64,000 bases of DNA from Tenacibaculum pelagium (GTDB lineage: Bacteria > Bacteroidota > Bacteroidia > Flavobacteriales > Flavobacteriaceae). The notes under the pieces were generated by a model, which saw nothing but the letters and a program-made list of their open reading frames with translations, was not told where the DNA came from and ran no database searches. Positions 1 to 64,000 of the stretch are shown piece by piece. Positions within the stretch are counted from its first letter, which is position 1. Each line of letters begins with the position of its first letter. The position numbers and the translations under genes were made by a program. The stretch is taken from positions 124,001-188,000 of the forward strand of contig NZ_JACGLS010000001.1 of the NCBI RefSeq assembly GCF_014062345.1. The letters run 5' to 3'.

Positions 1-80
1 GCAGCGATTAAACCTGCTAATTCAGCATAAGCTTTCTCATTAAAATGAATTGGATATGTTACTGCTTGAATTGACGTCAT
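1..80 (-). CDS. aroB: 3-dehydroquinate synthase, N-terminal fragment
   Basis: Only the first 26 codons lie in the window; the gene continues off the left edge. The peptide begins MTSIQAVTYPIHFNEKAY, which matches my memory of the N-terminus of flavobacterial AroB, the shikimate-pathway enzyme that cyclises DAHP to 3-dehydroquinate. It is divergent from the proline dehydrogenase gene, a neighbourhood I recall from related genomes. No catalytic motif is in view, so the call rests on the N-terminus and context. Confidence 0.55.
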   Translation of the reverse strand, partial: MTSIQAVTYPIHFNEKAYAELAGLIA

Positions 81-142
81 TTCTTTAATAAGTTTAAAGC
101 GAAATTAAAGAGAAAAAGTTAATTTATTTCATAGTTCTCTTT

Positions 143-150
143 TATATTTG
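143..150 (+). promoter_or_regulatory. Promoter -7 element of proline dehydrogenase gene
   Basis: TATATTTG matches the Bacteroidota -7 consensus TAnnTTTG and lies 32 bases before the start codon. Confidence 0.65.
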
Positions 151-182
151 CGATACAACAACTAATATTTATTCAAGGTAAA

Positions 183-1346
183 ATGAAACTTTTTGATAAT
201 ACTGAGATAGCTTTTAAATTAAAGTCAGATTCTGAATTAGAGCGTGCTTATTTTTTATTTAAAATGATACAAAACCAACCAATGGTTCGTATCGGTACTG
301 CTGTAACAAATTTTGCTTTAAAAGCACATTTACCAGTTGAGGGTTTAATTCGTTCTACTGTTTTCGATCATTTTTGTGGTGGAGTAACAGAAGACGATTG
401 TTTACCTAATATTGAAAAAATGTATGAAAAAGGTAATGTTCATAGCGTTTTAGATTATTCGGTAGAAGGAAAAGAAGACGAAGCTCAGTTCGACGATGCT
501 TTAGCAATGACTTTAAAAACAATTGATTTTGCTGAAGAGAAAAAATCTATTCCTTATGCTGTTTTTAAACCAACAGGTTTTGGACGTTTTGCTTTGTATC
601 AAAAATTAACAGAAGGAGAAGAACATACTGAAGAAGAAAAGATAGAATGGAACAGGGTAGTAGAGCGTTTTCATACAGTATGTAAAGCAGCGGTAAAAAA
701 GGATGTTCCTTTATTAATTGATGCTGAAGAAAGCTGGATGCAAGATGCAGCTGATGATTTGATTGAAGAGTTAATGGAAGAATACAACAAAGAAAAAGCG
801 ATTGTATTCAACACCTTACAAATGTATCGTCATGATCGTATGGAGTATTTACGAGGTTTATACCAAAAAGCGCATCAAAAAGGATATCATATAGGAATGA
901 AAGTTGTTCGCGGAGCTTATATGGAAAAGGAGCGAGAAAGAGCTGAAGAAAAAGGATATGCTTCTCCAATTTGTAAAGATAAACAAGCTACTGATGATAA
1001 TTATAACGAAGCAATTCGTTTTATGATGGAACATAAAAACATGGCTATTTTTGCAGGAACTCATAACGAAGAGAGTTCTTATTTATTAATGGATTTAGCA
1101 AAGGAATACAAAATTGAATCAAACGATAATCGTATGTGGTTTGGTCAGTTATACGGTATGAGCGATCATATTAGTTTTAATTTAGCCAAAGGAGGTTATA
1201 ACGTAGCTAAATATGTTCCTTTTGGTCCAGTTAGAGATGTAATGCCTTATTTAATTCGTAGAGCAGAAGAAAATACTTCTGTTGCAGGACAAACATCAAG
1301 AGAGTTAAATTTATTGAAAACAGAAAGAAAACGTCGTAAAGTATAA
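183..1346 (+). CDS. Proline dehydrogenase
   Basis: A 387-residue FAD-dependent proline dehydrogenase that oxidises L-proline to pyrroline-5-carboxylate and passes electrons to the quinone pool. It is the stand-alone form, without the aldehyde dehydrogenase part of long PutA. Family hallmarks are the KVVRGAYMEKER segment from about residue 240, GQLYGMSDH near 320-328 and RRAEEN at 359-364, the last being the substrate-binding arginine motif near the C-terminus. The N-terminal third is a helical cap typical of Bacteroidota homologues. Its stop codon overlaps the start of the next gene in TAATG, so the two are translationally coupled. No P5C dehydrogenase lies nearby. Confidence 0.92.
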   Translation: MKLFDNTEIAFKLKSDSELERAYFLFKMIQNQPMVRIGTAVTNFALKAHLPVEGLIRSTVFDHFCGGVTEDDCLPNIEKMYEKGNVHSVLDYSVEGKEDEAQFDDALAMTLKTIDFAEEKKSIPYAVFKPTGFGRFALYQKLTEGEEHTEEEKIEWNRVVERFHTVCKAAVKKDVPLLIDAEESWMQDAADDLIEELMEEYNKEKAIVFNTLQMYRHDRMEYLRGLYQKAHQKGYHIGMKVVRGAYMEKERERAEEKGYASPICKDKQATDDNYNEAIRFMMEHKNMAIFAGTHNEESSYLLMDLAKEYKIESNDNRMWFGQLYGMSDHISFNLAKGGYNVAKYVPFGPVRDVMPYLIRRAEENTSVAGQTSRELNLLKTERKRRKV

Positions 1347-1648
1347 TGAATACGGTTGACGAAATAAAAGAAGCCATTCAAAAAAATAAGAAAAGGCTAG
1401 CTAAAGAACTTACCGAAAGTAAGGAGCTAGTCTTTTTAATAAAAAAGTCAATGACTACTTCGCTTTCATCCGAAGAAAAAGATAAAATTAAAGAGCAGTT
1501 ATTAGATATTTGTAAAGCCGTACCAGCATTTACAGTTTTTATGTTGCCAGGAGGCGCATTATTACTCCCATTATTAATAAAATTAATTCCTGATATTTTA
1601 CCTAGCGCCTTTAGAGAAAATGATGAAGAATTAGAAGAAAAAAAATAA
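1346..1648 (+). CDS. Small LETM1-like protein
   Basis: A 100-residue protein whose second half, residues 57-84, carries the pattern FTVFMLPGGALLLPLL followed by PSAF. This is the core of the LETM1 ribosome-binding-like domain, otherwise known from the mitochondrial inner-membrane cation/proton exchange protein. The first half is a charged helix. The hydrophobic stretch at 58-78 could be a buried helix or a membrane segment. Start overlaps the stop of proline dehydrogenase by one base, so both come from one mRNA. The molecular function of these short bacterial LETM1-like proteins is unknown to me. Confidence 0.65.
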   Translation: MNTVDEIKEAIQKNKKRLAKELTESKELVFLIKKSMTTSLSSEEKDKIKEQLLDICKAVPAFTVFMLPGGALLLPLLIKLIPDILPSAFRENDEELEEKK

Positions 1649-1682
1649 TTTCATTTCATTATCGTATTCATTTTTAAAACAC

Positions 1683-1690
1683 TAATTTTG
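1683..1690 (+). promoter_or_regulatory. Promoter -7 element of typA
   Basis: TAATTTTG fits TAnnTTTG and is 20 bases before the typA ATG. Confidence 0.6.
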
Positions 1691-1710
1691 CAGCTTCAAA
1701 ATAAGCAAGA

Positions 1711-3483
1711 ATGCAATCAATTAGAAACATCGCTATTATAGCCCACGTTGACCACGGTAAAACAACTTTGGTAGATAAAATTATAGATCAAGCTAAAATT
1801 TTAGACGATCGTAAAGAACGTACAGATTTATTGTTAGATAATAACGATTTAGAGCGTGAAAGAGGAATTACGATTCTTTCTAAAAACGTATCTGTAAACT
1901 ATAAGAACACTAAAATTAATGTAATTGATACACCTGGTCACGCCGATTTCGGAGGAGAAGTAGAACGTGTATTAAAAATGGCTGATGGTGTTTTATTATT
2001 AGTTGATGCATTTGAAGGACCTATGCCACAAACTCGTTTTGTATTAGGTAAAGCTTTAGAATTAGGATTAACGCCAATAGTAGTTGTAAATAAAGTAGAT
2101 AAAGAAAACTGTACTCCTGATTTAGTTCACGAAAAAGTTTTCGATTTAATGTTTGCTTTAGAAGCAACTGAAGAGCAATTAGACTTTACTACCATTTATG
2201 GTTCTGCAAAAAACAATTGGATGAGTACTGATTGGCAAAACGAAACTGATAACATCGTACCTTTATTAGACGCTGTATTAGAATCTATTCCAGAAACTAA
2301 ATACAATGCTGGTACACCACAAATGCAAATTACTTCTTTAGACTTTTCATCTTTTACAGGAAGAATTGCAATCGGACGTATTTTCCGTGGAGACTTAGAA
2401 GCTGGTAAAGATTACATGTTATGTAAAGCTGATGGTTCTAAGAAAAAAGTAAGAATTAAAGAATTGCACGTATTCGAAGGAATGGGTAAAGTTCAAGTAG
2501 ATAAAGTACCTTGTGGAGATATCTGTGCTATTACAGGTATTGAAGGATTTGAAATTGGTGATACAATTGCAGATTTAGAAAACCCAGAAGAATTACCAAG
2601 AACAGAGATTGATAAGCCAACAATGAGTATGTTGTTTACCATTAACAATTCTCCTTTCTTTGGTAAAGAAGGTAAGTTTGTAACATCTCGTCACTTACGT
2701 GATCGTTTATTTAAAGAGATGGAGAAGAACTTAGCGTTACGTGTTGACGAAACAGATTCAGAAGATAAATTCAACGTTTTCGGACGTGGAGTATTACACT
2801 TATCTGTATTAATCGAAACAATGCGTCGTGAAGGATACGAATTACAAGTAGGTCGTCCACAAGTAATCATTAAAGAGATTGACGGAAAGAAACACGAACC
2901 AATGGAAACATTATCTATCGATGTTCCTGAAGATGTTGCTTCTAGAGCGATTAACTTAGTTTCTCTTAGAAAAGGAGATTTATTAGTTATGGAGCCAAAA
3001 GGAGATTTACAACATTTAGAGTTTACAATTCCATCAAGAGGTTTAATTGGTTTACGTAATAAAATATTAACTGCAACAGCAGGTCAAGCAATTATTAACC
3101 ATAGATTTAGCGAATACGGACCTTATAAAGGTGATTTCTCTGAAGATTTAAAGGGAGCTATCGTTTCTTCTATTACAGGTAAAGCAACTGCTTATGCTAT
3201 CGATAGATTACAAGATAGAGGACGTTTCTTTATTGATCCTAACCAAGAGATCTATGCAGGTCAGGTTGTAGGAGAAAACAGTAAAGTTGACGATATGGCT
3301 GTAAACTTAATTAAAGGAAAGAAGTTAACAAACGTTCGTTCTTCAGGAAATGACGATTCTGTTAAGATTGCTCCGAAAATTGATTTCTCTTTAGAAGAAT
3401 GTATGGAATACATTAGAAATGATGAGTATTTAGAGGTTACTCCAGAGAGTTTACGTATGCGTAAAATTAACTTTGTGAAGTAA
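1711..3483 (+). CDS. typA: Ribosome-associated GTPase TypA/BipA
   Basis: A 590-residue translational GTPase of the EF-G/LepA superfamily that acts on the 70S/50S ribosome and is needed for growth under stress and cold. The G domain shows G1 AHVDHGKTT at residues 11-19, the RERGITI switch near 49-55, G3 DTPGHADF near 72-79 and G4 NKVD near 127-130. It is followed by domain II, EF-G-like domains III and V, and the BipA-specific C-terminal domain ending near PESLRMRK. Length is normal for the family. It has its own promoter and is closed by a strong terminator, so it is a single-gene transcript. Confidence 0.96.
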
Positions 3484-3510
3484 TTTATTATACAAAATAT
3501 ACTATATTTA

Positions 3511-3540
3511 AAAACCACCTATTTAGGTGGTTTTTTATTT
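3511..3540 (+). terminator. Terminator after typA
   Basis: Inverted repeat AAAACCACCT / AGGTGGTTTT with a 4-base loop (ATTT) and a following T-run, 28 bases after the typA stop. Confidence 0.85.
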
Positions 3541-3558
3541 TCTAATTATACAGATTCT

Positions 3559-3566
3559 TATATTTG
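3559..3566 (+). promoter_or_regulatory. Promoter -7 element of secreted orphan gene
   Basis: TATATTTG fits TAnnTTTG and lies 12 bases before the ATG at 3579. It overlaps a TTG that could otherwise be read as an earlier start, which argues for the ATG. Confidence 0.6.
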
Positions 3567-3578
3567 AAAAAAAATGAT

Positions 3579-4160
3579 ATGAAAAAATTACTTATAATAC
3601 TTTTTTTAATATTTACTTCAGTTAGTAATTCACAAAGCATTAAAGAGAAAGAGTATCATCCTTATGGAAGTATAAAAGAAAGGCTAGAGTATTATGAGAT
3701 AAGACAGAAGAATTTTAAAGACTCTGATTATAAAGAAGCATTTGATGCTTCATTAAAAAAGAATAAAGAAAATCTTATAAAGAGGTTGAAAGGTAAATGG
3801 ATTTTGAGAGATATAAAGACTGACCCTTATATATACAGAAAGGAAGTTACATATTATACTAATCCACATGAATCATTACTTGAAATCACTAACGATAGTA
3901 TTTTTAAATATTTATTAAATCTAAAAACCCAAAAAAAATTATACCAAAGAAAAGAGAAAATTAATTTTATAGATATTTCATTAAATTATTGGAGTGATTG
4001 TACCAATTTAGTTTTTTCTAATAATCAGATATGGAGATTTTCATTAACTGAAGATTTTAAATTTTTAAGAACTTCTTGTGGAGAAATGAGTATTAATGGT
4101 AAGGCAGTACTTGTTTCTCATATAGGAGAAAACACAACCTTTTATGAAAAAGTAAAATAA
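3579..4160 (+). CDS. Secreted protein of unknown function
   Basis: A 193-residue protein starting MKKLLIILFLIFTSVSNSQ, a clear signal peptide with the SQ ending common in flavobacterial exported proteins. The mature part is lysine-rich at first and then has alternating polar and hydrophobic stretches suggesting beta strands. I recognise no domain. The ATG at 3579 is preferred over an in-frame TTG at 3564 because the signal peptide then begins at residue 1 and the TTG lies inside the -7 promoter box. It stands alone between typA and the histidine operon and is lower in GC than its neighbours, which suggests accessory status. Confidence 0.7.
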   Translation: MKKLLIILFLIFTSVSNSQSIKEKEYHPYGSIKERLEYYEIRQKNFKDSDYKEAFDASLKKNKENLIKRLKGKWILRDIKTDPYIYRKEVTYYTNPHESLLEITNDSIFKYLLNLKTQKKLYQRKEKINFIDISLNYWSDCTNLVFSNNQIWRFSLTEDFKFLRTSCGEMSINGKAVLVSHIGENTTFYEKVK

Positions 4161-4161
4161 G

Positions 4162-4194
4162 TTTGCATAAATCAATTTATTTTCTAAATATTTG
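4162..4194 (+). promoter_or_regulatory. Promoter of the histidine operon
   Basis: TTTG at 4162-4165 and TTTG ending the -7 region (AATATTTG, 4187-4194) are spaced as expected for Bacteroidota -33/-7 elements. The leader-peptide start follows 20 bases later. Confidence 0.55.
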
Positions 4195-4213
4195 TAGCAA
4201 CAAAAAATAAGAC

Positions 4214-4267
4214 ATGATTTTTAATCAATTACATCATCATTTTCATACTTGTACTCAAGCGAGCTGA
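4214..4267 (+). CDS. hisL: His leader peptide
   Basis: A 17-codon reading frame, MIFNQLHHHFHTCTQAS, starts at an ATG about 20 bases after the operon promoter. Four of its codons are histidine (CAT at 4232, 4235, 4238 and 4244), three in a row. It ends 31 bases before the terminator stem. The histidine run just ahead of alternative RNA hairpins is the signature of ribosome-mediated attenuation: scarce histidyl-tRNA would stall the ribosome here. The peptide itself probably has no other function. Confidence 0.88.
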   Translation: MIFNQLHHHFHTCTQAS

Positions 4268-4285
4268 AAATGTATTGATTAAAAA
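4218..4285 (+). promoter_or_regulatory. Leader RNA long stem of the his attenuator
   Basis: Bases 4218-4229 pair perfectly with 4274-4285 (12 pairs) and 4238-4245 with 4265-4272 (8 pairs). The fold encloses the leader-peptide codons and holds the antiterminator bases 4253-4261 in its apical part, so an untranslated leader would favour termination. Confidence 0.7.
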
Positions 4286-4298
4286 CAACATATATTTT

Positions 4299-4331
4299 AA
4301 AACCCGTTTGAGTAAATCAAACGGGTTTTTT
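4299..4331 (+). terminator. Attenuator terminator of the his operon
   Basis: AAAACCCGTTTGA (4299-4311) pairs with TCAAACGGGTTTT (4317-4329) around a 5-base loop and runs into T residues to 4331. The left arm also pairs with leader bases 4253-4261 (ACTCAAGCG against CGTTTGAGT at 4305-4313, nine pairs with one G-U), which lie inside the leader peptide gene just after the His codons. Stalling at His codons leaves 4253-4261 free and forms the antiterminator; completion of the peptide covers it and allows termination. Confidence 0.88.
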
Positions 4332-4395
4332 GTTTCTACAGGCGCCAAGAAATAAAACTTCACCAAACGATTTACTCAAACACATTCAATTAAAA

Positions 4396-5253
4396 ATGAG
4401 TAAATTAAAAATAGCCATACAAAAATCGGGAAGATTAAATCAGGATTCTCTTCAAATACTAAAAGAATGCGGAGTTTCTATAGACAATGGTAAGGATCAG
4501 TTAAAAGCTTCCGCAAGTAATTTTCCTATCGAAGTATTCTATCTAAGAAATGGAGATATTCCGCAATATTTAAACGACGGTGTGGTTGATGTTGCTATCA
4601 TAGGTGAGAACCTATTAATAGAAAAAGGAGAAGGAATTCAATTTGTTGAAAAGCTAGGATTTTCAAAATGTAAGGTTTCTCTTGCAATTCCTAAAAATGA
4701 AAATTATAGAGGAGTAAACTTCTTTCAAAACAAAAAAATAGCTACGTCTTACCCTGAAACCGTTAAAAAATTTCTTCAACAGAATAAAATTGAAGCTCAG
4801 TTACATATTATAAATGGTTCTGTTGAAATAGCACCAAATATTGGATTAGCAGATGGTATCTGTGATATTGTATCGAGTGGTTCTACATTGTTTAAGAATA
4901 ATTTGAAAGAGGTAGAGGTGTTATTAAAATCAGAAGCAGTTTTGGCAGTATCACCGAAAATTGAACAAGTGCAAAAAGAAATATTAGATAAGCTTCAGTT
5001 TCGAATTCAATCTGTTTTAAAGGGAAGGAAATCAAAATATGTATTGTTAAATGCACCCAATGACAAGCTTGAAAAGATCATCAGTATTTTACCAGGAATG
5101 AGAAGCCCAACTGTATTGCCTTTAGCTGAAGAAGGTTGGAGTTCTGTTCATTCCGTATTAAACAGAAATGAGTTTTGGGAAATAATAGATGAATTAAAAA
5201 ATAATGGAGCTGAAGGAATTTTAGTTTGTCCAATAGAAAAAATGGTTGTGTAA
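4396..5253 (+). CDS. hisG: ATP phosphoribosyltransferase, long form
   Basis: First enzyme of histidine synthesis, joining ATP and PRPP to give phosphoribosyl-ATP. With 285 residues it is the long HisG form that works alone without HisZ. The PRPP-binding loop is in DIVSSGSTLFKNN, and the last 80 or so residues form the ACT-like regulatory domain through which histidine inhibits the enzyme. The start was set at the ATG at 4396 because MSKLKIAIQKSGRL is the family N-terminus; an in-frame TTG at 4330 lies in the terminator T-run. Five bases separate its stop from hisD. Confidence 0.95.
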   Translation: MSKLKIAIQKSGRLNQDSLQILKECGVSIDNGKDQLKASASNFPIEVFYLRNGDIPQYLNDGVVDVAIIGENLLIEKGEGIQFVEKLGFSKCKVSLAIPKNENYRGVNFFQNKKIATSYPETVKKFLQQNKIEAQLHIINGSVEIAPNIGLADGICDIVSSGSTLFKNNLKEVEVLLKSEAVLAVSPKIEQVQKEILDKLQFRIQSVLKGRKSKYVLLNAPNDKLEKIISILPGMRSPTVLPLAEEGWSSVHSVLNRNEFWEIIDELKNNGAEGILVCPIEKMVV

Positions 5254-5258
5254 ATAGT

Positions 5259-6548
5259 ATGAAAACAATTAAAAATCCACCAATAAAAGAATGGACTTCT
5301 ATTTGTAAAAGAGCCACTTTTGATCAAGGTAATCTAGAGAAAAAAGTAATTACAATTTTAGAAGATGTTAAGCAAAATAAAAACGAAGCATTGATTCGAT
5401 ATACTGAATTATTTGATAGAGTTGAGCTTTCTTCTGTAGAAGTAACCAATGAAGAAATAGCATTGGCAAAAACTTTAGTTTCGGAAGAATTGCAAGAAGC
5501 AATTCAACTAGCAAAAAGTAATATTGGAATGTTTCATGCTTCTCAAAAAGAACAAGAAACAAAAGTAGAAACAACTAGGGGAATTACTTGTTGGAGGAAA
5601 AGTGTGGCTATTGATAAAGTAGGATTATATATTCCTGGAGGAACAGCACCTTTGTTTTCAACCATTTTAATGCTAGGTATTCCGGCAAAAATAGCGGGAT
5701 GTAAAGAAATAGTTTTGTGTACTCCGCCGAATGTAAAAGGAGAAATTGATCCAGCTATTTTGTATACCGCATCTTTAGTTGGAGTAACTAAAATATTTAA
5801 AGTTGGAGGGGCTCAAGCAATAGCTGCAATGGCATATGGAACAGAAACAGTTCCAAAAGTGTATAAGATTTTAGGTCCAGGAAATCAGTATGTAACTAAA
5901 GCAAAAGAATTGGTGCAACAAGATGGTGTTGCCATTGATATGCCAGCCGGACCAAGTGAGGTATTGGTGATTGCCGATGAAACTTCCAATCCAGGATTTA
6001 TAGCGGCAGATTTACTCTCTCAAGCAGAACATGGAGAAGACAGTCAGGTTGTGTTAGTAGGAACAGATGAGTCCGTTATTGAACAAGTTAATAATGAGTT
6101 AAAGCTTCAGCTTAATCTTTTAGACAGAAAAGAAATAGCAGAAAAAGCTCTTGGAAATAGTTTTTCAGTTGTATTAAACTCTAAAGAACAATGTATTGAG
6201 TTTAGTAATGTATACGCTCCAGAACATTTAATCATAGCATCTTTAGAGCCTTTCAATTATATCGAAGGAATCACGAATGCAGGATCTGTTTTCTTAGGGA
6301 ATTATAGTTGTGAAAGTGCAGGAGATTATGCCAGTGGAACTAATCACACATTACCAACTAACGGATGTGCTAAAAATTATAGCGGAGTTTCTTTAGACAG
6401 TTTTGTAAAGAAAATTACATTTCAGGAAGTAACTCAGCAAGGAATATTAAATATAGGAAATGCCATAGAGTTAATGGCAGAAGCTGAAGGCTTACAAGCA
6501 CACAAAAATGCAGTTACCATAAGATTAAAAGAGATTAACAATGTTTAA
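5259..6548 (+). CDS. hisD: Histidinol dehydrogenase
   Basis: A 429-residue zinc- and NAD-dependent enzyme that oxidises L-histidinol to histidine in two steps, the last reactions of the pathway. Visible motifs are VGLYIPGGTAPLFST, the GPGNQYVTKAK nucleotide region, SQAEHG with the Gln and His zinc ligands, and YAPEHL with the Glu-His catalytic pair. The ATG at 5259 follows the hisG stop by 5 bases; an upstream in-frame TTG at 5226 would overlap hisG and adds no conserved sequence. The end overlaps hisC by 8 bases. Confidence 0.95.
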   Translation: MKTIKNPPIKEWTSICKRATFDQGNLEKKVITILEDVKQNKNEALIRYTELFDRVELSSVEVTNEEIALAKTLVSEELQEAIQLAKSNIGMFHASQKEQETKVETTRGITCWRKSVAIDKVGLYIPGGTAPLFSTILMLGIPAKIAGCKEIVLCTPPNVKGEIDPAILYTASLVGVTKIFKVGGAQAIAAMAYGTETVPKVYKILGPGNQYVTKAKELVQQDGVAIDMPAGPSEVLVIADETSNPGFIAADLLSQAEHGEDSQVVLVGTDESVIEQVNNELKLQLNLLDRKEIAEKALGNSFSVVLNSKEQCIEFSNVYAPEHLIIASLEPFNYIEGITNAGSVFLGNYSCESAGDYASGTNHTLPTNGCAKNYSGVSLDSFVKKITFQEVTQQGILNIGNAIELMAEAEGLQAHKNAVTIRLKEINNV

Positions 6549-7566
6549 TTTAGAGAAAATAGTTCGTTCAAATATTCAACAGTTAAAAGCTTATTCGTCT
6601 GCGAGAGATGAATTTAAAGGCGTTGCTGATGTATATTTAGATGCCAATGAAAATCCGTTTGGAACTTTAAATCGTTATCCAGACCCACAACAAATTCGTA
6701 TTAAAGAAAAACTTTCAGAAATTAAAAAAGCCAATTTAGATCAGATTTTTGTTGGTAATGGAAGTGATGAAGTAATTGACTTAGCTTTTCGAATTTTTTG
6801 TGAACCGGGGAAAGACAAAGCTTTAACTTTTTCTCCTACATATGGTATGTATGACGTATCTGCTGGAATAAATAACATTGAGTTAATCAAACAGCGACTT
6901 TTAGCCGATTTTCAAATTAATTTAAATCAGTTACAACCATATTTAGAAATGGATGATGTAAAACTGATTTTTATATGCTCACCAAACAACCCGACGGGCA
7001 ACATTATTAACAAAGACGATATCATATATATCCTCAAAAATTTTAATGGAGTTGTTATCATTGATGAGGCTTATATTGATTTTAGCACAAAAGAATCTTT
7101 TATCAGTGAAATTAAGAATTATCCAAATTTAATCGTGAGCCAAACTTTTAGCAAAGCATGGGGATTGGCTGGAGCAAGAGTGGGTACAGCATATGCAAAT
7201 TCAAATATTATAGACCTATATAACAAAGTAAAGCCACCGTATAATGTGAGTTCTTTGAATCAGAAAGCCGTTTTAGTGAGCTTAAATAATCAATCAAAAT
7301 TCGGAATTGAAAAGAACATCATCTTAATAGAAAGAGCAAAGGTAATTGATCAATTATATAAAATCCCAATGGTGAAAAAGATATATCCTACAGAAGCCAA
7401 TTTTGTATTGATTGAAGTTGAAGATGCTGATAAATTATACAAAGACTTAGTGGAAAAGAAAATAATTACAAGAAATAGGAATACAGTTATAAACAATTGT
7501 TTACGTATCACAATTGGTAGTCCAGAAGAAAATCAAAAACTAATCAACACACTAGAAGAACTATAA
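6541..7566 (+). CDS. hisC: Histidinol-phosphate aminotransferase
   Basis: A 341-residue PLP enzyme of fold type I that transaminates imidazole acetol phosphate with glutamate. It has the DANENPFG substrate segment near the N-terminus, SPNNPTGNI in the middle, the DEAYIDF motif, and the PLP-binding lysine at residue 205 in TFSKAWGLAGARVG. It overlaps hisD by 8 bases and is followed after 3 bases by hisB, consistent with one transcript. Confidence 0.95.
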   Translation: MFNLEKIVRSNIQQLKAYSSARDEFKGVADVYLDANENPFGTLNRYPDPQQIRIKEKLSEIKKANLDQIFVGNGSDEVIDLAFRIFCEPGKDKALTFSPTYGMYDVSAGINNIELIKQRLLADFQINLNQLQPYLEMDDVKLIFICSPNNPTGNIINKDDIIYILKNFNGVVIIDEAYIDFSTKESFISEIKNYPNLIVSQTFSKAWGLAGARVGTAYANSNIIDLYNKVKPPYNVSSLNQKAVLVSLNNQSKFGIEKNIILIERAKVIDQLYKIPMVKKIYPTEANFVLIEVEDADKLYKDLVEKKIITRNRNTVINNCLRITIGSPEENQKLINTLEEL

Positions 7567-7569
7567 AAA

Positions 7570-8703
7570 ATGAAAAAAGTATTATTTATAGATAGAGACG
7601 GAACTTTAATTAAAGAACCAGCAGACGAACAAACAGATTCTTTTGAAAAGCTTGAATTTTATCCGAAAGTATTCCAAGGATTGAGTAAAATAGCCAAAGA
7701 ATTAGAATTTGAATTGGTATTGGTAACCAATCAAGATGGACTGGGAACAGAAGTATATCCAGAAAATACATTTTGGCCAGTGCACAATTTTGTAATGAAA
7801 ACGTTGAAAGAAGAAGGAATAGAATTTTCCGAAGAAATCATAGATAGAACCTTTGCAAAAGATAATCAACCTACTAGAAAACCGAATACAGGTTTATTGA
7901 ATAAGTATTTTTCTGAAGAATATGATTTAGCCAATTCATTTGTAATTGGAGATCGATTAACGGATGTTGAACTTGCCAAGAACCTAGGTTCAAAAGGAAT
8001 TTATATTAATGATGAAACTTATTTTGGTGCTGATGAAATAACTGTTAAAAGAAGCGAGCTAGATGAGTTCATAGCATTAGAAAGTAATGACTGGAATACA
8101 ATATACGAGTTTCTTAAACTAAAGGACAGGTTTGCTACTATAGAAAGGAATACGAATGAAACCAAGATAAAAATAGCCGTTAATTTAGACGGAACAGGAA
8201 AGAGTGATATCAATACAGGAATTGCTTTTTTTGATCATATGTTAGATCAAATCGCAAGACACGGGCAAATGGATTTAACGATTAAGGTAAATGGAGATTT
8301 AGATGTTGATGAGCACCACACAATAGAAGATACAGCAATAGCTTTAGGAGAGGTTTTTGCAAAAGCTTTAGGTAATAAGTTAGGTATAGAGCGTTATGGG
8401 TTTTGTTTACCTATGGACGATTGTTTGTCTCAGGTTGCTATAGATTTTGGTGGACGAAACTGGTTGGTTTGGGATGCTGAATTTAAACGTGAAATGATTG
8501 GTAAAATGCCAACGGAAATGTTCTATCACTTTTTTAAATCATTTACCGATGGAGCAAAATGTAATTTGAATATAAAAGCAGAAGGCACCAATGAACACCA
8601 CAAGATAGAAGCAATATTTAAAGCATTTGCAAAGGCTATTAAAGTGGCTGTTAAAAGAGATACCTCTAAGATGATTTTACCATCAACCAAAGGAACATTA
8701 TAA
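7570..8703 (+). CDS. hisB: Bifunctional histidinol-phosphatase / imidazoleglycerol-phosphate dehydratase
   Basis: A 377-residue fusion of two histidine-pathway enzymes. The N-terminal HAD phosphatase has the catalytic DRDGT motif with Asp8 and Asp10. The C-terminal dehydratase starts near residue 185 and shows [21 protein letters not shown] and NEHHKIEA, which bind two manganese ions. Unlike E. coli HisB, the phosphatase loop before RKP contains no cysteines ([15 protein letters not shown]), so the structural zinc site is absent. I recall the same loop type in other Bacteroidota HisB proteins. Confidence 0.95.
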
Positions 8704-8704
8704 A

Positions 8705-9292
8705 ATGATAGTCATTATAAAATATAACGCTGGAAACATTCGATCTGTACAAAACGCAGTTGCTCGTTTGGGATATGAAAGTATCATAACCGACAACCCA
8801 AAAGAGATTAGAGAAGCTACTAAAGTAATTTTTCCAGGAGTTGGAGAAGCCAGTTCAGCTATGAGTTATCTAAGGGAAAGAAAGCTAGATGAAGTTATTT
8901 TGTCTTTAAAACAACCTACGTTAGGTATTTGTTTAGGATTACAATTAATGTGTAAATCTTCAGAAGAAGGAAATACTATTTGTTTAGGAATTTTTGATAC
9001 GGAAACAAAACAGTTTCTACCCGAAGATAAGGTACCGCATATGGGGTGGAATAGTTTTTCAAAAAAAGAAGACACTACCTTGCTAAAAGGAATAAACTCA
9101 ACTGATGATGTATATTATGTACATGGCTATTATGCAGAAACCTGCAACGAAACTATTGCTACTTGTAATTATATCAAAGAGTTTAGTTCAGTAATGCAAA
9201 AAAATAATTTTTACGCGATGCAGTTTCATCCAGAAAAGTCGGCAAGTGTGGGAGAACAATTATTAAGGAATTTTTTAGAATTAGAAAAATGA
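8705..9292 (+). CDS. hisH: Imidazole glycerol phosphate synthase, glutaminase subunit
   Basis: A 195-residue class I glutamine amidotransferase that supplies ammonia to HisF. The nucleophile Cys76 sits in GICLGLQLM, and His175 and Glu177 in QFHPEKS complete the triad. It starts one base after hisB ends and overlaps hisA by 4 bases (ATGA). Confidence 0.95.
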
Positions 9293-10002
9293 GAATTATA
9301 CCAGCTATAGATATTATTGAAGGAAAATGTGTTCGTCTTACAAAAGGAGATTATAATACAAAGAAAATATATAATGAAAACCCAGTAGAGGTTGCCAAAG
9401 AGTTTGAAGCCAACGGAATTCAATACTTACATTTAGTAGACCTAGATGGAGCCAAATCGAGTAAAATAATCAACTATAAAGTGTTAGAGGAAATAGCTTC
9501 TAAAACTAGTTTAAAAATAGATTTTGGAGGAGGTTTGAAGTCTGATGAAGATTTGAATATAGCTTTTGAATCAGGAGCAAGTCAAATAACAGGAGGAAGT
9601 ATTGCTGTAAAAAAACCAGATACTTTTATCAATTGGTTATCAAAATATGGAAGTAGTAAAATTATACTGGGGGCAGATTGTAAAAATAGAAAAATAGCAA
9701 CCCATGGATGGATGCAAACATCGGAAATAGATGTAGTAGATTTTATTAAGGATTATGAAGAGATAGGGGTGCAAAATGTTATTTGTACTGATGTTGCTAA
9801 AGATGGAATGTTACAGGGGACTTCTAATAATTTATACAAAGAAATTCTTAAGAATTCCAAGGTGAATTTAATAGCAAGTGGAGGAGTTTCTAATATAGAA
9901 GACTTATACAAAGTTAAAGAGATTGGGTGCGAAGGAGTCATTATAGGAAAGGCGATTTACGAAGGTAGAATAACGCTAAAAGAATTACAGGAATTATGCT
10001 AA
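9289..10002 (+). CDS. hisA: ProFAR isomerase
   Basis: A 237-residue (beta/alpha)8 barrel that isomerises the aminoaldose ProFAR to the aminoketose PRFAR. Catalytic Asp8 is in [13 protein letters not shown] and the second acid, Asp130, in LGADCKNRK. The two phosphate-binding half-barrel motifs are [11 protein letters not shown] and ASGGVSN. It overlaps hisH by 4 bases and hisF by 7 bases. Confidence 0.95.
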
Positions 10003-10748
10003 AGAAAAGAATCATACCTTGTTTAGATATAAAAAACGGAAGAACCGTTAAAGGAGTAAACTTTGTTGATATCAAAGATGCTGGTGATCCCATTGAATTA
10101 GCAAAGAAATATGTAAAAGATGGAGCAGATGAATTGATTTTTTTAGATATTACTGCTACACTAGAAGATAGAAAAACCTTAATAAGTTTAGTTGAAAAAA
10201 TAGCTGAAGAAATAAATATTCCGTTTACTGTTGGTGGTGGAATTAGTTCTGTGGAAGATGCATTAGCTCTGATTAAGGCTGGCGCTGATAAAGTTAGTAT
10301 TAACTCTTCGGCGGTAAAAAATCCACAACTAATAGTTGATTTAAAAGAACGTTTCGGAAGTCAATTTGTGGTGGTGGCAATAGATACAAAAAGTGTAGAT
10401 GGAAGGGGTAAGGTATTTACCAAAGGAGGTACTTATGAAACCAGATGGGAAACCCTACAATGGGCAAAAGAGGTTGAGGAATTAGGTGCTGGTGAAATAC
10501 TATTAACCTCGATGAATAGTGACGGAACTAAGGGTGGGTTTGATATTGACATAACAAAGAAAGTTAGTGAACTAGTAAATATACCAGTGATAGCCTCTGG
10601 TGGTGCAGGGAAAGTAAAACACTTTGAAGAGGTTTTTACAAAAACTCAAGCCAGTGCAGGATTAGCAGCGAGTATTTTTCACTTTGGAGAGATTCCAATA
10701 CCAAGATTGAAAGAAGCATTAAAAACAAACAACATACTAGTAAGATGA
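9996..10748 (+). CDS. hisF: Imidazole glycerol phosphate synthase, cyclase subunit
   Basis: A 250-residue barrel homologous to HisA that uses ammonia from HisH to make imidazole glycerol phosphate and AICAR. Catalytic Asp11 ([14 protein letters not shown]) and Asp130 ([11 protein letters not shown]) are at the canonical positions. Phosphate-binding sites are TVGGGISS and ASGGAGK. It overlaps both neighbours by a few bases, as expected for subunits and consecutive enzymes made from one mRNA. Confidence 0.96.
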
Positions 10749-11332
10749 ATATAAATTTCAATAAAAATAAAGACGGATTAGTCCCAATAATTATACAAAA
10801 CAATAATACTCTACAAGTGTTAATGCTAGGGTACATGAATGAAGAAGCTTTTATAAAGACTAAAAAAGAAGGAAAAGTTACTTTTTATAGTAGAAGTAAA
10901 AATAGATTATGGACAAAAGGGGAAACCTCAGGGAACTATTTGTTTGTAAAAGATATTTTATTGGATTGTGATAATGACACTCTTTTAATAAAAGCTGATC
11001 CGGTCGGACCAACATGTCACAAAGGTTTTACATCATGTTTTGCAGAAGAAACATCTAAAGGTTTTTTATATAGTTTAGAAAGTACAATACACAATAGAAT
11101 AGACAATAATATAGAAGATTCGTATACCAATAAATTATTCAAAAGAGGAATTAACAAGGTTGCTCAAAAGGTAGGTGAAGAGGCTATAGAATTAGTTATA
11201 GAGGCTAAAGATGATAATGAAGAACTATTTAAAAATGAAGCTGCTGATTTATTATACCACTACATTATTCTTTTAAAAGCAAAGGGTTATAAAATAGAGG
11301 ATATTGAAAATGTATTAAAGCGAAGAAATTGA
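10745..11332 (+). CDS. hisIE: Phosphoribosyl-AMP cyclohydrolase / phosphoribosyl-ATP pyrophosphatase
   Basis: A 195-residue bifunctional enzyme for steps two and three of the pathway. The N-terminal cyclohydrolase domain carries the metal-binding [13 protein letters not shown] and PTCHKG motifs; the C-terminal pyrophosphatase domain from about residue 110 shows [14 protein letters not shown] and NEAADLLYH. It overlaps hisF by 4 bases and is the last gene of the operon. The stop lies inside a foldback that also forms the left end of the following cassette-like element. Confidence 0.95.
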
Positions 11333-11343
11333 ATTTTCTTCGC
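11320..11343 (+). terminator. Foldback at the end of the his operon
   Basis: GCGAAGAAA (11320-11328) pairs with TTTCTTCGC (11335-11343) around the hisIE stop codon. It could end his transcription, but the T-run after the stem is poor, and its right arm belongs to the inverted repeat bounding the next element. Confidence 0.45.
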
Positions 11344-11450
11344 TAACGGTTTTGTATATGAAAAGTAGCGAATTTTTTGCACTAACTTTAGCAATTCCGA
11401 GAGGATTCGGACTTAGTCGAATTCGCCGTAATTGCGGTTATACATTGTTA
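11344..11450 (-). repeat. attC-like imperfect palindrome
   Basis: Nested complementary arms: TAAC 11344-11347 with GTTA 11447-11450; TGTATA 11353-11358 with TATACA 11439-11444; GCAATT 11391-11396 with AATTGC 11430-11435; ATTCG 11405-11409 with CGAAT 11418-11422. The sequence between arms is not conserved in length, so the folded strand would be a long bulged hairpin, as in attC sites. Confidence 0.5.
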
Positions 11451-11461
11451 CCAAATAGTTT

Positions 11462-12082
11462 TTACATTCCAACATAATCAGTTTTATTAATTTCTAAATT
11501 CCCAATTCGGTCGTTTTTAATTTTTATAGAGTACCAAACTCTCCAAATGTTACTTGTGTCAGGAACTCCTAAATTTGAATTCAAATAAACTGTGTTCCCT
11601 TTAGTACTGTCTATTTCGGTTGTCAAAAGATTACATTTTTCGTAGAATTCTGGAATAAGTGATTTTTCAAAATTAGTTCTATCGATTTGTTTTTTGTAAA
11701 CAATAGAGTCGGTCAAAAGTTTAAAATCAGTTACCATTTTGTGAGAATGGTCTAAATAAGCTTGTTCTCCGTTTTGAGCTAAATTCCGAACAATTGAACT
11801 ATCGTTTAAACTATAAGTTTTTAATTCAAGAGTATGTTTTAAATCAGAAATTTTAAATTCTTTTTTACTGGAAATGGTATCAAGAATTATAGCCCAATAA
11901 TTATTAATTGTATCATTTTTCTTTTTCGATTGGATAGTTTCTATTTCTTTTTTTAGTTCAGATTTCGTTTCTACTTTTATTTCCGTTTTTGACTTAAATT
12001 CAGATTGTGTTTTCTTCGATTTTTTTTGGTTACAACTTGATAGAATCAAAAGTGTTAATGTTAAAATTAAAAGTTGTTTCAT
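11462..12082 (-). CDS. Lipoprotein of unknown function
   Basis: A 206-residue protein with a type II signal peptide ending in LSSC, so Cys17 would be lipidated and the protein anchored in a membrane. Residues 18-60 are rich in lysine, glutamate and serine and look disordered or coiled; the rest is a mixed globular part without a domain I know. No TAnnTTTG promoter is evident upstream. It is the only gene in the cassette-like element and separates the his operon from ttcA, which supports acquisition as a unit. Confidence 0.7.
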   Translation of the reverse strand: MKQLLILTLTLLILSSCNQKKSKKTQSEFKSKTEIKVETKSELKKEIETIQSKKKNDTINNYWAIILDTISSKKEFKISDLKHTLELKTYSLNDSSIVRNLAQNGEQAYLDHSHKMVTDFKLLTDSIVYKKQIDRTNFEKSLIPEFYEKCNLLTTEIDSTKGNTVYLNSNLGVPDTSNIWRVWYSIKIKNDRIGNLEINKTDYVGM

Positions 12083-12202
12083 TGTTCGGTTTTCAACTGT
12101 TTGGTACTTTTTTAGGAATATGAATTCGTTTTAATAATTTATATCCAACGTTAGCGAAGTTATGTTTTTAATATTAGAATATCAAGAGTAGAAAAACTGC
12201 TT

Positions 12203-12997
12203 TTAATAAAGAGTTTCTACAGTTATTCTATCATTCAAATTCTCAAAGTCATATAAGTTTTTATCTAATAAGTGAGAAGGAAATACATTTTGTAGGGCAT
12301 TCATCATAATCGCATTTCTATTAGGAAAATCATTTTCCCAATCAGCAATCATTTGTTTTACTTTTTTACGCTGTAAATTTTCTTGAGAACCGCATAAATT
12401 ACAAGGAATTATAGGAAAGTTCATGATATCAGAATACTGTTCAATATCACATTCCTTACAAAAAGCCAATGGTCTTAAAATAACTAAATCGCCTGCATCA
12501 TTTTTAAATTTAGGCGGCATTGTTTCTAACTTTCCAGAAAAGAAAAGGTTTAAGAAAAAGGTTTCTAAAATATCGTTTCTATGATGTCCTAAAGCCAATT
12601 TATTACATTTTAAATCTTTGGCAGCTTCATATAAAGTTCCTCTTCTTAGTCTAGAACACAAGCTACAAGTAGTTTTTCCTTCAGGGGTTTTATCCATAAC
12701 TACTTTATACGTATTCTTTTCTATAATTTTATATTCAACTTTTAAATTTTCTAAATAATTAGGCAAAACTTCTTCTGGAAATCCTGGTTGCTTTTGATCA
12801 AGATTTACCGCAATAAGGTCAAAAGAAATTGGCGCTACTTTTTGAAAATACATTAACATATTTAATAAAGTATAGCTGTCTTTACCACCCGATAAACAAA
12901 CCATAATTCTATCTCCATCATCAATCATTGTGTATTGGTTGATTGCTTCTGCAACCGAACGTTGTAACTTCTTTGTTATTTGCTTTGTATTTTCCAT
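12203..12997 (-). CDS. ttcA: tRNA 2-thiocytidine synthetase TtcA
   Basis: A 264-residue PP-loop ATPase that inserts sulfur at cytidine 32 of tRNA using an iron-sulfur cluster. The PP-loop SGGKDS is at residues 36-41, the CxxC pair at 111 and 114 (CSLC), and a third cysteine region at 199-202 (CNLC). [12 protein letters not shown] is also typical. It is a little shorter than the E. coli protein at both ends. It is divergent from the next gene and probably translated from a leaderless mRNA. Confidence 0.9.
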
Positions 12998-13001
12998 AGT
13001 A

Positions 13002-13009
13002 CAAAATTA
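13002..13009 (-). promoter_or_regulatory. Promoter -7 element of ttcA, leaderless
   Basis: On the minus strand TAATTTTG is followed by exactly four bases and then the ttcA ATG, so transcription should begin at or next to the A of the start codon. Confidence 0.6.
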
Positions 13010-13072
13010 CTATTTTGATGTAAGAAGTGTAAAATGTATTTGAATAATAATTTATTAAATCATAATCTTATT

Positions 13073-13080
13073 TACATTTG
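13073..13080 (+). promoter_or_regulatory. Promoter -7 element of methyltransferase gene, leaderless
   Basis: TACATTTG followed by four bases (CAGT) and the ATG at 13085. This supports 13085 as the start rather than the in-frame ATG at 13034. Confidence 0.6.
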
Positions 13081-13084
13081 CAGT

Positions 13085-14236
13085 ATGAATGAATTCCAAC
13101 AATTAAGAGATACACTTAATCAAAGTGTTTTAGATAACAATTTTGTTAAACTTACTTTAAGTAAACCAACTCGTAAGAGTGATGGTTTACCTAATGTGTA
13201 TGTACGTTTAATAAAAATTAAAGGAGCTGAAATGTTTCAGTTTACCTATCATTATACTACGAATGATAAAGTGAAAAATTATACGCTTTCTGAAGCAATA
13301 TCTGAATTAGAAATCTTATTGATGGATAATTTTAGAGCAGCTACCTTATTTACTTTAAAAAACGACCTGTTGGTATTTATTTCTAAAAAGAAAAAAGTAT
13401 CCTATAAACTAAACGCAGCCAGTTTTAAAAACAAGTTACCAGAAACACACGATAAACCTAAAGAGCGTTTAGCAGAAGCAGGAAGTTATTTACAACATCT
13501 AGGAATTACTGATAAAAACGGAAAGGTAATTCATAAAATGGCGGATAAATACCGTCAAATAAATAAGTATCTAGAGATTATTGAAGGTTTACTAAAATCT
13601 ACCAAGTTGCCTAAGAAGATTAATATTGTTGATATGGGTTCTGGTAAAGGTTATTTAACATTTGCTTTGTATGATTATTTAGTAAATCAAAAGAAATACA
13701 ACGCTACAGTAACCGGAATTGAATTGCGTACAGAGTTGGTAAACTATTGTAATGGTGTTGCACAAAAATCTGAGTTTAAAAACTTATCGTTTGTAGCAAA
13801 ACCTATTCAAGAATACGACAATAATAAAATTGATATACTAATTGCTTTACATGCCTGTGATACAGCAACCGATGACGCTATTTATAAAGGTTTATCAGCA
13901 AAAGCAGAATTAATTATTTGTGCACCTTGTTGCCATAAACAAATTCGTCAGCAAGTAAAAGGAAAAGAGCAGGAGAGCCCGTTATTAAAATATGGTATTT
14001 TTAAAGAGCGTCAGTTTGAAATGGTAACCGATACTATAAGAGCTTTAATTCTTGAAAAGAACAATTATAACACTAAAGTTTTCGAGTTTATTAGTAACGA
14101 ACATACACGTAAAAATGTGATGTTAGTTGGTACTAAATCATCTAAAAAAAATGATGAAGTTAGAATTGATAATAAAATAGCTAGTTTAAAAGAAGTATAT
14201 TCAATTGACAATCATTATTTAGAAACTCTTTTATAA
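13085..14236 (+). CDS. Class I SAM-dependent methyltransferase (Methyltransf_32 type)
   Basis: A 383-residue protein with a SAM-binding motif VDMGSGKGYLTF near residues 181-192 and a downstream CAPCCHKQIR motif typical of the Methyltransf_32 family, whose members are thought to modify RNA or protein. The N-terminal 170 residues form a separate domain. The target is unknown. An upstream in-frame ATG at 13034 would add 17 poorly conserved residues and would place the -7 promoter box inside the gene, so 13085 is preferred. It is divergent from ttcA, another tRNA-related gene. Confidence 0.78.
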   Translation: MNEFQQLRDTLNQSVLDNNFVKLTLSKPTRKSDGLPNVYVRLIKIKGAEMFQFTYHYTTNDKVKNYTLSEAISELEILLMDNFRAATLFTLKNDLLVFISKKKKVSYKLNAASFKNKLPETHDKPKERLAEAGSYLQHLGITDKNGKVIHKMADKYRQINKYLEIIEGLLKSTKLPKKINIVDMGSGKGYLTFALYDYLVNQKKYNATVTGIELRTELVNYCNGVAQKSEFKNLSFVAKPIQEYDNNKIDILIALHACDTATDDAIYKGLSAKAELIICAPCCHKQIRQQVKGKEQESPLLKYGIFKERQFEMVTDTIRALILEKNNYNTKVFEFISNEHTRKNVMLVGTKSSKKNDEVRIDNKIASLKEVYSIDNHYLETLL

Positions 14237-14262
14237 AGTTTAATTAAGTTATTTTTTATACT

Positions 14263-14270
14263 TATTTTAG
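14263..14270 (+). promoter_or_regulatory. Probable -7 element of Crp-family gene, leaderless
   Basis: TATTTTAG, a one-base variant of TAnnTTTG, is followed by ATTA and the ATG at 14275, the same four-base spacing as at ttcA and the methyltransferase gene. Confidence 0.4.
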
Positions 14271-14274
14271 ATTA

Positions 14275-14859
14275 ATGAAAAGAGATATCTCCATAGCTTT
14301 TAAAGATTTAAATTTATCTGATAAAGATCTTAATTTCTTGTTCAGTATTTTTAAAGAGGAAGTTTTTGAAAAAGGGAGTTATATTCTAAACACCAATGAA
14401 CAAATAAAACATCAATATTATGTCTTAAATGGCTGTTTAAGAACTTTTTTTATTGATGAAGCAGGTAAAGAGCATACAATTCAATTTGCGGTTAATGATT
14501 GGTGGATTACCGATTATATTAGTTATTTTTTAGAAGAAGAATCAACATTAACTATAGAAGCTATTGAAAAATCAGTTCTATTAAGAGTAGAAAAAAAAGA
14601 TTTTGAAGAAGCCTTAGCTAGAATTCCACAAATAGAGCGTTTTATTAGGAAAAAGGTAGAGCGCTTTTTAGCGAAGTCTCAAAAGAGAACTTTACAAGCC
14701 TTGTCTCAATCAGCAAAACAACGTTATCTTAATTTTTCTAAAACCTATCCAAATATTGAGCAGCATGTAAAGAACTATCATATTGCTTCTTATTTAGGTA
14801 TTGCTACTCAAAGTTTAAGTAGAATTAGAAAGAAAATTGCTAAAAAATCAGATTTATGA
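14275..14859 (+). CDS. Crp/Fnr-family transcriptional regulator
   Basis: A 194-residue regulator with an N-terminal cyclic-nucleotide-binding-type beta barrel (about residues 25-115) and a C-terminal helix-turn-helix (about 145-190, around HIASYLGIATQSLSRIRKK). It lacks the cysteines of Fnr and I see no clear cAMP-binding arginine-serine pair, so the effector is unknown, as in many Bacteroidota Crp-like proteins. The end overlaps the EamA transporter gene by 4 bases, making the transporter its likely partner or target. Confidence 0.85.
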   Translation: MKRDISIAFKDLNLSDKDLNFLFSIFKEEVFEKGSYILNTNEQIKHQYYVLNGCLRTFFIDEAGKEHTIQFAVNDWWITDYISYFLEEESTLTIEAIEKSVLLRVEKKDFEEALARIPQIERFIRKKVERFLAKSQKRTLQALSQSAKQRYLNFSKTYPNIEQHVKNYHIASYLGIATQSLSRIRKKIAKKSDL

Positions 14860-15779
14860 AAAATTCTAAGCTATTAATTATAGCTGCTTTTTTCTCAATA
14901 TATTTTATATGGGGATCAACTTATTTATTTAATAAAATTGCTGTTACCGAAATTCCTCCATTGTTTTTAGGCGGTATTCGTTTTTTTACTGCGGGTGTAT
15001 TAATTATGTTGATCGCTAGATTTATGAAAATCTCCTTAAAATTATCAAAAAGTCAATTCATCAATTCAGTAATTGCTGCTTTTCTATTCTTAGTATATGG
15101 TAATGGTGTTTTTGTTTGGGCGCTAAAATACGTTGATAGTGGTTTTGCAGCACTTTTAGCTTCAACGCAACCCTTGTTTGTACTTTTTTTATTACGCTTA
15201 ATAGACGGACAAAAAATGCAGCGAAAATCGGTAATTGGTGTATTACTTGGTGTTTTTGGAATGTATTTATTGGTAAGTCAGAAAGAAATTTCTACTTCAG
15301 AAGGTAGTGTTTTAGGTATTTTTATGATTTTAAGCTGTGTACTAAGTTGGAGTTATGGTAGTGTTTTTGTTTCAAAAGCTGATTTGCCTAAAAACTACTT
15401 AGTAAGTACAGGTTATCAAATGTTAATTGCTGGTTTTTTACTTGGAGTATCTAGTTTAATATTTAAAGAAACATGGATTTCTCCATTAAGTTGGTCAAAT
15501 AAAGCACAAGTTTCAGTAACAGTTTTGATAATTTTTGGAAGTATTGTTGCCTTTACCGCATTTAACTATTTACTAAAAGTAGTGTCTCCAGAAAAAGTAG
15601 CCACATCTGCATATGTAAACCCTGTAATTGCTTTATTATTGGGATGGTACTTGTTAGATGAACAGCTTACAGAACAATCGGTAATTGCTTCAATTATTCT
15701 ATTAACTGGGGTTTATTTTATTACTTCAAGAAAAAGAATAGCAAAGATTAAAGTTACCACCAAGTCACAAAAAATTTAA
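14856..15779 (+). CDS. EamA/DMT-family permease
   Basis: A 307-residue inner-membrane protein with ten predicted hydrophobic helices in two five-helix EamA repeats, as in drug/metabolite transporters of the YedA/RhaT group. The first repeat has FIWGSTYLFNK and the second AFNYLLKVVSPEKVATS. Substrate unknown; metabolite or amino-acid export is usual in the family. It is coupled to the Crp-type regulator (4-base overlap) and its 3' end overlaps the convergent DUF1853 gene by 26 bases. Confidence 0.85.
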   Translation: MKNSKLLIIAAFFSIYFIWGSTYLFNKIAVTEIPPLFLGGIRFFTAGVLIMLIARFMKISLKLSKSQFINSVIAAFLFLVYGNGVFVWALKYVDSGFAALLASTQPLFVLFLLRLIDGQKMQRKSVIGVLLGVFGMYLLVSQKEISTSEGSVLGIFMILSCVLSWSYGSVFVSKADLPKNYLVSTGYQMLIAGFLLGVSSLIFKETWISPLSWSNKAQVSVTVLIIFGSIVAFTAFNYLLKVVSPEKVATSAYVNPVIALLLGWYLLDEQLTEQSVIASIILLTGVYFITSRKRIAKIKVTTKSQKI

Positions 15780-16569
15780 AAAGTTCTCCATTCGGTTTTT
15801 TAATCCAACAAAGAGGAGCGTTTTCTTCTTTTATATAGATATCTAATCTATTTGTGTATTCTGTAAAATTCAACCAAGTAACATTTGCATGAGGTTCAAT
15901 TAGCCAATTATGTTTATTGGGCATATAAAATTTACATTCACTGAATTGTTGAAGCTCTTTTGAGTTAATATAAAATCCACGAATACAATCGTTGTTTATT
16001 AAGGTAAATTCATTTTCAAAATCATTAAAAGGAACAAATAATTGTGCTTTAAAATATACCCGCTGTTCAATTTCTTTAGCGGTTAAATTTAATTTTTCTA
16101 AATATGGTTTACACTGGTTAGAATAGAGTAGAGGAAGCTGTTTATTCTTTAACTTATTTAACTTTTGAATAAAAGAATCTCGTCTATTTGGTCCAATCCA
16201 ATGCTCAATTTCTGAATTCCCTACAGTTTTATCATGCAAGTAAAATTTGTAGATAATTTCTAAGTGAATTGGCTTTTTATCTTTTAGTAAAAGGCAATCT
16301 AATTCACCAAGAGTCCTTTTTCCTTCTTGAATTTGAATGTTTTCAGAAAGCATTTTTATAGATGAATCTTGTTGCAATTCAGAAGATACAAATCGTTCTA
16401 CTAATTTACCCAAACGTAATTTTTGCGTAATTGTACTAGAAAAGGAAGTTGTTTTTATTGATTTATTTTCAAATTGTTGTAAATCTAAAACACCTTTTCC
16501 ATGCCATAGAAAAGGTGTTTTTAAAAATCCTTCGTATTGAAGTTGTATATCTTTAGAATTTTTATCCAT
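15754..16569 (-). CDS. DUF1853 family protein
   Basis: A 271-residue cytoplasmic protein with the conserved DUF1853 core: RTLGELDCLLL at residues 85-95 and HLEIIYKFYL at 102-111. The Asp91, Glu104 and Lys108 pattern recalls a PD-(D/E)xK nuclease core, but this is only a resemblance by eye. It follows the OmpH/Skp gene after 9 bases on the same strand and overlaps the convergent EamA gene by 26 bases. Confidence 0.75.
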   Translation of the reverse strand: MDKNSKDIQLQYEGFLKTPFLWHGKGVLDLQQFENKSIKTTSFSSTITQKLRLGKLVERFVSSELQQDSSIKMLSENIQIQEGKRTLGELDCLLLKDKKPIHLEIIYKFYLHDKTVGNSEIEHWIGPNRRDSFIQKLNKLKNKQLPLLYSNQCKPYLEKLNLTAKEIEQRVYFKAQLFVPFNDFENEFTLINNDCIRGFYINSKELQQFSECKFYMPNKHNWLIEPHANVTWLNFTEYTNRLDIYIKEENAPLCWIKKPNGELFKFFVTWW

Positions 16570-16578
16570 TAATGATAA

Positions 16579-17082
16579 TTATTCTTTAATGCCTAATTTA
16601 TCTAATACTAATTGAGTGATGTCAAACTTTTCATCAATATAACCGAACTGATTTCCGTTTGTAGTTAAAATCTGAGTATATCCGTTTGCTTTGGCAACTT
16701 CAGCAATAGTTTCACTTAGCTTTTTGTATAGAGGACGCATATTATTATCTCGTTGAACTTGTAACATAGTAGACCCATTTTTACGAAATTTTCCTATTTC
16801 TTGTTCCATATTTTGTAACTCTTGGATTCTATTATTTTTATCAGTTTCTGTCATTATATCTTCTTCAGCTTTAAAAGAGTCAACTTTCGCTTTATATTCT
16901 TTAGCTTTTATTTGAAATGTTGAATCTAATTTTTTGCCATAGTTTTCAACTCTTCGTAAAACATTTTTCATTTGTGGCATTTTACCAATAATTAAGTCAC
17001 TATTTACAGTACCTAATTTAGTTTGAGAAAAAGTAATCGTTGATAAAAGCGTTACAGCTAAAAATAAAATTTTTGATTTCAT
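16579..17082 (-). CDS. OmpH/Skp-family periplasmic chaperone
   Basis: A 167-residue protein with signal peptide MKSKILFLAVTLLSTITFSQ and a long charged helix region (about residues 30-115) that would form the Skp coiled-coil tentacles; the ends supply the trimer body. Skp-type chaperones hold unfolded outer-membrane proteins in the periplasm. The ATG at 17082 is preferred over an in-frame TTG at 17106 because the TTG is part of the -7 promoter sequence. DUF1853 follows immediately. Confidence 0.85.
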   Translation of the reverse strand: MKSKILFLAVTLLSTITFSQTKLGTVNSDLIIGKMPQMKNVLRRVENYGKKLDSTFQIKAKEYKAKVDSFKAEEDIMTETDKNNRIQELQNMEQEIGKFRKNGSTMLQVQRDNNMRPLYKKLSETIAEVAKANGYTQILTTNGNQFGYIDEKFDITQLVLDKLGIKE

Positions 17083-17103
17083 GTTTTTTTGATTGTTTTG
17101 TCG

Positions 17104-17111
17104 CAAATATA
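17104..17111 (-). promoter_or_regulatory. Promoter -7 element of the OmpH/Skp gene
   Basis: Minus-strand TATATTTG, 21 bases before the start codon; it separates this gene from miaA upstream. Confidence 0.65.
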
Positions 17112-17144
17112 TAAAAGTGAATGCCCTAAGTTCTTTAAAATTCG

Positions 17145-18047
17145 TTAAATTTTAGTTTCAAGTATTTTAATGATGTTTTGAACATCGTCTTGAAAATCAA
17201 ACCAAATAATGTTTTTATCTTTTCGAAACCAAGTGCCTTGTCGTTTTGCGAATCGACGAGTATTCTTTTTAATTTCTTCAATAGCAAATTCTTTAGTGAA
17301 ATTTCCATCAAAATACTCGAATAACTCTCTATAACCAACAGTTTGTAGTGCATTAAGTGCTTTATTAGGATACATATTCTTAGCTTCGTCTAATAACCCA
17401 TTGTTAATCATAATATCTACACGACGATTTATACGATCGTACATAATTTCTCTATCAGCAGTTAATCCTATTTTTATAGAATTGAAATTACGTGGGGTTT
17501 TTGGTTTATTTTTATAGGAAGCATAAGTATTACCAGTACCGATACAAATCTCTATTGCTCTAATTAATCGATGAGGGTTATCAATAGCTATTGAATTATA
17601 GGTTTCAATATCTAATTCTTTTAATTTTTCTTGTAAATGTTTTATTCCTTTTTCTTGTAGTTCTATATTTAGGTTTTCTCTGATACTAGCATCTACCTCA
17701 GGAAAATAATCTAAGCCTTTTAAAACAGCATCAACATATAATCCGCTACCGCCAACCATTATTTGAATTGGGTTTTTCTTAAATAATTCATCTAATTTAG
17801 ATAGAGCATTTTTTTCAAATTGACCAACTGAATAATCATCGAAAATACTTCTATTTTGAATAAAATGATGTGGTGCAGCATCCATTTCTTCTGGATCAGG
17901 AACAGCAGTTCCAATACTCATTTCTTTATAAAACTGACGAGAATCGCAAGAAATAATATCACAACCAAAATGTTTCGCCAATTTAATACTTAAAGCTGTT
18001 TTTCCGATAGCAGTTGCGCCAACAATGGTAATTAATGTGTTTTTCAT
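17145..18047 (-). CDS. miaA: tRNA dimethylallyltransferase
   Basis: A 300-residue enzyme that adds dimethylallyl from DMAPP to N6 of adenosine 37 in tRNAs reading UNN codons. The P-loop GATAIGKT is at residues 10-17; DSRQFYKEMSIGTAVP, PHHFI and GGSGLYVDAVL are family motifs, and the C-terminus has the RFAKRQGTWFRKD segment that contacts tRNA. Its start immediately follows the stop of the potassium channel gene, so the two are co-transcribed. Confidence 0.95.
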   Translation of the reverse strand: MKNTLITIVGATAIGKTALSIKLAKHFGCDIISCDSRQFYKEMSIGTAVPDPEEMDAAPHHFIQNRSIFDDYSVGQFEKNALSKLDELFKKNPIQIMVGGSGLYVDAVLKGLDYFPEVDASIRENLNIELQEKGIKHLQEKLKELDIETYNSIAIDNPHRLIRAIEICIGTGNTYASYKNKPKTPRNFNSIKIGLTADREIMYDRINRRVDIMINNGLLDEAKNMYPNKALNALQTVGYRELFEYFDGNFTKEFAIEEIKKNTRRFAKRQGTWFRKDKNIIWFDFQDDVQNIIKILETKI

Positions 18048-18866
18048 TTATTCATGTAATTTACCACCACATTGATTACAAAAAACAGCACTATCATTAT
18101 GTCCTTCGTAAGAGCAACTAGGACAAGATTGTGTATTTAAATCAATATCATTAACCTTTACCATTTCGGAGCTTACAATTCCTGTAGGTACAGCTATAAT
18201 ACCGTAACCTAAAATCATAATAATACTAGCTACAAATTGTCCCAATGGTGTATGAGGAGCAATATCTCCATAACCAACAGTTGTTAGTGTAACTATTGCC
18301 CAATAAACACTTCTAGGAATGCTTGTAAATCCATTTTCTCCACCTTCAATCAAATACATTACCGTTCCTAAAATGACACATAGAATTAATACAAAGAATA
18401 AGAATACTGCTATTTTAGCTTTACTAGCTCTTAACGCTTTCATGAAATTATTAGATTCTCCAATAAATCGAGCTAATTTTAAGATTCTAAAAACTCGTAA
18501 TAATCGTAGTGCTCTTAAAGCAACTAAACTATGAGTTCCTGTAAAGAAAATTGCTAAATATTTTGGAAGCGTAGATAATAAATCAATAACTCCATAAAAA
18601 CTAAAAATGTATTTACTAGGCTTTTTAATTGAGATAATTCGAACAATATATTCTATGGTAAAAAGGATGGTAATTATCCATTCCGAAATATTTAAAAGTT
18701 CTCCATGTTCTTTTCCTATTGACGGAACACTTTCTAGCATTACTAAGACAATACTCGCTATAATTGCTATTAATAATACAACATCAAATAGCTTTCCAGC
18801 CGGAGTGTCTGCTTCATAAATTACTTCATGAAGTTTTTCTTTCCAATTTTTATTGTTTTTTTTCAA
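18048..18866 (-). CDS. Voltage-gated-type potassium channel with C-terminal zinc ribbon
   Basis: A 272-residue membrane protein with six transmembrane helices. S4 (residues 117-134) carries regularly spaced arginines, RALRLLRVFRILKLARF, the voltage-sensor pattern. The selectivity filter TVGYGD is at 196-201 between S5 and S6. The C-terminus has a small zinc ribbon with Cys248, Cys251, Cys263 and Cys266, an unusual cytoplasmic addition. The gene is directly upstream of miaA with no gap, and 39 bases after the exonuclease gene. Potassium selectivity is inferred from the filter. Confidence 0.9.
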   Translation of the reverse strand: MKKNNKNWKEKLHEVIYEADTPAGKLFDVVLLIAIIASIVLVMLESVPSIGKEHGELLNISEWIITILFTIEYIVRIISIKKPSKYIFSFYGVIDLLSTLPKYLAIFFTGTHSLVALRALRLLRVFRILKLARFIGESNNFMKALRASKAKIAVFLFFVLILCVILGTVMYLIEGGENGFTSIPRSVYWAIVTLTTVGYGDIAPHTPLGQFVASIIMILGYGIIAVPTGIVSSEMVKVNDIDLNTQSCPSCSYEGHNDSAVFCNQCGGKLHE

Positions 18867-18905
18867 AAGAAAAAGTTTGATTAAAATGAATGGTTTAAAA
18901 CAATA

Positions 18906-20003
18906 TTACAAATTATTTTCAACTTGCAATCTTACTATTTTTGAAACCTTATTTTTAAGCAAATAGTTTTTTATAATTGTTTTAGCGAGTTCCTTATTTT
19001 CAATAGGAGTAATCATCGACTTTAAAATAGCCATTTGATTTTCTTGAAATGCTAAATTGGTATAGGTGTAACCAATAACCTCATTGTTCTCAACTAAAAT
19101 AACTGCATGTTCTTCAGGTATACGACCTTTATCAATAATTAATAGATTATCATGATTAAAGTTTTTATCAGTAATTTTCTTCTTACGGATAATATTAAAC
19201 TTAGGATTTAACTTCTCTAATTCTTCATGATATTTTAAACGAGTAAATAGCAAATTACCAGTTTCTTCATAGCTAACATCATTAATTCTTTTTATTATTT
19301 TTTGAGCTTTACTAGTATCTTTTAAAAACAATTTATTTACTTCTTGTTTTAAGTTTTTACCTCTACCAATAAAAATAATATTCCCTTCTTGATTATGAAC
19401 ATAAAACACACCTTGTGTTTCAGGTAATTTTTCAAGAATCTTTACATAACGTTGTTTTTCTTGTCTGTTGTCGTGGTATTTAATTGATTGTTGAACAATC
19501 TCTTTATCCACATCTTTTTCTAATAATAACTTAAACAACTGTACCGTTGCTAATGCATCTCCGTTTGCTCTATGACGATCAGACATTGGTATTCCAACAA
19601 ACCTACATAACTTACCTAAACTATGTGAGGGAGCTTCAGGAATTAACTTCTTACTTACGACTACAGTACAGATCGTATTTCGCTTATAATCATAGCCTAA
19701 GCGTCTGTATTCCGTTCCTAATATTCGATAATCAAAAGCAGCGTTATGAGCGATAATTGTACAATCTTTAGTGATTTCAACTATTCGTTTTGCTACCTCA
19801 TGAAATTTAGGAGCATTACGTAACATCTTATTGTTAATACCAGTAAGTTTAACAACAAACTCTTGAATTTCCTTTTCAGGATTTACTAAACTAATAAATT
19901 GATCTATGATTTGATGACCATCAAATTTATGAATAGCAATTTCGGTAATGCCTTCTTCATTAAATTTTCCTCCTGTAGTTTCAATATCTAAAATTGCGTA
20001 CAA
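18906..20003 (-). CDS. DnaQ-like exonuclease with GIY-YIG-like C-terminal part
   Basis: A 365-residue protein. Residues 1-170 are a DEDDh 3'-5' exonuclease: Asp6 and Glu8 in LDIETTG, AHNAAFDYRIL with the third acid, and HRANGDALAT with the catalytic His and last Asp. From about residue 195 a UvrC-like GIY-YIG region is recognisable (GVFYVHNQEGNIIFIGRGKN), though the Y-I-G element reads F-I-G and it may be degraded. Such DnaQ/UvrC-N fusions occur across Bacteroidota and other bacteria; a repair or processing role is likely. It follows yggS after 31 bases. Confidence 0.82.
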   Translation of the reverse strand: MYAILDIETTGGKFNEEGITEIAIHKFDGHQIIDQFISLVNPEKEIQEFVVKLTGINNKMLRNAPKFHEVAKRIVEITKDCTIIAHNAAFDYRILGTEYRRLGYDYKRNTICTVVVSKKLIPEAPSHSLGKLCRFVGIPMSDRHRANGDALATVQLFKLLLEKDVDKEIVQQSIKYHDNRQEKQRYVKILEKLPETQGVFYVHNQEGNIIFIGRGKNLKQEVNKLFLKDTSKAQKIIKRINDVSYEETGNLLFTRLKYHEELEKLNPKFNIIRKKKITDKNFNHDNLLIIDKGRIPEEHAVILVENNEVIGYTYTNLAFQENQMAILKSMITPIENKELAKTIIKNYLLKNKVSKIVRLQVENNL

Positions 20004-20034
20004 TCCTTTTTCTTTTTAGCTAATTAATGTAAAA

Positions 20035-20715
20035 CTAAACAATATAATTTCTAACTCCAAAAATAGAACTACCAATACGTACCATATTACTTCCTTTTTC
20101 TATAGCCAATTGATAATCACCACTCATTCCCATTGAAAGCGTTGATAAATTCGGGTATTTTTCCTGATTTTTAGAAAAGAAGGTCTTTAACGATAAAAAT
20201 TCTTCTGTTAATTGTTCTTGATTATCAGTAAAAGTTGCCATCCCCATTAAACCTACCACCTTAACATTTTCTAATTCTGATAATTCTTCTGAAGTTAATA
20301 TATCTTCGATATCAGTAAATGATAATCCAAATTTAGTGTCTTCTTTAGCGATTCTTGCTTGTAGCAAACAATTAATTATTCTATCGTGTTTTTTTGCTTG
20401 CTTATTAATTTCTTTAAGCGTTTTAAAACTATCTACACCATGAATCAAATTAACAAAATGCGCCATGTATTTTACCTTATTACGCTGTAAATGTCCAATC
20501 ATGTGCCATTCGATGTCTTTTGGTAAAACATCGAATTTAGTAACCATTTCTTGAATTTTATTCTCTCCAAAAACTCGTTGACCAGCATCATATGCTTCTT
20601 GTATGTCTGCAATGGGTTTTGTTTTAGAAACTGCAACTAGTGTTACATTCTCAGGTAAATTAGATTTTATTTTTTGGAGATTTTCTTTAATTCCAGTTAT
20701 CATATCAAAACTCAT
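20035..20715 (-). CDS. YggS-family PLP homeostasis protein
   Basis: A 226-residue member of the PLPBP family, which binds pyridoxal phosphate without known catalysis and buffers PLP and amino-acid pools. The PLP lysine is Lys31 in LVAVSKTKP; HMIGHLQRNK and LSMGMSGDYQLAI are further signatures. The start at 20715 overlaps DUF1015 by 11 bases; an ATG at 20703 (four residues shorter) is equally possible. Its place behind serC, a PLP enzyme, suits its role. Confidence 0.9.
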   Translation of the reverse strand: MSFDMITGIKENLQKIKSNLPENVTLVAVSKTKPIADIQEAYDAGQRVFGENKIQEMVTKFDVLPKDIEWHMIGHLQRNKVKYMAHFVNLIHGVDSFKTLKEINKQAKKHDRIINCLLQARIAKEDTKFGLSFTDIEDILTSEELSELENVKVVGLMGMATFTDNQEQLTEEFLSLKTFFSKNQEKYPNLSTLSMGMSGDYQLAIEKGSNMVRIGSSIFGVRNYIV

Positions 20716-21943
20716 AAATAGTTAAAGCACTTCTTAATTTAGGTTCTATATAAGTAGTTTTTGGAGGCATTAATAAACCTGCATCAACGATTGTTTTTAA
20801 TTCATTAATATCTGTAGGCAGCATACCAAATGACACTTTAAAATCTCCACTATCTACCTTTGTCTTTAATTCTAAACCATCCGATTTATCTTGAGAATAT
20901 AAAATCTTAGAAGCATTTCTAATATCATTAATTCCTAAAATAGGTTTTAGTACCGTGGTGTATAAAATTTGTGCATCTAATTGACTCAAAGAATCTGTAA
21001 AATTATAGGCTGATTTACGTAAATATAAAGCGTAAAACTCCCCATTTAAATACATACTAAAATGATGCTTCTCTTTAGGTTTATATAATTCTTGACCTCG
21101 GTTTTCAATTCTAAAAAAAGTGTCTAATTCAATCAAGAACTCATCTGGAGTTAAACCATTTAAATCTTTTATAAATCGATTGAATTCATAAATGCTTAAT
21201 TGGTTTTCTGGAAGTAAATAACTCATAAAAAAGTTATAATCTTCATCACCAGTATGATTTGGATTTTCTTTTTCTAAACGTTGTGCTAATAAACAAGAAG
21301 ATGTTGAGCGATGATGGCCATCTGCAATATATAATGTATCAATATTTGCAAACGCATTTGCAATTTGCTGAATATCGCTTTTATCATTTACTACCCATAA
21401 CAAATGTGTGTCTTTATCAGTTGTTGCAAATTGATATTCTGGTCTTTTGTTTTTATATTTTTGAATAACTCCATCAATAGAATTGTTATCTGGGTAGGTG
21501 AGGAGCACTGGTTCTGCATTGAAGCCTGTATTCTTCAAATAATTTTCAAATAATAATTCACGTTCTCTTAAAGTACCTTCATGTTTTTTAATAACATTAT
21601 TATGATAATCGTCAACAGAAGTTGCCGCAATAATACCGCAAAAAGAATTGGTAGGAGTTATCTTTTGATAAATATAAAAACCTGGTGTTTCATCTTGAGT
21701 AAAGATATCATCTTCTTTAAATTCTAAATAGCGATTGTGCACCAATTTAAAACGTTGCTCTCCACTAATATCTTGTTTATGATATTTATAACCTGGGTTA
21801 ATAACATGCAAAAATGTATATGGGTTAAATGCTAATTTAGCATCTAACATTTCAGGAGTATAAATCTCGTAAGATTTAGAGGAAACTAAAGCTATTTTAT
21901 CTCGTGTAGCTCTAACTGCTTTAAAAGGTTTTACAATTGCCAT
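20705..21943 (-). CDS. DUF1015 family protein
   Basis: A 412-residue protein with the conserved DUF1015 start MAIVKPFKAVRATRDK and the YIADGHHR segment. The biochemical role is unknown. It lies three bases after serA and overlaps yggS, inside a serine-biosynthesis block, which suggests a function linked to serine or phosphoserine metabolism; I recall the same neighbourhood in other Bacteroidota and in some unrelated phyla. Confidence 0.85.
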   Translation of the reverse strand: MAIVKPFKAVRATRDKIALVSSKSYEIYTPEMLDAKLAFNPYTFLHVINPGYKYHKQDISGEQRFKLVHNRYLEFKEDDIFTQDETPGFYIYQKITPTNSFCGIIAATSVDDYHNNVIKKHEGTLRERELLFENYLKNTGFNAEPVLLTYPDNNSIDGVIQKYKNKRPEYQFATTDKDTHLLWVVNDKSDIQQIANAFANIDTLYIADGHHRSTSSCLLAQRLEKENPNHTGDEDYNFFMSYLLPENQLSIYEFNRFIKDLNGLTPDEFLIELDTFFRIENRGQELYKPKEKHHFSMYLNGEFYALYLRKSAYNFTDSLSQLDAQILYTTVLKPILGINDIRNASKILYSQDKSDGLELKTKVDSGDFKVSFGMLPTDINELKTIVDAGLLMPPKTTYIEPKLRSALTIYEF

Positions 21944-21946
21944 AAA

Positions 21947-22900
21947 TTATTCAGAAAGTAATTCGATAATTTGTTTTGCTAACTCTATGCCTATTCTATC
22001 TTGAGCTTCAATAGTTGAAGCACCAATATGTGGTGTAAAAGAAATCTCAGGATTCATTAATAACTGAATTTCTGGAGTTGGTTCATTTTCAAAAACATCT
22101 AATCCTGCGTATTTTACTTTACCGCTTTCAATAGCATTTACTAAAGCTACTTCATCAATAGTGCCTCCTCGTGATGTGTTAATAATACCAACACCATCTT
22201 TCATTGAATTAAATTGATCTTCTTTTAAGATATATTCTTCTTGAGAAGGAACATGCAACGTTATAAAATCAGCAGTTTTTAATACCTCATTAACAGGTTG
22301 CGTGATTATATCGATATCAATTGATTGACCATTAAAGAAAGAAATGTTTATGGTTTGCTGCTCGATTAAAGAGTCTGCAGCAATTACATTCATTCCAATA
22401 CCTAAAGCTATTTTAGCTACTTCCTGTCCAATATTTCCTAATCCAATAATTCCTAATGTTTTACCTTTTAATTCAACTCCATTAGAAAATTGTTTTTTTA
22501 ATGCTTTAAAACGAGAATCTCCTTCTAAAGGCATATCACGATTAGATTGGTGTAAAAAGCGCGTTATTCCGAATAAATGAGCAAATACTAATTCGGCAAC
22601 AGCATTCGATGAGGCAGATGGCGTGTTAATAACATGTACACCATTATCTGTAGCGTATTCAGCATCAATATTATCCATACCAACACCTGCACGACCAATT
22701 AATTTTATACTAGGACAAGCTTCAATCAACTCTTGACGCACTTGCGTTGCACTTCGTACTATAATTGCATCTATATTGTGTTCGTTAATATAATTTTCTA
22801 ATTGATTTTGAGCAACCTTGGTTGTAATTACTTCAAATCCTCCTTTTTCTAAAGCTTCTTTACCGCTGTTAGAAATTCCATCGTTTGCTAATATTTTCAT
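21947..22900 (-). CDS. serA: D-3-phosphoglycerate dehydrogenase, short form
   Basis: A 317-residue NAD-dependent D-2-hydroxyacid dehydrogenase. The Rossmann motif GIIGLGNIGQEVAK is near residue 150, the catalytic Arg lies in the NTSRGG stretch, Glu in FENEPTP and His in PHIGAST. It lacks the C-terminal ACT domain, so serine feedback inhibition of the usual kind is not expected. With SerC one base upstream it forms the first two steps of serine synthesis. Confidence 0.9.
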   Translation of the reverse strand: MKILANDGISNSGKEALEKGGFEVITTKVAQNQLENYINEHNIDAIIVRSATQVRQELIEACPSIKLIGRAGVGMDNIDAEYATDNGVHVINTPSASSNAVAELVFAHLFGITRFLHQSNRDMPLEGDSRFKALKKQFSNGVELKGKTLGIIGLGNIGQEVAKIALGIGMNVIAADSLIEQQTINISFFNGQSIDIDIITQPVNEVLKTADFITLHVPSQEEYILKEDQFNSMKDGVGIINTSRGGTIDEVALVNAIESGKVKYAGLDVFENEPTPEIQLLMNPEISFTPHIGASTIEAQDRIGIELAKQIIELLSE

Positions 22901-22901
22901 T

Positions 22902-23966
22902 CTATGCTTTTCGTTCTAATTCTTGCATTACATTTACTAATGCTTGTACGCTGTATAATGGCAATGCGTTATACATACTTGCTCTATATCCGCCAACGCT
23001 TCTGTGACCATTTAAACCATTAATATCGGCTTCTTTCCACATGGCATCGAACTTTTCTTTTAATTTTTCATCAGTTAAATTAAAAGTAGCATTCATGTGA
23101 CTACGATCTTCATTAACTACAATTCCTTTAAATAAAGGATTTCTATCTATTTCGCTATATAAAAGAGCTGATTTCTGTTCATTTACTTTTTCAATAAACT
23201 CTATTCCTCCTAATTCTTTTAACCATTTTAAAGTTAACATTGAAGTATAAACTGCAAATACAGGCGGAGTATTAAACATACTATCTTTATCAATAAAAAC
23301 TTGATAGTTTAACATTGAAGGAATGGTACGTTCTACTTTTCCTAAAATATCTTCTTTTACAACCACTAATGTAGTTCCTGCTGGTCCCATATTTTTTTGA
23401 GCCCCTGCATAGATTAAATCAAATTTTGAAAAATCTAACTGACGAGAAAAAATATCTGAACTCATATCACAAATCATAGGAACTGAAGCTTTAGGAAAAC
23501 TTTTCATTTGCGTTCCGTAGATTGTATTATTACTGGTGCAATGAAAATAATCTACATCAGTTGGTATTTCATATCCTTTAGGAATATAGTTGAAATTTTT
23601 ATCTTTAGATGAAGCTACTTCTATTAACTCTCCAAACAATTTAGCTTCTTTAATTGCTTTAGAGCTCCAAGTACCTGTGTTTAAATATGCTGCTTTATTA
23701 TTTAATAAATTATAAGCTGTCATTAAAAACTGAGCACTTGCTCCACCTTGTAAAAACAACGCTTTATATCCTTTGTTTTCTAATCCTAATAATTCTAGAA
23801 CTAAACTACGAGCATTTTCTATGACATCAACAAAAGGTTTACTCCTGTGAGATATTTCGATTAAAGAAAGATTATCATCATTAAAATTGATAATAGCTTC
23901 AGAAGCTTTTTGTAACACTTCTTCAGGTAAAATACATGGTCCTGCGCTAAAGTTATGCTTTTTCAT
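22902..23966 (-). CDS. serC: Phosphoserine aminotransferase
   Basis: A 354-residue class V-fold PLP enzyme making phosphoserine from phosphohydroxypyruvate and glutamate. Typical features are the KHNFSAGPCILPEEVL start, ISHRSKPF, FLQGGASAQF and the PLP lysine in GAQKNMGPAG. The ATG at 23966 is chosen because MKKHNFSAGP is the family N-terminus; an ATG eight codons upstream adds nothing conserved. A CACCTTTG sequence upstream may be its promoter. No serB is in the window. Confidence 0.94.
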   Translation of the reverse strand: MKKHNFSAGPCILPEEVLQKASEAIINFNDDNLSLIEISHRSKPFVDVIENARSLVLELLGLENKGYKALFLQGGASAQFLMTAYNLLNNKAAYLNTGTWSSKAIKEAKLFGELIEVASSKDKNFNYIPKGYEIPTDVDYFHCTSNNTIYGTQMKSFPKASVPMICDMSSDIFSRQLDFSKFDLIYAGAQKNMGPAGTTLVVVKEDILGKVERTIPSMLNYQVFIDKDSMFNTPPVFAVYTSMLTLKWLKELGGIEFIEKVNEQKSALLYSEIDRNPLFKGIVVNEDRSHMNATFNLTDEKLKEKFDAMWKEADINGLNGHRSVGGYRASMYNALPLYSVQALVNVMQELERKA

Positions 23967-24020
23967 TAGTAAGTTGTGTTTTGTTACCACAAAGGTGCAA
24001 AATTTATAAAGAGTTATTCT

Positions 24021-25082
24021 TTAAATTTTTGATAAAAATTCTAAAGTATTCACTCCATCAGCATAATCCCATAATTGTGGATTTTGCGTTTGTCCGAAAG
24101 CAATTTCATTTTCAATAAAATCTTTTGCTACTATACATTGAATTTGTTCACGTTCTTCCCAAAGCTTTATTTTTAAATCATCTACATTATCATAATATTC
24201 ATAAAAAACAGAAGCAATAGGAGAGGCGTAGCTTGCATCTTCTTTAATCATTAAAAAACCATTTTCTAAAATATCGAACTCACTCATTAAATACACTGCT
24301 TTATTATAATCATAATTATTAGCGTATTTAGCGTTATTGATTATTTCTTGCTGATTGAACATTCCTTTAAAGAAATTATCAAAATCATATCCTTTCGGAA
24401 TAAATAATTTAGAAACCGAACGACAGCCTAAACCGAAATAACGAAAAATATCTTCACTCAGGTTTTCAAAATCTTTTTCAGACTCATTACCAGTAATTAC
24501 TGCAAGTGAATTTCTGCTTTTTCTAATAATACTCGGTTTATCTTTAAAATAATATTCAAAATAACGAGCGGTATTATTGCTTCCTGTTGCAATTACAGCA
24601 TCAAATCCGGTTAGTTTTTGTTCCGTAAACTCAATTCTACCTTTTAATTCAGGTTCAACGTATTCTAGATATTTTGCTAAGAAAGGTAGTAAATGCTTAT
24701 CATTTGAAGATTGCTTAACCAAAACTGAATGCCCAGAAATTAAAACAGAAAGAAAATCATGAAATCCAACTAAAGGAATGTTTCCTGCCATAATAACAGC
24801 AACTTTTTGGCTTTTATTATTCCCTAAACTTTCATCAATAATCCACTTATTAATATTCTCTTGTGTTAGTGCTTTCGACCAACTTTCAGTTGCAAACAAT
24901 AAGTTTTCTTTGGTAAACCAAGTGTTATTTTCTCCAGCAACTTTTAATTGATGTTTAAATCCATCAAAAAACAAATCGTTATGCTCAATGTTTTCTTTTT
25001 TAGCAATTTTTTTTTGAGAGAATTGACTTAAAAAAACACCTAATTTTACAAAAGCAGAGATTCTATTTTGGATTGTATCCAT
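24021..25082 (-). CDS. LuxC-type acyl-CoA reductase
   Basis: A 353-residue protein of the LuxC/acyl-CoA reductase family, which reduces activated acyl groups to aldehydes with NADPH through a cysteine thioester. The central part has VIMAGNIPLVGFHDFLSVL and VIATGSNNTARYFEYYF, and FRYFGLGCRSVSKLF contains the likely active cysteine. No other lux genes are nearby. It is divergent from a ferredoxin gene and 54 bases ahead of serC. The natural substrate is unknown. Confidence 0.82.
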   Translation of the reverse strand: MDTIQNRISAFVKLGVFLSQFSQKKIAKKENIEHNDLFFDGFKHQLKVAGENNTWFTKENLLFATESWSKALTQENINKWIIDESLGNNKSQKVAVIMAGNIPLVGFHDFLSVLISGHSVLVKQSSNDKHLLPFLAKYLEYVEPELKGRIEFTEQKLTGFDAVIATGSNNTARYFEYYFKDKPSIIRKSRNSLAVITGNESEKDFENLSEDIFRYFGLGCRSVSKLFIPKGYDFDNFFKGMFNQQEIINNAKYANNYDYNKAVYLMSEFDILENGFLMIKEDASYASPIASVFYEYYDNVDDLKIKLWEEREQIQCIVAKDFIENEIAFGQTQNPQLWDYADGVNTLEFLSKI

Positions 25083-25086
25083 TTAT

Positions 25087-25118
25087 TTTGTTTATAAATT
25101 AATTTGGAACTATTTTTG
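25087..25118 (+). promoter_or_regulatory. Promoter of the ferredoxin gene
   Basis: TTTG (25087-25090), 20 bases, then TATTTTTG (25111-25118): a good -33/-7 pair for Bacteroidota. Confidence 0.65.
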
Positions 25119-25124
25119 CGCATG

Positions 25125-25132
25125 CAAAGTTA
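25125..25132 (-). promoter_or_regulatory. Promoter -7 element of the acyl-CoA reductase gene
   Basis: Minus-strand TAACTTTG, 42 bases before its start codon; back to back with the ferredoxin promoter, giving a TTTGCGCATGCAAA dyad (25115-25128). Confidence 0.6.
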
Positions 25133-25153
25133 CAAAACTGAAAGAGATTTATT

Positions 25154-25504
25154 ATGGCAATTATTATAACAGATGAATGTATAAATTGTGGGGCTTGTGA
25201 ACCTGAATGCCCGAATACAGCAATTTATGAAGGAGCAGATGATTGGAAGTATGCTGATGGTACTGATTTAGAAGGTGATGTTATTTTACCAAATGGTAAA
25301 AAAGCAAATGCAGATGAAGATCAAGAACCAATTTCTGATGAAATATATTATATCGTAGCAGATAAATGTACAGAATGTAAAGGGTTTCATGAAGAACCTC
25401 AATGTGCAGCTGTATGTCCTGTTGATTGTTGTGTACCTGATGACGATAATGTAGAAACAGAAGAAGAATTATTAGCTAAGCAAAGTTTTATGCATAACGA
25501 ATAG
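25154..25504 (+). CDS. 4Fe-4S ferredoxin (YfhL/FdxA-like)
   Basis: A 116-residue acidic electron carrier. The first cluster motif is C9xxC12xxC15xxxC19P ([12 protein letters not shown]); the second has the wider spacing [18 protein letters not shown] followed by CC, typical of two-cluster ferredoxins of the Allochromatium/YfhL type. A long acidic insertion separates the motifs. It has its own promoter and terminator and is divergent from the acyl-CoA reductase gene, so it may serve that or other reductases. Confidence 0.92.
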
Positions 25505-25521
25505 TATATAAATTTAAAAAT

Positions 25522-25556
25522 AAAAAATCCCAAATTATTTATTTGGGATTTTTTTA
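25522..25556 (+). terminator. Terminator after ferredoxin gene
   Basis: AAAAAATCCCAAAT pairs with ATTTGGGATTTTTT around a short AT loop, running into T residues. Confidence 0.88.
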
Positions 25557-25581
25557 TATCTAGATTTGAGAAGAAAACAAC

Positions 25582-25589
25582 TATATTTG
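25582..25589 (+). promoter_or_regulatory. Promoter -7 element of ychF
   Basis: TATATTTG, 30 bases before the ATG. Confidence 0.65.
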
Positions 25590-25618
25590 CACTCGCAAAT
25601 TTTCAATAAAACAATAGA

Positions 25619-26710
25619 ATGAAAGCTGGAATTGTAGGATTACCAAACGTAGGAAAATCAACTTTATTTAACTGTTTATCTAATGCAAAAGCACAAAGTG
25701 CAAACTTTCCTTTTTGTACTATAGAACCTAATATTGGAGTAGTTAATGTTCCTGATACTCGTTTAGAAAAATTAGAAGAGTTAGTAAATCCTGAAAAAGT
25801 AATTCCTGCTACAGTAGAAATTGTTGATATTGCTGGTTTAGTAAAAGGAGCAAGTAAAGGAGAAGGTTTAGGAAATCAATTTTTAGCAAATATTCGTGAA
25901 ACTGATGCCATTTTACATGTTTTACGTTGTTTTGATAACGATAATATTATTCACGTAGATAATTCGATAGATCCTGTAAGAGATAAAGAAACGATTGATA
26001 TTGAATTGCAATTAAAAGATTTAGAAACTGTTCAAAAACGTTTAGAACGTGTAAAAAGAACAGCTAAAACTGGTAATAAAGAAGCTCAGGTAGAATTAGA
26101 AATTTTATTAAAAGTTGAAGCTACTTTATTAGAAAGTAAATCGGTTCGTTCGTTAGAATTTTCTGAAAAAGAACTAGAGTTTGTTCAACCTTTACAGTTT
26201 ATTACTGCGAAACCAGTATTATATGTTTGTAATGTTGATGAAAACTCGGCTGTTTCAGGAAATGCATATGTTGATAAAGTAAAAGAAGCTGTCGCACATG
26301 AAAATGCTGAAGTAATTGTTTTAGCAGTTGGTACAGAAGCAGATATTACTGAGTTAGAAGATTATGAAGAGCGTCAAATGTTTTTAGCTGATATCGGTTT
26401 AGAAGAACCAGGTGTTTCTCGTTTAATTCGTTCAGCTTATAAATTATTAAATCTACAAACATATTTTACAGCTGGTGTAAAAGAAGTAAGAGCTTGGACT
26501 GTTTTTATTGGAGCAACTGCACCACAAGCAGCAGGGGTTATTCATACTGATTTTGAAAAAGGATTCATTAGAGCTGAGACAATTAGTTATAGCGATTATG
26601 AAAAATATGGTAGCGAATCAAAAGTAAAAGAAGCTGGTAGAATGCGTGTAGAAGGAAAAGATTATGTTGTGCAAGACGGAGATGTTATGCATTTTAGATT
26701 TAATGTATAA
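25619..26710 (+). CDS. ychF: Redox-regulated ATPase YchF
   Basis: A 363-residue Obg-family nucleotidase that prefers ATP and binds ribosomes. The P-loop GLPNVGKST is at residues 7-15, DIAGLVKGASKGEG forms switch II, and the C-terminal TGS domain (about 280-363) includes GVIHTDFEKGFIRAE. Length is normal. It is a single-gene transcript. Confidence 0.96.
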   Translation: MKAGIVGLPNVGKSTLFNCLSNAKAQSANFPFCTIEPNIGVVNVPDTRLEKLEELVNPEKVIPATVEIVDIAGLVKGASKGEGLGNQFLANIRETDAILHVLRCFDNDNIIHVDNSIDPVRDKETIDIELQLKDLETVQKRLERVKRTAKTGNKEAQVELEILLKVEATLLESKSVRSLEFSEKELEFVQPLQFITAKPVLYVCNVDENSAVSGNAYVDKVKEAVAHENAEVIVLAVGTEADITELEDYEERQMFLADIGLEEPGVSRLIRSAYKLLNLQTYFTAGVKEVRAWTVFIGATAPQAAGVIHTDFEKGFIRAETISYSDYEKYGSESKVKEAGRMRVEGKDYVVQDGDVMHFRFNV

Positions 26711-26734
26711 TCTAAAATTATTTATAAAAATCAT

Positions 26735-26768
26735 AAACGCTATTGATGTAATTCAGTAGCGTTTTTTT
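26735..26768 (+). terminator. Terminator after ychF
   Basis: AAACGCTATTGA pairs with TTCAGTAGCGTTT (one G-U) around a short loop, followed by T residues. Confidence 0.82.
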
Positions 26769-26799
26769 GTATCTTAGATTTTTAAAATTCGAATTTTTT

Positions 26800-27471
26800 A
26801 TGCAATTAGATAAAACCGCTTTTCAATTTTTAAAGGAGTTAAATAACAATAATAATAGAGATTGGTTTGCTGACAATAAAAAGCTATATGATGCTTCTTT
26901 AGCAAACACAAAAGATGTCTTTTCTAACATACATCAAAATTTAGAAAAGCATGATGATATTGAAAAGCAAAAAATATATCGTATTTATAGAGATGTTCGT
27001 TTTTCTAAAGATAAAACGCCTTATAACCCAAGATTTGCTGTTTCTTACTCTAGAAGTGGGAAACAATTACGAGGTGGTTATTTTTTACAAATTAAACCTG
27101 GTGATACTGTTTTAGGGGGTGGATTTTGGCAGCCTGAAAAGGATGATTTATTTCGTATCCGTAAAGAATTTGAATTAGATGATTCAGAGATTAGGGATAT
27201 TTTAGCTGAAGAAAAATTTGTAAAATATTTTGGAGGTAAATTAGAAGGCGAGGAGTTAAAAACAGCTCCAAAAGGATTTGACAAAGAACATAAATCCATC
27301 GATTTAATTCGTAAAAAAGGATTTATAGCTGTTCGTAAGTTTACAGATAAAGAAGTTCTTTCTCCAAATTTCATCACCGAAATAGATAATTCATTTAAAG
27401 CTTTACGTCCTTATTTTAATTTAATGAGTGATATTTTAACAACCAATTTAAACGGGGAGAGTTTAATTTAA
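26800..27471 (+). CDS. DUF2461 family protein
   Basis: A 223-residue cytoplasmic protein of the DUF2461/TIGR02453 family: FLKELNNNNNRDWFADNKKLYD near the N-terminus in part, YRDVRFSKDKTPYNP in the middle and GGGFWQPEKDDL later. The ATG at 26800 starts the conserved part; a TTG at 26767 lies in the ychF terminator. Function unknown. Its 3' end overlaps the convergent MATE gene by 9 bases. Confidence 0.85.
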   Translation: MQLDKTAFQFLKELNNNNNRDWFADNKKLYDASLANTKDVFSNIHQNLEKHDDIEKQKIYRIYRDVRFSKDKTPYNPRFAVSYSRSGKQLRGGYFLQIKPGDTVLGGGFWQPEKDDLFRIRKEFELDDSEIRDILAEEKFVKYFGGKLEGEELKTAPKGFDKEHKSIDLIRKKGFIAVRKFTDKEVLSPNFITEIDNSFKALRPYFNLMSDILTTNLNGESLI

Positions 27472-28800
27472 ATTCAATCTTATTTCCTTTTTCAAGTATA
27501 AATAGGTAACCAACGTTGATAAAATATCAGCTATTGGAAAAGACATCCATACACCATTTACACCATAAAATTTAGGTAATATATAAACTAGTGGTATTAA
27601 AAAGATTCCTTGCTTTAATAACGTAAGTATTAATGCAGGAAAAGCCTTTCCTGCTGCCTGAAAATATGCAGAACCTATTAATTGCGTAGTAATAACTGGT
27701 GTTGCCAAAAAAGCAATGATTAAAGCATTTGGTGTTAAACTTAATAGTTCTTTATCATCTGTAAAAACACTTACTAATTGATCTGGAAATAGCATAATTC
27801 CAATAAAAACTAGCGTAGCTATTCCAGTTCCATAAAGAATAGATGTTTTAATCGTTTCTTTTACACGTTTAGAATCATTAGCTCCGTAATTATAACCAGC
27901 AATAGGTAAAAAGCCTTGTGTTACTCCTAAAACAGGAAATAAAGCAAACATCATAACTCTATTAATAATTCCATAAATAGCGATTGATATTTCTCCTCCG
28001 TATTTGAATAAAGTATAATTTAAGATGATAATTAATAAGCTTATGGTACCTTGCCTTATAACAGTTATACCCCCCAATGCTACAATTTCTTTTAAAATTG
28101 ATATGTTAATTTTAAAATATTTAGGAACAATTTTAAGCTCCGTATTTTTTGATAAGAAAAACCATAGCACAAACAAACCGCTTACAGCGTAAGAAATGGA
28201 AGTTGCTAAACCGGCTCCAAACATTCCTAAATCCATAATTTTTATAAAAACTATATCTAGTATGATATTAGAAATTGCTGGGAAAATCATGGTAAACATT
28301 GCATAATTAGGTTTACCTACAGCTCTTATTACTGGATTTCCCATCATGGCAAATGCTAAAAAAGGAACTCCCCAAATAATTACATGAAAATATTCGGTTG
28401 CAGGAAATACAATATCTCCATTTGCACCAAATAATTGTAGAATAGGGAAGCAAAAAAAAGTACCTATAAAAACAAATAAGAAAGATAACGCAACTGTTAA
28501 ACTAATTTGATTACCAAAAACTTCAAAAGCTTTCGGTATGTTTTGTTTTCCTAAGGCCCTAGAAATTATTGAACTTCCTCCAATACCAATTCCCATACCA
28601 ATAGATGAAATTAAAAAAGCTATAGGTAAAACAACTGTTATTGCCGCAATTGCCATAACGCTAATCCATCTTCCAACAAAAATGGTGTCAACAATCATGT
28701 TTAAAGACATCACTAAAATTCCAATTGAAGCAGGAATAGCTTGCTTTAACAAGAGTTTGCTTATTTTTTCTGAGCCAAATTTGCTGGTTATTTTGTTCAT
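27463..28800 (-). CDS. MATE-family efflux transporter
   Basis: A 445-residue inner-membrane protein with twelve hydrophobic helices in two six-helix halves, as in cation-coupled multidrug/toxic compound exporters. The N-terminal half has the IVDTIFVGRWISVMAIAA pattern and the second half GVTQGFLPIAGYNYGA, both family signatures. It is monocistronic. The exported substrate and coupling ion cannot be told from sequence. Confidence 0.92.
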   Translation of the reverse strand: MNKITSKFGSEKISKLLLKQAIPASIGILVMSLNMIVDTIFVGRWISVMAIAAITVVLPIAFLISSIGMGIGIGGSSIISRALGKQNIPKAFEVFGNQISLTVALSFLFVFIGTFFCFPILQLFGANGDIVFPATEYFHVIIWGVPFLAFAMMGNPVIRAVGKPNYAMFTMIFPAISNIILDIVFIKIMDLGMFGAGLATSISYAVSGLFVLWFFLSKNTELKIVPKYFKINISILKEIVALGGITVIRQGTISLLIIILNYTLFKYGGEISIAIYGIINRVMMFALFPVLGVTQGFLPIAGYNYGANDSKRVKETIKTSILYGTGIATLVFIGIMLFPDQLVSVFTDDKELLSLTPNALIIAFLATPVITTQLIGSAYFQAAGKAFPALILTLLKQGIFLIPLVYILPKFYGVNGVWMSFPIADILSTLVTYLYLKKEIRLNLN

Positions 28801-28890
28801 ATTTAATTTCTAGCACTCGAATATCTAAAATATTCTAATACCGAAACCAAATCACACTAACATTTAAGTAATAATTAACACCAATCGTTG

Positions 28891-28898
28891 TAAGTTTG
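28891..28898 (+). promoter_or_regulatory. Promoter -7 element of thioesterase gene, leaderless
   Basis: TAAGTTTG followed by TTAA and the ATG at 28903; four-base spacing predicts a leaderless mRNA. Confidence 0.55.
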
Positions 28899-28902
28899 TT
28901 AA

Positions 28903-29295
28903 ATGAACTTTTTTGAAAAGAAACACATAGTATCTCCTCTTGAAATAGATGAATATAACCACGTAAATAATGTAGTTTATGTACAGTGGATGCAAGATGT
29001 ATCTAACGATCATTGGCATTTATTAATCAAAGATATTCCAAAACCTGATTATGTTTGGTTTGTAATCCGTCATGAAGTTGATTATAAAAGTCAAGCAATT
29101 TTAGGTGATGAAGTGAGAATTAATACTTGGGTAGGGAAAACAGAAGGAATAAAATCTATCCGCCATTATGAAATTTATAAAGGAGAAACTCTTTTAGTAA
29201 AATCGCAAACTACTTTTTGTTTGTTAGATGCTAAAACACAAAGACCTAAAAGAATTACACAAGAAATTAAAAACCTATTATTACCTGTAAAATAA
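28903..29295 (+). CDS. Acyl-CoA thioesterase, hotdog fold
   Basis: A 130-residue single-domain 4HBT-type thioesterase of the YbgC/FadM group. DEYNHVNNVVYVQWMQ at about residues 17-32 contains the active-site region, where the usual Asp is represented within the D-E-Y-N-H-V-N-N stretch. FVIRHEVDYKSQA and the TTFCLLD end segment fit the fold. Likely hydrolyses an acyl- or aryl-CoA in the cytoplasm; substrate unknown. Confidence 0.87.
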   Translation: MNFFEKKHIVSPLEIDEYNHVNNVVYVQWMQDVSNDHWHLLIKDIPKPDYVWFVIRHEVDYKSQAILGDEVRINTWVGKTEGIKSIRHYEIYKGETLLVKSQTTFCLLDAKTQRPKRITQEIKNLLLPVK

Positions 29296-29299
29296 GCAA

Positions 29300-29307
29300 T
29301 ATCTTTG
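29300..29307 (+). promoter_or_regulatory. Promoter -7 element of DEAD helicase gene
   Basis: TATCTTTG, 18 bases before the ATG. Confidence 0.6.
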
Positions 29308-29325
29308 CACTTATAAATATAGAAA

Positions 29326-30444
29326 ATGACAACATTTAAAGCATTAGGAGTAAGAAACGAATATGTTAAAGGATTAAAAGAGTTAGGAATAACAACTCCG
29401 ACGGATGTGCAAAGAGAAGCAATACCTTATTTATTAGAAAATAACGCTGATTTTATTGGGTTAGCTCAGACTGGAACAGGAAAAACAGCAGCTTATGGTT
29501 TGCCAATTCTTCATAAGATAGATGCTTCTAAGAATACTACACAAGCGTTAATTCTATCTCCAACAAGAGAGTTAGTGCAGCAAATAAAAAAACAACTATT
29601 TAAGTTTACTAAGTATGTAGATGATAGAATTTTTGTTGAAGCTGTTTATGGTGGAGAGAAGATTGAACGTCAAATAAAAAACTTAAAAAGAACTACCCAT
29701 ATAATCGTAGCAACTCCTGGTCGTTTAATTGATTTAATAGAACGTGGTGACGTTGATTTAAAAAATATTCAAACTTTAGTTTTAGATGAAGCCGATGAAA
29801 TGCTAAGCATGGGATTCAAACTAGAGTTGAATCGTATTTTAAAATATACCTCAGGAACTAGAAAAACCTGGTTGTTTTCTGCAACAATGCCAGAAGAGAT
29901 TAGAAGTATTGTAAAAAAATACATGAATGCTTCAGCAAAGCAAATTGAAATTAATAAAAACACATTGGTAAATGCCAATATTACACATCAGTTTGTACAA
30001 ACTACAATTCCTGAAAAAGTAAATGTTATTATTAAGTTTTTAGAAAAAAGACATGCTGAAAGAGGTATCATCTTTGCTAGAACCAAAGCAGGAACTCAAA
30101 AAATAACTAAGCAGTTAAAAGAGGAAGGTTTTTCGGTTGAAGCTTTAGAAGGTGATATGCAACAGAAAGAGCGTGATAAAGTAATGCGTGCTTTTAAAAA
30201 TGAGAGCCTTCAGGTTTTAGTTGCTACAGATGTTGCAGCAAGAGGTATCGATGTGCAAAACTTAGGATTTGTAGTTCATCATCAATTACCAGAAAAATTA
30301 GAATATTATACACACAGAAGTGGGAGAACTGCAAGAGCAGGGAAAAAAGGAGTTTCTTTAGTTTTAGTTCTAAACAATGAAAGAAGTAAAATTAAAGAGG
30401 TTGAAAGAACACTACAAATTCAAATTTCTGAAATAAATATCTAA
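29326..30444 (+). CDS. DEAD-box RNA helicase
   Basis: A 372-residue core-only helicase. Q motif around TPTDVQREAIP, Walker A AQTGTGKT at 47-54, PTRELVQQ, TPGRLID, DEAD at 154-157, SAT, and the C-terminal RecA domain with ARGIDVQNL and HRSGRTARAG. It lacks the basic tail of CsdA or RhlE, so it resembles a minimal RhlE-like enzyme for RNA remodelling. The stop overlaps the start of the next gene (TAATG). Confidence 0.93.
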   Translation: MTTFKALGVRNEYVKGLKELGITTPTDVQREAIPYLLENNADFIGLAQTGTGKTAAYGLPILHKIDASKNTTQALILSPTRELVQQIKKQLFKFTKYVDDRIFVEAVYGGEKIERQIKNLKRTTHIIVATPGRLIDLIERGDVDLKNIQTLVLDEADEMLSMGFKLELNRILKYTSGTRKTWLFSATMPEEIRSIVKKYMNASAKQIEINKNTLVNANITHQFVQTTIPEKVNVIIKFLEKRHAERGIIFARTKAGTQKITKQLKEEGFSVEALEGDMQQKERDKVMRAFKNESLQVLVATDVAARGIDVQNLGFVVHHQLPEKLEYYTHRSGRTARAGKKGVSLVLVLNNERSKIKEVERTLQIQISEINI

Positions 30445-31070
30445 TGAATATTATTTACGCCATAGACATTGCTGGTACTTTTGCATTTGCTATAAGTGGA
30501 GCATTGGTTGCGATAAAAAAAGACTTTGATGTTTTTGGAGTAATTATTATTGCCTTTGTTACTGCAGTTGGTGGAGGTATGATTCGTGATGTTTTAATTA
30601 ATGCACATCCAATAAATTGGATTGGAGATATTAATTATATCTGGACAATCTTAACCGCTGTAGCTATAACTTTTCTATTTAAAAGTAAAATAGCTCCACT
30701 TAGAAAAACAATGTTTTTGTTTGATACCATTGGTATAAGTGTATTTACCTTACTTGGTTTGCAAAAAGGACTAGCCTATAATTTGCATCCATTTGTTGCT
30801 TTAGTTATGGGAATGGTTTCAGCTGTTTTTGGTGGTGTAATAAGAGATGTACTTACTAGAAAAGTTCCACTAATATTTAAAAAAGAAATTTACGCTTCAG
30901 CATGTTTAGCTGGTGGGGTAATCTATTTAGTTCTATTAAAATTTAATATTAATGAAGATGTTCGATTTATAATTGCAGCATCAGCAATTATTTTGATTAG
31001 AACCGTTGTCGTTAAATATGAATTAGAATTACCTAGAATTAAGAAAGATATATTAGGAAACAAAAATTAA
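30444..31070 (+). CDS. TRIC-type cation channel (YicG family)
   Basis: A 208-residue membrane protein with seven hydrophobic helices and two copies of the UPF0126 repeat, marked by GGGMIRDVL near residue 47 and GGVIRDVL near 133. These glycine-rich kinks line the pore in bacterial TRIC trimeric channels for monovalent cations. It is coupled to the DEAD helicase gene by a one-base overlap and followed after 4 bases by a MaoC gene; no functional link is obvious. Confidence 0.9.
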   Translation: MNIIYAIDIAGTFAFAISGALVAIKKDFDVFGVIIIAFVTAVGGGMIRDVLINAHPINWIGDINYIWTILTAVAITFLFKSKIAPLRKTMFLFDTIGISVFTLLGLQKGLAYNLHPFVALVMGMVSAVFGGVIRDVLTRKVPLIFKKEIYASACLAGGVIYLVLLKFNINEDVRFIIAASAIILIRTVVVKYELELPRIKKDILGNKN

Positions 31071-31074
31071 TAAC

Positions 31075-31536
31075 ATGAGTAAATTAGTTCTTTCAAATTT
31101 AAATGAATTAGAAAGTTTACATGGAAAATCATTACCAGTAGGTGAGTGGTTTACCGTAACTCAGCAAATGATTAATGATTTTGCCAATGCTACTTTAGAT
31201 AAACAATGGATTCATGTTGATGAAGAAAAAGCAGCTAAATATTCGCCAACAGGAACAACCATAGCTCACGGATTTATGTCGGTTTCTATGCTATCAGAGT
31301 TAATTTCAGATTTAATAGAAATTAAAAGTGTAAAAAAGGGATTGAACTATGGATTAAATAAAGTTCGTTTTCCTAATTCAGTACCAGTAAATAGTAAATT
31401 ACGGTTAGTTAGTTCAATAAAACATATTGAAGATATGCATAACGGAAAAAAACTAACTTTCGATTGTAAAATAGAAATTAAGGGGCAAGAAAAACCAGCT
31501 TGTGTAGCCGAATTTATTTTTGTTTTGTTTGAATAA
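31075..31536 (+). CDS. MaoC-family (R)-enoyl-CoA hydratase-like protein
   Basis: A 153-residue hotdog-fold protein. The segment ITQQ-type start of the domain is followed by FANATLDKQWIHVDEEKA and TTIAHGFMSVSML, containing the Asp/His pair (hydratase 2 motif) of R-specific enoyl-CoA hydratases. Likely acts on a short acyl-CoA. It ends the helicase-TRIC-MaoC transcript. Confidence 0.87.
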   Translation: MSKLVLSNLNELESLHGKSLPVGEWFTVTQQMINDFANATLDKQWIHVDEEKAAKYSPTGTTIAHGFMSVSMLSELISDLIEIKSVKKGLNYGLNKVRFPNSVPVNSKLRLVSSIKHIEDMHNGKKLTFDCKIEIKGQEKPACVAEFIFVLFE

Positions 31537-31542
31537 AAAAAC

Positions 31543-31564
31543 GCTGCCTAAAAACATAGACAGC
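31543..31564 (-). terminator. Terminator of the four-helix membrane protein gene
   Basis: GCTGTCTA and TAGGCAGC on the minus strand form an eight-base stem with one mismatch, followed by a T-run on that strand only. On the plus strand the A-run precedes the stem, so it mainly serves the minus gene. Confidence 0.65.
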
Positions 31565-31592
31565 AAATAGAATATTTAAAATTTAGTTTTCT

Positions 31593-32024
31593 TTAAGAAA
31601 GCCAACCTTTTGCTTCAGATTTTTTAGCATAGTAGTATAAGAAAACTCCAATAATAATTACCATTATTGGCATAACCATTCCACCAGGTCCATATACTTC
31701 GGCAGCTCTACTCATAAAAAAATTATAAAACATTTGAATTACAATACCAATTAATGAAATTAAAAAAACTGGTTTTGCTAGTTTCTTTTTCATCAAAAGT
31801 AAAACACATCCAAGTAGTCCTGCAAAAACTGCAATAGCAAAAGCGGCTGTATACCAAGCAGGAATATCATCGTATAAAGCTCTTTCTGCTTCTGGTAATG
31901 CAGCCTTCATCTCATCAGTCATATAGGCTTGAGCCACATATGCCATTACACCCATAGCGTTCCATATTAAAGCAATAATACCTGTTACCCAAAATACGGT
32001 ATTGGGTTTGTTTGAATTTGTCAT
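31593..32024 (-). CDS. Four-helix membrane protein of unknown function
   Basis: A 143-residue protein with four hydrophobic helices (about residues 10-32, 57-78, 83-103 and 113-132) and short polar loops. It carries no motif I can name. Related Bacteroidota proteins are sometimes labelled sugar transporters, but the sequence offers no support for that. Monocistronic with its own terminator. Confidence 0.75.
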   Translation of the reverse strand: MTNSNKPNTVFWVTGIIALIWNAMGVMAYVAQAYMTDEMKAALPEAERALYDDIPAWYTAAFAIAVFAGLLGCVLLLMKKKLAKPVFLISLIGIVIQMFYNFFMSRAAEVYGPGGMVMPIMVIIIGVFLYYYAKKSEAKGWLS

Positions 32025-32106
32025 AAGAAAATTTTTAAGTTAGTTGATGTTAAAAATAAGTAATTAACTGAACTAAATCAAAACTTGAATTTTACGTAAA
32101 GATTTA

Positions 32107-32114
32107 TATATTTG
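32107..32114 (+). promoter_or_regulatory. Promoter -7 element of LysM gene
   Basis: TATATTTG, 25 bases before the ATG. Confidence 0.6.
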
Positions 32115-32139
32115 AGAATGACTATTTAACATTACTGTT

Positions 32140-32715
32140 ATGAAAGTAAAATTAGCTTTAATTATCACTCTTTTTTTTGGTATAAATATTTTTTCGCAAA
32201 GCAATAAACTTCCTGAAGGATGGGATCAGATTTTATTAGAAGGTAAACCTGCTTATATGAATTTAATTACTGGTGATGTTTCTAAAAAAAGACCTACTAA
32301 GCCAGCCACTAAGCCAATTAAAAAGAAAGAATTTGATCCAACAATAACACACATAGTTAAAAAAGGCGAGACACTAAGTAGTATTGCCAGGAAGTATGGT
32401 TTTAATTTGGCAAAATTGTATCAGTTAAATAATATGACCAATTTTGACAATGTAGAAATTGGTGATGAAATAGTGATAGGTTATGTTAAAAATGAAAAAG
32501 AGAAAGAAGCTTTTTTTAAAGGGAATATAAATTCTTCAGATAATGTACCTGAGAGTATAGATGAAGTTAAGAATAATAATCACCATGTTGTTGCTTCTGG
32601 TGAAACATTATATAGAATTGCCACAAACAATAAAATATCAGTAAATAAATTAAAAGCTTTAAATAACTTAAAGAACAACGCCATTTTTGTGGGTCAAAAG
32701 CTAAGAATTAAATAA
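32140..32715 (+). CDS. Secreted protein with WW-like motif and two LysM domains
   Basis: A 191-residue exported protein. Residues 1-20 are a signal peptide ending FSQ. Residues 24-52 run LPEGW, then Y39, N41, T44-G45 and P52, the spacing of a WW domain lacking its second tryptophan. LysM domains follow at 70-114 (HIVKKGETLSSIARKYG) and 148-191 (HVVASGETLYRIATNN), separated by a charged linker. LysM pairs bind peptidoglycan N-acetylglucosamine, so the protein is probably attached to the wall in the periplasm. No catalytic domain is present. Confidence 0.88.
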   Translation: MKVKLALIITLFFGINIFSQSNKLPEGWDQILLEGKPAYMNLITGDVSKKRPTKPATKPIKKKEFDPTITHIVKKGETLSSIARKYGFNLAKLYQLNNMTNFDNVEIGDEIVIGYVKNEKEKEAFFKGNINSSDNVPESIDEVKNNNHHVVASGETLYRIATNNKISVNKLKALNNLKNNAIFVGQKLRIK

Positions 32716-32838
32716 TCAATCTTAAAATACTGTTAAACTGAATGATTTATCGTAACGAATTAAGAAAACCATCGTCATATAAGTGTAATTACTTAACGAG
32801 TTAGTTTAGTGATTAGTTAGTTTTTAATAGTTGATTGA

Positions 32839-32874
32839 AAAAAGGCTCGAGATATTATAATCTCGAGCCTTTTT
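32839..32874. terminator. Bidirectional terminator
   Basis: A 15-base perfect stem, AAAAAGGCTCGAGAT with ATCTCGAGCCTTTTT around a 6-base loop, lies between two convergent genes and has T-runs on both strands. The 120 bases before it, after the LysM gene, hold nothing I can identify. Confidence 0.9.
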
Positions 32875-32895
32875 AATTTTATTGAATTGTATTGT

Positions 32896-34107
32896 TTACT
32901 TTCTAACTAATTGAGCCATATAAAATCCATCATAACCAGATTGATGAGATAACACTTTATGGTCTTTAACAAAAGTAAAGTCTTTTCCTTCGTCTGAAGC
33001 TAAGAAAAATTCAACTTGCTGTTGATTTTCTGATGGTAATACAGAACAAGTGGCATATACTAATTTACCACCAGGTTTAACCATTTTAGAATATTTTTGT
33101 AGAACTTCTTGTTGTACTCCTTTAATATTTTCTAAAAATTCTGGTTGCAATTTCCATTTACTATCTGGGTTTCTACGAATAACTCCTAAACCAGAACATG
33201 GTGCATCAATTAAAACTCTATCCGCTTTTCCATGTAATTTTTTAATCACTTTTGTAGAGTCGATAACTTTACAATCTATATTATGTACTTTGTTTCTACG
33301 AGCTCTAACTTTTAATTTTTTTAATTTGCTCTCGTAAATATCCATTGCTATAATTTGCCCTTTATTTTCCATTAAAGAAGCAATATGCAGTGTTTTACCA
33401 CCTGCACCTGCACAAGTATCAATTACTTTCATACCAGGTTCAACATCTAAGTAAGAAGCTACTAATTGTGAAGAAGCATCCTGTACTTCAAAGTAACCTT
33501 TATGAAAAGCCTCTGTTTTAAAAACATTAGCACGCTCTACTAAACGTAAGGCATCATCATGACCTGCTATAAATTCAGTATCAATTCCTTCTGCTTTTAA
33601 GTCTTTTTGTAAGTGTTCTTTCGTTACATTTAAAGTGTTTGTACGTAAAATAACTTCCGCTTTTTTATTTAAAGCAGCAATTTCTTTCGTCCAAATTACT
33701 TCTCCTAATTCTTCAACACCTAATTCATCAATCCAATCAGGAATAGACTCTCTAAATTTTCTGATTTTAGATAGCTCATCAAAGCGTCCTTTTATTCTTC
33801 TTGTAGGCGTATCTTCAATTTGATTCCAATCCGGTAATTTAATTCCTCTTAAAACACACCAAACAACAAATAAACGCCATAAATCAGGACGTGCATAAGG
33901 TACTTTTACATTTGCAATTTCAGCATATAAACGTTGCCATCTAACAATATCATATATGGTTTCTGCAACAAACTTTCTATCGCGTGCTCCCCAACGTTTA
34001 TCTCTTTTTAAAGCTTTTTCTACAGCCTTATCAGCATATACTCCGTCATTAAATACGTCACGTAAACTATCAATCACAGCATACGTTAAATTTCTATGTA
34101 ATCTCAT
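32896..34107 (-). CDS. RsmB/NOP-family rRNA cytosine-5 methyltransferase
   Basis: A 403-residue SAM-dependent RNA methyltransferase. The N-terminal part resembles a NusB-like RNA-binding region; the catalytic domain has DTCAGAGGKTLHIA (SAM site), DAPCSGLGVIRRNPD with the release cysteine and VYATCSVLPSEN with the nucleophilic cysteine. By similarity it would methylate C967 of 16S rRNA or a related cytosine. Divergent from recG. Confidence 0.9.
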   Translation of the reverse strand: MRLHRNLTYAVIDSLRDVFNDGVYADKAVEKALKRDKRWGARDRKFVAETIYDIVRWQRLYAEIANVKVPYARPDLWRLFVVWCVLRGIKLPDWNQIEDTPTRRIKGRFDELSKIRKFRESIPDWIDELGVEELGEVIWTKEIAALNKKAEVILRTNTLNVTKEHLQKDLKAEGIDTEFIAGHDDALRLVERANVFKTEAFHKGYFEVQDASSQLVASYLDVEPGMKVIDTCAGAGGKTLHIASLMENKGQIIAMDIYESKLKKLKVRARRNKVHNIDCKVIDSTKVIKKLHGKADRVLIDAPCSGLGVIRRNPDSKWKLQPEFLENIKGVQQEVLQKYSKMVKPGGKLVYATCSVLPSENQQQVEFFLASDEGKDFTFVKDHKVLSHQSGYDGFYMAQLVRK

Positions 34108-34125
34108 TTGATGAATTTAAGAGTG

Positions 34126-34133
34126 CAAAGATA
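34126..34133 (-). promoter_or_regulatory. Promoter -7 element of RsmB-like gene
   Basis: Minus-strand TATCTTTG, 18 bases before the start codon. Confidence 0.62.
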
Positions 34134-34168
34134 GTTGATTTTAATGGCTTTTTGTATTTTCGTTCTTA

Positions 34169-36265
34169 ATGAATTTAAATCACCCTGTAACATATATAAA
34201 AGGTGTTAGTGTTGCTAGAGCAGAGCTATTATATACCGAATTAGGTATTAAAACTTGTAACGATTTATTGCACCTTTTTCCGTTTAGATATATCGATAAA
34301 ACTCAGTTTTATACGATTAATCAATTACAACAAAATTCTTCTGAAGTTCAGATAGTTGGTAAAATTACTGGGGTAAAAGAAGTAAAGCAAAAAAGAGGAA
34401 GTAGGCTGGTGGCTACTTTTGCTGACGCTACAGGTTCTATCGATTTAGTTTGGTTTAAAGGAGCTAAATGGATTAAAGATAGTTTAAAAATTGATACACC
34501 TTATGTAATTTACGGTAAGTTAAACTGGTATAATAACACAGCCAATATGCCGCATCCAGAAATGGAAACGGTTAAAGAGTATAAGAGTAAATTGCAAATG
34601 GCAATGCAGCCAGTATATCCATCAACTGAAAAGCTAAGCAATAAAGGGATTAGTAATAAGGTGATGCGCAGCATGCTCCAAAATTTATTACAACAAGTTT
34701 TTAGTAATATTGAAGAAACACTTCCTAACAGTTTATTAAACGAACATCAGTTATTAGGAAAGCGAGATTCATTGTTAAATATACATTTTCCTAAAAATCA
34801 AGAATTATTAGCCAAAGCTCAGTATCGATTAAAGTTTGAAGAGTTATTTTTTATTCAGATGCAATTATTGCAAAAGAAACTCATCAGAAAATCAAAAATT
34901 AAAGGATATGTTTTTGAACAGGTAGGAGAGGAGTTTAATAACTTTTATAAAAACCATTTACCTTTTGATTTAACAAGCGCTCAGAAAAGAGTTTTAAAAG
35001 AAATACGAAAAGATATTGGCTCTGGTGCACATATGAATAGATTGTTACAAGGTGATGTTGGCTCTGGTAAAACGATTGTAGCTTTATTGTCTATGCTAAT
35101 AGCGATTGATAACGGATATCAAGCAACTATAATGGCGCCAACAGAAATTTTAGCCACACAACATTACAACGGAATAGTTGAATTACTCGCTGAAACTGAT
35201 ATAAAAGTTGATTTACTAACTGGGTCGAGTAAAACTAAAAAAAGAAGAGAGATTCATGCAGGATTAGAAGATGGAACTTTACATATTTTAATAGGTACTC
35301 ATGCAATTTTAGAAGATAAAGTAAAATTTAAGAATTTAGGAATTTCAATTATTGATGAACAACATCGTTTTGGAGTAGCACAACGCTCTAAAATGTGGCA
35401 AAAAAACGAATTACCACCGCATGTTTTAGTAATGACAGCAACCCCAATTCCTAGAACATTAGCAATGTCTGTTTACGGTGATTTAGATATTTCAGTAATT
35501 GATGAATTACCTCCAGGGCGTAAAGAAATTAAAACTGTACATCGCTATGACAGTAATCGTTTAGGGGTATTTAAATTTTTAAAAGATGAAATAGCCAAAG
35601 GCCGTCAAGCTTATGTTGTATATCCATTAATTCAAGAATCGGAAGCAATGGATTATAAAGATTTAATGGATGGTTATGAAAGTATTGTTCGCGATTTTCC
35701 TGCTCCAGAATATCAAATAAGTATTGTTCATGGTAAAATGAAACCTGCGGATAAAGATTATGAAATGAATCGTTTTGTAAAAGGCGAAACGCAAATAATG
35801 GTAGCTACAACGGTTATTGAAGTAGGAGTTAATGTACCTAATGCTTCTGTTATGGTTATAGAAAGTGCTGAACGTTTCGGATTGAGTCAACTACATCAAT
35901 TAAGAGGTAGAGTAGGGCGTGGAGCTGAACAGAGCTACTGTATTCTGTTATCTAGTTATAAACTTTCTTCTGATGGTAAAACTCGTTTACAAACCATGGT
36001 CGAAACTACTGATGGTTTTAAAATTGCTGAAGTTGATTTAAAATTACGTGGACCCGGTAATATTATGGGAACTCAGCAAAGTGGAGTTTTAAATCTTAAA
36101 ATTGCTGATGTAGTGAAAGATACCTCAATATTATATGCTGCCCGTCAAACAGCAATAAATGTATTACAGGATGATCCTGCTTTATCTAAGTCAGAAAATG
36201 CTAGTTTATTAAAAGTTTTTACTCAAATTCAGAAAACAAGTGGTCTTTGGAGCAATATTAGTTAA
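34169..36265 (+). CDS. recG: ATP-dependent DNA helicase RecG
   Basis: A 698-residue fork-regression and Holliday-junction helicase. The N-terminal wedge/OB region (VQIVGKITGVKEVKQKRGSR) is followed by Walker A GDVGSGKT near 295-302, DEQH near 396, TATPIPRT, and the second RecA domain with VIEVGVNVPNA and QLRGRVGRG. The C-terminal RecG motif region is complete. Length is normal. Monocistronic, with a weak TATTTTCG promoter-like sequence upstream. Confidence 0.96.
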   Translation: MNLNHPVTYIKGVSVARAELLYTELGIKTCNDLLHLFPFRYIDKTQFYTINQLQQNSSEVQIVGKITGVKEVKQKRGSRLVATFADATGSIDLVWFKGAKWIKDSLKIDTPYVIYGKLNWYNNTANMPHPEMETVKEYKSKLQMAMQPVYPSTEKLSNKGISNKVMRSMLQNLLQQVFSNIEETLPNSLLNEHQLLGKRDSLLNIHFPKNQELLAKAQYRLKFEELFFIQMQLLQKKLIRKSKIKGYVFEQVGEEFNNFYKNHLPFDLTSAQKRVLKEIRKDIGSGAHMNRLLQGDVGSGKTIVALLSMLIAIDNGYQATIMAPTEILATQHYNGIVELLAETDIKVDLLTGSSKTKKRREIHAGLEDGTLHILIGTHAILEDKVKFKNLGISIIDEQHRFGVAQRSKMWQKNELPPHVLVMTATPIPRTLAMSVYGDLDISVIDELPPGRKEIKTVHRYDSNRLGVFKFLKDEIAKGRQAYVVYPLIQESEAMDYKDLMDGYESIVRDFPAPEYQISIVHGKMKPADKDYEMNRFVKGETQIMVATTVIEVGVNVPNASVMVIESAERFGLSQLHQLRGRVGRGAEQSYCILLSSYKLSSDGKTRLQTMVETTDGFKIAEVDLKLRGPGNIMGTQQSGVLNLKIADVVKDTSILYAARQTAINVLQDDPALSKSENASLLKVFTQIQKTSGLWSNIS

Positions 36266-36269
36266 TTTT

Positions 36270-36668
36270 TTAAAATTCAACAGTAATTGAAGTATCATGA
36301 TATTTTTTATTACTAACAAAATAATCGTATTCGATAAATAAAATCTTTTTATATTTTCCTTTTAAAATAGATTTATAGTATTTCAATTCATCAATTGATT
36401 TTGCATTGTGTAAAACTCGTTCATCATTATTGTTAACCTTACCATGAATGGAAATCTGATAAATACTTTTTAGTTTTGAACCTTTGTAACTAGTAGAAAA
36501 AACAATTTTATCTACTTTAAATATCTGTTCTTGATTGTTATACTTTTTAGGGTTTTTATAAAATAGATTTTTGTATTTCTCTTTTATCTTATTCGTTTTT
36601 ATATTTGTTTTTTGAGCATAAGAAACTCCACATGTCGCTAAAATCAATAAAATTATTATTTTCTTCAT
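36270..36668 (-). CDS. Secreted protein of unknown function
   Basis: A 132-residue protein with signal peptide MKKIIILLILATCGVSYAQ. The mature part is very lysine- and tyrosine-rich with alternating beta-like stretches. No recognised domain. It stands alone, convergent with recG with a 4-base gap. The cysteine in the signal is not in a lipobox position. Confidence 0.65.
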   Translation of the reverse strand: MKKIIILLILATCGVSYAQKTNIKTNKIKEKYKNLFYKNPKKYNNQEQIFKVDKIVFSTSYKGSKLKSIYQISIHGKVNNNDERVLHNAKSIDELKYYKSILKGKYKKILFIEYDYFVSNKKYHDTSITVEF

Positions 36669-36770
36669 TTTAATTAAGTTTTTGATTATGTGATGATTAC
36701 CTATAAAGCTACTAAAAATAAATTAAAGTTATGAATTTAGATCTTACAATAATCTGCATTACAGTTAATT

Positions 36771-37430
36771 ATGGTTGAAAAAGTAAAAAAGCCATGGCCA
36801 ACAAAAAAGGCAATGGAACAAGTTTATGAAATGAATCTTTGGGGAGGTAACACATCAGAGTTTTATTCTGGAGAAGGCTCTCACAAAGCAAATATTATTG
36901 AACCATATTTAGCTGTGATAAGGTCATTTTTAAAATCATTTAAAGAACCACTTACAGTGTGTGATTTAGGCTGTGGTGACTTTAATGTAGGGAAAGAGTT
37001 AGTTCAGTATTCGAAAAAATATATAGCAGTTGATATTGTTCGAAATCTTATAGAGTATAATAAATCTGTTTTTCAAAAGGACAACTTAGAGTTTCATTGT
37101 TTAGATATAGCAAAGGATGATTTACCTATGGGAGATTGTGCCATAATAAGGCAAGTGTTACAGCATTTATCAAATAAAGAAGTGAAAAATGTAGTAGAAA
37201 AACTATCCGTTTTTAAATACATTATTTTAACTGAACATGTTCCTGAAGGAGAATTTATTCCTAATAAAGATATTATTTCAGGACAAGGTATTCGATTAAA
37301 AAAACAAAGTGGTATAGACTTGTTAGTTTCTCCATTTAATTTAAAAATTAAAAAGAAAAGACAATTATTGAGAATTCCTTTAAAAAACAAAAAAGGAGTT
37401 ATTATTACTACTCTGTATAAAATGTTTTAG
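36771..37430 (+). CDS. Class I SAM-dependent methyltransferase
   Basis: A 219-residue methyltransferase with motif I VCDLGCGDFNVG, the acidic AVDIV end of strand 2, and HCLDIAKDDLPMGDCAIIRQVLQHLSN motifs split over strands 3-4. The N-terminus (GEGSHKANIIEPYL) resembles enzymes that methylate small molecules or glycans. Substrate unknown. No neighbours suggest a pathway; no TAnnTTTG promoter is evident. Confidence 0.8.
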   Translation: MVEKVKKPWPTKKAMEQVYEMNLWGGNTSEFYSGEGSHKANIIEPYLAVIRSFLKSFKEPLTVCDLGCGDFNVGKELVQYSKKYIAVDIVRNLIEYNKSVFQKDNLEFHCLDIAKDDLPMGDCAIIRQVLQHLSNKEVKNVVEKLSVFKYIILTEHVPEGEFIPNKDIISGQGIRLKKQSGIDLLVSPFNLKIKKKRQLLRIPLKNKKGVIITTLYKMF

Positions 37431-37519
37431 AAAACAAAAAACATTAAATTATAATTTTTTACTTTTAAGGACGTTCTATTAACTAATTAAAAATCAATAA
37501 TTCCAAATCTTTAACCCTT

Positions 37520-37954
37520 ATGAAAAAAATAATCCTTTTAGCAACTTTATTTATCTCTGCAGTTGGTTACTCTCAAATAGAGTTTATTGATACTGCCAGA
37601 ACAGAAGTAGTAGCACATGTAGAATTTGTATACATAGAAAAAGTTGGAGACGAATCTTATAGTATATTTTATAAGAATATGAATGACCCAATAAATGAAT
37701 ATGTATCATTTACATTTAAAAACGAGAATGATGACTTTAATAAATTACATCAGTTTTTGGTAAGTGGTTTTGAAAATCCGGGACAAGTATATAAGGTTAA
37801 AGCAAATGGAGACGCTGTTTATTTTAGATACGAACGTCAAGATGATAATGAAGTAAAAGTTCAAATAAAACAATATATAAGTAGAGATCCTGATGTAACT
37901 ACGGTTTCTAAATTTATTAGTGTAGATGAAGTAAATAAGTTATTTCAAAAATAA
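37520..37954 (+). CDS. Secreted protein of unknown function
   Basis: A 144-residue protein with signal peptide MKKIILLATLFISAVGYSQ. The mature domain has alternating strands and no cysteines, suggesting a small beta-rich periplasmic or surface protein. Unknown family. It ends in a strong bidirectional terminator shared with the convergent barrel gene. Confidence 0.7.
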   Translation: MKKIILLATLFISAVGYSQIEFIDTARTEVVAHVEFVYIEKVGDESYSIFYKNMNDPINEYVSFTFKNENDDFNKLHQFLVSGFENPGQVYKVKANGDAVYFRYERQDDNEVKVQIKQYISRDPDVTTVSKFISVDEVNKLFQK

Positions 37955-37970
37955 TTTCAATTTATAATAA

Positions 37971-38006
37971 AAAAGCAGCTAATAAATATTTATTAGCTGC
38001 TTTTTT
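37971..38006. terminator. Bidirectional terminator
   Basis: A perfect 26-base palindrome centred at 37987/37988 (arms GCAGCTAATAAAT) flanked by A- and T-runs, between convergent genes. Confidence 0.9.
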
Positions 38007-38024
38007 ATTGAATCAATTATATAA

Positions 38025-39560
38025 TTACTTCATACTTAAAAAAGAAAAGTTATAACTCATCCCGAAATTTAAATAAGTGCTACTTAAACTACCGCCACGA
38101 GCTTTAACATATCCAAGACCTCCTCTTATATTTAATTTATCTGTAAGTTTATAATTTATTCCCATACTTGGCTTTACAATTAAACCTTGCCCTGTACTAA
38201 TTCCACCACCTCCAGCAGCTCCTCCTAACACTTGAGCAAAAATAGATGTCGTATTGTTAAAAAATGTATTTGATTGTACACCTAAACCAACAATACCTTC
38301 AGCATAAGCACCAGCATCACCAAAATTAGCAAAAGATGTTTGTCCTGCTCCGTAGATGTATTTGTTTAAGAAAAAGTTGATCTGCAACGATATTTGATGC
38401 ATGTTTTGATTAAATCCACCATTTCTAGCAGCATCAAGATATAAATCTTGTTTTATTATTGCTTCAAAACCTTTAAGTTTTCCGTTATCAAATTCTCTTT
38501 GATCAGAAATAGTTCCATCTTTATCTACATAATATTTTAAACCAAATCCTAGAGTAGAGGAAATAAAGTGAGAATCTGGACTCATCATGTACCCTTTATT
38601 AATAGAAGCGTAAACATTATCAAATAACTTTTGTTCTATCGATAAGTCTGGGTAAATTAAAAAACCTCCTTTAGTATCAACGCCACCGCCACCTCCGGCA
38701 CCGACTCCAAATTTCGCTAAGATATTCGTTCGGTTTTTATTCATTGATAAATGATAACCTCCTCCTAAGAAAACATCCATATAACCAGCTTGAATACCAT
38801 GATAAGCACCGTCAGCTTTTACAAAAAAGAAAACATTATCATTTACATAAGAATTCAATTCAAATCCTGCTAAGCGAATTGTACGCCCTTTAATCATTTC
38901 TCCTCCAGTAAACTGAGATTCACCCTTAACTGATAAATTATTTAAATGCACTAAAAGAGAAAGTCTATTTGCTTGAGACTTCCATGAAGACTCTTTTAGA
39001 TTTTCAATTGAAAAACTATTTTCTCTATCCTTAAAGTTAGATGCTTCGAATGATAATGGAATTTGAACAGCAACATTAAACTGATTGCTATTAATATCTC
39101 CACCATCAAAAAAGTTAACATAGCTATATCCTGCTGTAGCAGAAAAATGTTTAAAATCGTATCCTAAATTAAAGTGAGGTAATATGAATGCGCCTCCACC
39201 ATCAGGTGCAGCAGCTCCACCACCTCCTCCAAAATGGAAGCCAGCATCGATAAATAATTTATCTGTTAATTTTTGTTGAATACCTGCGTTAACACCTAAG
39301 GTAAAAAAACCACCTCTAATACCACCTACAGCACCATAAAGTCCAACACCAGCATAACTCCAATCATTGAGTTTTAAATTATAATGAAGCCCTGTGAAAT
39401 CCATATTAGCTTCATTGTCTGGCATTTTAATAGATAGAAAGTCTACTTGTCCAAAACCTATTTGGGTCTTTTTTTCTGGGGCTTCAGTTTGAGCATAAAA
39501 AAAATGAACACTCATAAAAAAACTTAGTATGAGTGTTCGTTTGAAAATTTTATATTTCAT
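38025..39560 (-). CDS. Outer-membrane beta-barrel-like protein with three internal units
   Basis: A 511-residue protein with a signal peptide ending FYAQ. The rest alternates short amphipathic strands and glycine/asparagine turns and ends in the strand SYNFSFLSMK, as in outer-membrane barrels. Glycine runs at residues 111-115, 289-293 and 450-453 sit in three similar units; each has the run, then a GG or GQG turn, an aromatic/aliphatic-I-x-P strand and a KLxD-type turn before a GY motif. I see no known family. It follows the SPOR gene after 10 bases on the same strand. Confidence 0.7.
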   Translation of the reverse strand: MKYKIFKRTLILSFFMSVHFFYAQTEAPEKKTQIGFGQVDFLSIKMPDNEANMDFTGLHYNLKLNDWSYAGVGLYGAVGGIRGGFFTLGVNAGIQQKLTDKLFIDAGFHFGGGGGAAAPDGGGAFILPHFNLGYDFKHFSATAGYSYVNFFDGGDINSNQFNVAVQIPLSFEASNFKDRENSFSIENLKESSWKSQANRLSLLVHLNNLSVKGESQFTGGEMIKGRTIRLAGFELNSYVNDNVFFFVKADGAYHGIQAGYMDVFLGGGYHLSMNKNRTNILAKFGVGAGGGGGVDTKGGFLIYPDLSIEQKLFDNVYASINKGYMMSPDSHFISSTLGFGLKYYVDKDGTISDQREFDNGKLKGFEAIIKQDLYLDAARNGGFNQNMHQISLQINFFLNKYIYGAGQTSFANFGDAGAYAEGIVGLGVQSNTFFNNTTSIFAQVLGGAAGGGGISTGQGLIVKPSMGINYKLTDKLNIRGGLGYVKARGGSLSSTYLNFGMSYNFSFLSMK

Positions 39561-39570
39561 TAAAATTTAA

Positions 39571-40203
39571 TTAATTGTGTATTTTTTGACGTTCACCATC
39601 AACATAAGAAGCAATAAAGGCATCTTTAAAACCTATCTTAATAAGTTCTCTTTTTAGATATTTAGCTTCATTTAAAGTTTCAAACAATCCTATAGAATAT
39701 TTGAAGAATCCATTGTCTTTAGTAACTGTTGAAGGTATGGTTGAAGACGATAATAATGGGTAGTTTTTACTTGAGAAAATCCCTATTTGCACAGAGTAAA
39801 TTGTTTCTCCAGAAGATATATCAGCTTTAGCATCTGCTACAGAAAGACCGTTATTACCTGCGTTAAAACCATCTTCAGAATCAAAAGATTTACCGTTTCT
39901 TTTTGCTCTAGCTTGAGCTCTGCTAATACTATCAATAACTCTTATTGATTCTTCTTTTTTAATTTCAGCTATATCAGACGAAGACATTGAAGCACCTCCC
40001 TTGGTATAAAAATAATACGTTGCACCTAATGCTGCACCCAATAATAATCCTAATAGAATAGGAGTAATTTTAGATTTCTTTTTAAAACTAGAAAAATCTT
40101 CTTGAACTTTGGTTAATTCAGTTTCAGCTTCTTCTCGTTTTAATTTTGAGTTATCTAAATCTTCTTGTATTAACTTAAACTTGTCTTCTTCAATAAAAGG
40201 CAT
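39571..40203 (-). CDS. SPOR-domain protein, inner-membrane anchored
   Basis: A 210-residue protein: an N-terminal cytoplasmic coiled coil (about 1-45), a transmembrane helix (about 47-68, PILLGLLLGAALGATYYF), a periplasmic linker, and a C-terminal SPOR domain (about 135-205) beginning TIYSVQIGIFSS. SPOR domains bind glycan strands lacking stem peptides at the septum, so a role in cell division or envelope maintenance is likely. It is upstream of the barrel protein in the same transcript. Confidence 0.88.
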   Translation of the reverse strand: MPFIEEDKFKLIQEDLDNSKLKREEAETELTKVQEDFSSFKKKSKITPILLGLLLGAALGATYYFYTKGGASMSSSDIAEIKKEESIRVIDSISRAQARAKRNGKSFDSEDGFNAGNNGLSVADAKADISSGETIYSVQIGIFSSKNYPLLSSSTIPSTVTKDNGFFKYSIGLFETLNEAKYLKRELIKIGFKDAFIASYVDGERQKIHN

Positions 40204-40252
40204 AATTTGGGCTTGATTTTGTTAAATTCAACGACTAAAATACAAATCTTTT

Positions 40253-42553
40253 TTAATTAACGTTTTTTTCAACAGTTATTATTATTGTTTTTGAAGCTGG
40301 CGTATGACTTATTCTCGCTTTACTTTGAATAGGAACTAGCACATTCGCTTCTGGAAAATACGTTGCTGTACATTGTTTTGGTATGCTGTAAGGAATTACT
40401 AAAAACCCTTTAGCATATCTTTTTTCTCCTTTAAAATGACTTATTAAATCTACTTTATTGAGTTTAGATAAACCTTGTTCTTTCATGTCATCAGGATTCA
40501 TAAACACAATTCTACGTTCGTTTAAAACTCCTCTATAACGATCATCTAATCCGTAAATAGTGGTATTATATTGATCGTGCGTACGAATAGTCATCAGCAT
40601 AAACTGATTATTTTCTAAAACAATATCTGTAGGTAAATTATTTGTAAAATTTGCTTTACCTGTTAGTGTAGGAGAGAAGTTATTATCTCTAGCATTATTA
40701 GGTAAATAAAATCCTCCTTTTTTGCGCACCCTACTATTATAGTTATCAAAACCAGATATCGTTGCTTCAATTTTATCGCGAATTAAATCGTAATTTGAAG
40801 CTAAATCACTCCATTTTACAATACTGTTTTTTAAAGTAGCTTCAGCCATTTTAGCAACAATAGTAGGTTCGCTTAACAAGTATTCTGATAAAGGATCTAA
40901 ATGCCCCTTAGATTGATGCACAACACCCATTGAGTTTTCTACTGAAACAAATTGTTCACCAGAACTTTGAACGTCTTTTTCTGAACGTCCTAGACAAGGT
41001 AAAATTAAAGCTTGTTTACCATGTATTAAATGACTTCTGTTTAACTTGGTAGAAACGTGTACTGTTAAATCACAATTTCTTAAAGCATCAGCTGTGTATT
41101 CTGTATCGGGAGTAGCAGAAATAAAATTACCTCCCATACCAATAAATACTTTTGCTTTATTAGCATGCATAGCTTCAATAGCAGCTACTACATCATAACC
41201 ATGTTTTCGTGGAGTTTTAAATTTAAATTCTCTCTCTAGACTATCTAAAAAAACGTCTTTAGGTTTTTCCCAAATACCCATAGTACGATCTCCTTGTACA
41301 TTAGAATGACCACGAACAGGACAAGTACCAGCTCCTTTTTTACCAATACTCCCTTTTAAAAGTAATAGATTTACAACTTCACGAATATTATCAACAGCAT
41401 TTTTATGCTGTGTTAACCCCATGGCCCAACAAATAATTATCTTATCGTTATTTATTATAAGCTCAGTAGCCTCTTTTATTTCTTTTAAACTTAAACCAGT
41501 TTGAGGGAGCAAACTTTCAATACTATAATTGTCTAAATCTTCTAAAAACTCATCTATTCCATATGTTTTTTCTTTGATAAACTGATGATTGAAAACTGAA
41601 TTTGGTTTCTCATTTTCTCTTTCTTTCATCAATTTTAAGATGATTTTTAATAATGCTACATCACCATTGATTTTAACTTGAAGAAATAAATCGGTTAATT
41701 TTTGACCTGAACCTAACCATTTTAAAGGATTTTGAGGATCAACATAATTCATTAATCCAACTTCTGGAAGTGGATTAATAGTCATTATTTTACCTCCATT
41801 CTTTTTAGTTTCTGATAATGCTGTTAACATTCTTGGATGATTTGTTCCAGGATTTTGCCCCATAACAATCACCAAATCAGCATGATTAAAATCGTCTAAA
41901 GTAACCGATCCTTTACCAATGCCTAAGGTCTCTGAAAGTGCACTACCACTACTTTCATGACACATATTAGAACAATCTGGTAAGTTGTTAGTACCAAACT
42001 GACGCACAAAAAGTTGATATAAATAAGCGGCTTCATTACTCGTTCTACCAGAAGTGTAAAAAATAGCTTCGTCTGGTGAGTCTAAATCGTTTAATTCTTT
42101 CCCTATCAGCTTAAAAGCATCATCCCAAGATATTTCTTCATAATGAGAACTTCCTTCTTTTAAAACCATTGGATGTGTGATTCTTCCACTTTTTCCGATT
42201 TCATAATCAGACCATTCAGACATTTCTTCAACAGAATGCGTAGCAAAAAATAGGGGAGAAACTCTATTTTTAGTAGCTTCTTCAGCTATTGCTTTTGCTC
42301 CGTTTTCACAGTATTCAGCTAAAAAAGCTCTTTTTTCATCTGGATCGGGCCATGCACAACCAGGGCAATCAAAACCATTTATTTGATTGATGTTTTTTAG
42401 TAAACTGATTCCTTTAGCAACACCAGTTTCAGTAAAAACATGATTTAAAGCTGATTTAATTGCTTTTGTTCCTACTGCTTTTTCAGGAATATCTATAAGC
42501 TCAATTCCTGTTAATTTTTCAGGCGGTTGTGCCTGTATTTTTTTATCGCTCAT
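40253..42553 (-). CDS. Molybdopterin oxidoreductase, FdhF/YdeP family
   Basis: A 766-residue molybdenum enzyme related to formate dehydrogenase alpha. It has the YdeP-type DCPGCAWPD motif (Cys63, Cys66) near the N-terminus, the SNMCHESSG motif with Cys198 at the molybdenum-ligand position, GQNPGTNHPRM and RGHSNVQGDRTMG for cofactor binding, and a C-terminal molybdopterin dinucleotide domain (from about 640). It lacks the full N-terminal [4Fe-4S] cysteine set of FdhF. The physiological reaction of the YdeP group is not established; E. coli YdeP is linked to acid resistance. It overlaps fdhD by 11 bases. Confidence 0.9.
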   Translation of the reverse strand: MSDKKIQAQPPEKLTGIELIDIPEKAVGTKAIKSALNHVFTETGVAKGISLLKNINQINGFDCPGCAWPDPDEKRAFLAEYCENGAKAIAEEATKNRVSPLFFATHSVEEMSEWSDYEIGKSGRITHPMVLKEGSSHYEEISWDDAFKLIGKELNDLDSPDEAIFYTSGRTSNEAAYLYQLFVRQFGTNNLPDCSNMCHESSGSALSETLGIGKGSVTLDDFNHADLVIVMGQNPGTNHPRMLTALSETKKNGGKIMTINPLPEVGLMNYVDPQNPLKWLGSGQKLTDLFLQVKINGDVALLKIILKLMKERENEKPNSVFNHQFIKEKTYGIDEFLEDLDNYSIESLLPQTGLSLKEIKEATELIINNDKIIICWAMGLTQHKNAVDNIREVVNLLLLKGSIGKKGAGTCPVRGHSNVQGDRTMGIWEKPKDVFLDSLEREFKFKTPRKHGYDVVAAIEAMHANKAKVFIGMGGNFISATPDTEYTADALRNCDLTVHVSTKLNRSHLIHGKQALILPCLGRSEKDVQSSGEQFVSVENSMGVVHQSKGHLDPLSEYLLSEPTIVAKMAEATLKNSIVKWSDLASNYDLIRDKIEATISGFDNYNSRVRKKGGFYLPNNARDNNFSPTLTGKANFTNNLPTDIVLENNQFMLMTIRTHDQYNTTIYGLDDRYRGVLNERRIVFMNPDDMKEQGLSKLNKVDLISHFKGEKRYAKGFLVIPYSIPKQCTATYFPEANVLVPIQSKARISHTPASKTIIITVEKNVN

Positions 42554-43346
42554 AATTAATATATTGAGGATTTGAATAAATAGTCATTTTCTCGTCTCTG
42601 CTAAAACCAATCAAACAAATTCCGAATTCTTTAGCAAAATCAACAGCTAAAGATGAACATGCAGATACTGCAATTATTATTGGAATTTTTGCTAGAAAAG
42701 CTTTCGATACAATCTCGTAAGAAACACGTCCGCTAACCAACATATAATTGGCATTTTTAAGCTTATTATTATTAAGTAAATCACCAACACATTTATCAAC
42801 TGCGTTATGACGTCCAATATCTTCTTTTATAGTTAATAGCTCTTTTTTTGAATTAAAAACTGCACATGCATGGCTTCCGCCAGTTTTCTTAAATAAAAAC
42901 TGCAAATCACTCATTTTTAAAAACATATCAATACTTATATTAACTGATTCTTTAATATTGTTTTTTAATGAATTACCATTTGTTTTTAAATCACCTAATT
43001 CTTTTTTACCACAAATTCCGCAAGAGGAAACCGACAAAAGAGTTCGTTTATTTAAATAACCTTTACCTAAACTTTCTTTAGAGATATCCACATTTAAAAC
43101 AGCTGAAAAATCATCATTGTTTTCAATAAAACTAATGTTTAAATTTTCCTCTTTTTTATATATGTCTTCAGCATATAATAAGCCTCTTACAAGCTCTACG
43201 TCATTGCCCGGAGTTCTCATAACAACGGTATAGGCTTCTTTATTTATATTAATTTGTAATGGAGCTTCAATAACTAAGTTGTCTTCTATTTTTGATGAAG
43301 ATTTTTTTGAAAGCTTTATAGATTGGTAAACACTTGCTTGTTTCAT
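42543..43346 (-). CDS. fdhD: Formate dehydrogenase accessory sulfurtransferase
   Basis: A 267-residue FdhD protein that transfers sulfur from a cysteine desulfurase to the molybdenum cofactor of formate-dehydrogenase-like enzymes. The loop CGIC (Cys109 and Cys112) in SVSSCGICGKKEL carries the sulfur; GGSHACAVF and EDIGRHNAVDK are signature motifs. The 11-base overlap with the YdeP-type gene shows which enzyme it matures. Confidence 0.94.
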   Translation of the reverse strand: MKQASVYQSIKLSKKSSSKIEDNLVIEAPLQININKEAYTVVMRTPGNDVELVRGLLYAEDIYKKEENLNISFIENNDDFSAVLNVDISKESLGKGYLNKRTLLSVSSCGICGKKELGDLKTNGNSLKNNIKESVNISIDMFLKMSDLQFLFKKTGGSHACAVFNSKKELLTIKEDIGRHNAVDKCVGDLLNNNKLKNANYMLVSGRVSYEIVSKAFLAKIPIIIAVSACSSLAVDFAKEFGICLIGFSRDEKMTIYSNPQYINYER

Positions 43347-43354
43347 GTTATAAA

Positions 43355-43362
43355 CAAATGTA
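43355..43362 (-). promoter_or_regulatory. Promoter -7 element of fdhD
   Basis: Minus-strand TACATTTG with 8 bases to the fdhD start, predicting a very short mRNA leader. Confidence 0.55.
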
Positions 43363-43368
43363 CTTAAA

Positions 43369-43505
43369 AGTAAGGGAATTGAAAAGCCTTGTTTGAGTCA
43401 AGGCTTTTCGGCATGTTTTATTACCCCTTAACGAACAAAACACGCCTGAGATAGGGACTCATTTGCTTAACAAACGGTAAAAAACTAGATTTATTGCAGT
43501 AAGGG
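43369..43505. other. Structured intergenic stretch flanked by AGTAAGGG repeats
   Basis: The octamer AGTAAGGG occurs at 43369-43376 and again at 43498-43505. Between them are an 11-base-pair hairpin (GAAAAGCCTTG 43381-43391 with CAAGGCTTTTC 43399-43409), a second 10-position stem with one mismatch (GGCATGTTTT 43410-43419 with AAAACACGCC 43437-43446), and small TGAG/CTCA and TTTG/CAAA hairpins. The loop of the second stem contains CCCTTA, complementary to either TAAGGG copy. It matches no riboswitch or tRNA I know. It could be a 3' UTR/terminator structure, a small RNA or a short inserted repeat. Confidence 0.5.
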
Positions 43506-43506
43506 C

Positions 43507-44688
43507 CTAATTAATTTTTACACAATCAATAACAATTAATTCATTGTTCATATCTGTAGAAAAAAACAAATAAACATCTCCACCATCTTTTAACTTTGTT
43601 TCTTTTCTGATTTGAGCAACGGTTTTAGGGAAATTTCTTGTAGTAATATTTGCCTTTTTCGCGGTAATATGCTTTTTTAATTTCTTTTTATTGTAGGGAA
43701 ATACATTTTGAATTTTAAAAATTCTACCTGGAAAATCTTCTAATACTTCTTTTGAGGTATATAAATGAGAATGTTGATGAAGCTTATTTACTTTTAACTG
43801 ATGACTTACTTCAGAAAATCCACCAGATTTTAATATAGCAGCATTAGGTTCGTATAAGTAATTTTCAGGTAACGAGTAAGTTGAGTCAGCATCTAAACTT
43901 AATTTAAGATAAAAATATTGAATACTGTTTTTCAATATGTTAGATGTTTTTACCTCAATAACCCCTTTAAAACTTTGTTCGAGTAAAAAAAGCAACTCTT
44001 TTACTTCGTTATTTACCGATACTATATGAATTTCTTTGACAAATTTCAATTCATTTATAGTAGAAGTGATATCTAATATTGGAGAGTTTTTTATTAAAAG
44101 TGTATCTGATTTTTCAAACAAAAAATCAATATTTTCAGGAACATTAGGTAAACAATCTTTCAATAAAAAGACCTTTCCTTTTAAATCATTTCTTCTTGAA
44201 GGGTCAATATAAATACAATCGAATTTTTGAGTAGTTCTTTTTAAATATTCTAATCCGTCTTGTGCAATTGTTTTAATGTTATCTACTCCAAATTCTTGGT
44301 AGTTATAGTTGACTATTTCAGATAGTTTCTGATTAATTTCACAATGAATAACTTCATCAAAATGTTTTGAAAAAGCAAAACAATCAACACCAAAACCACC
44401 TGTTATATCAATAATTGATTTTCCTTCAATAATTTTAGACTTATAATTAGCAGTAATTTCAGACGAAGTTTGTTCAATACTTAGCTTAGGAGGATAGTAG
44501 ATATTACTACAATTAAACCAAGTTGGTAGCTTTTTTTGAGATTTTTGTTTAGCTATTATTTGGTTCGCTAACTCTTGTATAGTTACATTTTTAAAAGGAC
44601 TTCCTTTTAAAATTAACTCATTAATGTTTGCTTTTAAATTTTCGTTTATAAAAAGCTGAACATCTTTATGTAAAATATCTTTATTCAA
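43507..44688 (-). CDS. Class I SAM-dependent methyltransferase with THUMP-like C-terminal domain
   Basis: A 393-residue protein. The central methyltransferase domain has IDITGGFGVDCFAFS (motif I), HCEINQKLSEIV, and IYIDPSRR in place of the usual catalytic NPPY-type motif. The C-terminal 90 residues resemble the THUMP-like domain associated with RNA modification. A tRNA or rRNA target is plausible but unproven. It is the last gene of the minus-strand operon, two bases after the preceding gene. Confidence 0.8.
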   Translation of the reverse strand: MNKDILHKDVQLFINENLKANINELILKGSPFKNVTIQELANQIIAKQKSQKKLPTWFNCSNIYYPPKLSIEQTSSEITANYKSKIIEGKSIIDITGGFGVDCFAFSKHFDEVIHCEINQKLSEIVNYNYQEFGVDNIKTIAQDGLEYLKRTTQKFDCIYIDPSRRNDLKGKVFLLKDCLPNVPENIDFLFEKSDTLLIKNSPILDITSTINELKFVKEIHIVSVNNEVKELLFLLEQSFKGVIEVKTSNILKNSIQYFYLKLSLDADSTYSLPENYLYEPNAAILKSGGFSEVSHQLKVNKLHQHSHLYTSKEVLEDFPGRIFKIQNVFPYNKKKLKKHITAKKANITTRNFPKTVAQIRKETKLKDGGDVYLFFSTDMNNELIVIDCVKIN

Positions 44689-44690
44689 AA

Positions 44691-45377
44691 TTAATTATAA
44701 CCTTTTACATCACCCATATCTAAAGTACCGATAGGCAACTGATGTTTCGTTGGTAAAATTGCACCCGACTGGGTTGTTGCCCAATCATTCCAAGTGGCTT
44801 TCATACCTCCAGTAGGTATAATAGATACCCACATTTTGAATGAAGTAGGTTTTCCTGATTCGTCTAAGATCCATAAATATGAATCTCCAGGAGTCGAACC
44901 TCCACTAGTGTAAGTTATCATTAATGCTTTTTTATCATTATATGAAACAACTTTACGTTTAATTCCATCTTCAAAAACCTTATAAGGAGCAACTAACCAA
45001 AAACTATCATTGTTAAAATAATCAGTTGCTTTTTTTAGTATTTCTGGATTATCAACCAATTTAGCATCAACGAAAACTTTACTTTTTTCAGGTGATTTTG
45101 TGTCTAGAATAATTTTATTATTATCCCAAGATACATCCACTGTATTTTCTTGTTTATCCCATTTATAAAAATGTTTACCTCTAAATGACCATTCTAAAAA
45201 GCGAGTGTTTTTATACGCTTCATAATTCAATATATTTAACATTTTCGAAGCTAAAGCATCTGCCTCAATACCTTCTTCACCTTTAGGTAAACTTTCATTA
45301 CTAGTATAATATAAAACTCCTAGCCCTACTGTAACAAATAACAGTATTACTCCAATTATTTTAAAGACTTTTTTCAT
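44691..45377 (-). CDS. Membrane-anchored exported protein of unknown function
   Basis: A 228-residue protein with an uncleaved-looking N-terminal helix (residues 5-23) and a periplasmic part rich in tryptophan and tyrosine with alternating strands (LEWSFRGKHFYKWDK, SFWLVAPYKVF). The pattern vaguely recalls LolA-like beta folds, but I cannot assign a family. It lies two bases from both operon neighbours. Confidence 0.7.
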   Translation of the reverse strand: MKKVFKIIGVILLFVTVGLGVLYYTSNESLPKGEEGIEADALASKMLNILNYEAYKNTRFLEWSFRGKHFYKWDKQENTVDVSWDNNKIILDTKSPEKSKVFVDAKLVDNPEILKKATDYFNNDSFWLVAPYKVFEDGIKRKVVSYNDKKALMITYTSGGSTPGDSYLWILDESGKPTSFKMWVSIIPTGGMKATWNDWATTQSGAILPTKHQLPIGTLDMGDVKGYN

Positions 45378-45379
45378 GA

Positions 45380-46282
45380 TTAGGCAGTTATTAATTGTTT
45401 GATACCTTTAGCAAGTTCATCAGCAGCTTTTGGATAATTTCTAAACCATAATTCAGGTTCAATTAATTCTAATTCAGCAATCGCTAGTTTATTATCATTA
45501 TCCATAAAAACATCTACACGCGCATAAATAGGCAGTTCTTTACAAGCTTTTACAGCATTTTCAGCAAATTCTATTTCAGACTGAGTAGGAGAGTAGTCGT
45601 GTACCGTTCCTCCAAAATCATCTTGCACTCTAAAATCTCCGTGTTTTGCTATTTTTAAAACAGCGTGGGTATACTTACCGTTCATTACCATTAAAGATAT
45701 TTCTCCTTTATCAACGATGTTTTTTTGAAAGGGCTGTAGAATCATAGCTTCTTCTGAAATTAATTTAGAAAAAACTTCTTCATGCTCTACAATATTTTCT
45801 GGGTTAATCTTATATGTATGTCTTCCTCCACCAGAAATACATGGTTTTAATACAAACTCAGTTAACTTATACAGATTTGCTAATTCTTGTAAATTTCTTT
45901 TCTCAGCAAGTTCAACAAAATAAGATTCACAGATATGAACTCCGTTTTTTTGTAAATCTAACAAATAGTGTTTGTCAATATTCCAACGAATAATATTTTC
46001 AGAATTTAATAAAATTGTTTGTTGACTTACTTTATTTAACCAAACAGAAAATTCAGAAAAACGATCAAAATAATCCCAAGTAGTTCTGAATAAAATATAT
46101 TTAGTTGACGACCAATCAAAAGTTGCGTCATCCCAAGCAAGTCTCCCAACTTTTAAACCTTGTTTTTCTAAAGCAATTTTTACATAATTGTCTTCATCTA
46201 AAACATTTTGAATATAAATATCAATTTCTTTAGGATTAATATACCTAGGGTCGGTAAGAATAATTACATCATAAATTTTCAT
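45380..46282 (-). CDS. ATP-grasp domain protein
   Basis: A 300-residue ATP-grasp ligase-like protein resembling RimK and DcsG. EFVLKPCISGGGRHTYKI is the nucleotide-binding loop region, EAMILQPFQKNI and GEISLMVMNGKY follow, and RVDVFMDNDNKLAIAELELIEPELWF supplies the metal-binding acids. Such enzymes join a carboxylate to an amine or thiol with ATP. The substrate is unknown. It sits in the operon opposite a MocR regulator, 38 bases after the PPOX-like gene. Confidence 0.83.
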   Translation of the reverse strand: MKIYDVIILTDPRYINPKEIDIYIQNVLDEDNYVKIALEKQGLKVGRLAWDDATFDWSSTKYILFRTTWDYFDRFSEFSVWLNKVSQQTILLNSENIIRWNIDKHYLLDLQKNGVHICESYFVELAEKRNLQELANLYKLTEFVLKPCISGGGRHTYKINPENIVEHEEVFSKLISEEAMILQPFQKNIVDKGEISLMVMNGKYTHAVLKIAKHGDFRVQDDFGGTVHDYSPTQSEIEFAENAVKACKELPIYARVDVFMDNDNKLAIAELELIEPELWFRNYPKAADELAKGIKQLITA

Positions 46283-46320
46283 AGGCGAAATTTACGATAA
46301 TTTACGATGCAATAAAATGA

Positions 46321-46980
46321 TTATTTGTTTTGTTGATAATAGGCTAAAACATGTTCTGGTATTGAAACACCTTCTATTAATTTTTCATCAGAAACAGGAT
46401 ATTCTGCAACTTGTTTTATAGGAACAACACCAGCCCATATCGGCAAACTGTAATCTTCTGGTTCATCATTAACCCCTACATCTCTAATTTTTGCAGAAGC
46501 AGTTTCTATGGTAAACTCTACGACTAAAGTTCTATCTAATTCTTTTTGATGCATTGGGCGAAGTGAACCCCAATGATTAGGCATCATTTGATTAACAATC
46601 CACCCTAAAATTTGCGATTTATCGCTGTCTTTTTCTATCTTTTTTAAGCTTCCAAAAAGTGTAGCAGAACGATAGTTAACAGAGTGATGTAATCCAGATC
46701 GTGCTAAAACTAATCCGTCTAAATGCATTACGGTTATTGATGTTTCTTCACTTTTTAAAATAGATAGCAGCATTCTGTTTGCTGTAGAGCCGTGAATATA
46801 TATTTTATCATCTCTACGTGCATATGCCATCGGAATAGTAATTGGTTTACCGTCATATATGTAGCCTACATAACATAGAAAACCTGCATCTAAAATGGTA
46901 TTAATTTTTTCTACATCATAAATAGCTCTATTCTGACCTCGCTTTACACGATTCAGTTTAGTTTTTTCGTATTCTTTCAT
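46321..46980 (-). CDS. Pyridoxamine-phosphate-oxidase-like FMN-binding protein
   Basis: A 219-residue split-barrel flavoprotein of the PNPOx-like/NimA group. GFLCYVGYIYDGKPITIPMA, IYIHGSTANRML and VMHLDGLVLARSGLHHSVNYRS match the FMN-binding split barrel. These proteins reduce small molecules or act as FMN carriers; PNPOx proper is not implied. It lies two bases after the GNAT gene. Confidence 0.85.
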   Translation of the reverse strand: MKEYEKTKLNRVKRGQNRAIYDVEKINTILDAGFLCYVGYIYDGKPITIPMAYARRDDKIYIHGSTANRMLLSILKSEETSITVMHLDGLVLARSGLHHSVNYRSATLFGSLKKIEKDSDKSQILGWIVNQMMPNHWGSLRPMHQKELDRTLVVEFTIETASAKIRDVGVNDEPEDYSLPIWAGVVPIKQVAEYPVSDEKLIEGVSIPEHVLAYYQQNK

Positions 46981-46982
46981 AA

Positions 46983-47498
46983 TTATATTTTTTTAGAGAA
47001 AACGATATTATCGTACCCTTTACCATTTACTAAAAAGCTTAATTCACCTACATTTTTAAATTCATTTTTTTCGTAAAATCGAATCGCTCTATTATTCTTA
47101 ACATAAACTGAAAGCCACATCGTGTCAAATTGCAATTTCTTTGCTTTTTGCTCAGTGAAATCTAAAAAATGCTTCCCTAATTTCATCTGTAAAAAATCAG
47201 CAAGAATATAAATTCTTTCTAATCGACAACTGTTTTTTGACTCCACATTTTCGTGAGTGGCTTTTAATACAAGTTTTACGTAGCCAACAGGCAATTCATC
47301 TACATAGAGAATAAGAAATAAATTATTATTGTTTTTAATATCCTCTCTAGTTTTTACTACTGAAAAAGATTTAGTCAAGTATTTTAACAAATCTGTTTTA
47401 TCTTCAATAAAATTCCCATGAGATTCTACATAAGTAACACGCCCTAGCAACGCTAAAATCTCAGCGTCAGATTCTTTTGCTTTTTTTATTTCAATCAT
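46983..47498 (-). CDS. GNAT-family N-acetyltransferase
   Basis: A 171-residue acetyltransferase. RLERIYILADFLQMKLGKHFLDF is the acetyl-CoA pyrophosphate region (motif A, R/Q-x-x-G/A type), followed by LSVYVKNNRAIRFYEKNEFK. The substrate is unknown; PaiA-like polyamine acetyltransferases look similar. It overlaps the DUF1272 gene by 4 bases. Confidence 0.87.
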   Translation of the reverse strand: MIEIKKAKESDAEILALLGRVTYVESHGNFIEDKTDLLKYLTKSFSVVKTREDIKNNNNLFLILYVDELPVGYVKLVLKATHENVESKNSCRLERIYILADFLQMKLGKHFLDFTEQKAKKLQFDTMWLSVYVKNNRAIRFYEKNEFKNVGELSFLVNGKGYDNIVFSKKI

Positions 47499-47785
47499 CT
47501 TTTTTCCGGTGAAATATTTTTAAATTTTTCTGAATTTATTTTAGTCTTATCCAAATCTTTTGGTTTAAAAACTTTATCTGTAGATGCTGGATATTTCTCA
47601 ATCATTTTTGAAGGTCGGATCGGTCTATTCACAAAATTACCTGAACAACTTGGGCACACATTCTCAAATATTTCTAAAGCACAAGTTTTACAATAAGTGC
47701 ACTCAAAAGAACAAATCATTGCTTCTGTTGATGTGTTGGGTAAATCTTTACCACAATGCTCGCAGTTTGGTCTAATATCTAACAT
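47495..47785 (-). CDS. DUF1272 zinc-binding protein
   Basis: A 96-residue protein with cysteines 8, 11, 25, 29, 32, 35, 44 and 47 arranged as CxxC pairs, typical of DUF1272 and suggestive of two zinc sites. The C-terminal third is lysine-rich. Function unknown. It overlaps the DinB gene by one base and the GNAT gene by four, so all three are translated in sequence. Confidence 0.88.
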   Translation of the reverse strand: MLDIRPNCEHCGKDLPNTSTEAMICSFECTYCKTCALEIFENVCPSCSGNFVNRPIRPSKMIEKYPASTDKVFKPKDLDKTKINSEKFKNISPEKR

Positions 47786-48303
47786 TATAAATAGCGTTCT
47801 TTAATAACTTCTATATGCCAAACACTATGACCTAATAAAATAAAAGCACAAGCTCTTGCAGAAACTGGTGAATTACTTGCTGCTCCCATGTTACTTAAAT
47901 TTTCTTCAGAAATACTATTGATGAGATTTATAGAGTTTAAACGAGTTACAGTAAATTCATGAAGTAAAGCTTCGATAGTTTTTTCATTAGCTCCTGAAGG
48001 TTCTATATAAACATCTTGATCAAATCCTATTAAAGGAGTTGTGTCTTTTCTTGCAATTCGAAAAAAACGGTACATAAATATTCGCTCTGTATCAATAATA
48101 TGTTGTAAAACTTCTTTAATACTCCATTTTTCTGGCTGATATTTATATTCTAATTTTTCATTTGGAATTGAAGAAAAGAAATCAATTACCATTTTTTTGT
48201 CATCTTCAAAACCAGTTGCTAATTCTGTATTATCAGATACTTTATTAATATATCTTTTATAGTACTCGTTGTATTCTGTTGATTTTAAATCTTGTTTAAT
48301 CAT
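47785..48303 (-). CDS. DinB-family metal-binding protein
   Basis: A 172-residue four-helix-bundle protein of the DinB/YfiT superfamily. The metal-binding histidines are in EVLQHIIDTERIF and ILLGHSVWHIEVI. Members act as thiol-dependent transferases or have unknown enzymatic roles. It is the first gene of the operon divergent from the MocR-type regulator. Confidence 0.88.
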   Translation of the reverse strand: MIKQDLKSTEYNEYYKRYINKVSDNTELATGFEDDKKMVIDFFSSIPNEKLEYKYQPEKWSIKEVLQHIIDTERIFMYRFFRIARKDTTPLIGFDQDVYIEPSGANEKTIEALLHEFTVTRLNSINLINSISEENLSNMGAASNSPVSARACAFILLGHSVWHIEVIKERYL

Positions 48304-48323
48304 TCTTTAGTTGTTTTGTTATC

Positions 48324-48331
48324 CAAAAATA
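48324..48331 (-). promoter_or_regulatory. Promoter -7 element of the DinB operon
   Basis: Minus-strand TATTTTTG, 20 bases before the DinB start. A TTG 16 bases upstream (48348-48350 complement) is the likely -33 element and lies inside the MocR-type operator. Confidence 0.6.
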
Positions 48332-48340
48332 CTACTTTTA

Positions 48341-48384
48341 TGGACTACAATATTCGTCCAGAATAAAAATAATAAATAGTCCAG
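48341..48384. promoter_or_regulatory. Probable MocR/PdxR operator
   Basis: TGGAC at 48341-48345 and GTCCA at 48356-48360 form an inverted repeat; GTCCAG recurs as a direct repeat at 48356-48361 and 48379-48384, 23 bases apart and touching the start codon of the regulator. An inverted repeat plus a direct half-site about two helical turns away is how PdxR-type MocR regulators bind. It covers the -33 region of the DinB operon. Confidence 0.65.
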
Positions 48385-49863
48385 ATGTTTCCGTATAAAA
48401 CCAGCTTAATATTAAATAGAAAAAGTAAAGAACCTTTGTATTTACAACTATCTAATCAATTTATTAATTTAATTAAAGAAGGGAAGTTGACTTCTGGAAC
48501 TAAATTAATTGGCTCAAGAAGTTTAGCAGAATTACTAAATATACACAGAAAAACGGTGGTTTCGTGTTATGAGGAATTGAGTTTACAAGGTTGGGTAGAA
48601 AGCATTTCTAAAAAAGGAACTTTTGTACATAACAACTTGCCCTTATTAGATCAGTCTAAATTGATAGAAGCTCAATCAAAGAATGAGAAAAACAAATCAG
48701 GATTTACATTTTATGCTAATGAAATTTTTCCTCATAAAGTAAGTGTAAAAAAAGAAAACACAATCTACATAAATGACGGAACATCAGATGGAAGATTGAT
48801 TCCTACTGAAGAAATTGCAAGAACATACCGAAGAATTGCATCTAAAAAGAACATCTATAAAGAAATGGGCTATGGCTCTACTTTTGGTAATGATAAATTA
48901 CGATTAACTTTAGTAGAATACTTAAACACTACTAGAGGTTTACAAATTACAAAAGATAATATTCTAATAACTCGAGGAAGTCAAATGGGAATCTGGTTAT
49001 CTTCTCAGTTATTACTAAAAAGTAAAGATGTAATTGTTGTAGGTGAAACTAACTACGCTTCTGCAGATTATAATTTTTTAGATCAAAAAGCTACTTTAAA
49101 AAGAGTTGCTGTAGATGAGAATGGGCTTGTAATAGATCAGATTGAAGAGCTCTGTAAAAAACAACAGATAAAAGCTGTTTACGTTACTTCACACCATCAT
49201 CACCCAACAACAGTAACCTTATCAGCCGAACGAAGAATTCATTTATTAAACTTAGCTAAAGAGTATAATTTTGCGATTATTGAGGATGATTATGATTACG
49301 ACTTTAATTACAATCATGCACCTATTTTGCCGTTAGCAAGTCATGATAATAACGGAAATGTTATTTACATTGGTTCTATTTGTAAAACTGTGGCACCAGT
49401 TTTTAGAATCGGTTATTTAATAGCTTCTAAAGAGTTTGTAAATGAAGCAGCAAAACTCCGTGGATTTGTAGATAGACAAGGAGATGCACTTTTAGAATTA
49501 ACGTTTGCTGATTTTATTAAATCTGGTGATTTAGATCGTCATATAAGAAAGGTGATGAAAATTTATAAGCAACGTAGAGATTTATTTTGTCAATTATTAA
49601 AAGACAAATTAAGTAATTATTTTGAGTTTAAAATCCCAAAAGGAGGAATGGCTGTTTGGGTAAAACTAAATAAGAAATACTCTTGGAAACAAGTAGAAAT
49701 TGAAGCAAGAAAGCATCAATTGGAAATAGGCGAGTGGCAACGCTATGATTTAGCAAACACAAAACATAATGCAATAAGAATTGGGTTTGCCTCTTACAAT
49801 GAAGAAGAAATTCATAAACTGATTTCTGCTTTAAAAATAACAATGATTGCTATTACAAACTAG
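48385..49863 (+). CDS. MocR/PdxR-type GntR regulator with aminotransferase domain
   Basis: A 492-residue regulator. Residues about 10-80 are a GntR winged helix (LYLQLSNQFINLIKEGKL, LIGSRSLAELLNIHRKTVVSCYEEL in parts), then a linker and a fold type I aminotransferase-like effector domain (about 120-485). The PLP lysine is Lys334 in YIGSICKTVAPVFRIGYL. PLP or a PLP-amino-acid adduct is the usual effector. It probably represses itself and controls the divergent DinB operon. Its 3' end overlaps prmC by 11 bases. Confidence 0.9.
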   Translation: MFPYKTSLILNRKSKEPLYLQLSNQFINLIKEGKLTSGTKLIGSRSLAELLNIHRKTVVSCYEELSLQGWVESISKKGTFVHNNLPLLDQSKLIEAQSKNEKNKSGFTFYANEIFPHKVSVKKENTIYINDGTSDGRLIPTEEIARTYRRIASKKNIYKEMGYGSTFGNDKLRLTLVEYLNTTRGLQITKDNILITRGSQMGIWLSSQLLLKSKDVIVVGETNYASADYNFLDQKATLKRVAVDENGLVIDQIEELCKKQQIKAVYVTSHHHHPTTVTLSAERRIHLLNLAKEYNFAIIEDDYDYDFNYNHAPILPLASHDNNGNVIYIGSICKTVAPVFRIGYLIASKEFVNEAAKLRGFVDRQGDALLELTFADFIKSGDLDRHIRKVMKIYKQRRDLFCQLLKDKLSNYFEFKIPKGGMAVWVKLNKKYSWKQVEIEARKHQLEIGEWQRYDLANTKHNAIRIGFASYNEEEIHKLISALKITMIAITN

Positions 49864-50695
49864 CTTTAATCATTCTATCATTACCAAATAAATCTTTACG
49901 AAGTTCTATGTTTTTAAAGCCCTTTTCTTTTAGCATATCAACGGTTTCTTTTCCTAAATATTGATTGATTTCAAAAAACAATAATCCCTTTTTAGTAAGC
50001 GATTTTTTAGCTAAATCAGCGATCTTATTATAAAAAATCAACGGATTGTCATCTTCTACAAACAATGCTAAATGAGGTTCATTTTCTAAAACATTGTTTT
50101 TTATCTCTATTTTCTCAAGGTTTCTTACATAGGGTGGATTTGAAACAATAATATCGTATTCTTTAAGCTCATCAGTTTTTAGAATATCCTTTTTAATAAA
50201 ATCAACCGAAACATTATTTAAAGTAGCATTCTTATTTGCAATTTTTAAAGCTTCTTCAGAAACATCAATTGCACTAACCGTTGCTTCAGGTAAATATTCT
50301 GCAAGTGTAATAGGTATGCATCCCGTACCGGTACCAATATCTAAAATAGTAACATTTGAATCCTTATCAGCCTCAGATAAAATCCATTCTACTAACTCTT
50401 CAGTTTCTGGTCTAGGTATTAGAGTATTGGTATTAACTTTAAAAGGTAATCCATAAAACTCAGTATAACCTAAAATATACTGTATAGGTTCTTCATTTTT
50501 TAATCGAATAATAGCTTCATGAAATAATTCTTTCTTTTCTTTAGTAATTTCAAAACCTGGTTTCATTGTTAAATCAATTCGTTGAAAACCTAAATATTCT
50601 TCGATTAAAAAAAAGAAAAAAGTATCTATTTCTGTTTGAGGATATAAACCCTCAAGCTCTTTATTAAAAAAAGTTCTAATATTCTTAAGTCTCAT
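49853..50695 (-). CDS. prmC: Release factor glutamine methyltransferase
   Basis: A 280-residue enzyme that methylates the glutamine of the GGQ motif in release factors RF1 and RF2. The SAM site DIGTGTGCIPITLA is at 119-132 and the catalytic NPPY at 186-189 (SNPPYVRN). The N-terminal helical domain binds the release factor. It follows the GNAT gene after one base on the same strand. Confidence 0.94.
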   Translation of the reverse strand: MRLKNIRTFFNKELEGLYPQTEIDTFFFFLIEEYLGFQRIDLTMKPGFEITKEKKELFHEAIIRLKNEEPIQYILGYTEFYGLPFKVNTNTLIPRPETEELVEWILSEADKDSNVTILDIGTGTGCIPITLAEYLPEATVSAIDVSEEALKIANKNATLNNVSVDFIKKDILKTDELKEYDIIVSNPPYVRNLEKIEIKNNVLENEPHLALFVEDDNPLIFYNKIADLAKKSLTKKGLLFFEINQYLGKETVDMLKEKGFKNIELRKDLFGNDRMIKASL

Positions 50696-50696
50696 T

Positions 50697-51188
50697 TTAT
50701 AATTCTTTTAGCATCCATACACTACAAGAATAATGCCCTGTATTTCCCAAAGGCTTTTCTAAACTTACAAATCCGTTTTTTCTATATAAAACTCTAGCTG
50801 CTTCCATATAAGGCATAGTTTCTAAGTAACATTGCTCAAAACCTTTTGATTTAGCATTAGATAAGCAATGGTTTATTAATTTACTTCCTAATCCTTTTCC
50901 TCTCGCAATAGGCAAAAAATACATTTTCTGTAGTTCACAAACATTTCCTTCAAAATTATCAAGAGAAGCAAAACCTGCGCCTCCAATAATTTTATCATCT
51001 TGCTCTATTACAAAGTAAGAAGATTTCTCTTTTTGATATGTTTCAAACATTTCATCAGTAGCCTTATCTTCATAAGCTGTTCCTGTTTTTGGAGCTCCAA
51101 ACTCAATTAAAACATCACGAATGACTTGTGCTATTTGTGCGTTATCTTCAGGTTTAATTTCTCTTATAATAAAATCAGAAGTAATCAT
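50697..51188 (-). CDS. GNAT-family N-acetyltransferase
   Basis: A 163-residue acetyltransferase. LQKMYFLPIARGKGLGSKLI is the acetyl-CoA-binding motif A in its canonical RGKGLGS form, and YLETMPYMEAARVLYRKNGF follows. The ATG at 51188 is preferred over one at 51269 because the latter adds a hydrophobic stretch that crosses the divergent promoter. Substrate unknown. It precedes prmC by one base. Confidence 0.88.
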   Translation of the reverse strand: MITSDFIIREIKPEDNAQIAQVIRDVLIEFGAPKTGTAYEDKATDEMFETYQKEKSSYFVIEQDDKIIGGAGFASLDNFEGNVCELQKMYFLPIARGKGLGSKLINHCLSNAKSKGFEQCYLETMPYMEAARVLYRKNGFVSLEKPLGNTGHYSCSVWMLKEL

Positions 51189-51197
51189 AGGAATATA

Positions 51198-51220
51198 GTA
51201 CTTTTGCAAGAGCAAAGTAC
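51198..51220. promoter_or_regulatory. Divergent promoters with a dyad
   Basis: Plus strand TACTTTTG (51199-51206) serves the LEA-type gene; minus strand TACTTTG (51213-51219) serves the GNAT gene. Together they make the inverted repeat GTACTTTTGC / GCAAAGTAC. Confidence 0.5.
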
Positions 51221-51241
51221 CAAAAAAAAACACGAATACAC

Positions 51242-51706
51242 ATGAAGAAATTTGTTTATTTTTTAGCATTAATCGTATTAATTATTAGTTGTTCTATAAA
51301 AGAGAAACCTGTTTTCTTAAAGGTAGATGACATTAAAATAATTTCTTTTGTTTCTGATACTGTTAGAATTGGTGCAAATGCTTTCTTTAAAAACCCAAAT
51401 GATATTGGAGGCAAGATTTCAACTGATGAAATTAAAGTTATCATAAACGGAGTTGAAGTAGCGCAAGTTTCATCTGATGAATTTAAAGTTCCAGCTCGTG
51501 AAGATTTCACAATTCCCTTAAAAGTAGTTATTCCTGCTAAAAAAGTATTTGATAACAATAAAAACGGAATTTTAGGAGGTATACTAACATCATTATTAAA
51601 TCAAAGTTTAAAAGTGCAGTTTAAAGGTGATTTAAACTATAAAGTTTTTGGTATTTCTCATACGTATCCAATAGACAAAACTGAGGACGTTAAAATAAAG
51701 CTATAA
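51242..51706 (+). CDS. LEA type 2 family lipoprotein
   Basis: A 154-residue lipoprotein; the signal peptide ends LIISC, so Cys17 would be lipidated. The mature part is an LEA_2/WHy-like beta domain (VRIGANAFFKNPNDIGGKIS, then IPLKVVIPAKKVF), related to plant LEA14 desiccation proteins. In Bacteroidota it is a conserved envelope protein of unknown role. It is followed after 4 bases by ribD. Confidence 0.86.
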   Translation: MKKFVYFLALIVLIISCSIKEKPVFLKVDDIKIISFVSDTVRIGANAFFKNPNDIGGKISTDEIKVIINGVEVAQVSSDEFKVPAREDFTIPLKVVIPAKKVFDNNKNGILGGILTSLLNQSLKVQFKGDLNYKVFGISHTYPIDKTEDVKIKL

Positions 51707-51710
51707 TTTT

Positions 51711-52751
51711 TTGAATCACGAAAAATACATACAACGCTGTTTACAACTTGCTAAAAACGGAATTGGAACCACAAGACCTAATCCATCTGTAGGTGCAGTT
51801 GTAGTTCATAATAATAAAATTATAGGAGAAGGTTATACATCTCCTTATGGAGGAAATCATGCTGAAGTAAACGCTATAAATTCTGTAACAAATACAGAAC
51901 TTTTAAAAGAAGCTACTATTTACGTTACGTTAGAACCGTGTTCACATTATGGAAAAACACCGCCTTGCGCTGATTTAATTGTAAAAAGTAAGATTCCTAA
52001 TGTTGTTATAGGATGTTTAGATACAAATAGTCTAGTAGCAGGTAAAGGAATCGAACGACTCGAAAATTCTGGTTGCAATGTAGTTGTTGGAATTTTAGAG
52101 AAAGAATGTAAAGAACATCACAAACGATTTTTTACAGTTCAAAATAAAAAACGCCCTTATATTATTTTAAAATGGGCAGAAACAACTAATGGATTTATAG
52201 CTCCGCTAACTAAAAATGCACAAAAACCTGTTTGGATTTCCAATCAATACTCACAACAGTTAGTGCATAAATGGAGAAGTGAAGAGCATGCTATCCTAGT
52301 TGGTACGAATACGGTTATTGCTGATAATCCATCATTAAATGTTCGTAGTTGGACAGGAAACAACCCTATTAGAATTGTTTTAGATAAAAATTTACGAATT
52401 CCTACAGATGTAAATGTTTTTGACAATAACGTAAAAACAATTGTTTTAACAGGTTCAAAAAACAAAATTGAACCCCAAGAAGATCTACTTTTTAAACAAA
52501 TAGATTTTTCTCCTAATCTAGCTGAGCAAGTTTGTACTGTTCTTCAAGAAGAAAATATTCAATCAATAATTATAGAAGGAGGTGCTAAAACTTTACAAAC
52601 TTTTATTGATGCTAATTTATGGGATGAGGCTAGAGTTTTTACTGGTCTAAATGAATTTAAGAGTGGGGTAGAAGCACCTGTTTTAAAAGGAAAATTAAAA
52701 AAAGAAGAAAGCATCGGAAGCGATGTATTAAAGATATATATAAATGATTAA
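51711..52751 (+). CDS. ribD: Riboflavin biosynthesis deaminase/reductase
   Basis: A 346-residue bifunctional enzyme of riboflavin synthesis. The deaminase domain has the zinc site His50-Ala-Glu52 (HAEVNAI), Cys77 and Cys86 (EPCSHYGKTPPC). The reductase domain begins near 148 (RPYIILKWAETTNG) and has HAILVGTNTVIADNPSL and IIIEGGAKTLQTF. The start is a TTG: the conserved N-terminus NHEKYIQRCLQLAKNG follows directly and no in-frame ATG lies upstream. It overlaps the HAD gene by 8 bases. Confidence 0.94.
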   Translation: MNHEKYIQRCLQLAKNGIGTTRPNPSVGAVVVHNNKIIGEGYTSPYGGNHAEVNAINSVTNTELLKEATIYVTLEPCSHYGKTPPCADLIVKSKIPNVVIGCLDTNSLVAGKGIERLENSGCNVVVGILEKECKEHHKRFFTVQNKKRPYIILKWAETTNGFIAPLTKNAQKPVWISNQYSQQLVHKWRSEEHAILVGTNTVIADNPSLNVRSWTGNNPIRIVLDKNLRIPTDVNVFDNNVKTIVLTGSKNKIEPQEDLLFKQIDFSPNLAEQVCTVLQEENIQSIIIEGGAKTLQTFIDANLWDEARVFTGLNEFKSGVEAPVLKGKLKKEESIGSDVLKIYIND

Positions 52752-53355
52752 AAATATCATTTTTGATTTTGGTGATATATTCATCAATTTAGATAAAGAA
52801 GCTACTTATAAAGAGTTAGCAAAATTAGGAGTTACTGAGATTACTGATGAAATGTTACAACAATATTATCAGTATGAGATGGGACTTATTTCAACTGAAG
52901 AGTTTATCAACTTTTTTTATGAAAAATTTTCAATCCCTAAGAAAGATTTAGTTTTTGCTTGGAATGCGATTTTATTAGATTTCCCTAAGCATAGATTAGC
53001 CTTTTTAAAGAAGTTAGTAGTCACTAATAAATACCGCATTTTCTTATTAAGTAATACAAACGACTTACATATTTCTTGGATCCAAAACGATTGGGGAATG
53101 AAATTATACAATGAGTTTAAAAACTGTTTCGAACAATTTTATTTGTCTCACGAAATCAATTTTAGAAAACCAAATGCTAATATTTATGAGTTTGTTTTAA
53201 ATGAAAATAAATTAGAAGCTTCGGAAACTATTTTTATTGATGACACTAAAGAAAATACAGATGCAGCTAAAGAATTAGGAATGCATGTTTGGCACTTAAT
53301 CCCTGGAGATGATGATGTAGTTGATTTATTAAAAAGAAAAGAGTTTATAGCGTGA
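52744..53355 (+). CDS. HAD-family hydrolase, YihX-like
   Basis: A 203-residue HAD phosphatase. Motif I reads FDFGDIFIN with the nucleophile Asp at residue 8, motif II is LLSNTND, a lysine lies in RKPNANIY, and motif IV is FIDDTKENTDAA. The helical cap is of C1 type. YihX dephosphorylates glucose-1-phosphate; the substrate here is open, and an FMN-precursor phosphatase role is conceivable given ribD upstream. Confidence 0.88.
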   Translation: MIKNIIFDFGDIFINLDKEATYKELAKLGVTEITDEMLQQYYQYEMGLISTEEFINFFYEKFSIPKKDLVFAWNAILLDFPKHRLAFLKKLVVTNKYRIFLLSNTNDLHISWIQNDWGMKLYNEFKNCFEQFYLSHEINFRKPNANIYEFVLNENKLEASETIFIDDTKENTDAAKELGMHVWHLIPGDDDVVDLLKRKEFIA

Positions 53356-54215
53356 TTTATTTAGTTTTAAGTATTCTAATTTCGAGTTTATTATTTGTTA
53401 TTTTCAAACTCTTTGATGTTTTTAAAATCAATACGCTTCAAGCCATTGTTGTTAACTACGCAATTGCTTTATCGTTTGGATTGTTTACATCAAGTACACC
53501 TTTATCTATTTCAGAAATTACACAACAACCTTGGTTTACCGGTGCTTTCTGTTTAGGTTTCTTATTCATATCGGTATTTAATGTGATGGGGATAACCGCA
53601 CAAAGAAACGGATTGTCAGTAGCGTCAGTTGCAGGTAAAATGTCTGTAGTAATTCCAATTATTGTTGGAATATTTGTTTATAAAGAGAGTGTTGGTTTAG
53701 TAAAAATTATTGGAATCTTAATGGCTTTGATTGCTGTTTATTTATCATCAGCAAAAAGCGATACCTCTCCTGTAAAATTTAAAAACCTACTATTTCCTTT
53801 ATTACTTTTCGTAGGCTCAGGTTGTATTGATGCTGGATTAAAATATGTAGAATCTACTTATGTTTCAGACGGAGCTGTACCAATGTTTTTAGCCACTATT
53901 TTTGGTTGTGCATTTATATTAGGAACTTTTGTTGTAATCACTCAAATGATTAATGGTAAATTTAAGTTTCATTGGAAAAATTTAGTAGGAGGAATTGCTT
54001 TAGGAATCCCTAATTATTATTCAATGGAATTTTTAATAAAAGCTTTACAAACAAAAGGTTTAGAAAGTTCAACATTATTTACCATTAATAATGTATCTAT
54101 TGTAATATTAACCACAGTTTTTGCATTGGCTTTCTTTAAAGAAAAGCTGATTAAGAAAAATTGGATTGGTATTGGGTTGGCAGTAATTAGTATTTTATTA
54201 GTAGCTTCGGCATAA
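53352..54215 (+). CDS. EamA/DMT-family membrane protein
   Basis: A 287-residue membrane protein with about ten hydrophobic helices in two EamA repeats. The start is GTG at 53352, overlapping the HAD stop as GTGA; no ATG fits. Helix ends carry the family patterns VFKINTLQAIVVNYA and VYKESVGLVKIIGI. Substrate unknown. It is coupled to the HAD gene and to yigZ. Confidence 0.83.
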   Translation: MIYLVLSILISSLLFVIFKLFDVFKINTLQAIVVNYAIALSFGLFTSSTPLSISEITQQPWFTGAFCLGFLFISVFNVMGITAQRNGLSVASVAGKMSVVIPIIVGIFVYKESVGLVKIIGILMALIAVYLSSAKSDTSPVKFKNLLFPLLLFVGSGCIDAGLKYVESTYVSDGAVPMFLATIFGCAFILGTFVVITQMINGKFKFHWKNLVGGIALGIPNYYSMEFLIKALQTKGLESSTLFTINNVSIVILTTVFALAFFKEKLIKKNWIGIGLAVISILLVASA

Positions 54216-54829
54216 TGAGCGAGATTAAAGACACTTATAAAACAATTGATGTTCCTTCAGAAGAAACATTATTTAAAGACCGTAATAGTAAATTTTTCGG
54301 ATATGCTTTTCCTGTTTTTAATGAGAGAGATGTAAAAGAAGCTATTGAAGGCTTAAAAAAGAAGCATCATACTGCACGTCATTTCTGCTATGCATGGCAA
54401 TTTGGCACAGAGACTATTCGATTTAGAGCTAATGACGATGGTGAACCAAGTAACTCTGCTGGAATGCCAATTTATGGTCAAATACAAGCTTTTGATGTGA
54501 CTAATATTTTAATCGTATCTGTTCGTTATTTTGGAGGAACTAAACTAGGAGTAGGGGGATTAATTAATGCATATCGAAATTCAGCACAACTCGCTTTAGA
54601 AGCTTCAGAAATTATTGAAAAAACGATTGATATTCGATATAAACTTTCTTTTGGATACGATATGATGAATAAAGTACAACGTATTGTAAAAGAGCGAAAC
54701 CTTAATATTATTGGTCAAAAATTAGAAATGGATTGTGAATACACGATTTCAGTTCGTAAAAAAGAAGCGCAAATGATTTTCGATATTTTTGATAATCTAT
54801 TTAAAGTTGAGATTATAGAAATCGTATAG
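54215..54829 (+). CDS. YigZ/IMPACT-family protein
   Basis: A 204-residue protein with the UPF0029 IMPACT domain: DRNSKFFGYAFPV, HTARHFCYAWQ, RANDDGEPSNSAGMPI and SVRYFGGTKLGVGGLI. The C-terminal DUF1949 ferredoxin-like domain follows. In eukaryotes IMPACT binds GCN1; the bacterial role is unresolved. Overlaps the EamA stop by one base. Confidence 0.93.
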   Translation: MSEIKDTYKTIDVPSEETLFKDRNSKFFGYAFPVFNERDVKEAIEGLKKKHHTARHFCYAWQFGTETIRFRANDDGEPSNSAGMPIYGQIQAFDVTNILIVSVRYFGGTKLGVGGLINAYRNSAQLALEASEIIEKTIDIRYKLSFGYDMMNKVQRIVKERNLNIIGQKLEMDCEYTISVRKKEAQMIFDIFDNLFKVEIIEIV

Positions 54830-54917
54830 TAAGTTTAGTAAGCTCTTTAATATACTACACAAATGAAAATTTATATATTTATTGATTTTTAAAATGAGTT
54901 AAAAAAATATTATTATA

Positions 54918-55733
54918 ATGGTAAAGAAAAAGAATAATATTCAAACATGGATAGCAATAGTTTCAATTATAGTCCCGATTTTAGTTACATTTTTCATTAA
55001 ACTTATAGAAAATGAAAATAAAGAACTTAGTATTTATTTTAAGCAAACTGAAAAAGTTTTAATAAAAAAGACTACAATTAATAATAATATAGCATTATCC
55101 TATGATTCTATAAATGTTGAAAATATTTCTATAGCGGAAATTATAATTGAGAACTCTGGAAATACACCTTTAACTAAGTTAGATTTTGAAAAAGAGGGGT
55201 TTGAATTAATAGTAACGCCTAATGTAAAAAAAAATAAAAATAATACATTACCTTATTTGATGGATGTTACTTGCAGTGAAAATGCCAAGCAAAGAGGTTC
55301 TGAATTAAGTTTTTCAAGTAACGAAAAAAATGGAGTTATTGAATATCTGCCTTCTTTATTGAATAAAGGAGATAGAGTAATTCTTGAAGTTTACATTCCA
55401 TTAGACACAAAAATTAATTTAGATTATAATGGAAAAATAAAAGGAGGCATGATAAAATCTCCTATTTTGTATTCAGATATTAAAAAAACGTCAAAATTAG
55501 AAGACTTAATCACTTCAATTAATAACATCTTTTTATTTAAATATTTTACAGTAATCTTATTTGCTTTGCTTTTTAGTACTATGATTATAGGAGCAATATC
55601 TTTAGAATCACTATCTACAAATGATACGAATAAGTGGTCAGACATGAATATTCAATCAAAGTTTTTTATGATTCTTATGATTCTTTTTTCTCTTTTATTT
55701 CTAATACTATTAATTGCTTCTGTTATAATATAA
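54918..55733 (+). CDS. Membrane protein of unknown function
   Basis: A 271-residue protein with an N-terminal helix (about 11-28), an extracytoplasmic beta-rich domain of about 170 residues (IENSGNTPLTKLDFE suggests an Ig-like or CARDB-like strand), and two C-terminal helices (about 206-228 and 247-270). No family recognised. It is lower in GC than its neighbours and has a long A-rich upstream stretch, which points to an accessory gene. Confidence 0.65.
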   Translation: MVKKKNNIQTWIAIVSIIVPILVTFFIKLIENENKELSIYFKQTEKVLIKKTTINNNIALSYDSINVENISIAEIIIENSGNTPLTKLDFEKEGFELIVTPNVKKNKNNTLPYLMDVTCSENAKQRGSELSFSSNEKNGVIEYLPSLLNKGDRVILEVYIPLDTKINLDYNGKIKGGMIKSPILYSDIKKTSKLEDLITSINNIFLFKYFTVILFALLFSTMIIGAISLESLSTNDTNKWSDMNIQSKFFMILMILFSLLFLILLIASVII

Positions 55734-55806
55734 TTTTTTTAATTAAAATTATCTTGTCACCCATTTAAAAACCTAAACCTTTGTAGGTTATCTCAATAAA
55801 ACTTCG

Positions 55807-55814
55807 TAAATTTG
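55807..55814 (+). promoter_or_regulatory. Promoter -7 element of rpsA
   Basis: TAAATTTG, 122 bases before the start codon, giving rpsA a leader of about 115 bases, longer than most genes here. Confidence 0.6.
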
Positions 55815-55936
55815 CACGCCTTTTTACAAGAACAGATTTATAAAAGGTGTAAAACATATTTATATAAGTTTAATTTCTCTTGGCGTTAGTATTGTTAAAA
55901 ATCTGACTAACAAAAAGATACAAAGTAATTTTCAGG
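55815..55936 (+). promoter_or_regulatory. Structured leader of rpsA
   Basis: A 9-pair hairpin (55816-55824 with 55842-55850) has a loop whose CAGATTT (55833-55839) can pair with AAATCTG (55899-55905); GTTAGT (55885-55890) pairs with ACTAAC (55906-55911). There is no Shine-Dalgarno sequence. Such a leader could be bound by S1 itself, as known for E. coli rpsA. Confidence 0.4.
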
Positions 55937-57709
55937 ATGTCTGAAGAAACAAAAACAGTAGCTGCTGAGGCAGTGAACCCAGCAGAATTTTTAGCAACTT
56001 TTAACTGGCACAAATACGAAGAAGGTATTGATGAAGTTGATGAAGCTAAATTAAAAGAATTCGAACAAGCGTTAGAAGGAACAGTAGGTTTCGTAAACGA
56101 GCGTGATGTAATCGAAGGTAAAGTAACAAGAATTACTGATAGAGATGCAATTATCGATATCAATTCTAAGTCAGAAGGAGTTATTTCTTTAAACGAATTC
56201 CGTTACAACCCTAACTTAGCTGTTGGAGATACAGTAGAAGTATTAGTTGACAAAAGAGAAGATTCTTCTGGTCAATTAGTATTATCTCATAAAAAAGCTC
56301 GTGTAATTAAAGCATGGGATAGAGTAAATAACGCTCACGAAACTGGTGAAATCGTTAACGGTTTTGTTAAGTGTAGAACTCGTGGAGGTATGATCGTTGA
56401 TGTATTTGGTATTGAAGCTTTCTTACCAGGTTCTCAAATTGATGTGAAGCCTATTAGAGATTACGATCAGTATGTAGAAAAAACTATGGAGTTCAAAGTT
56501 GTTAAAATCAACCACGAATTTAAGAACGTAGTAGTTTCTCATAAAGCGTTAATCGAAGCTGATTTAGAAGATCAAAAGAAAGAAATCATCGGTCAATTAG
56601 AAAAAGGACAAGTATTAGAAGGTGTTGTTAAAAACATTACTTCTTATGGTGTCTTTGTTGATTTAGGTGGTGTTGACGGATTAGTACATATTACTGATTT
56701 ATCTTGGTCTCGTATCAACCACCCGAACGAGGTTGTTGAATTAGATCAAAAATTAAACGTTGTAATCTTAGACTTTGATGATAACAAGTCTAGAATCCAA
56801 TTAGGATTAAAACAATTATCTGCTCACCCTTGGGAAGCTTTAAACTCTGAATTAAAAGTTGGAGATAAAGTAAACGGTAAAGTAGTTGTTTTAGCTGATT
56901 ACGGTGCATTCGTAGAAGTTGAAGAAGGTGTTGAAGGATTAATTCACGTTTCTGAAATGTCTTGGTCTACACACTTACGTTCTGCAGGAGACTTCGTAAA
57001 AGTTGGAGATACAGTAGAAGCTCAAATCTTAACATTAGACCGCGAAGAGCGTAAGATGTCTTTAGGTATGAAGCAATTACACCCAGATCCATGGACTGAT
57101 ATTACTACTAAGTACCCTGTAGGTTCAACGCATACTGGTACTGTACGTAACTATACTAACTTCGGTGTATTCGTAGAATTAGAAGAAGGTATCGACGGAT
57201 TAGTTTATATCTCTGATTTATCTTGGACTAAGAAAATTAAGCACCCATCAGATTTCGTAACTGTTGGTGATAAATTAGAAGTTCAAGTATTAGAATTAGA
57301 TGTTGAAAACCGTAAGTTAAACTTAGGACATAAGCAAACTCAAGATAACCCTTGGGATGCTCACGAAGCTACGTATGCTATCGGATCAACTCACGAAGGT
57401 ACAATCAAAGAGAAAAATGATAAAGGTGCAACAGTAACTTTTGCTGATGGTATCGAAGCATTTGCTCCAACTCGTTTCTTAGAAAAAGAAGACGGATCTA
57501 AATTAGCTAAAGGTGATACTGTACAGTTCATCGTTACTGAATTTAGTAAAGAGTACCGTAGAATTGTTGTTTCTCATACTTCTATCTTTAAAGAAGAAGA
57601 AAAGAGAAATATCAAAGCTGCTGCTAAAAAAGCCAATGATGCTGAAAAAACTACATTAGGTGATATCGGTGGATTAGCTGAATTAAAGAAGAAAATGGAA
57701 GGGAAATAA
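55937..57709 (+). CDS. rpsA: Ribosomal protein bS1
   Basis: A 590-residue protein of six S1 RNA-binding repeats at roughly 50-115, 130-200, 217-287, 303-373, 388-460 and 475-545, after a short acidic N-terminal region. Repeats 3-6 have the strong YGVFVDLGGVDGLVH, YGAFVEVEEGVEGLIH and FGVFVELEEGIDGLVY cores that contact mRNA. bS1 helps load mRNAs onto the 30S subunit and may be especially important in a genome whose genes lack Shine-Dalgarno sites. It ends in a strong terminator. Confidence 0.96.
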   Translation: MSEETKTVAAEAVNPAEFLATFNWHKYEEGIDEVDEAKLKEFEQALEGTVGFVNERDVIEGKVTRITDRDAIIDINSKSEGVISLNEFRYNPNLAVGDTVEVLVDKREDSSGQLVLSHKKARVIKAWDRVNNAHETGEIVNGFVKCRTRGGMIVDVFGIEAFLPGSQIDVKPIRDYDQYVEKTMEFKVVKINHEFKNVVVSHKALIEADLEDQKKEIIGQLEKGQVLEGVVKNITSYGVFVDLGGVDGLVHITDLSWSRINHPNEVVELDQKLNVVILDFDDNKSRIQLGLKQLSAHPWEALNSELKVGDKVNGKVVVLADYGAFVEVEEGVEGLIHVSEMSWSTHLRSAGDFVKVGDTVEAQILTLDREERKMSLGMKQLHPDPWTDITTKYPVGSTHTGTVRNYTNFGVFVELEEGIDGLVYISDLSWTKKIKHPSDFVTVGDKLEVQVLELDVENRKLNLGHKQTQDNPWDAHEATYAIGSTHEGTIKEKNDKGATVTFADGIEAFAPTRFLEKEDGSKLAKGDTVQFIVTEFSKEYRRIVVSHTSIFKEEEKRNIKAAAKKANDAEKTTLGDIGGLAELKKKMEGK

Positions 57710-57732
57710 ATCTCTGATATTATAAACTTTAT

Positions 57733-57760
57733 AAAACCGCTACATATGTAGCGGTTTTTT
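57733..57760 (+). terminator. Terminator after rpsA
   Basis: A perfect 26-base palindrome with arm AAAACCGCTACAT, then T residues, 23 bases after the stop. Confidence 0.9.
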
Positions 57761-57830
57761 TATGCACTTAATTGTAACATTTGTTACAGTTAAAGCCTTC
57801 TAAGTTTTATCATATTTTCTTAAATACCGT

Positions 57831-57838
57831 TATATTTG
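57831..57838 (+). promoter_or_regulatory. Promoter -7 element of glmM
   Basis: TATATTTG, 19 bases before the ATG. Confidence 0.65.
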
Positions 57839-57857
57839 TGTTCAAATAAAAATTAAT

Positions 57858-59249
57858 ATGACACTTATCAAATCTATATCAGGAATCAGAGGTACAATCG
57901 GTGGAAACACTGGTGATAATTTAACTCCTATTGATGCTGTAAAATTCGCTTCTGCTTACGGAGCTTTTATAAAAAAGAGAAATCCAGATGCTAAAAAAAT
58001 CAAAGTAGTTTTAGGTAGAGATGCTCGTATATCGGGTAAAATGATAAGTAATTTAGTAGCAAATACTTTAGTTGGTTTAGGTATAGATGTAGTTGATTTA
58101 GGTTTATCTACCACACCAACAGTAGAAGTTGCTGTTCCGTTAGAAAAAGCTGAAGGAGGAATAATTTTAACCGCTTCGCACAATCCAAAACAATGGAATG
58201 CTTTAAAATTATTAAATGAAAAAGGAGAATTTTTAAATGGTGAAGATGGTGAAGAAATTTTAAAGCTAGCTGAAAGTGAAGATTTTTCTTTTGCTGAAGT
58301 TGACGATTTAGGTAAGTACAGAAAGAATAAAAAGTATTTAAAAAAGCATATTAAAGAAGTTTTAAAACTAGATTTAGTAGATGTAAAAGCTATTAAAAAA
58401 GCAAAGTTTAAGGTTGTTGTTGATGGAGTTAATTCTACAGGAGGAATCTTTATTCCTGCTTTGTTAAAAGAATTAGGCGTAAAATGTATTGAGTTATATT
58501 GTGAACCAAACGGAGAGTTTCCACACAACCCGGAACCTTTAAAAGAACACTTAACGGATATTTCTGAATTAGTCGTTAAGAAAAAAGCTGATTTAGGTAT
58601 TGTAGTTGATCCAGATGTTGATCGTTTAGCTTTAATTTCTGAAGACGGTTCTATGTTTGGAGAAGAATATACATTAGTTGCTTGTGCTGATTATGTTTTA
58701 GGAAGATTAGGTGGAGGAAATACAGTTTCTAACTTATCATCATCAAGAGCTTTACGCGATGTAACAGAAAAACATGGCGGAACCTATACTGCTTCTGCAG
58801 TAGGAGAGGTTAATGTTGTACAAATGATGAAAGATACTAATACTGTTATTGGTGGTGAAGGTAATGGGGGTATTATTTATCCAGAATCTCATTATGGACG
58901 CGACTCTTTAGTTGGTGTGGCTTTATTCTTATCGCATTTAGCTCATAAAAAAATGTCTTGTAAAGAACTAAGAGATTCTTATCCAAGCTATTTTATGAGT
59001 AAAAATAAAATCCAATTAACACCACAAATTGATGTTGATAAGATTTTAGAAACCATGGCTAATAAGTATAAAAACGAAGATGTTAATACGATTGATGGTG
59101 TTAAAATCGATTTTGAAAACGAGTGGGTACATTTACGTAAATCGAATACTGAGCCAATTATTAGAATTTATACAGAAAGTACAAGTCAAGAAGCTGCTGA
59201 TGCATTAGCTGTTAGAGTTATTGATGAAATAAAAGAAGTAATAAAATAA
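57858..59249 (+). CDS. glmM: Phosphoglucosamine mutase
   Basis: A 463-residue phosphohexomutase that converts glucosamine-6-phosphate to glucosamine-1-phosphate for peptidoglycan and lipopolysaccharide precursors. The phosphoserine is Ser107 in TASHNP, the metal loop is DPDVDRL, GGEGNGG binds the sugar and RKSNTEPIIRIY the phosphate. The sequence fits the Bacteroidota GlmM/ManB group, so phosphomannomutase activity is an alternative. Confidence 0.88.
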   Translation: MTLIKSISGIRGTIGGNTGDNLTPIDAVKFASAYGAFIKKRNPDAKKIKVVLGRDARISGKMISNLVANTLVGLGIDVVDLGLSTTPTVEVAVPLEKAEGGIILTASHNPKQWNALKLLNEKGEFLNGEDGEEILKLAESEDFSFAEVDDLGKYRKNKKYLKKHIKEVLKLDLVDVKAIKKAKFKVVVDGVNSTGGIFIPALLKELGVKCIELYCEPNGEFPHNPEPLKEHLTDISELVVKKKADLGIVVDPDVDRLALISEDGSMFGEEYTLVACADYVLGRLGGGNTVSNLSSSRALRDVTEKHGGTYTASAVGEVNVVQMMKDTNTVIGGEGNGGIIYPESHYGRDSLVGVALFLSHLAHKKMSCKELRDSYPSYFMSKNKIQLTPQIDVDKILETMANKYKNEDVNTIDGVKIDFENEWVHLRKSNTEPIIRIYTESTSQEAADALAVRVIDEIKEVIK

Positions 59250-59349
59250 TACTCTATTTAAACAAAAGATAGTATTTAGTTAATATTATAAATGTTTTAG
59301 AAAAGGTCATTTAAGAGCCTTAATTTTAAACCCCAATACGAATCAGATT

Positions 59350-60816
59350 ATGAATTTAGAACAGTTTTTTGATACTTTTAGAAAAAACATTGTAGGTATC
59401 AACCAGACTTATAAATCACCTTATGGTGAGCAAAAAATGATTTATTCTGATTGGACTGCTAGCGGTAGATTGTATAGACCTATCGAAGAGAGCTTATTAA
59501 ATAAATTTGGTCCATTTGTAGCCAATACACATACCGAAACTTCTACTTCAGGTGCTGCTATGACATTAGCATATCATGAAGCTAGAAATATTATTAAGAA
59601 CCATGTGAATGCATCAAAAGATGATGTTTTAATCACGGAAGGATCTGGTATGACAGGAGTTGTAAATAAGTTTCAACGTATTTTAGGTTTAAAAATTACG
59701 GAGAGTTTAAAAGATCATACCGAAGTTCCTGAGGAATTAAAGCCAATCGTTTTTGTATCTCATATGGAGCATCATTCAAACCAAACTTCTTGGATCGAAA
59801 CGATTGCTGATGTAGTAGTAGTTCCTTGTAACGATGCTGGTTTAGTATGTTTACATAAGTTTGAAGAAACGATTCAACAATATAAAGACCGACCTATAAA
59901 AATAGCTTCAATAGTTGCTGGATCGAATGTAACAGGTATTAAAACTGATTACCATAAAGTAGCTGCATTAATCCATAAATATGGCGGGCTTTGTTTCGTT
60001 GATTTTGCATGTTCTGCACCTTATGTAGATATTGATATGCATCCAGAAAAAGAAGATGAGTATCTAGATGCTATTTTCTTTTCTCCTCATAAATTCTTAG
60101 GAGGTCCTGGTAGTTCTGGCGTTTTAATTTTTAATAAAAAGTTATATAAAAACATGGTTCCTGATAACCCAGGAGGAGGCACAGTTAGTTATACTAACCC
60201 TTGGGGAGGTCATGATTATTTTGATGATGTAGAAACTCGTGAAGACGGTGGTACACCAGCTTTTTTACAAACGATAAAAATAGCATTGTGTATTCAGTTA
60301 AAAGATCAAATGGGAACTGATAACATGAAAAAACGTGAAGATGAAATTAATCCCTTACTTTTTGATTGTTTAGAAAATATTGATGGCGTTAAAATATTAG
60401 CACCAAATCATAAAGATAGATTGAGTATTTTTTCTTTCTATTTTGAAAAATACCATTTTAATTTAGTGGTTAAATTATTAAACGATCGTTTTGGTATTCA
60501 AACGCGTGGAGGTTGCTCATGTGCTGGTACTTATGGTCATTTTTTACTAAATGTAGATCAAGATACTTCTCACAAAATTAAAGATCAGATTTTAGAAGGT
60601 TGTAACACAGAAAAACCTGGTTGGGTTCGTTTATCGATTCACCCTACAATAACTAATGAAGAAGTAAAATTTATTTGTAATTCTTTAAAGACTCTTGCTA
60701 ACAATATAGAAGAATGGTCTAAAGATTATAAATATGATATGATTAAAAACGATTATATACATACTTCTGTTGAACCTGTTGAAAAGGAATTAGTAGCAGA
60801 TTGGTTTTCTTTATAA
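59350..60816 (+). CDS. Class V aminotransferase-fold PLP enzyme
   Basis: A 488-residue enzyme of the cysteine-desulfurase-like subfamily. The PLP lysine is Lys248 in FFSPHKFLGGPG, MEHHSNQTSW is the PLP-stacking histidine region, and RGGCSCAGTYGH near residue 392 has cysteines where desulfurases place the catalytic one. It is about 80 residues longer than IscS/SufS. It may be a desulfurase, selenocysteine lyase or an enzyme on another amino compound. An M14 peptidase gene follows after one base. Confidence 0.8.
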   Translation: MNLEQFFDTFRKNIVGINQTYKSPYGEQKMIYSDWTASGRLYRPIEESLLNKFGPFVANTHTETSTSGAAMTLAYHEARNIIKNHVNASKDDVLITEGSGMTGVVNKFQRILGLKITESLKDHTEVPEELKPIVFVSHMEHHSNQTSWIETIADVVVVPCNDAGLVCLHKFEETIQQYKDRPIKIASIVAGSNVTGIKTDYHKVAALIHKYGGLCFVDFACSAPYVDIDMHPEKEDEYLDAIFFSPHKFLGGPGSSGVLIFNKKLYKNMVPDNPGGGTVSYTNPWGGHDYFDDVETREDGGTPAFLQTIKIALCIQLKDQMGTDNMKKREDEINPLLFDCLENIDGVKILAPNHKDRLSIFSFYFEKYHFNLVVKLLNDRFGIQTRGGCSCAGTYGHFLLNVDQDTSHKIKDQILEGCNTEKPGWVRLSIHPTITNEEVKFICNSLKTLANNIEEWSKDYKYDMIKNDYIHTSVEPVEKELVADWFSL

Positions 60817-60817
60817 T

Positions 60818-61870
60818 ATGACAAAAGTAACTACCACTTTTTTAGAAGATAATTACTCAAAAATTAAAGAAACTAAGATTTCTGGTAGGTGGATTACCCT
60901 AAAAGATATTAAACCTTTATTTGATGATTTACATATATCTATTAATTTTAATATAGCTGGTAAATCTGAGGAAGATAGAGATATTTATAAATTAAAATTT
61001 GGCTCTGGTGAAAGAAGAATACTTATTTGGAGTCAAATGCATGGAAATGAAAGTACAGGTACTAAAGCTGTATTTGACTTTTTAAATTTTATAAAACTAT
61101 ATCCTGATTCAGAAATTGTAAAATCTGTTTTAGATAACTGTGAACTTATTATTGTTCCATTATTAAATCCTGATGGGGCAGAGGTCTATACAAGAGTTAA
61201 TAGCAATAACATTGATTTAAATAGAGATGCAGTTGACTTAAAAGCTAAAGAAAGTAAAGTTTTACGTAAAATTTTAGACGGCTTTAATCCCGATTTTTGC
61301 TTCAATTTGCATGATCAACGAACAATATTTGGGGTAGAAGGAACCAATAACCCTGCAACAATATCTTTTTTAGCTCCATCTGAAGAAGAGACCAGAGAAA
61401 TTACAAAAGGAAGAAAAGAGACAATGAATGTAATTGTAGCTATGAATTCTTTATTACAACAATTAATTCCTAATCATATTGGTCGTTATACGGATGAGTT
61501 TTATCCGACAGCTACAGGAGATAATTTCCAAAAATTAGGACACAATACAATCTTAATAGAAGCTGGTCACTTTCCGGATGATTACGAAAGAGAAATCGTA
61601 AGAAAGTATAACTTTTATGCTTTATTACAAGGAATTCATCATATTTCAATAGCTGATAATTTTAAAAACCATACAAGTTATTTAGCTATTCCAAACAATA
61701 TCAAGAACTTCTACGATGTAATTTATCGTTCGAAAAATAATGAAAAAGATGTCGCTTATCAGTATGCAGAGAAAGTAGAAAATGGTAAATTTGCACTGGC
61801 TTTAACTAAAGAAAAAGAAGGCAATTTATCTTCATATCTTGCTCATAAAGAATTCAATAAAAAACAATAA
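60818..61870 (+). CDS. M14-family zinc carboxypeptidase-like protein
   Basis: A 350-residue metallopeptidase-like protein. Zinc ligands are His75 and Glu78 in QMHGNEST and His165 in NLHDQRT; the substrate-binding NSNNIDLNRD and the catalytic glutamate in LIEAGHFPDD (near 248) are present. No signal peptide is visible, so it should act in the cytoplasm, on small peptides or amides. Co-transcribed with the class V enzyme. Confidence 0.86.
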   Translation: MTKVTTTFLEDNYSKIKETKISGRWITLKDIKPLFDDLHISINFNIAGKSEEDRDIYKLKFGSGERRILIWSQMHGNESTGTKAVFDFLNFIKLYPDSEIVKSVLDNCELIIVPLLNPDGAEVYTRVNSNNIDLNRDAVDLKAKESKVLRKILDGFNPDFCFNLHDQRTIFGVEGTNNPATISFLAPSEEETREITKGRKETMNVIVAMNSLLQQLIPNHIGRYTDEFYPTATGDNFQKLGHNTILIEAGHFPDDYEREIVRKYNFYALLQGIHHISIADNFKNHTSYLAIPNNIKNFYDVIYRSKNNEKDVAYQYAEKVENGKFALALTKEKEGNLSSYLAHKEFNKKQ

Positions 61871-61952
61871 TCTTTAAATTTTTCTCAACAAAAGCTTCTT
61901 ATAATTAGAAAAAATATATATTTTAGCAATACTACTTGAAGAAAACAAAAAA

Positions 61953-62432
61953 ATGAAGAAGTTCGTATTAGATGAAATTGATCATCAAATTTTAGACATT
62001 TTAATCGAGAATGCTCGTACACCATTTACAGACATTGCAAAAAAGTTACTAGTTTCAGCTGGTACCATTCACGTACGTGTAAAAAAGATGGAAGATGAAG
62101 GTATTATTCAAGGTTCAACACTTACGTTGAATTATGAAAAAATGGGATATTCTTTTATTGCTCATGTGGGTGTATTCTTAGAAAAAACATCTATGACACA
62201 ACATGTTTTAGATAATTTACGATTAATACCAAATGTTACCGTAGCCTATGTTACTGCTGGTAAGTATAATATTTTTTGTAAAGTAAGAGCAAAAAGTACT
62301 AACGATGCAAAAGATATTATTTATCAAATAGATGATATTCATGGTGTTAACAGAACAGAAACTATGATTTCTTTAGAAGAAAGTATTAACGATAAAAAAC
62401 GTTTAATGCACGCTATTTTTAAAGAGATATAA
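61953..62432 (+). CDS. Lrp/AsnC-family regulator
   Basis: A 159-residue feast/famine regulator. The N-terminal helix-turn-helix (about 8-60, ILDILIENARTPFTDIAKKL) is followed by an RAM/ACT-like effector domain (about 70-150) with VAYVTAGKYNIFCKVRAKS. Effector is probably an amino acid. It lies 82 bases after the M14 peptidase gene. Confidence 0.92.
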   Translation: MKKFVLDEIDHQILDILIENARTPFTDIAKKLLVSAGTIHVRVKKMEDEGIIQGSTLTLNYEKMGYSFIAHVGVFLEKTSMTQHVLDNLRLIPNVTVAYVTAGKYNIFCKVRAKSTNDAKDIIYQIDDIHGVNRTETMISLEESINDKKRLMHAIFKEI

Positions 62433-62450
62433 TCTTTTTATAGATTTTAG

Positions 62451-62482
62451 AAAAGAGTTACAGAAATGTAGCTCTTTTTTTT
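62451..62482 (+). terminator. Terminator after Lrp gene
   Basis: AAAAGAGTTAC pairs with GTAGCTCTTTT (one G-U) and runs into T residues. Confidence 0.85.
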
Positions 62483-62526
62483 GCATTTAATTTACTCTTA
62501 ACTTTACTTATTTAGATTAATTCTAA

Positions 62527-62534
62527 TATATTTG
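62527..62534 (+). promoter_or_regulatory. Promoter -7 element of PepSY-associated gene
   Basis: TATATTTG, 21 bases before the ATG. Confidence 0.62.
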
Positions 62535-62555
62535 AAAGCTGATAAACTATTTTAA

Positions 62556-63098
62556 ATGAAAATCACAAACCGTAGCTTACACAGAGATTTCGCTTACTTT
62601 TATGTAGGTTTAATTATAGCTTTCTCTTTTTCTGGAATTATTTTAAATCATAGGCAAGATTGGTATCCTATGGATTATACTTATGAAAACCAAGATGTTG
62701 AATTGAGTCTACCAGAAGACGCTAAAAATATTACAAAAGAGTTTTTAATTGAACAAACCAAAGGTCTTAATGTAAAATACGATGGTCATAGAGTTCGTAA
62801 TGAAAAACTTAGAATTTACTTTAAAGATAATGCAGTTTTAGACGCTGATTTAAAAACAGGAAAAGGTAGTTTAGAGTTTAAACGAAAAGTACCAATTATT
62901 GGTCATTCTATGTATTTACATAAATCAACAAATAGTTTTTGGATTTGGTATTCTGATATTTTCGGTTTGGCAATGTTATTAATAGCAATCACCGGAATTC
63001 TAATTCCAGTAGGAAAAAATGGATTTTCTAAAAGAGGGTGGAAGTTAGCTATAGTTGGCATGCTTTTTCCAATACTTTTTTTAGTTTTATTTTCTTAA
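62556..63098 (+). CDS. PepSY-associated membrane protein
   Basis: A 180-residue membrane protein with three helices (about 12-32, 130-150 and 158-179) around a periplasmic domain. HRDFAYFYVGLIIAFSFSGI and KVPIIGHSMYLHKSTNSFWIWYSD in part resemble PepSY-associated proteins, with histidines (His9, His42 region, His117) that could bind heme or metal. A role in electron transfer or metal reduction is possible. Overlaps the convergent gene by 4 bases. Confidence 0.8.
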   Translation: MKITNRSLHRDFAYFYVGLIIAFSFSGIILNHRQDWYPMDYTYENQDVELSLPEDAKNITKEFLIEQTKGLNVKYDGHRVRNEKLRIYFKDNAVLDADLKTGKGSLEFKRKVPIIGHSMYLHKSTNSFWIWYSDIFGLAMLLIAITGILIPVGKNGFSKRGWKLAIVGMLFPILFLVLFS

Positions 63099-63790
63099 AT
63101 AGACCATTTAAAACGATCAAAAATAATAGACCAATCCATAGGAAATTCAGCTTTTATTAACTGATTTTCTTCTGAAAACGGATGTTTAAATTCAAGAGAA
63201 TAGGCATGTAAAAAAAGGTTTTTACAATCAAAATTATCAATAAACATTACATTGTGATTTTTATCTCCGTATTTAGGATCTCCTATTAGCGGGTGGCTAA
63301 TTTTATTTGTATGAATACGTAACTGATGTAATCTCCCAGTTTTGGGCTTCATTTCTACTAAACTATATCTTGAAGTATCATAAGGTTTTACAGGAATATC
63401 TACGATTGTTTTATCAATTGTTTTAAAATGAGTTTCTGCATCTTTATACACATTAGCATCTCTACCTTTAACAGGTGAATCTATAACTACCGATTCTGGT
63501 GAATGTCCTCTAACAACCCCATAATAAGTTTTCTGAATTTCATTATTTGTAAACAACTCTTGAAATTTAGAAACATATTTAGTTTCTTTTGCTAGCAATA
63601 TTATCCCTGAAGTTTTTCTATCTAAACGGTGAATAGGATAAAACTTCTTTTCAAAATTTTTAAAGAGCAATTGTAATAGCGATTCTTCATCAGCAACATT
63701 TCTAGAATGGTGAGCGTGATGTACAACTACATTGTTAGGTTTAGATACACAGATGATATACTCATCTTCATATAAAATATCAACAGTCAT
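63095..63790 (-). CDS. RluA-family pseudouridine synthase
   Basis: A 231-residue RNA-modifying enzyme with catalytic Asp57 in HRLDRKTSG. It lacks an N-terminal S4 domain, and the short form resembles TruC, which modifies U65 of tRNA; an rRNA target cannot be excluded. GRLHQLRIHTNKISHPLIGD is the conserved C-terminal motif. It ends convergent to the PepSY-associated gene and follows the MFS gene after 2 bases. Confidence 0.9.
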   Translation of the reverse strand: MTVDILYEDEYIICVSKPNNVVVHHAHHSRNVADEESLLQLLFKNFEKKFYPIHRLDRKTSGIILLAKETKYVSKFQELFTNNEIQKTYYGVVRGHSPESVVIDSPVKGRDANVYKDAETHFKTIDKTIVDIPVKPYDTSRYSLVEMKPKTGRLHQLRIHTNKISHPLIGDPKYGDKNHNVMFIDNFDCKNLFLHAYSLEFKHPFSEENQLIKAEFPMDWSIIFDRFKWSI

Positions 63791-63792
63791 AA

Positions 63793-64000
63793 CTACTTAG
63801 TAAATGATTTTAAATAAACTAGATTAAATAAAATTAATGATAAAGTACCACAAATTAAAAACCCTACAAATAGAGGTAGAGTAGTGGTTACAACAAATTT
63901 ACCTATATATGTCGCAATGGGTACTGCCATAATTGTAGATACAAATCCATTGATTGCTGCACCAATTCCAGCAATATGACCAACTGGTTGCATTGCTAAA
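63793..64000 (-). CDS. MFS transporter, Bcr/CflA type, C-terminal fragment
   Basis: The last 68 or so codons of a gene entering from the right edge. The peptide contains AMQPVGHIAGIGAAINGF followed by two hydrophobic helices, the end of a 12-helix major facilitator of the Bcr/CflA drug-efflux group. It is in the same orientation as the pseudouridine synthase, two bases upstream. Confidence 0.8.
   Translation of the reverse strand, partial: LAMQPVGHIAGIGAAINGFVSTIMAVPIATYIGKFVVTTTLPLFVGFLICGTLSLILFNLVYLKSFTK

Follow-up and report, generated by a model that had tools for sequence, protein, structure and literature searches.

A predicted ribosome-mediated attenuator before the histidine operon of Tenacibaculum pelagium and its counterparts across the phylum

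That his and other operons can be attenuated through leader peptides is well established in textbooks. In the enteric his attenuator, a leader with a run of His codons is followed by competing antiterminator and terminator structures, and hisG is the first gene of the operon. Beyond the enteric bacteria, short ORFs with a His-codon stretch have been described in bacilli, in the terminator-bearing 5' regions of hisZ and of a second hisS, by a survey stating that before this find no amino-acid leader-peptide system was known beyond Proteobacteria and Actinobacteria (Naville and Gautheret 2010, PMC2965389). Those leaders resemble the present one in combining a His-codon ORF with a terminator, but they precede other genes in another phylum. 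Within the same phylum, Bacteroides thetaiotaomicron was reported to have long 5' UTRs with sORFs reminiscent of attenuation leader peptides, with BT_4401 as an example, although histidine is absent from the main text of that article (PMC7366714). In the same family and before the same gene, a transcriptome study of Flavobacterium psychrophilum described strong clues for leader-peptide attenuation before amino-acid operons, together with structured 5' elements of hisG and pheA that are shared between genera and lack an Rfam match (ISME Commun 2021, PMC9723704). The section concerned gives no structure, covariation or phylum-wide survey, unlike the analysis presented here. The idea of attenuation is therefore not wholly new, being partly published for F. 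psychrophilum; as far as the literature searched goes, the phylum-wide covariation and a terminator-less variant in one family are new. Titles and abstract openings searched described no phylum-wide his attenuator, and an earlier mention of Bacteroidetes is possible in Lopatovskaya et al. 2010 (Mol Biol 44:128).

The window, a stretch of 64,000 nt of the T. pelagium genome, carries on its + strand every part of the attenuator that an earlier note had proposed before the his operon. The leader peptide ORF MIFNQLHHHFHTCTQAS (4214..4267) runs from an ATG at 4214 to a TGA at 4265-4267 and comprises 17 codons without a Shine-Dalgarno sequence. It contains the HHHFH motif read in that note, encoded by CAT CAT CAT TTT CAT at 4232..4246, so that four of five codons specify His (4232-4240 and 4244-4246) at the predicted stalling site. 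Among the 1069 sORFs of the window (ATG-started, 6-60 aa, 528 and 541 on the two strands, nested starts counted separately), this leader is the only one with four or more His in five residues. The antiterminator segment ACTCAAGCG (4253..4261) lies inside the last leader codons and pairs with CGTTTGAGT (4305..4313), a segment of the terminator left arm that has either 4253-4261 or, for most of its length, the right arm as partner. This pairing past the His codons, also proposed earlier, comprises nine pairs, including one G.U. The intrinsic terminator (4299..4331) stands between the leader and hisG, 31 nt beyond the leader stop, with a stem of 13 pairs (4299-4311/4317-4329), a loop at 4312-4316, a T-run at 4326-4331 and a predicted energy of -17.9 kcal/mol. 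The region 4205-4345 folds with z = -5.97, and none of 200 shuffles folded equally well.

Directly 3' of these elements lies the complete operon hisG-D-C-B-H-A-F-IE, which ends at 11332. The first gene, hisG (4396..5253, start ATG 4396), matches NCBIfam TIGR00070 and TIGR03455; hisD, hisC, hisB, hisH, hisA, hisF and hisIE follow at 5259..11332, each ORF with an NCBIfam match above cut-off and hisD in a frame that is open from 5226 with its first ATG at 5259. The gene upstream of the leader (3564-4160) encodes a 198-aa protein with a signal-peptide-like start and without an NCBIfam match. Compared with the enteric his attenuator (Rfam His_leader, RF00514), the locus is alike in its His-run leader, its competing helices and hisG as first gene; it differs in its short leader (17 codons, four of them His) and in lacking a Shine-Dalgarno sequence. 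No sequence relationship emerged: the RF00514 model reached its gathering score nowhere in the window and had no match at 4150-4400 even with E values up to 5 allowed. We regard the element as very probably a ribosome-mediated transcription attenuator of the trp/his type.

The predicted switch was examined with a folding model in which the RNA is made as far as the terminator loop and the ribosome edge is set 12 nt past the A-site codon's first base, a footprint taken from general background. In this model the probability that the antiterminator of the window forms is 0.18 without a ribosome, 0.99-1.00 for a ribosome at each of the four His codons and 0.00 for one at the stop codon, which agrees with the geometry claimed in the earlier note, namely that a stall on the His codons exposes 4253-4261 and a ribosome at the stop codon covers it. 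With the ribosome stalled on the fourth His codon, the antiterminator is partly masked and the modelled structure falls to -9.2 kcal/mol. The same behaviour (P >= 0.5 when stalled on the first His codon, P < 0.2 at the stop) is predicted at 133 of the 140 non-redundant loci compared below, a figure that reflects a lenient model, because the best leader/arm duplex is scored and the RNA stops at the loop. Once the full terminator has been made, it is part of the minimum-energy structure at every modelled ribosome position. On this modelling the decision must be kinetic.

By HisG, the closest relatives among the matches listed are Tenacibaculum and other Flavobacteriaceae, and at least 80 named genome loci with close HisG make up the near-relative set. 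A leader ORF with a His run precedes hisG in 79 of the 80 named loci listed, and the same 79 carry a terminator of -14.4 kcal/mol or better; the 80th (L014) has just 180 nt of upstream sequence. The terminators of these relatives are mostly CCCGTTTGA...TCAAACGGG or a G.U variant. The His run and the antiterminator pairing, whose absence from relatives the earlier note had named as fatal to its reading, are both conserved, and this conservation makes attenuation at the window locus very likely.

Conservation also extends to the leader end. QA or RA near the C-terminus, a shared ending of the form Q-A-x, is found in 106 of 109 Flavobacteriaceae leaders, and all 106 leaders with this motif use GCG for the Ala codon that lies in the antiterminator; GCG accounts for 12 of 207 Ala codons (6%) in ten genes of the window. 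Because GCG is fixed at the codon level, the Q-A-x ending is best read as a feature of the RNA. Two loci, L040 and L066, have a TAG stop inside the antiterminator, so that the peptide loses its conserved QAR and the pairing is kept, apparently a natural separation of peptide function from RNA function. Compensatory changes between 4253-4261 and 4305-4313, which the earlier note had suggested looking for, are present at few positions. Among 114 loci of the window type (L054 and L078 being without an anchor), C-G is replaced by U-A at pair 2 in two loci, and pair 6 is A-U in 78, G.U in 27 and G-C in 8. So small a number of compensated positions would be expected of a left arm that has two pairing partners; this arm is nearly invariant in the window's family, and formal covariation inside the family is therefore thin.

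A HisG match was obtained in 252 of the 296 genomes searched across the phylum. Upstream sequence was examined in 110 genomes from 24 families, picked from the better-scoring HisG matches with some skipped; the sample does not extend to families whose HisG matches were all remote (E about 1e-20 to 1e-40; f12, f13, f17 and others). By a loose rule, a His-rich sORF precedes hisG in 101 of the 110, and it is accompanied by a terminator of -9 or better in 81, or in 77 after subtraction of four judged spurious. No leader was found by the rule used in nine genomes, and 20 more have a leader and no terminator.

Terminator left arms differ between families (CCCGTTTGAG, ACCGTCTGAG, GGCTTACC, GGCTTGCC, CCCCGGC and GGCATTCC), and covariation could therefore be tested without an alignment, by pairing each left arm with its own leader end, with leader ends from other families and with dinucleotide-shuffled leader ends. 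Duplex statistics cover 140 of 161 loci, leaving out L143, L145, L146 and L185 (spurious leader or terminator), the copy of the window and 16 redundant rows. Over these non-redundant loci the mean duplex between left arm and leader was -14.9 kcal/mol for the own leader, against -9.1 for other-family and -7.9 for shuffled leader ends. Outside the window's family, the own pairing ranked in the best 5% of shuffles at 43 of 47 loci and in the best 5% of swaps at 34 of 47. Inside it, the corresponding figure for shuffles was 85 of 93; the own pairing beat every other-family leader at just 19 of 93, because some f2, f34 and f38 loci carry similar motifs. All loci taken together, the best 5% of swaps included the own pairing 77 times in 140, and at L125, L114 and L153 the pairing was weak or shuffle-like. 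In most of family f2 the antiterminator spans the leader stop codon. The comparison thus points to an antiterminator that excludes the terminator and has been retained by compensating changes through sequence divergence across the phylum, with a signal that is thin inside the family and clear across families.

A further element, the 12-pair stem that the earlier note had invoked to explain shut-off without translation, fared unevenly. Its predicted arms, TTTTTAATCAAT (4218..4229) and, after the leader stop codon, ATTGATTAAAAA (4274..4285), both on the + strand, form a strong stem in this genome, where it accounts for the low antiterminator probability modelled for RNA free of ribosomes, but they are conserved only in part. 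The stem ranks in the best 5% of shuffles at 54 of 140 loci (47 of 93 inside the family, 7 of 47 outside), and the modelled antiterminator probability without a ribosome is below 0.3 in just 34 of 93 Flavobacteriaceae loci and 0.3 or higher in the other 59. The stem would therefore explain untranslated shut-off in T. pelagium, and the model does not support it as a general device elsewhere.

A putative promoter (4162..4194, + strand) is formed by TTTG at 4162-4165 and AATATTTG at 4187-4194, the latter ending 19 nt before the leader ATG and differing at one position from TAnnTTTG, which we take to be the promoter consensus. Transcription would accordingly start at about 4198-4203, just 5' of 4214. 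An exact TAnnTTTG occurs within 75 nt 5' of the leader start at 40 of 93 Flavobacteriaceae loci and at 1 of 65 in a control stretch, and since these boxes are enriched just upstream, the leader probably lies near the mRNA 5' end in the family. Initiation without a Shine-Dalgarno sequence, as noted earlier for this leader, is upheld by the comparison: SD-like 4-mers at -20 to -5 are present in just 2 of 93 Flavobacteriaceae leaders and 1 of 47 others. Position -3 is a purine in 89% of Flavobacteriaceae leaders (A 48%, G 41%). This fits the A reported at that position in Flavobacterium johnsoniae, in which, as in its phylum, translation is described as mostly started without Shine-Dalgarno sequences (PMC6847099).

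Three other readings of the locus were weighed. The hairpin might do no more than terminate the upstream gene 3564-4160, with the His-rich ORF and the complementarity arising by accident, and a terminator some 140 nt past a gene on the same strand is unremarkable. We consider this extremely improbable, given that 79 of the 80 listed relatives and much of the phylum share the His leader, the order of the elements and the pairing before hisG, and that promoter-like boxes are enriched just 5' of the leader. A different sensor, be it a T-box for uncharged tRNA-His, a riboswitch or an RNA-binding protein, has in its favour that one regulated gene can use different sensors across lineages, as the bacilli survey points out (Naville and Gautheret, PMC2965389). 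In the window, however, no Rfam family reaches its gathering score; when E values up to 5 are allowed, 4150-4400 gives 16 weak matches, including Trp_leader (19.5 of 41 bits), PyrR and a purine riboswitch, but each stays below its own gathering score and none is a T-box. The conserved feature is a run of His codons sharing a frame with a start and a stop codon, which makes another sensor very unlikely.

It is likewise highly unlikely that the active agent is the leader peptide itself, nascent or free, with its C-terminal QA and one further residue. Such an arrest peptide would fit the QA or RA ending that nearly all Flavobacteriaceae leaders share; yet the fixation of GCG at the codon level explains this motif through the RNA, L040 and L066 lose QA through a stop codon and keep the pairing, and the antiterminator runs across the stop codon in most of f2.

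The ribosome-mediated attenuator thus remains the preferred reading. The sequence and its comparison across genomes show its parts and geometry, the conservation of these parts and the covariation between the competing helices; stalling, termination and a response to histidine in the cell are what we infer from them. The ribosome would begin the leader at 4214 without a Shine-Dalgarno sequence. With ample charged His-tRNA it would reach the stop codon and mask 4253-4261, whereupon the terminator at 4299-4329 would form and RNA polymerase would be released before hisG. With His-tRNA in short supply, it would halt on the His codons, opening the 12-pair stem and leaving 4253-4261 free to pair with 4305-4313 before the right arm exists, so that no terminator would form and the operon would be transcribed.

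Family f23 has His leaders of a different kind. Of 58 genomes searched, 55 had a match, 44 upstream regions were examined and 40 were retained, with L203 (which has a terminator) and L194, L204 and L226 (no leader by the rule used) left out; the terminator-less set consists of L179-L183, L186-L188 and L193-L228 minus these four. All 40 loci have a leader with 4-12 His, and no recognisable intrinsic terminator was found in any of them. The stretch between leader and hisG (56-127 nt, the gap having been ended at a wrong, earlier non-ATG start in L210, L211, L212, L227 and L228) has a C content of 26.9% and a G content of 7.1%, C outnumbering G by a factor of three or more at 35 of 40 loci; a control stretch upstream of the same leaders has 16.9% C and 17.2% G, with such an excess in 0 of 40. 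In the 70 nt upstream of 71 other genes from eight f23-type genomes, C is at least three times G in four, and all fall short of the his median for C minus G. In its C-rich, G-poor composition the stretch before hisG resembles a Rho loading site. At 28 of the 40 loci the in-frame GTG or ATG of the leader lies 4-5 nt past a promoter-like box that has no more than one mismatch and is exact in 18. Such a box was present at 44 of 2000 random upstream positions, and this spacing suggests that the f23 leader mRNA is leaderless.

It is conceivable, though on balance doubtful, that f23 has kept the His-codon leader as a sensor and replaced the output, an almost or wholly leaderless mRNA being attenuated through Rho where the Flavobacteriaceae use a terminator hairpin. 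The f23 stretch offers no evident way for a stalled ribosome to keep Rho off. Consensus folding of 18 f23 leaders did not yield a convincing common structure (5 pairs, -0.71 kcal/mol), and folding of the leader end exceeded codon shuffles at just 6 of 40 loci; a stem across the leader stop codon ranked in the best 5% of shuffles at 17 of 40, which is suggestive only. One f23 locus, L203 (G304), has a terminator, AAACCCGTCTGA...TCAGATGGGTTT, that resembles the Flavobacteriaceae type, behind a leader ending in YQAGI; transfer or assembly mixing is possible in this case.

That a second Rho gene accompanies the terminator-less leader was considered and rejected, the two showing no clean match. Two strong Rho matches occur in f23, f50, f21, f42, f29 and f38, of which f29 and f38 have terminators, and f3 and terminator-less f8 genomes have one Rho. 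In the six families with two matches, a Rho-like protein of 404-421 aa stands beside the canonical Rho (L244, L245, L246, L247 and G061:C5:478764-479900).

Elsewhere in the phylum, leaders without a terminator by the detector were found in f3 (5 of 5), f8 (4 of 7) and single loci of f10, f42 and f50; f3 and f8 are without the strong C bias of f23. The f3 loci L156, L157, L162, L163 and L173 have His leaders with weak or no terminator hairpins before hisG. In f8, the leaders of L121, L127, L132 and L133 end in HHFHHSS and have no terminator, and their stop codon falls within a short hairpin (CATTCCTCTTGAGGAGGAATA in L121). This f8 type is possibly another output variant.

The T. pelagium genome itself offers a second candidate. 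Locus L230 (G000:C1, near 822000), 5' of a gene with a chorismate-binding domain, has the sORF MVKQLLNNWWWKSRNLR followed by the terminator AAAAGGCTTATCTCATGATAAGCCTTTTTT and is a probable Trp attenuator, with the same order of leader and terminator as the his locus and another amino acid. One quick test gave a weak pairing between its leader end and terminator arm (-7.3 kcal/mol). Another amino-acid operon of this genome (L229) showed no obvious run of control codons; ilvD sits close behind another gene, and the frames of the two homoserine dehydrogenase genes extend past the ends of the loci analysed.

Ribosome-mediated attenuation needs a first ribosome close behind RNA polymerase, a requirement established for enteric systems. 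Because of this requirement, a his attenuator in 77 of 110 genomes predicts timed transcription and translation in bacteria that mostly initiate without Shine-Dalgarno sequences. These his leaders and their RNA have no Rfam family. The predicted attenuator is of note for its breadth in a phylum where most starts lack a Shine-Dalgarno sequence and for the terminator-less branch, which would allow two outputs coupled to the same sensor to be compared in nature.
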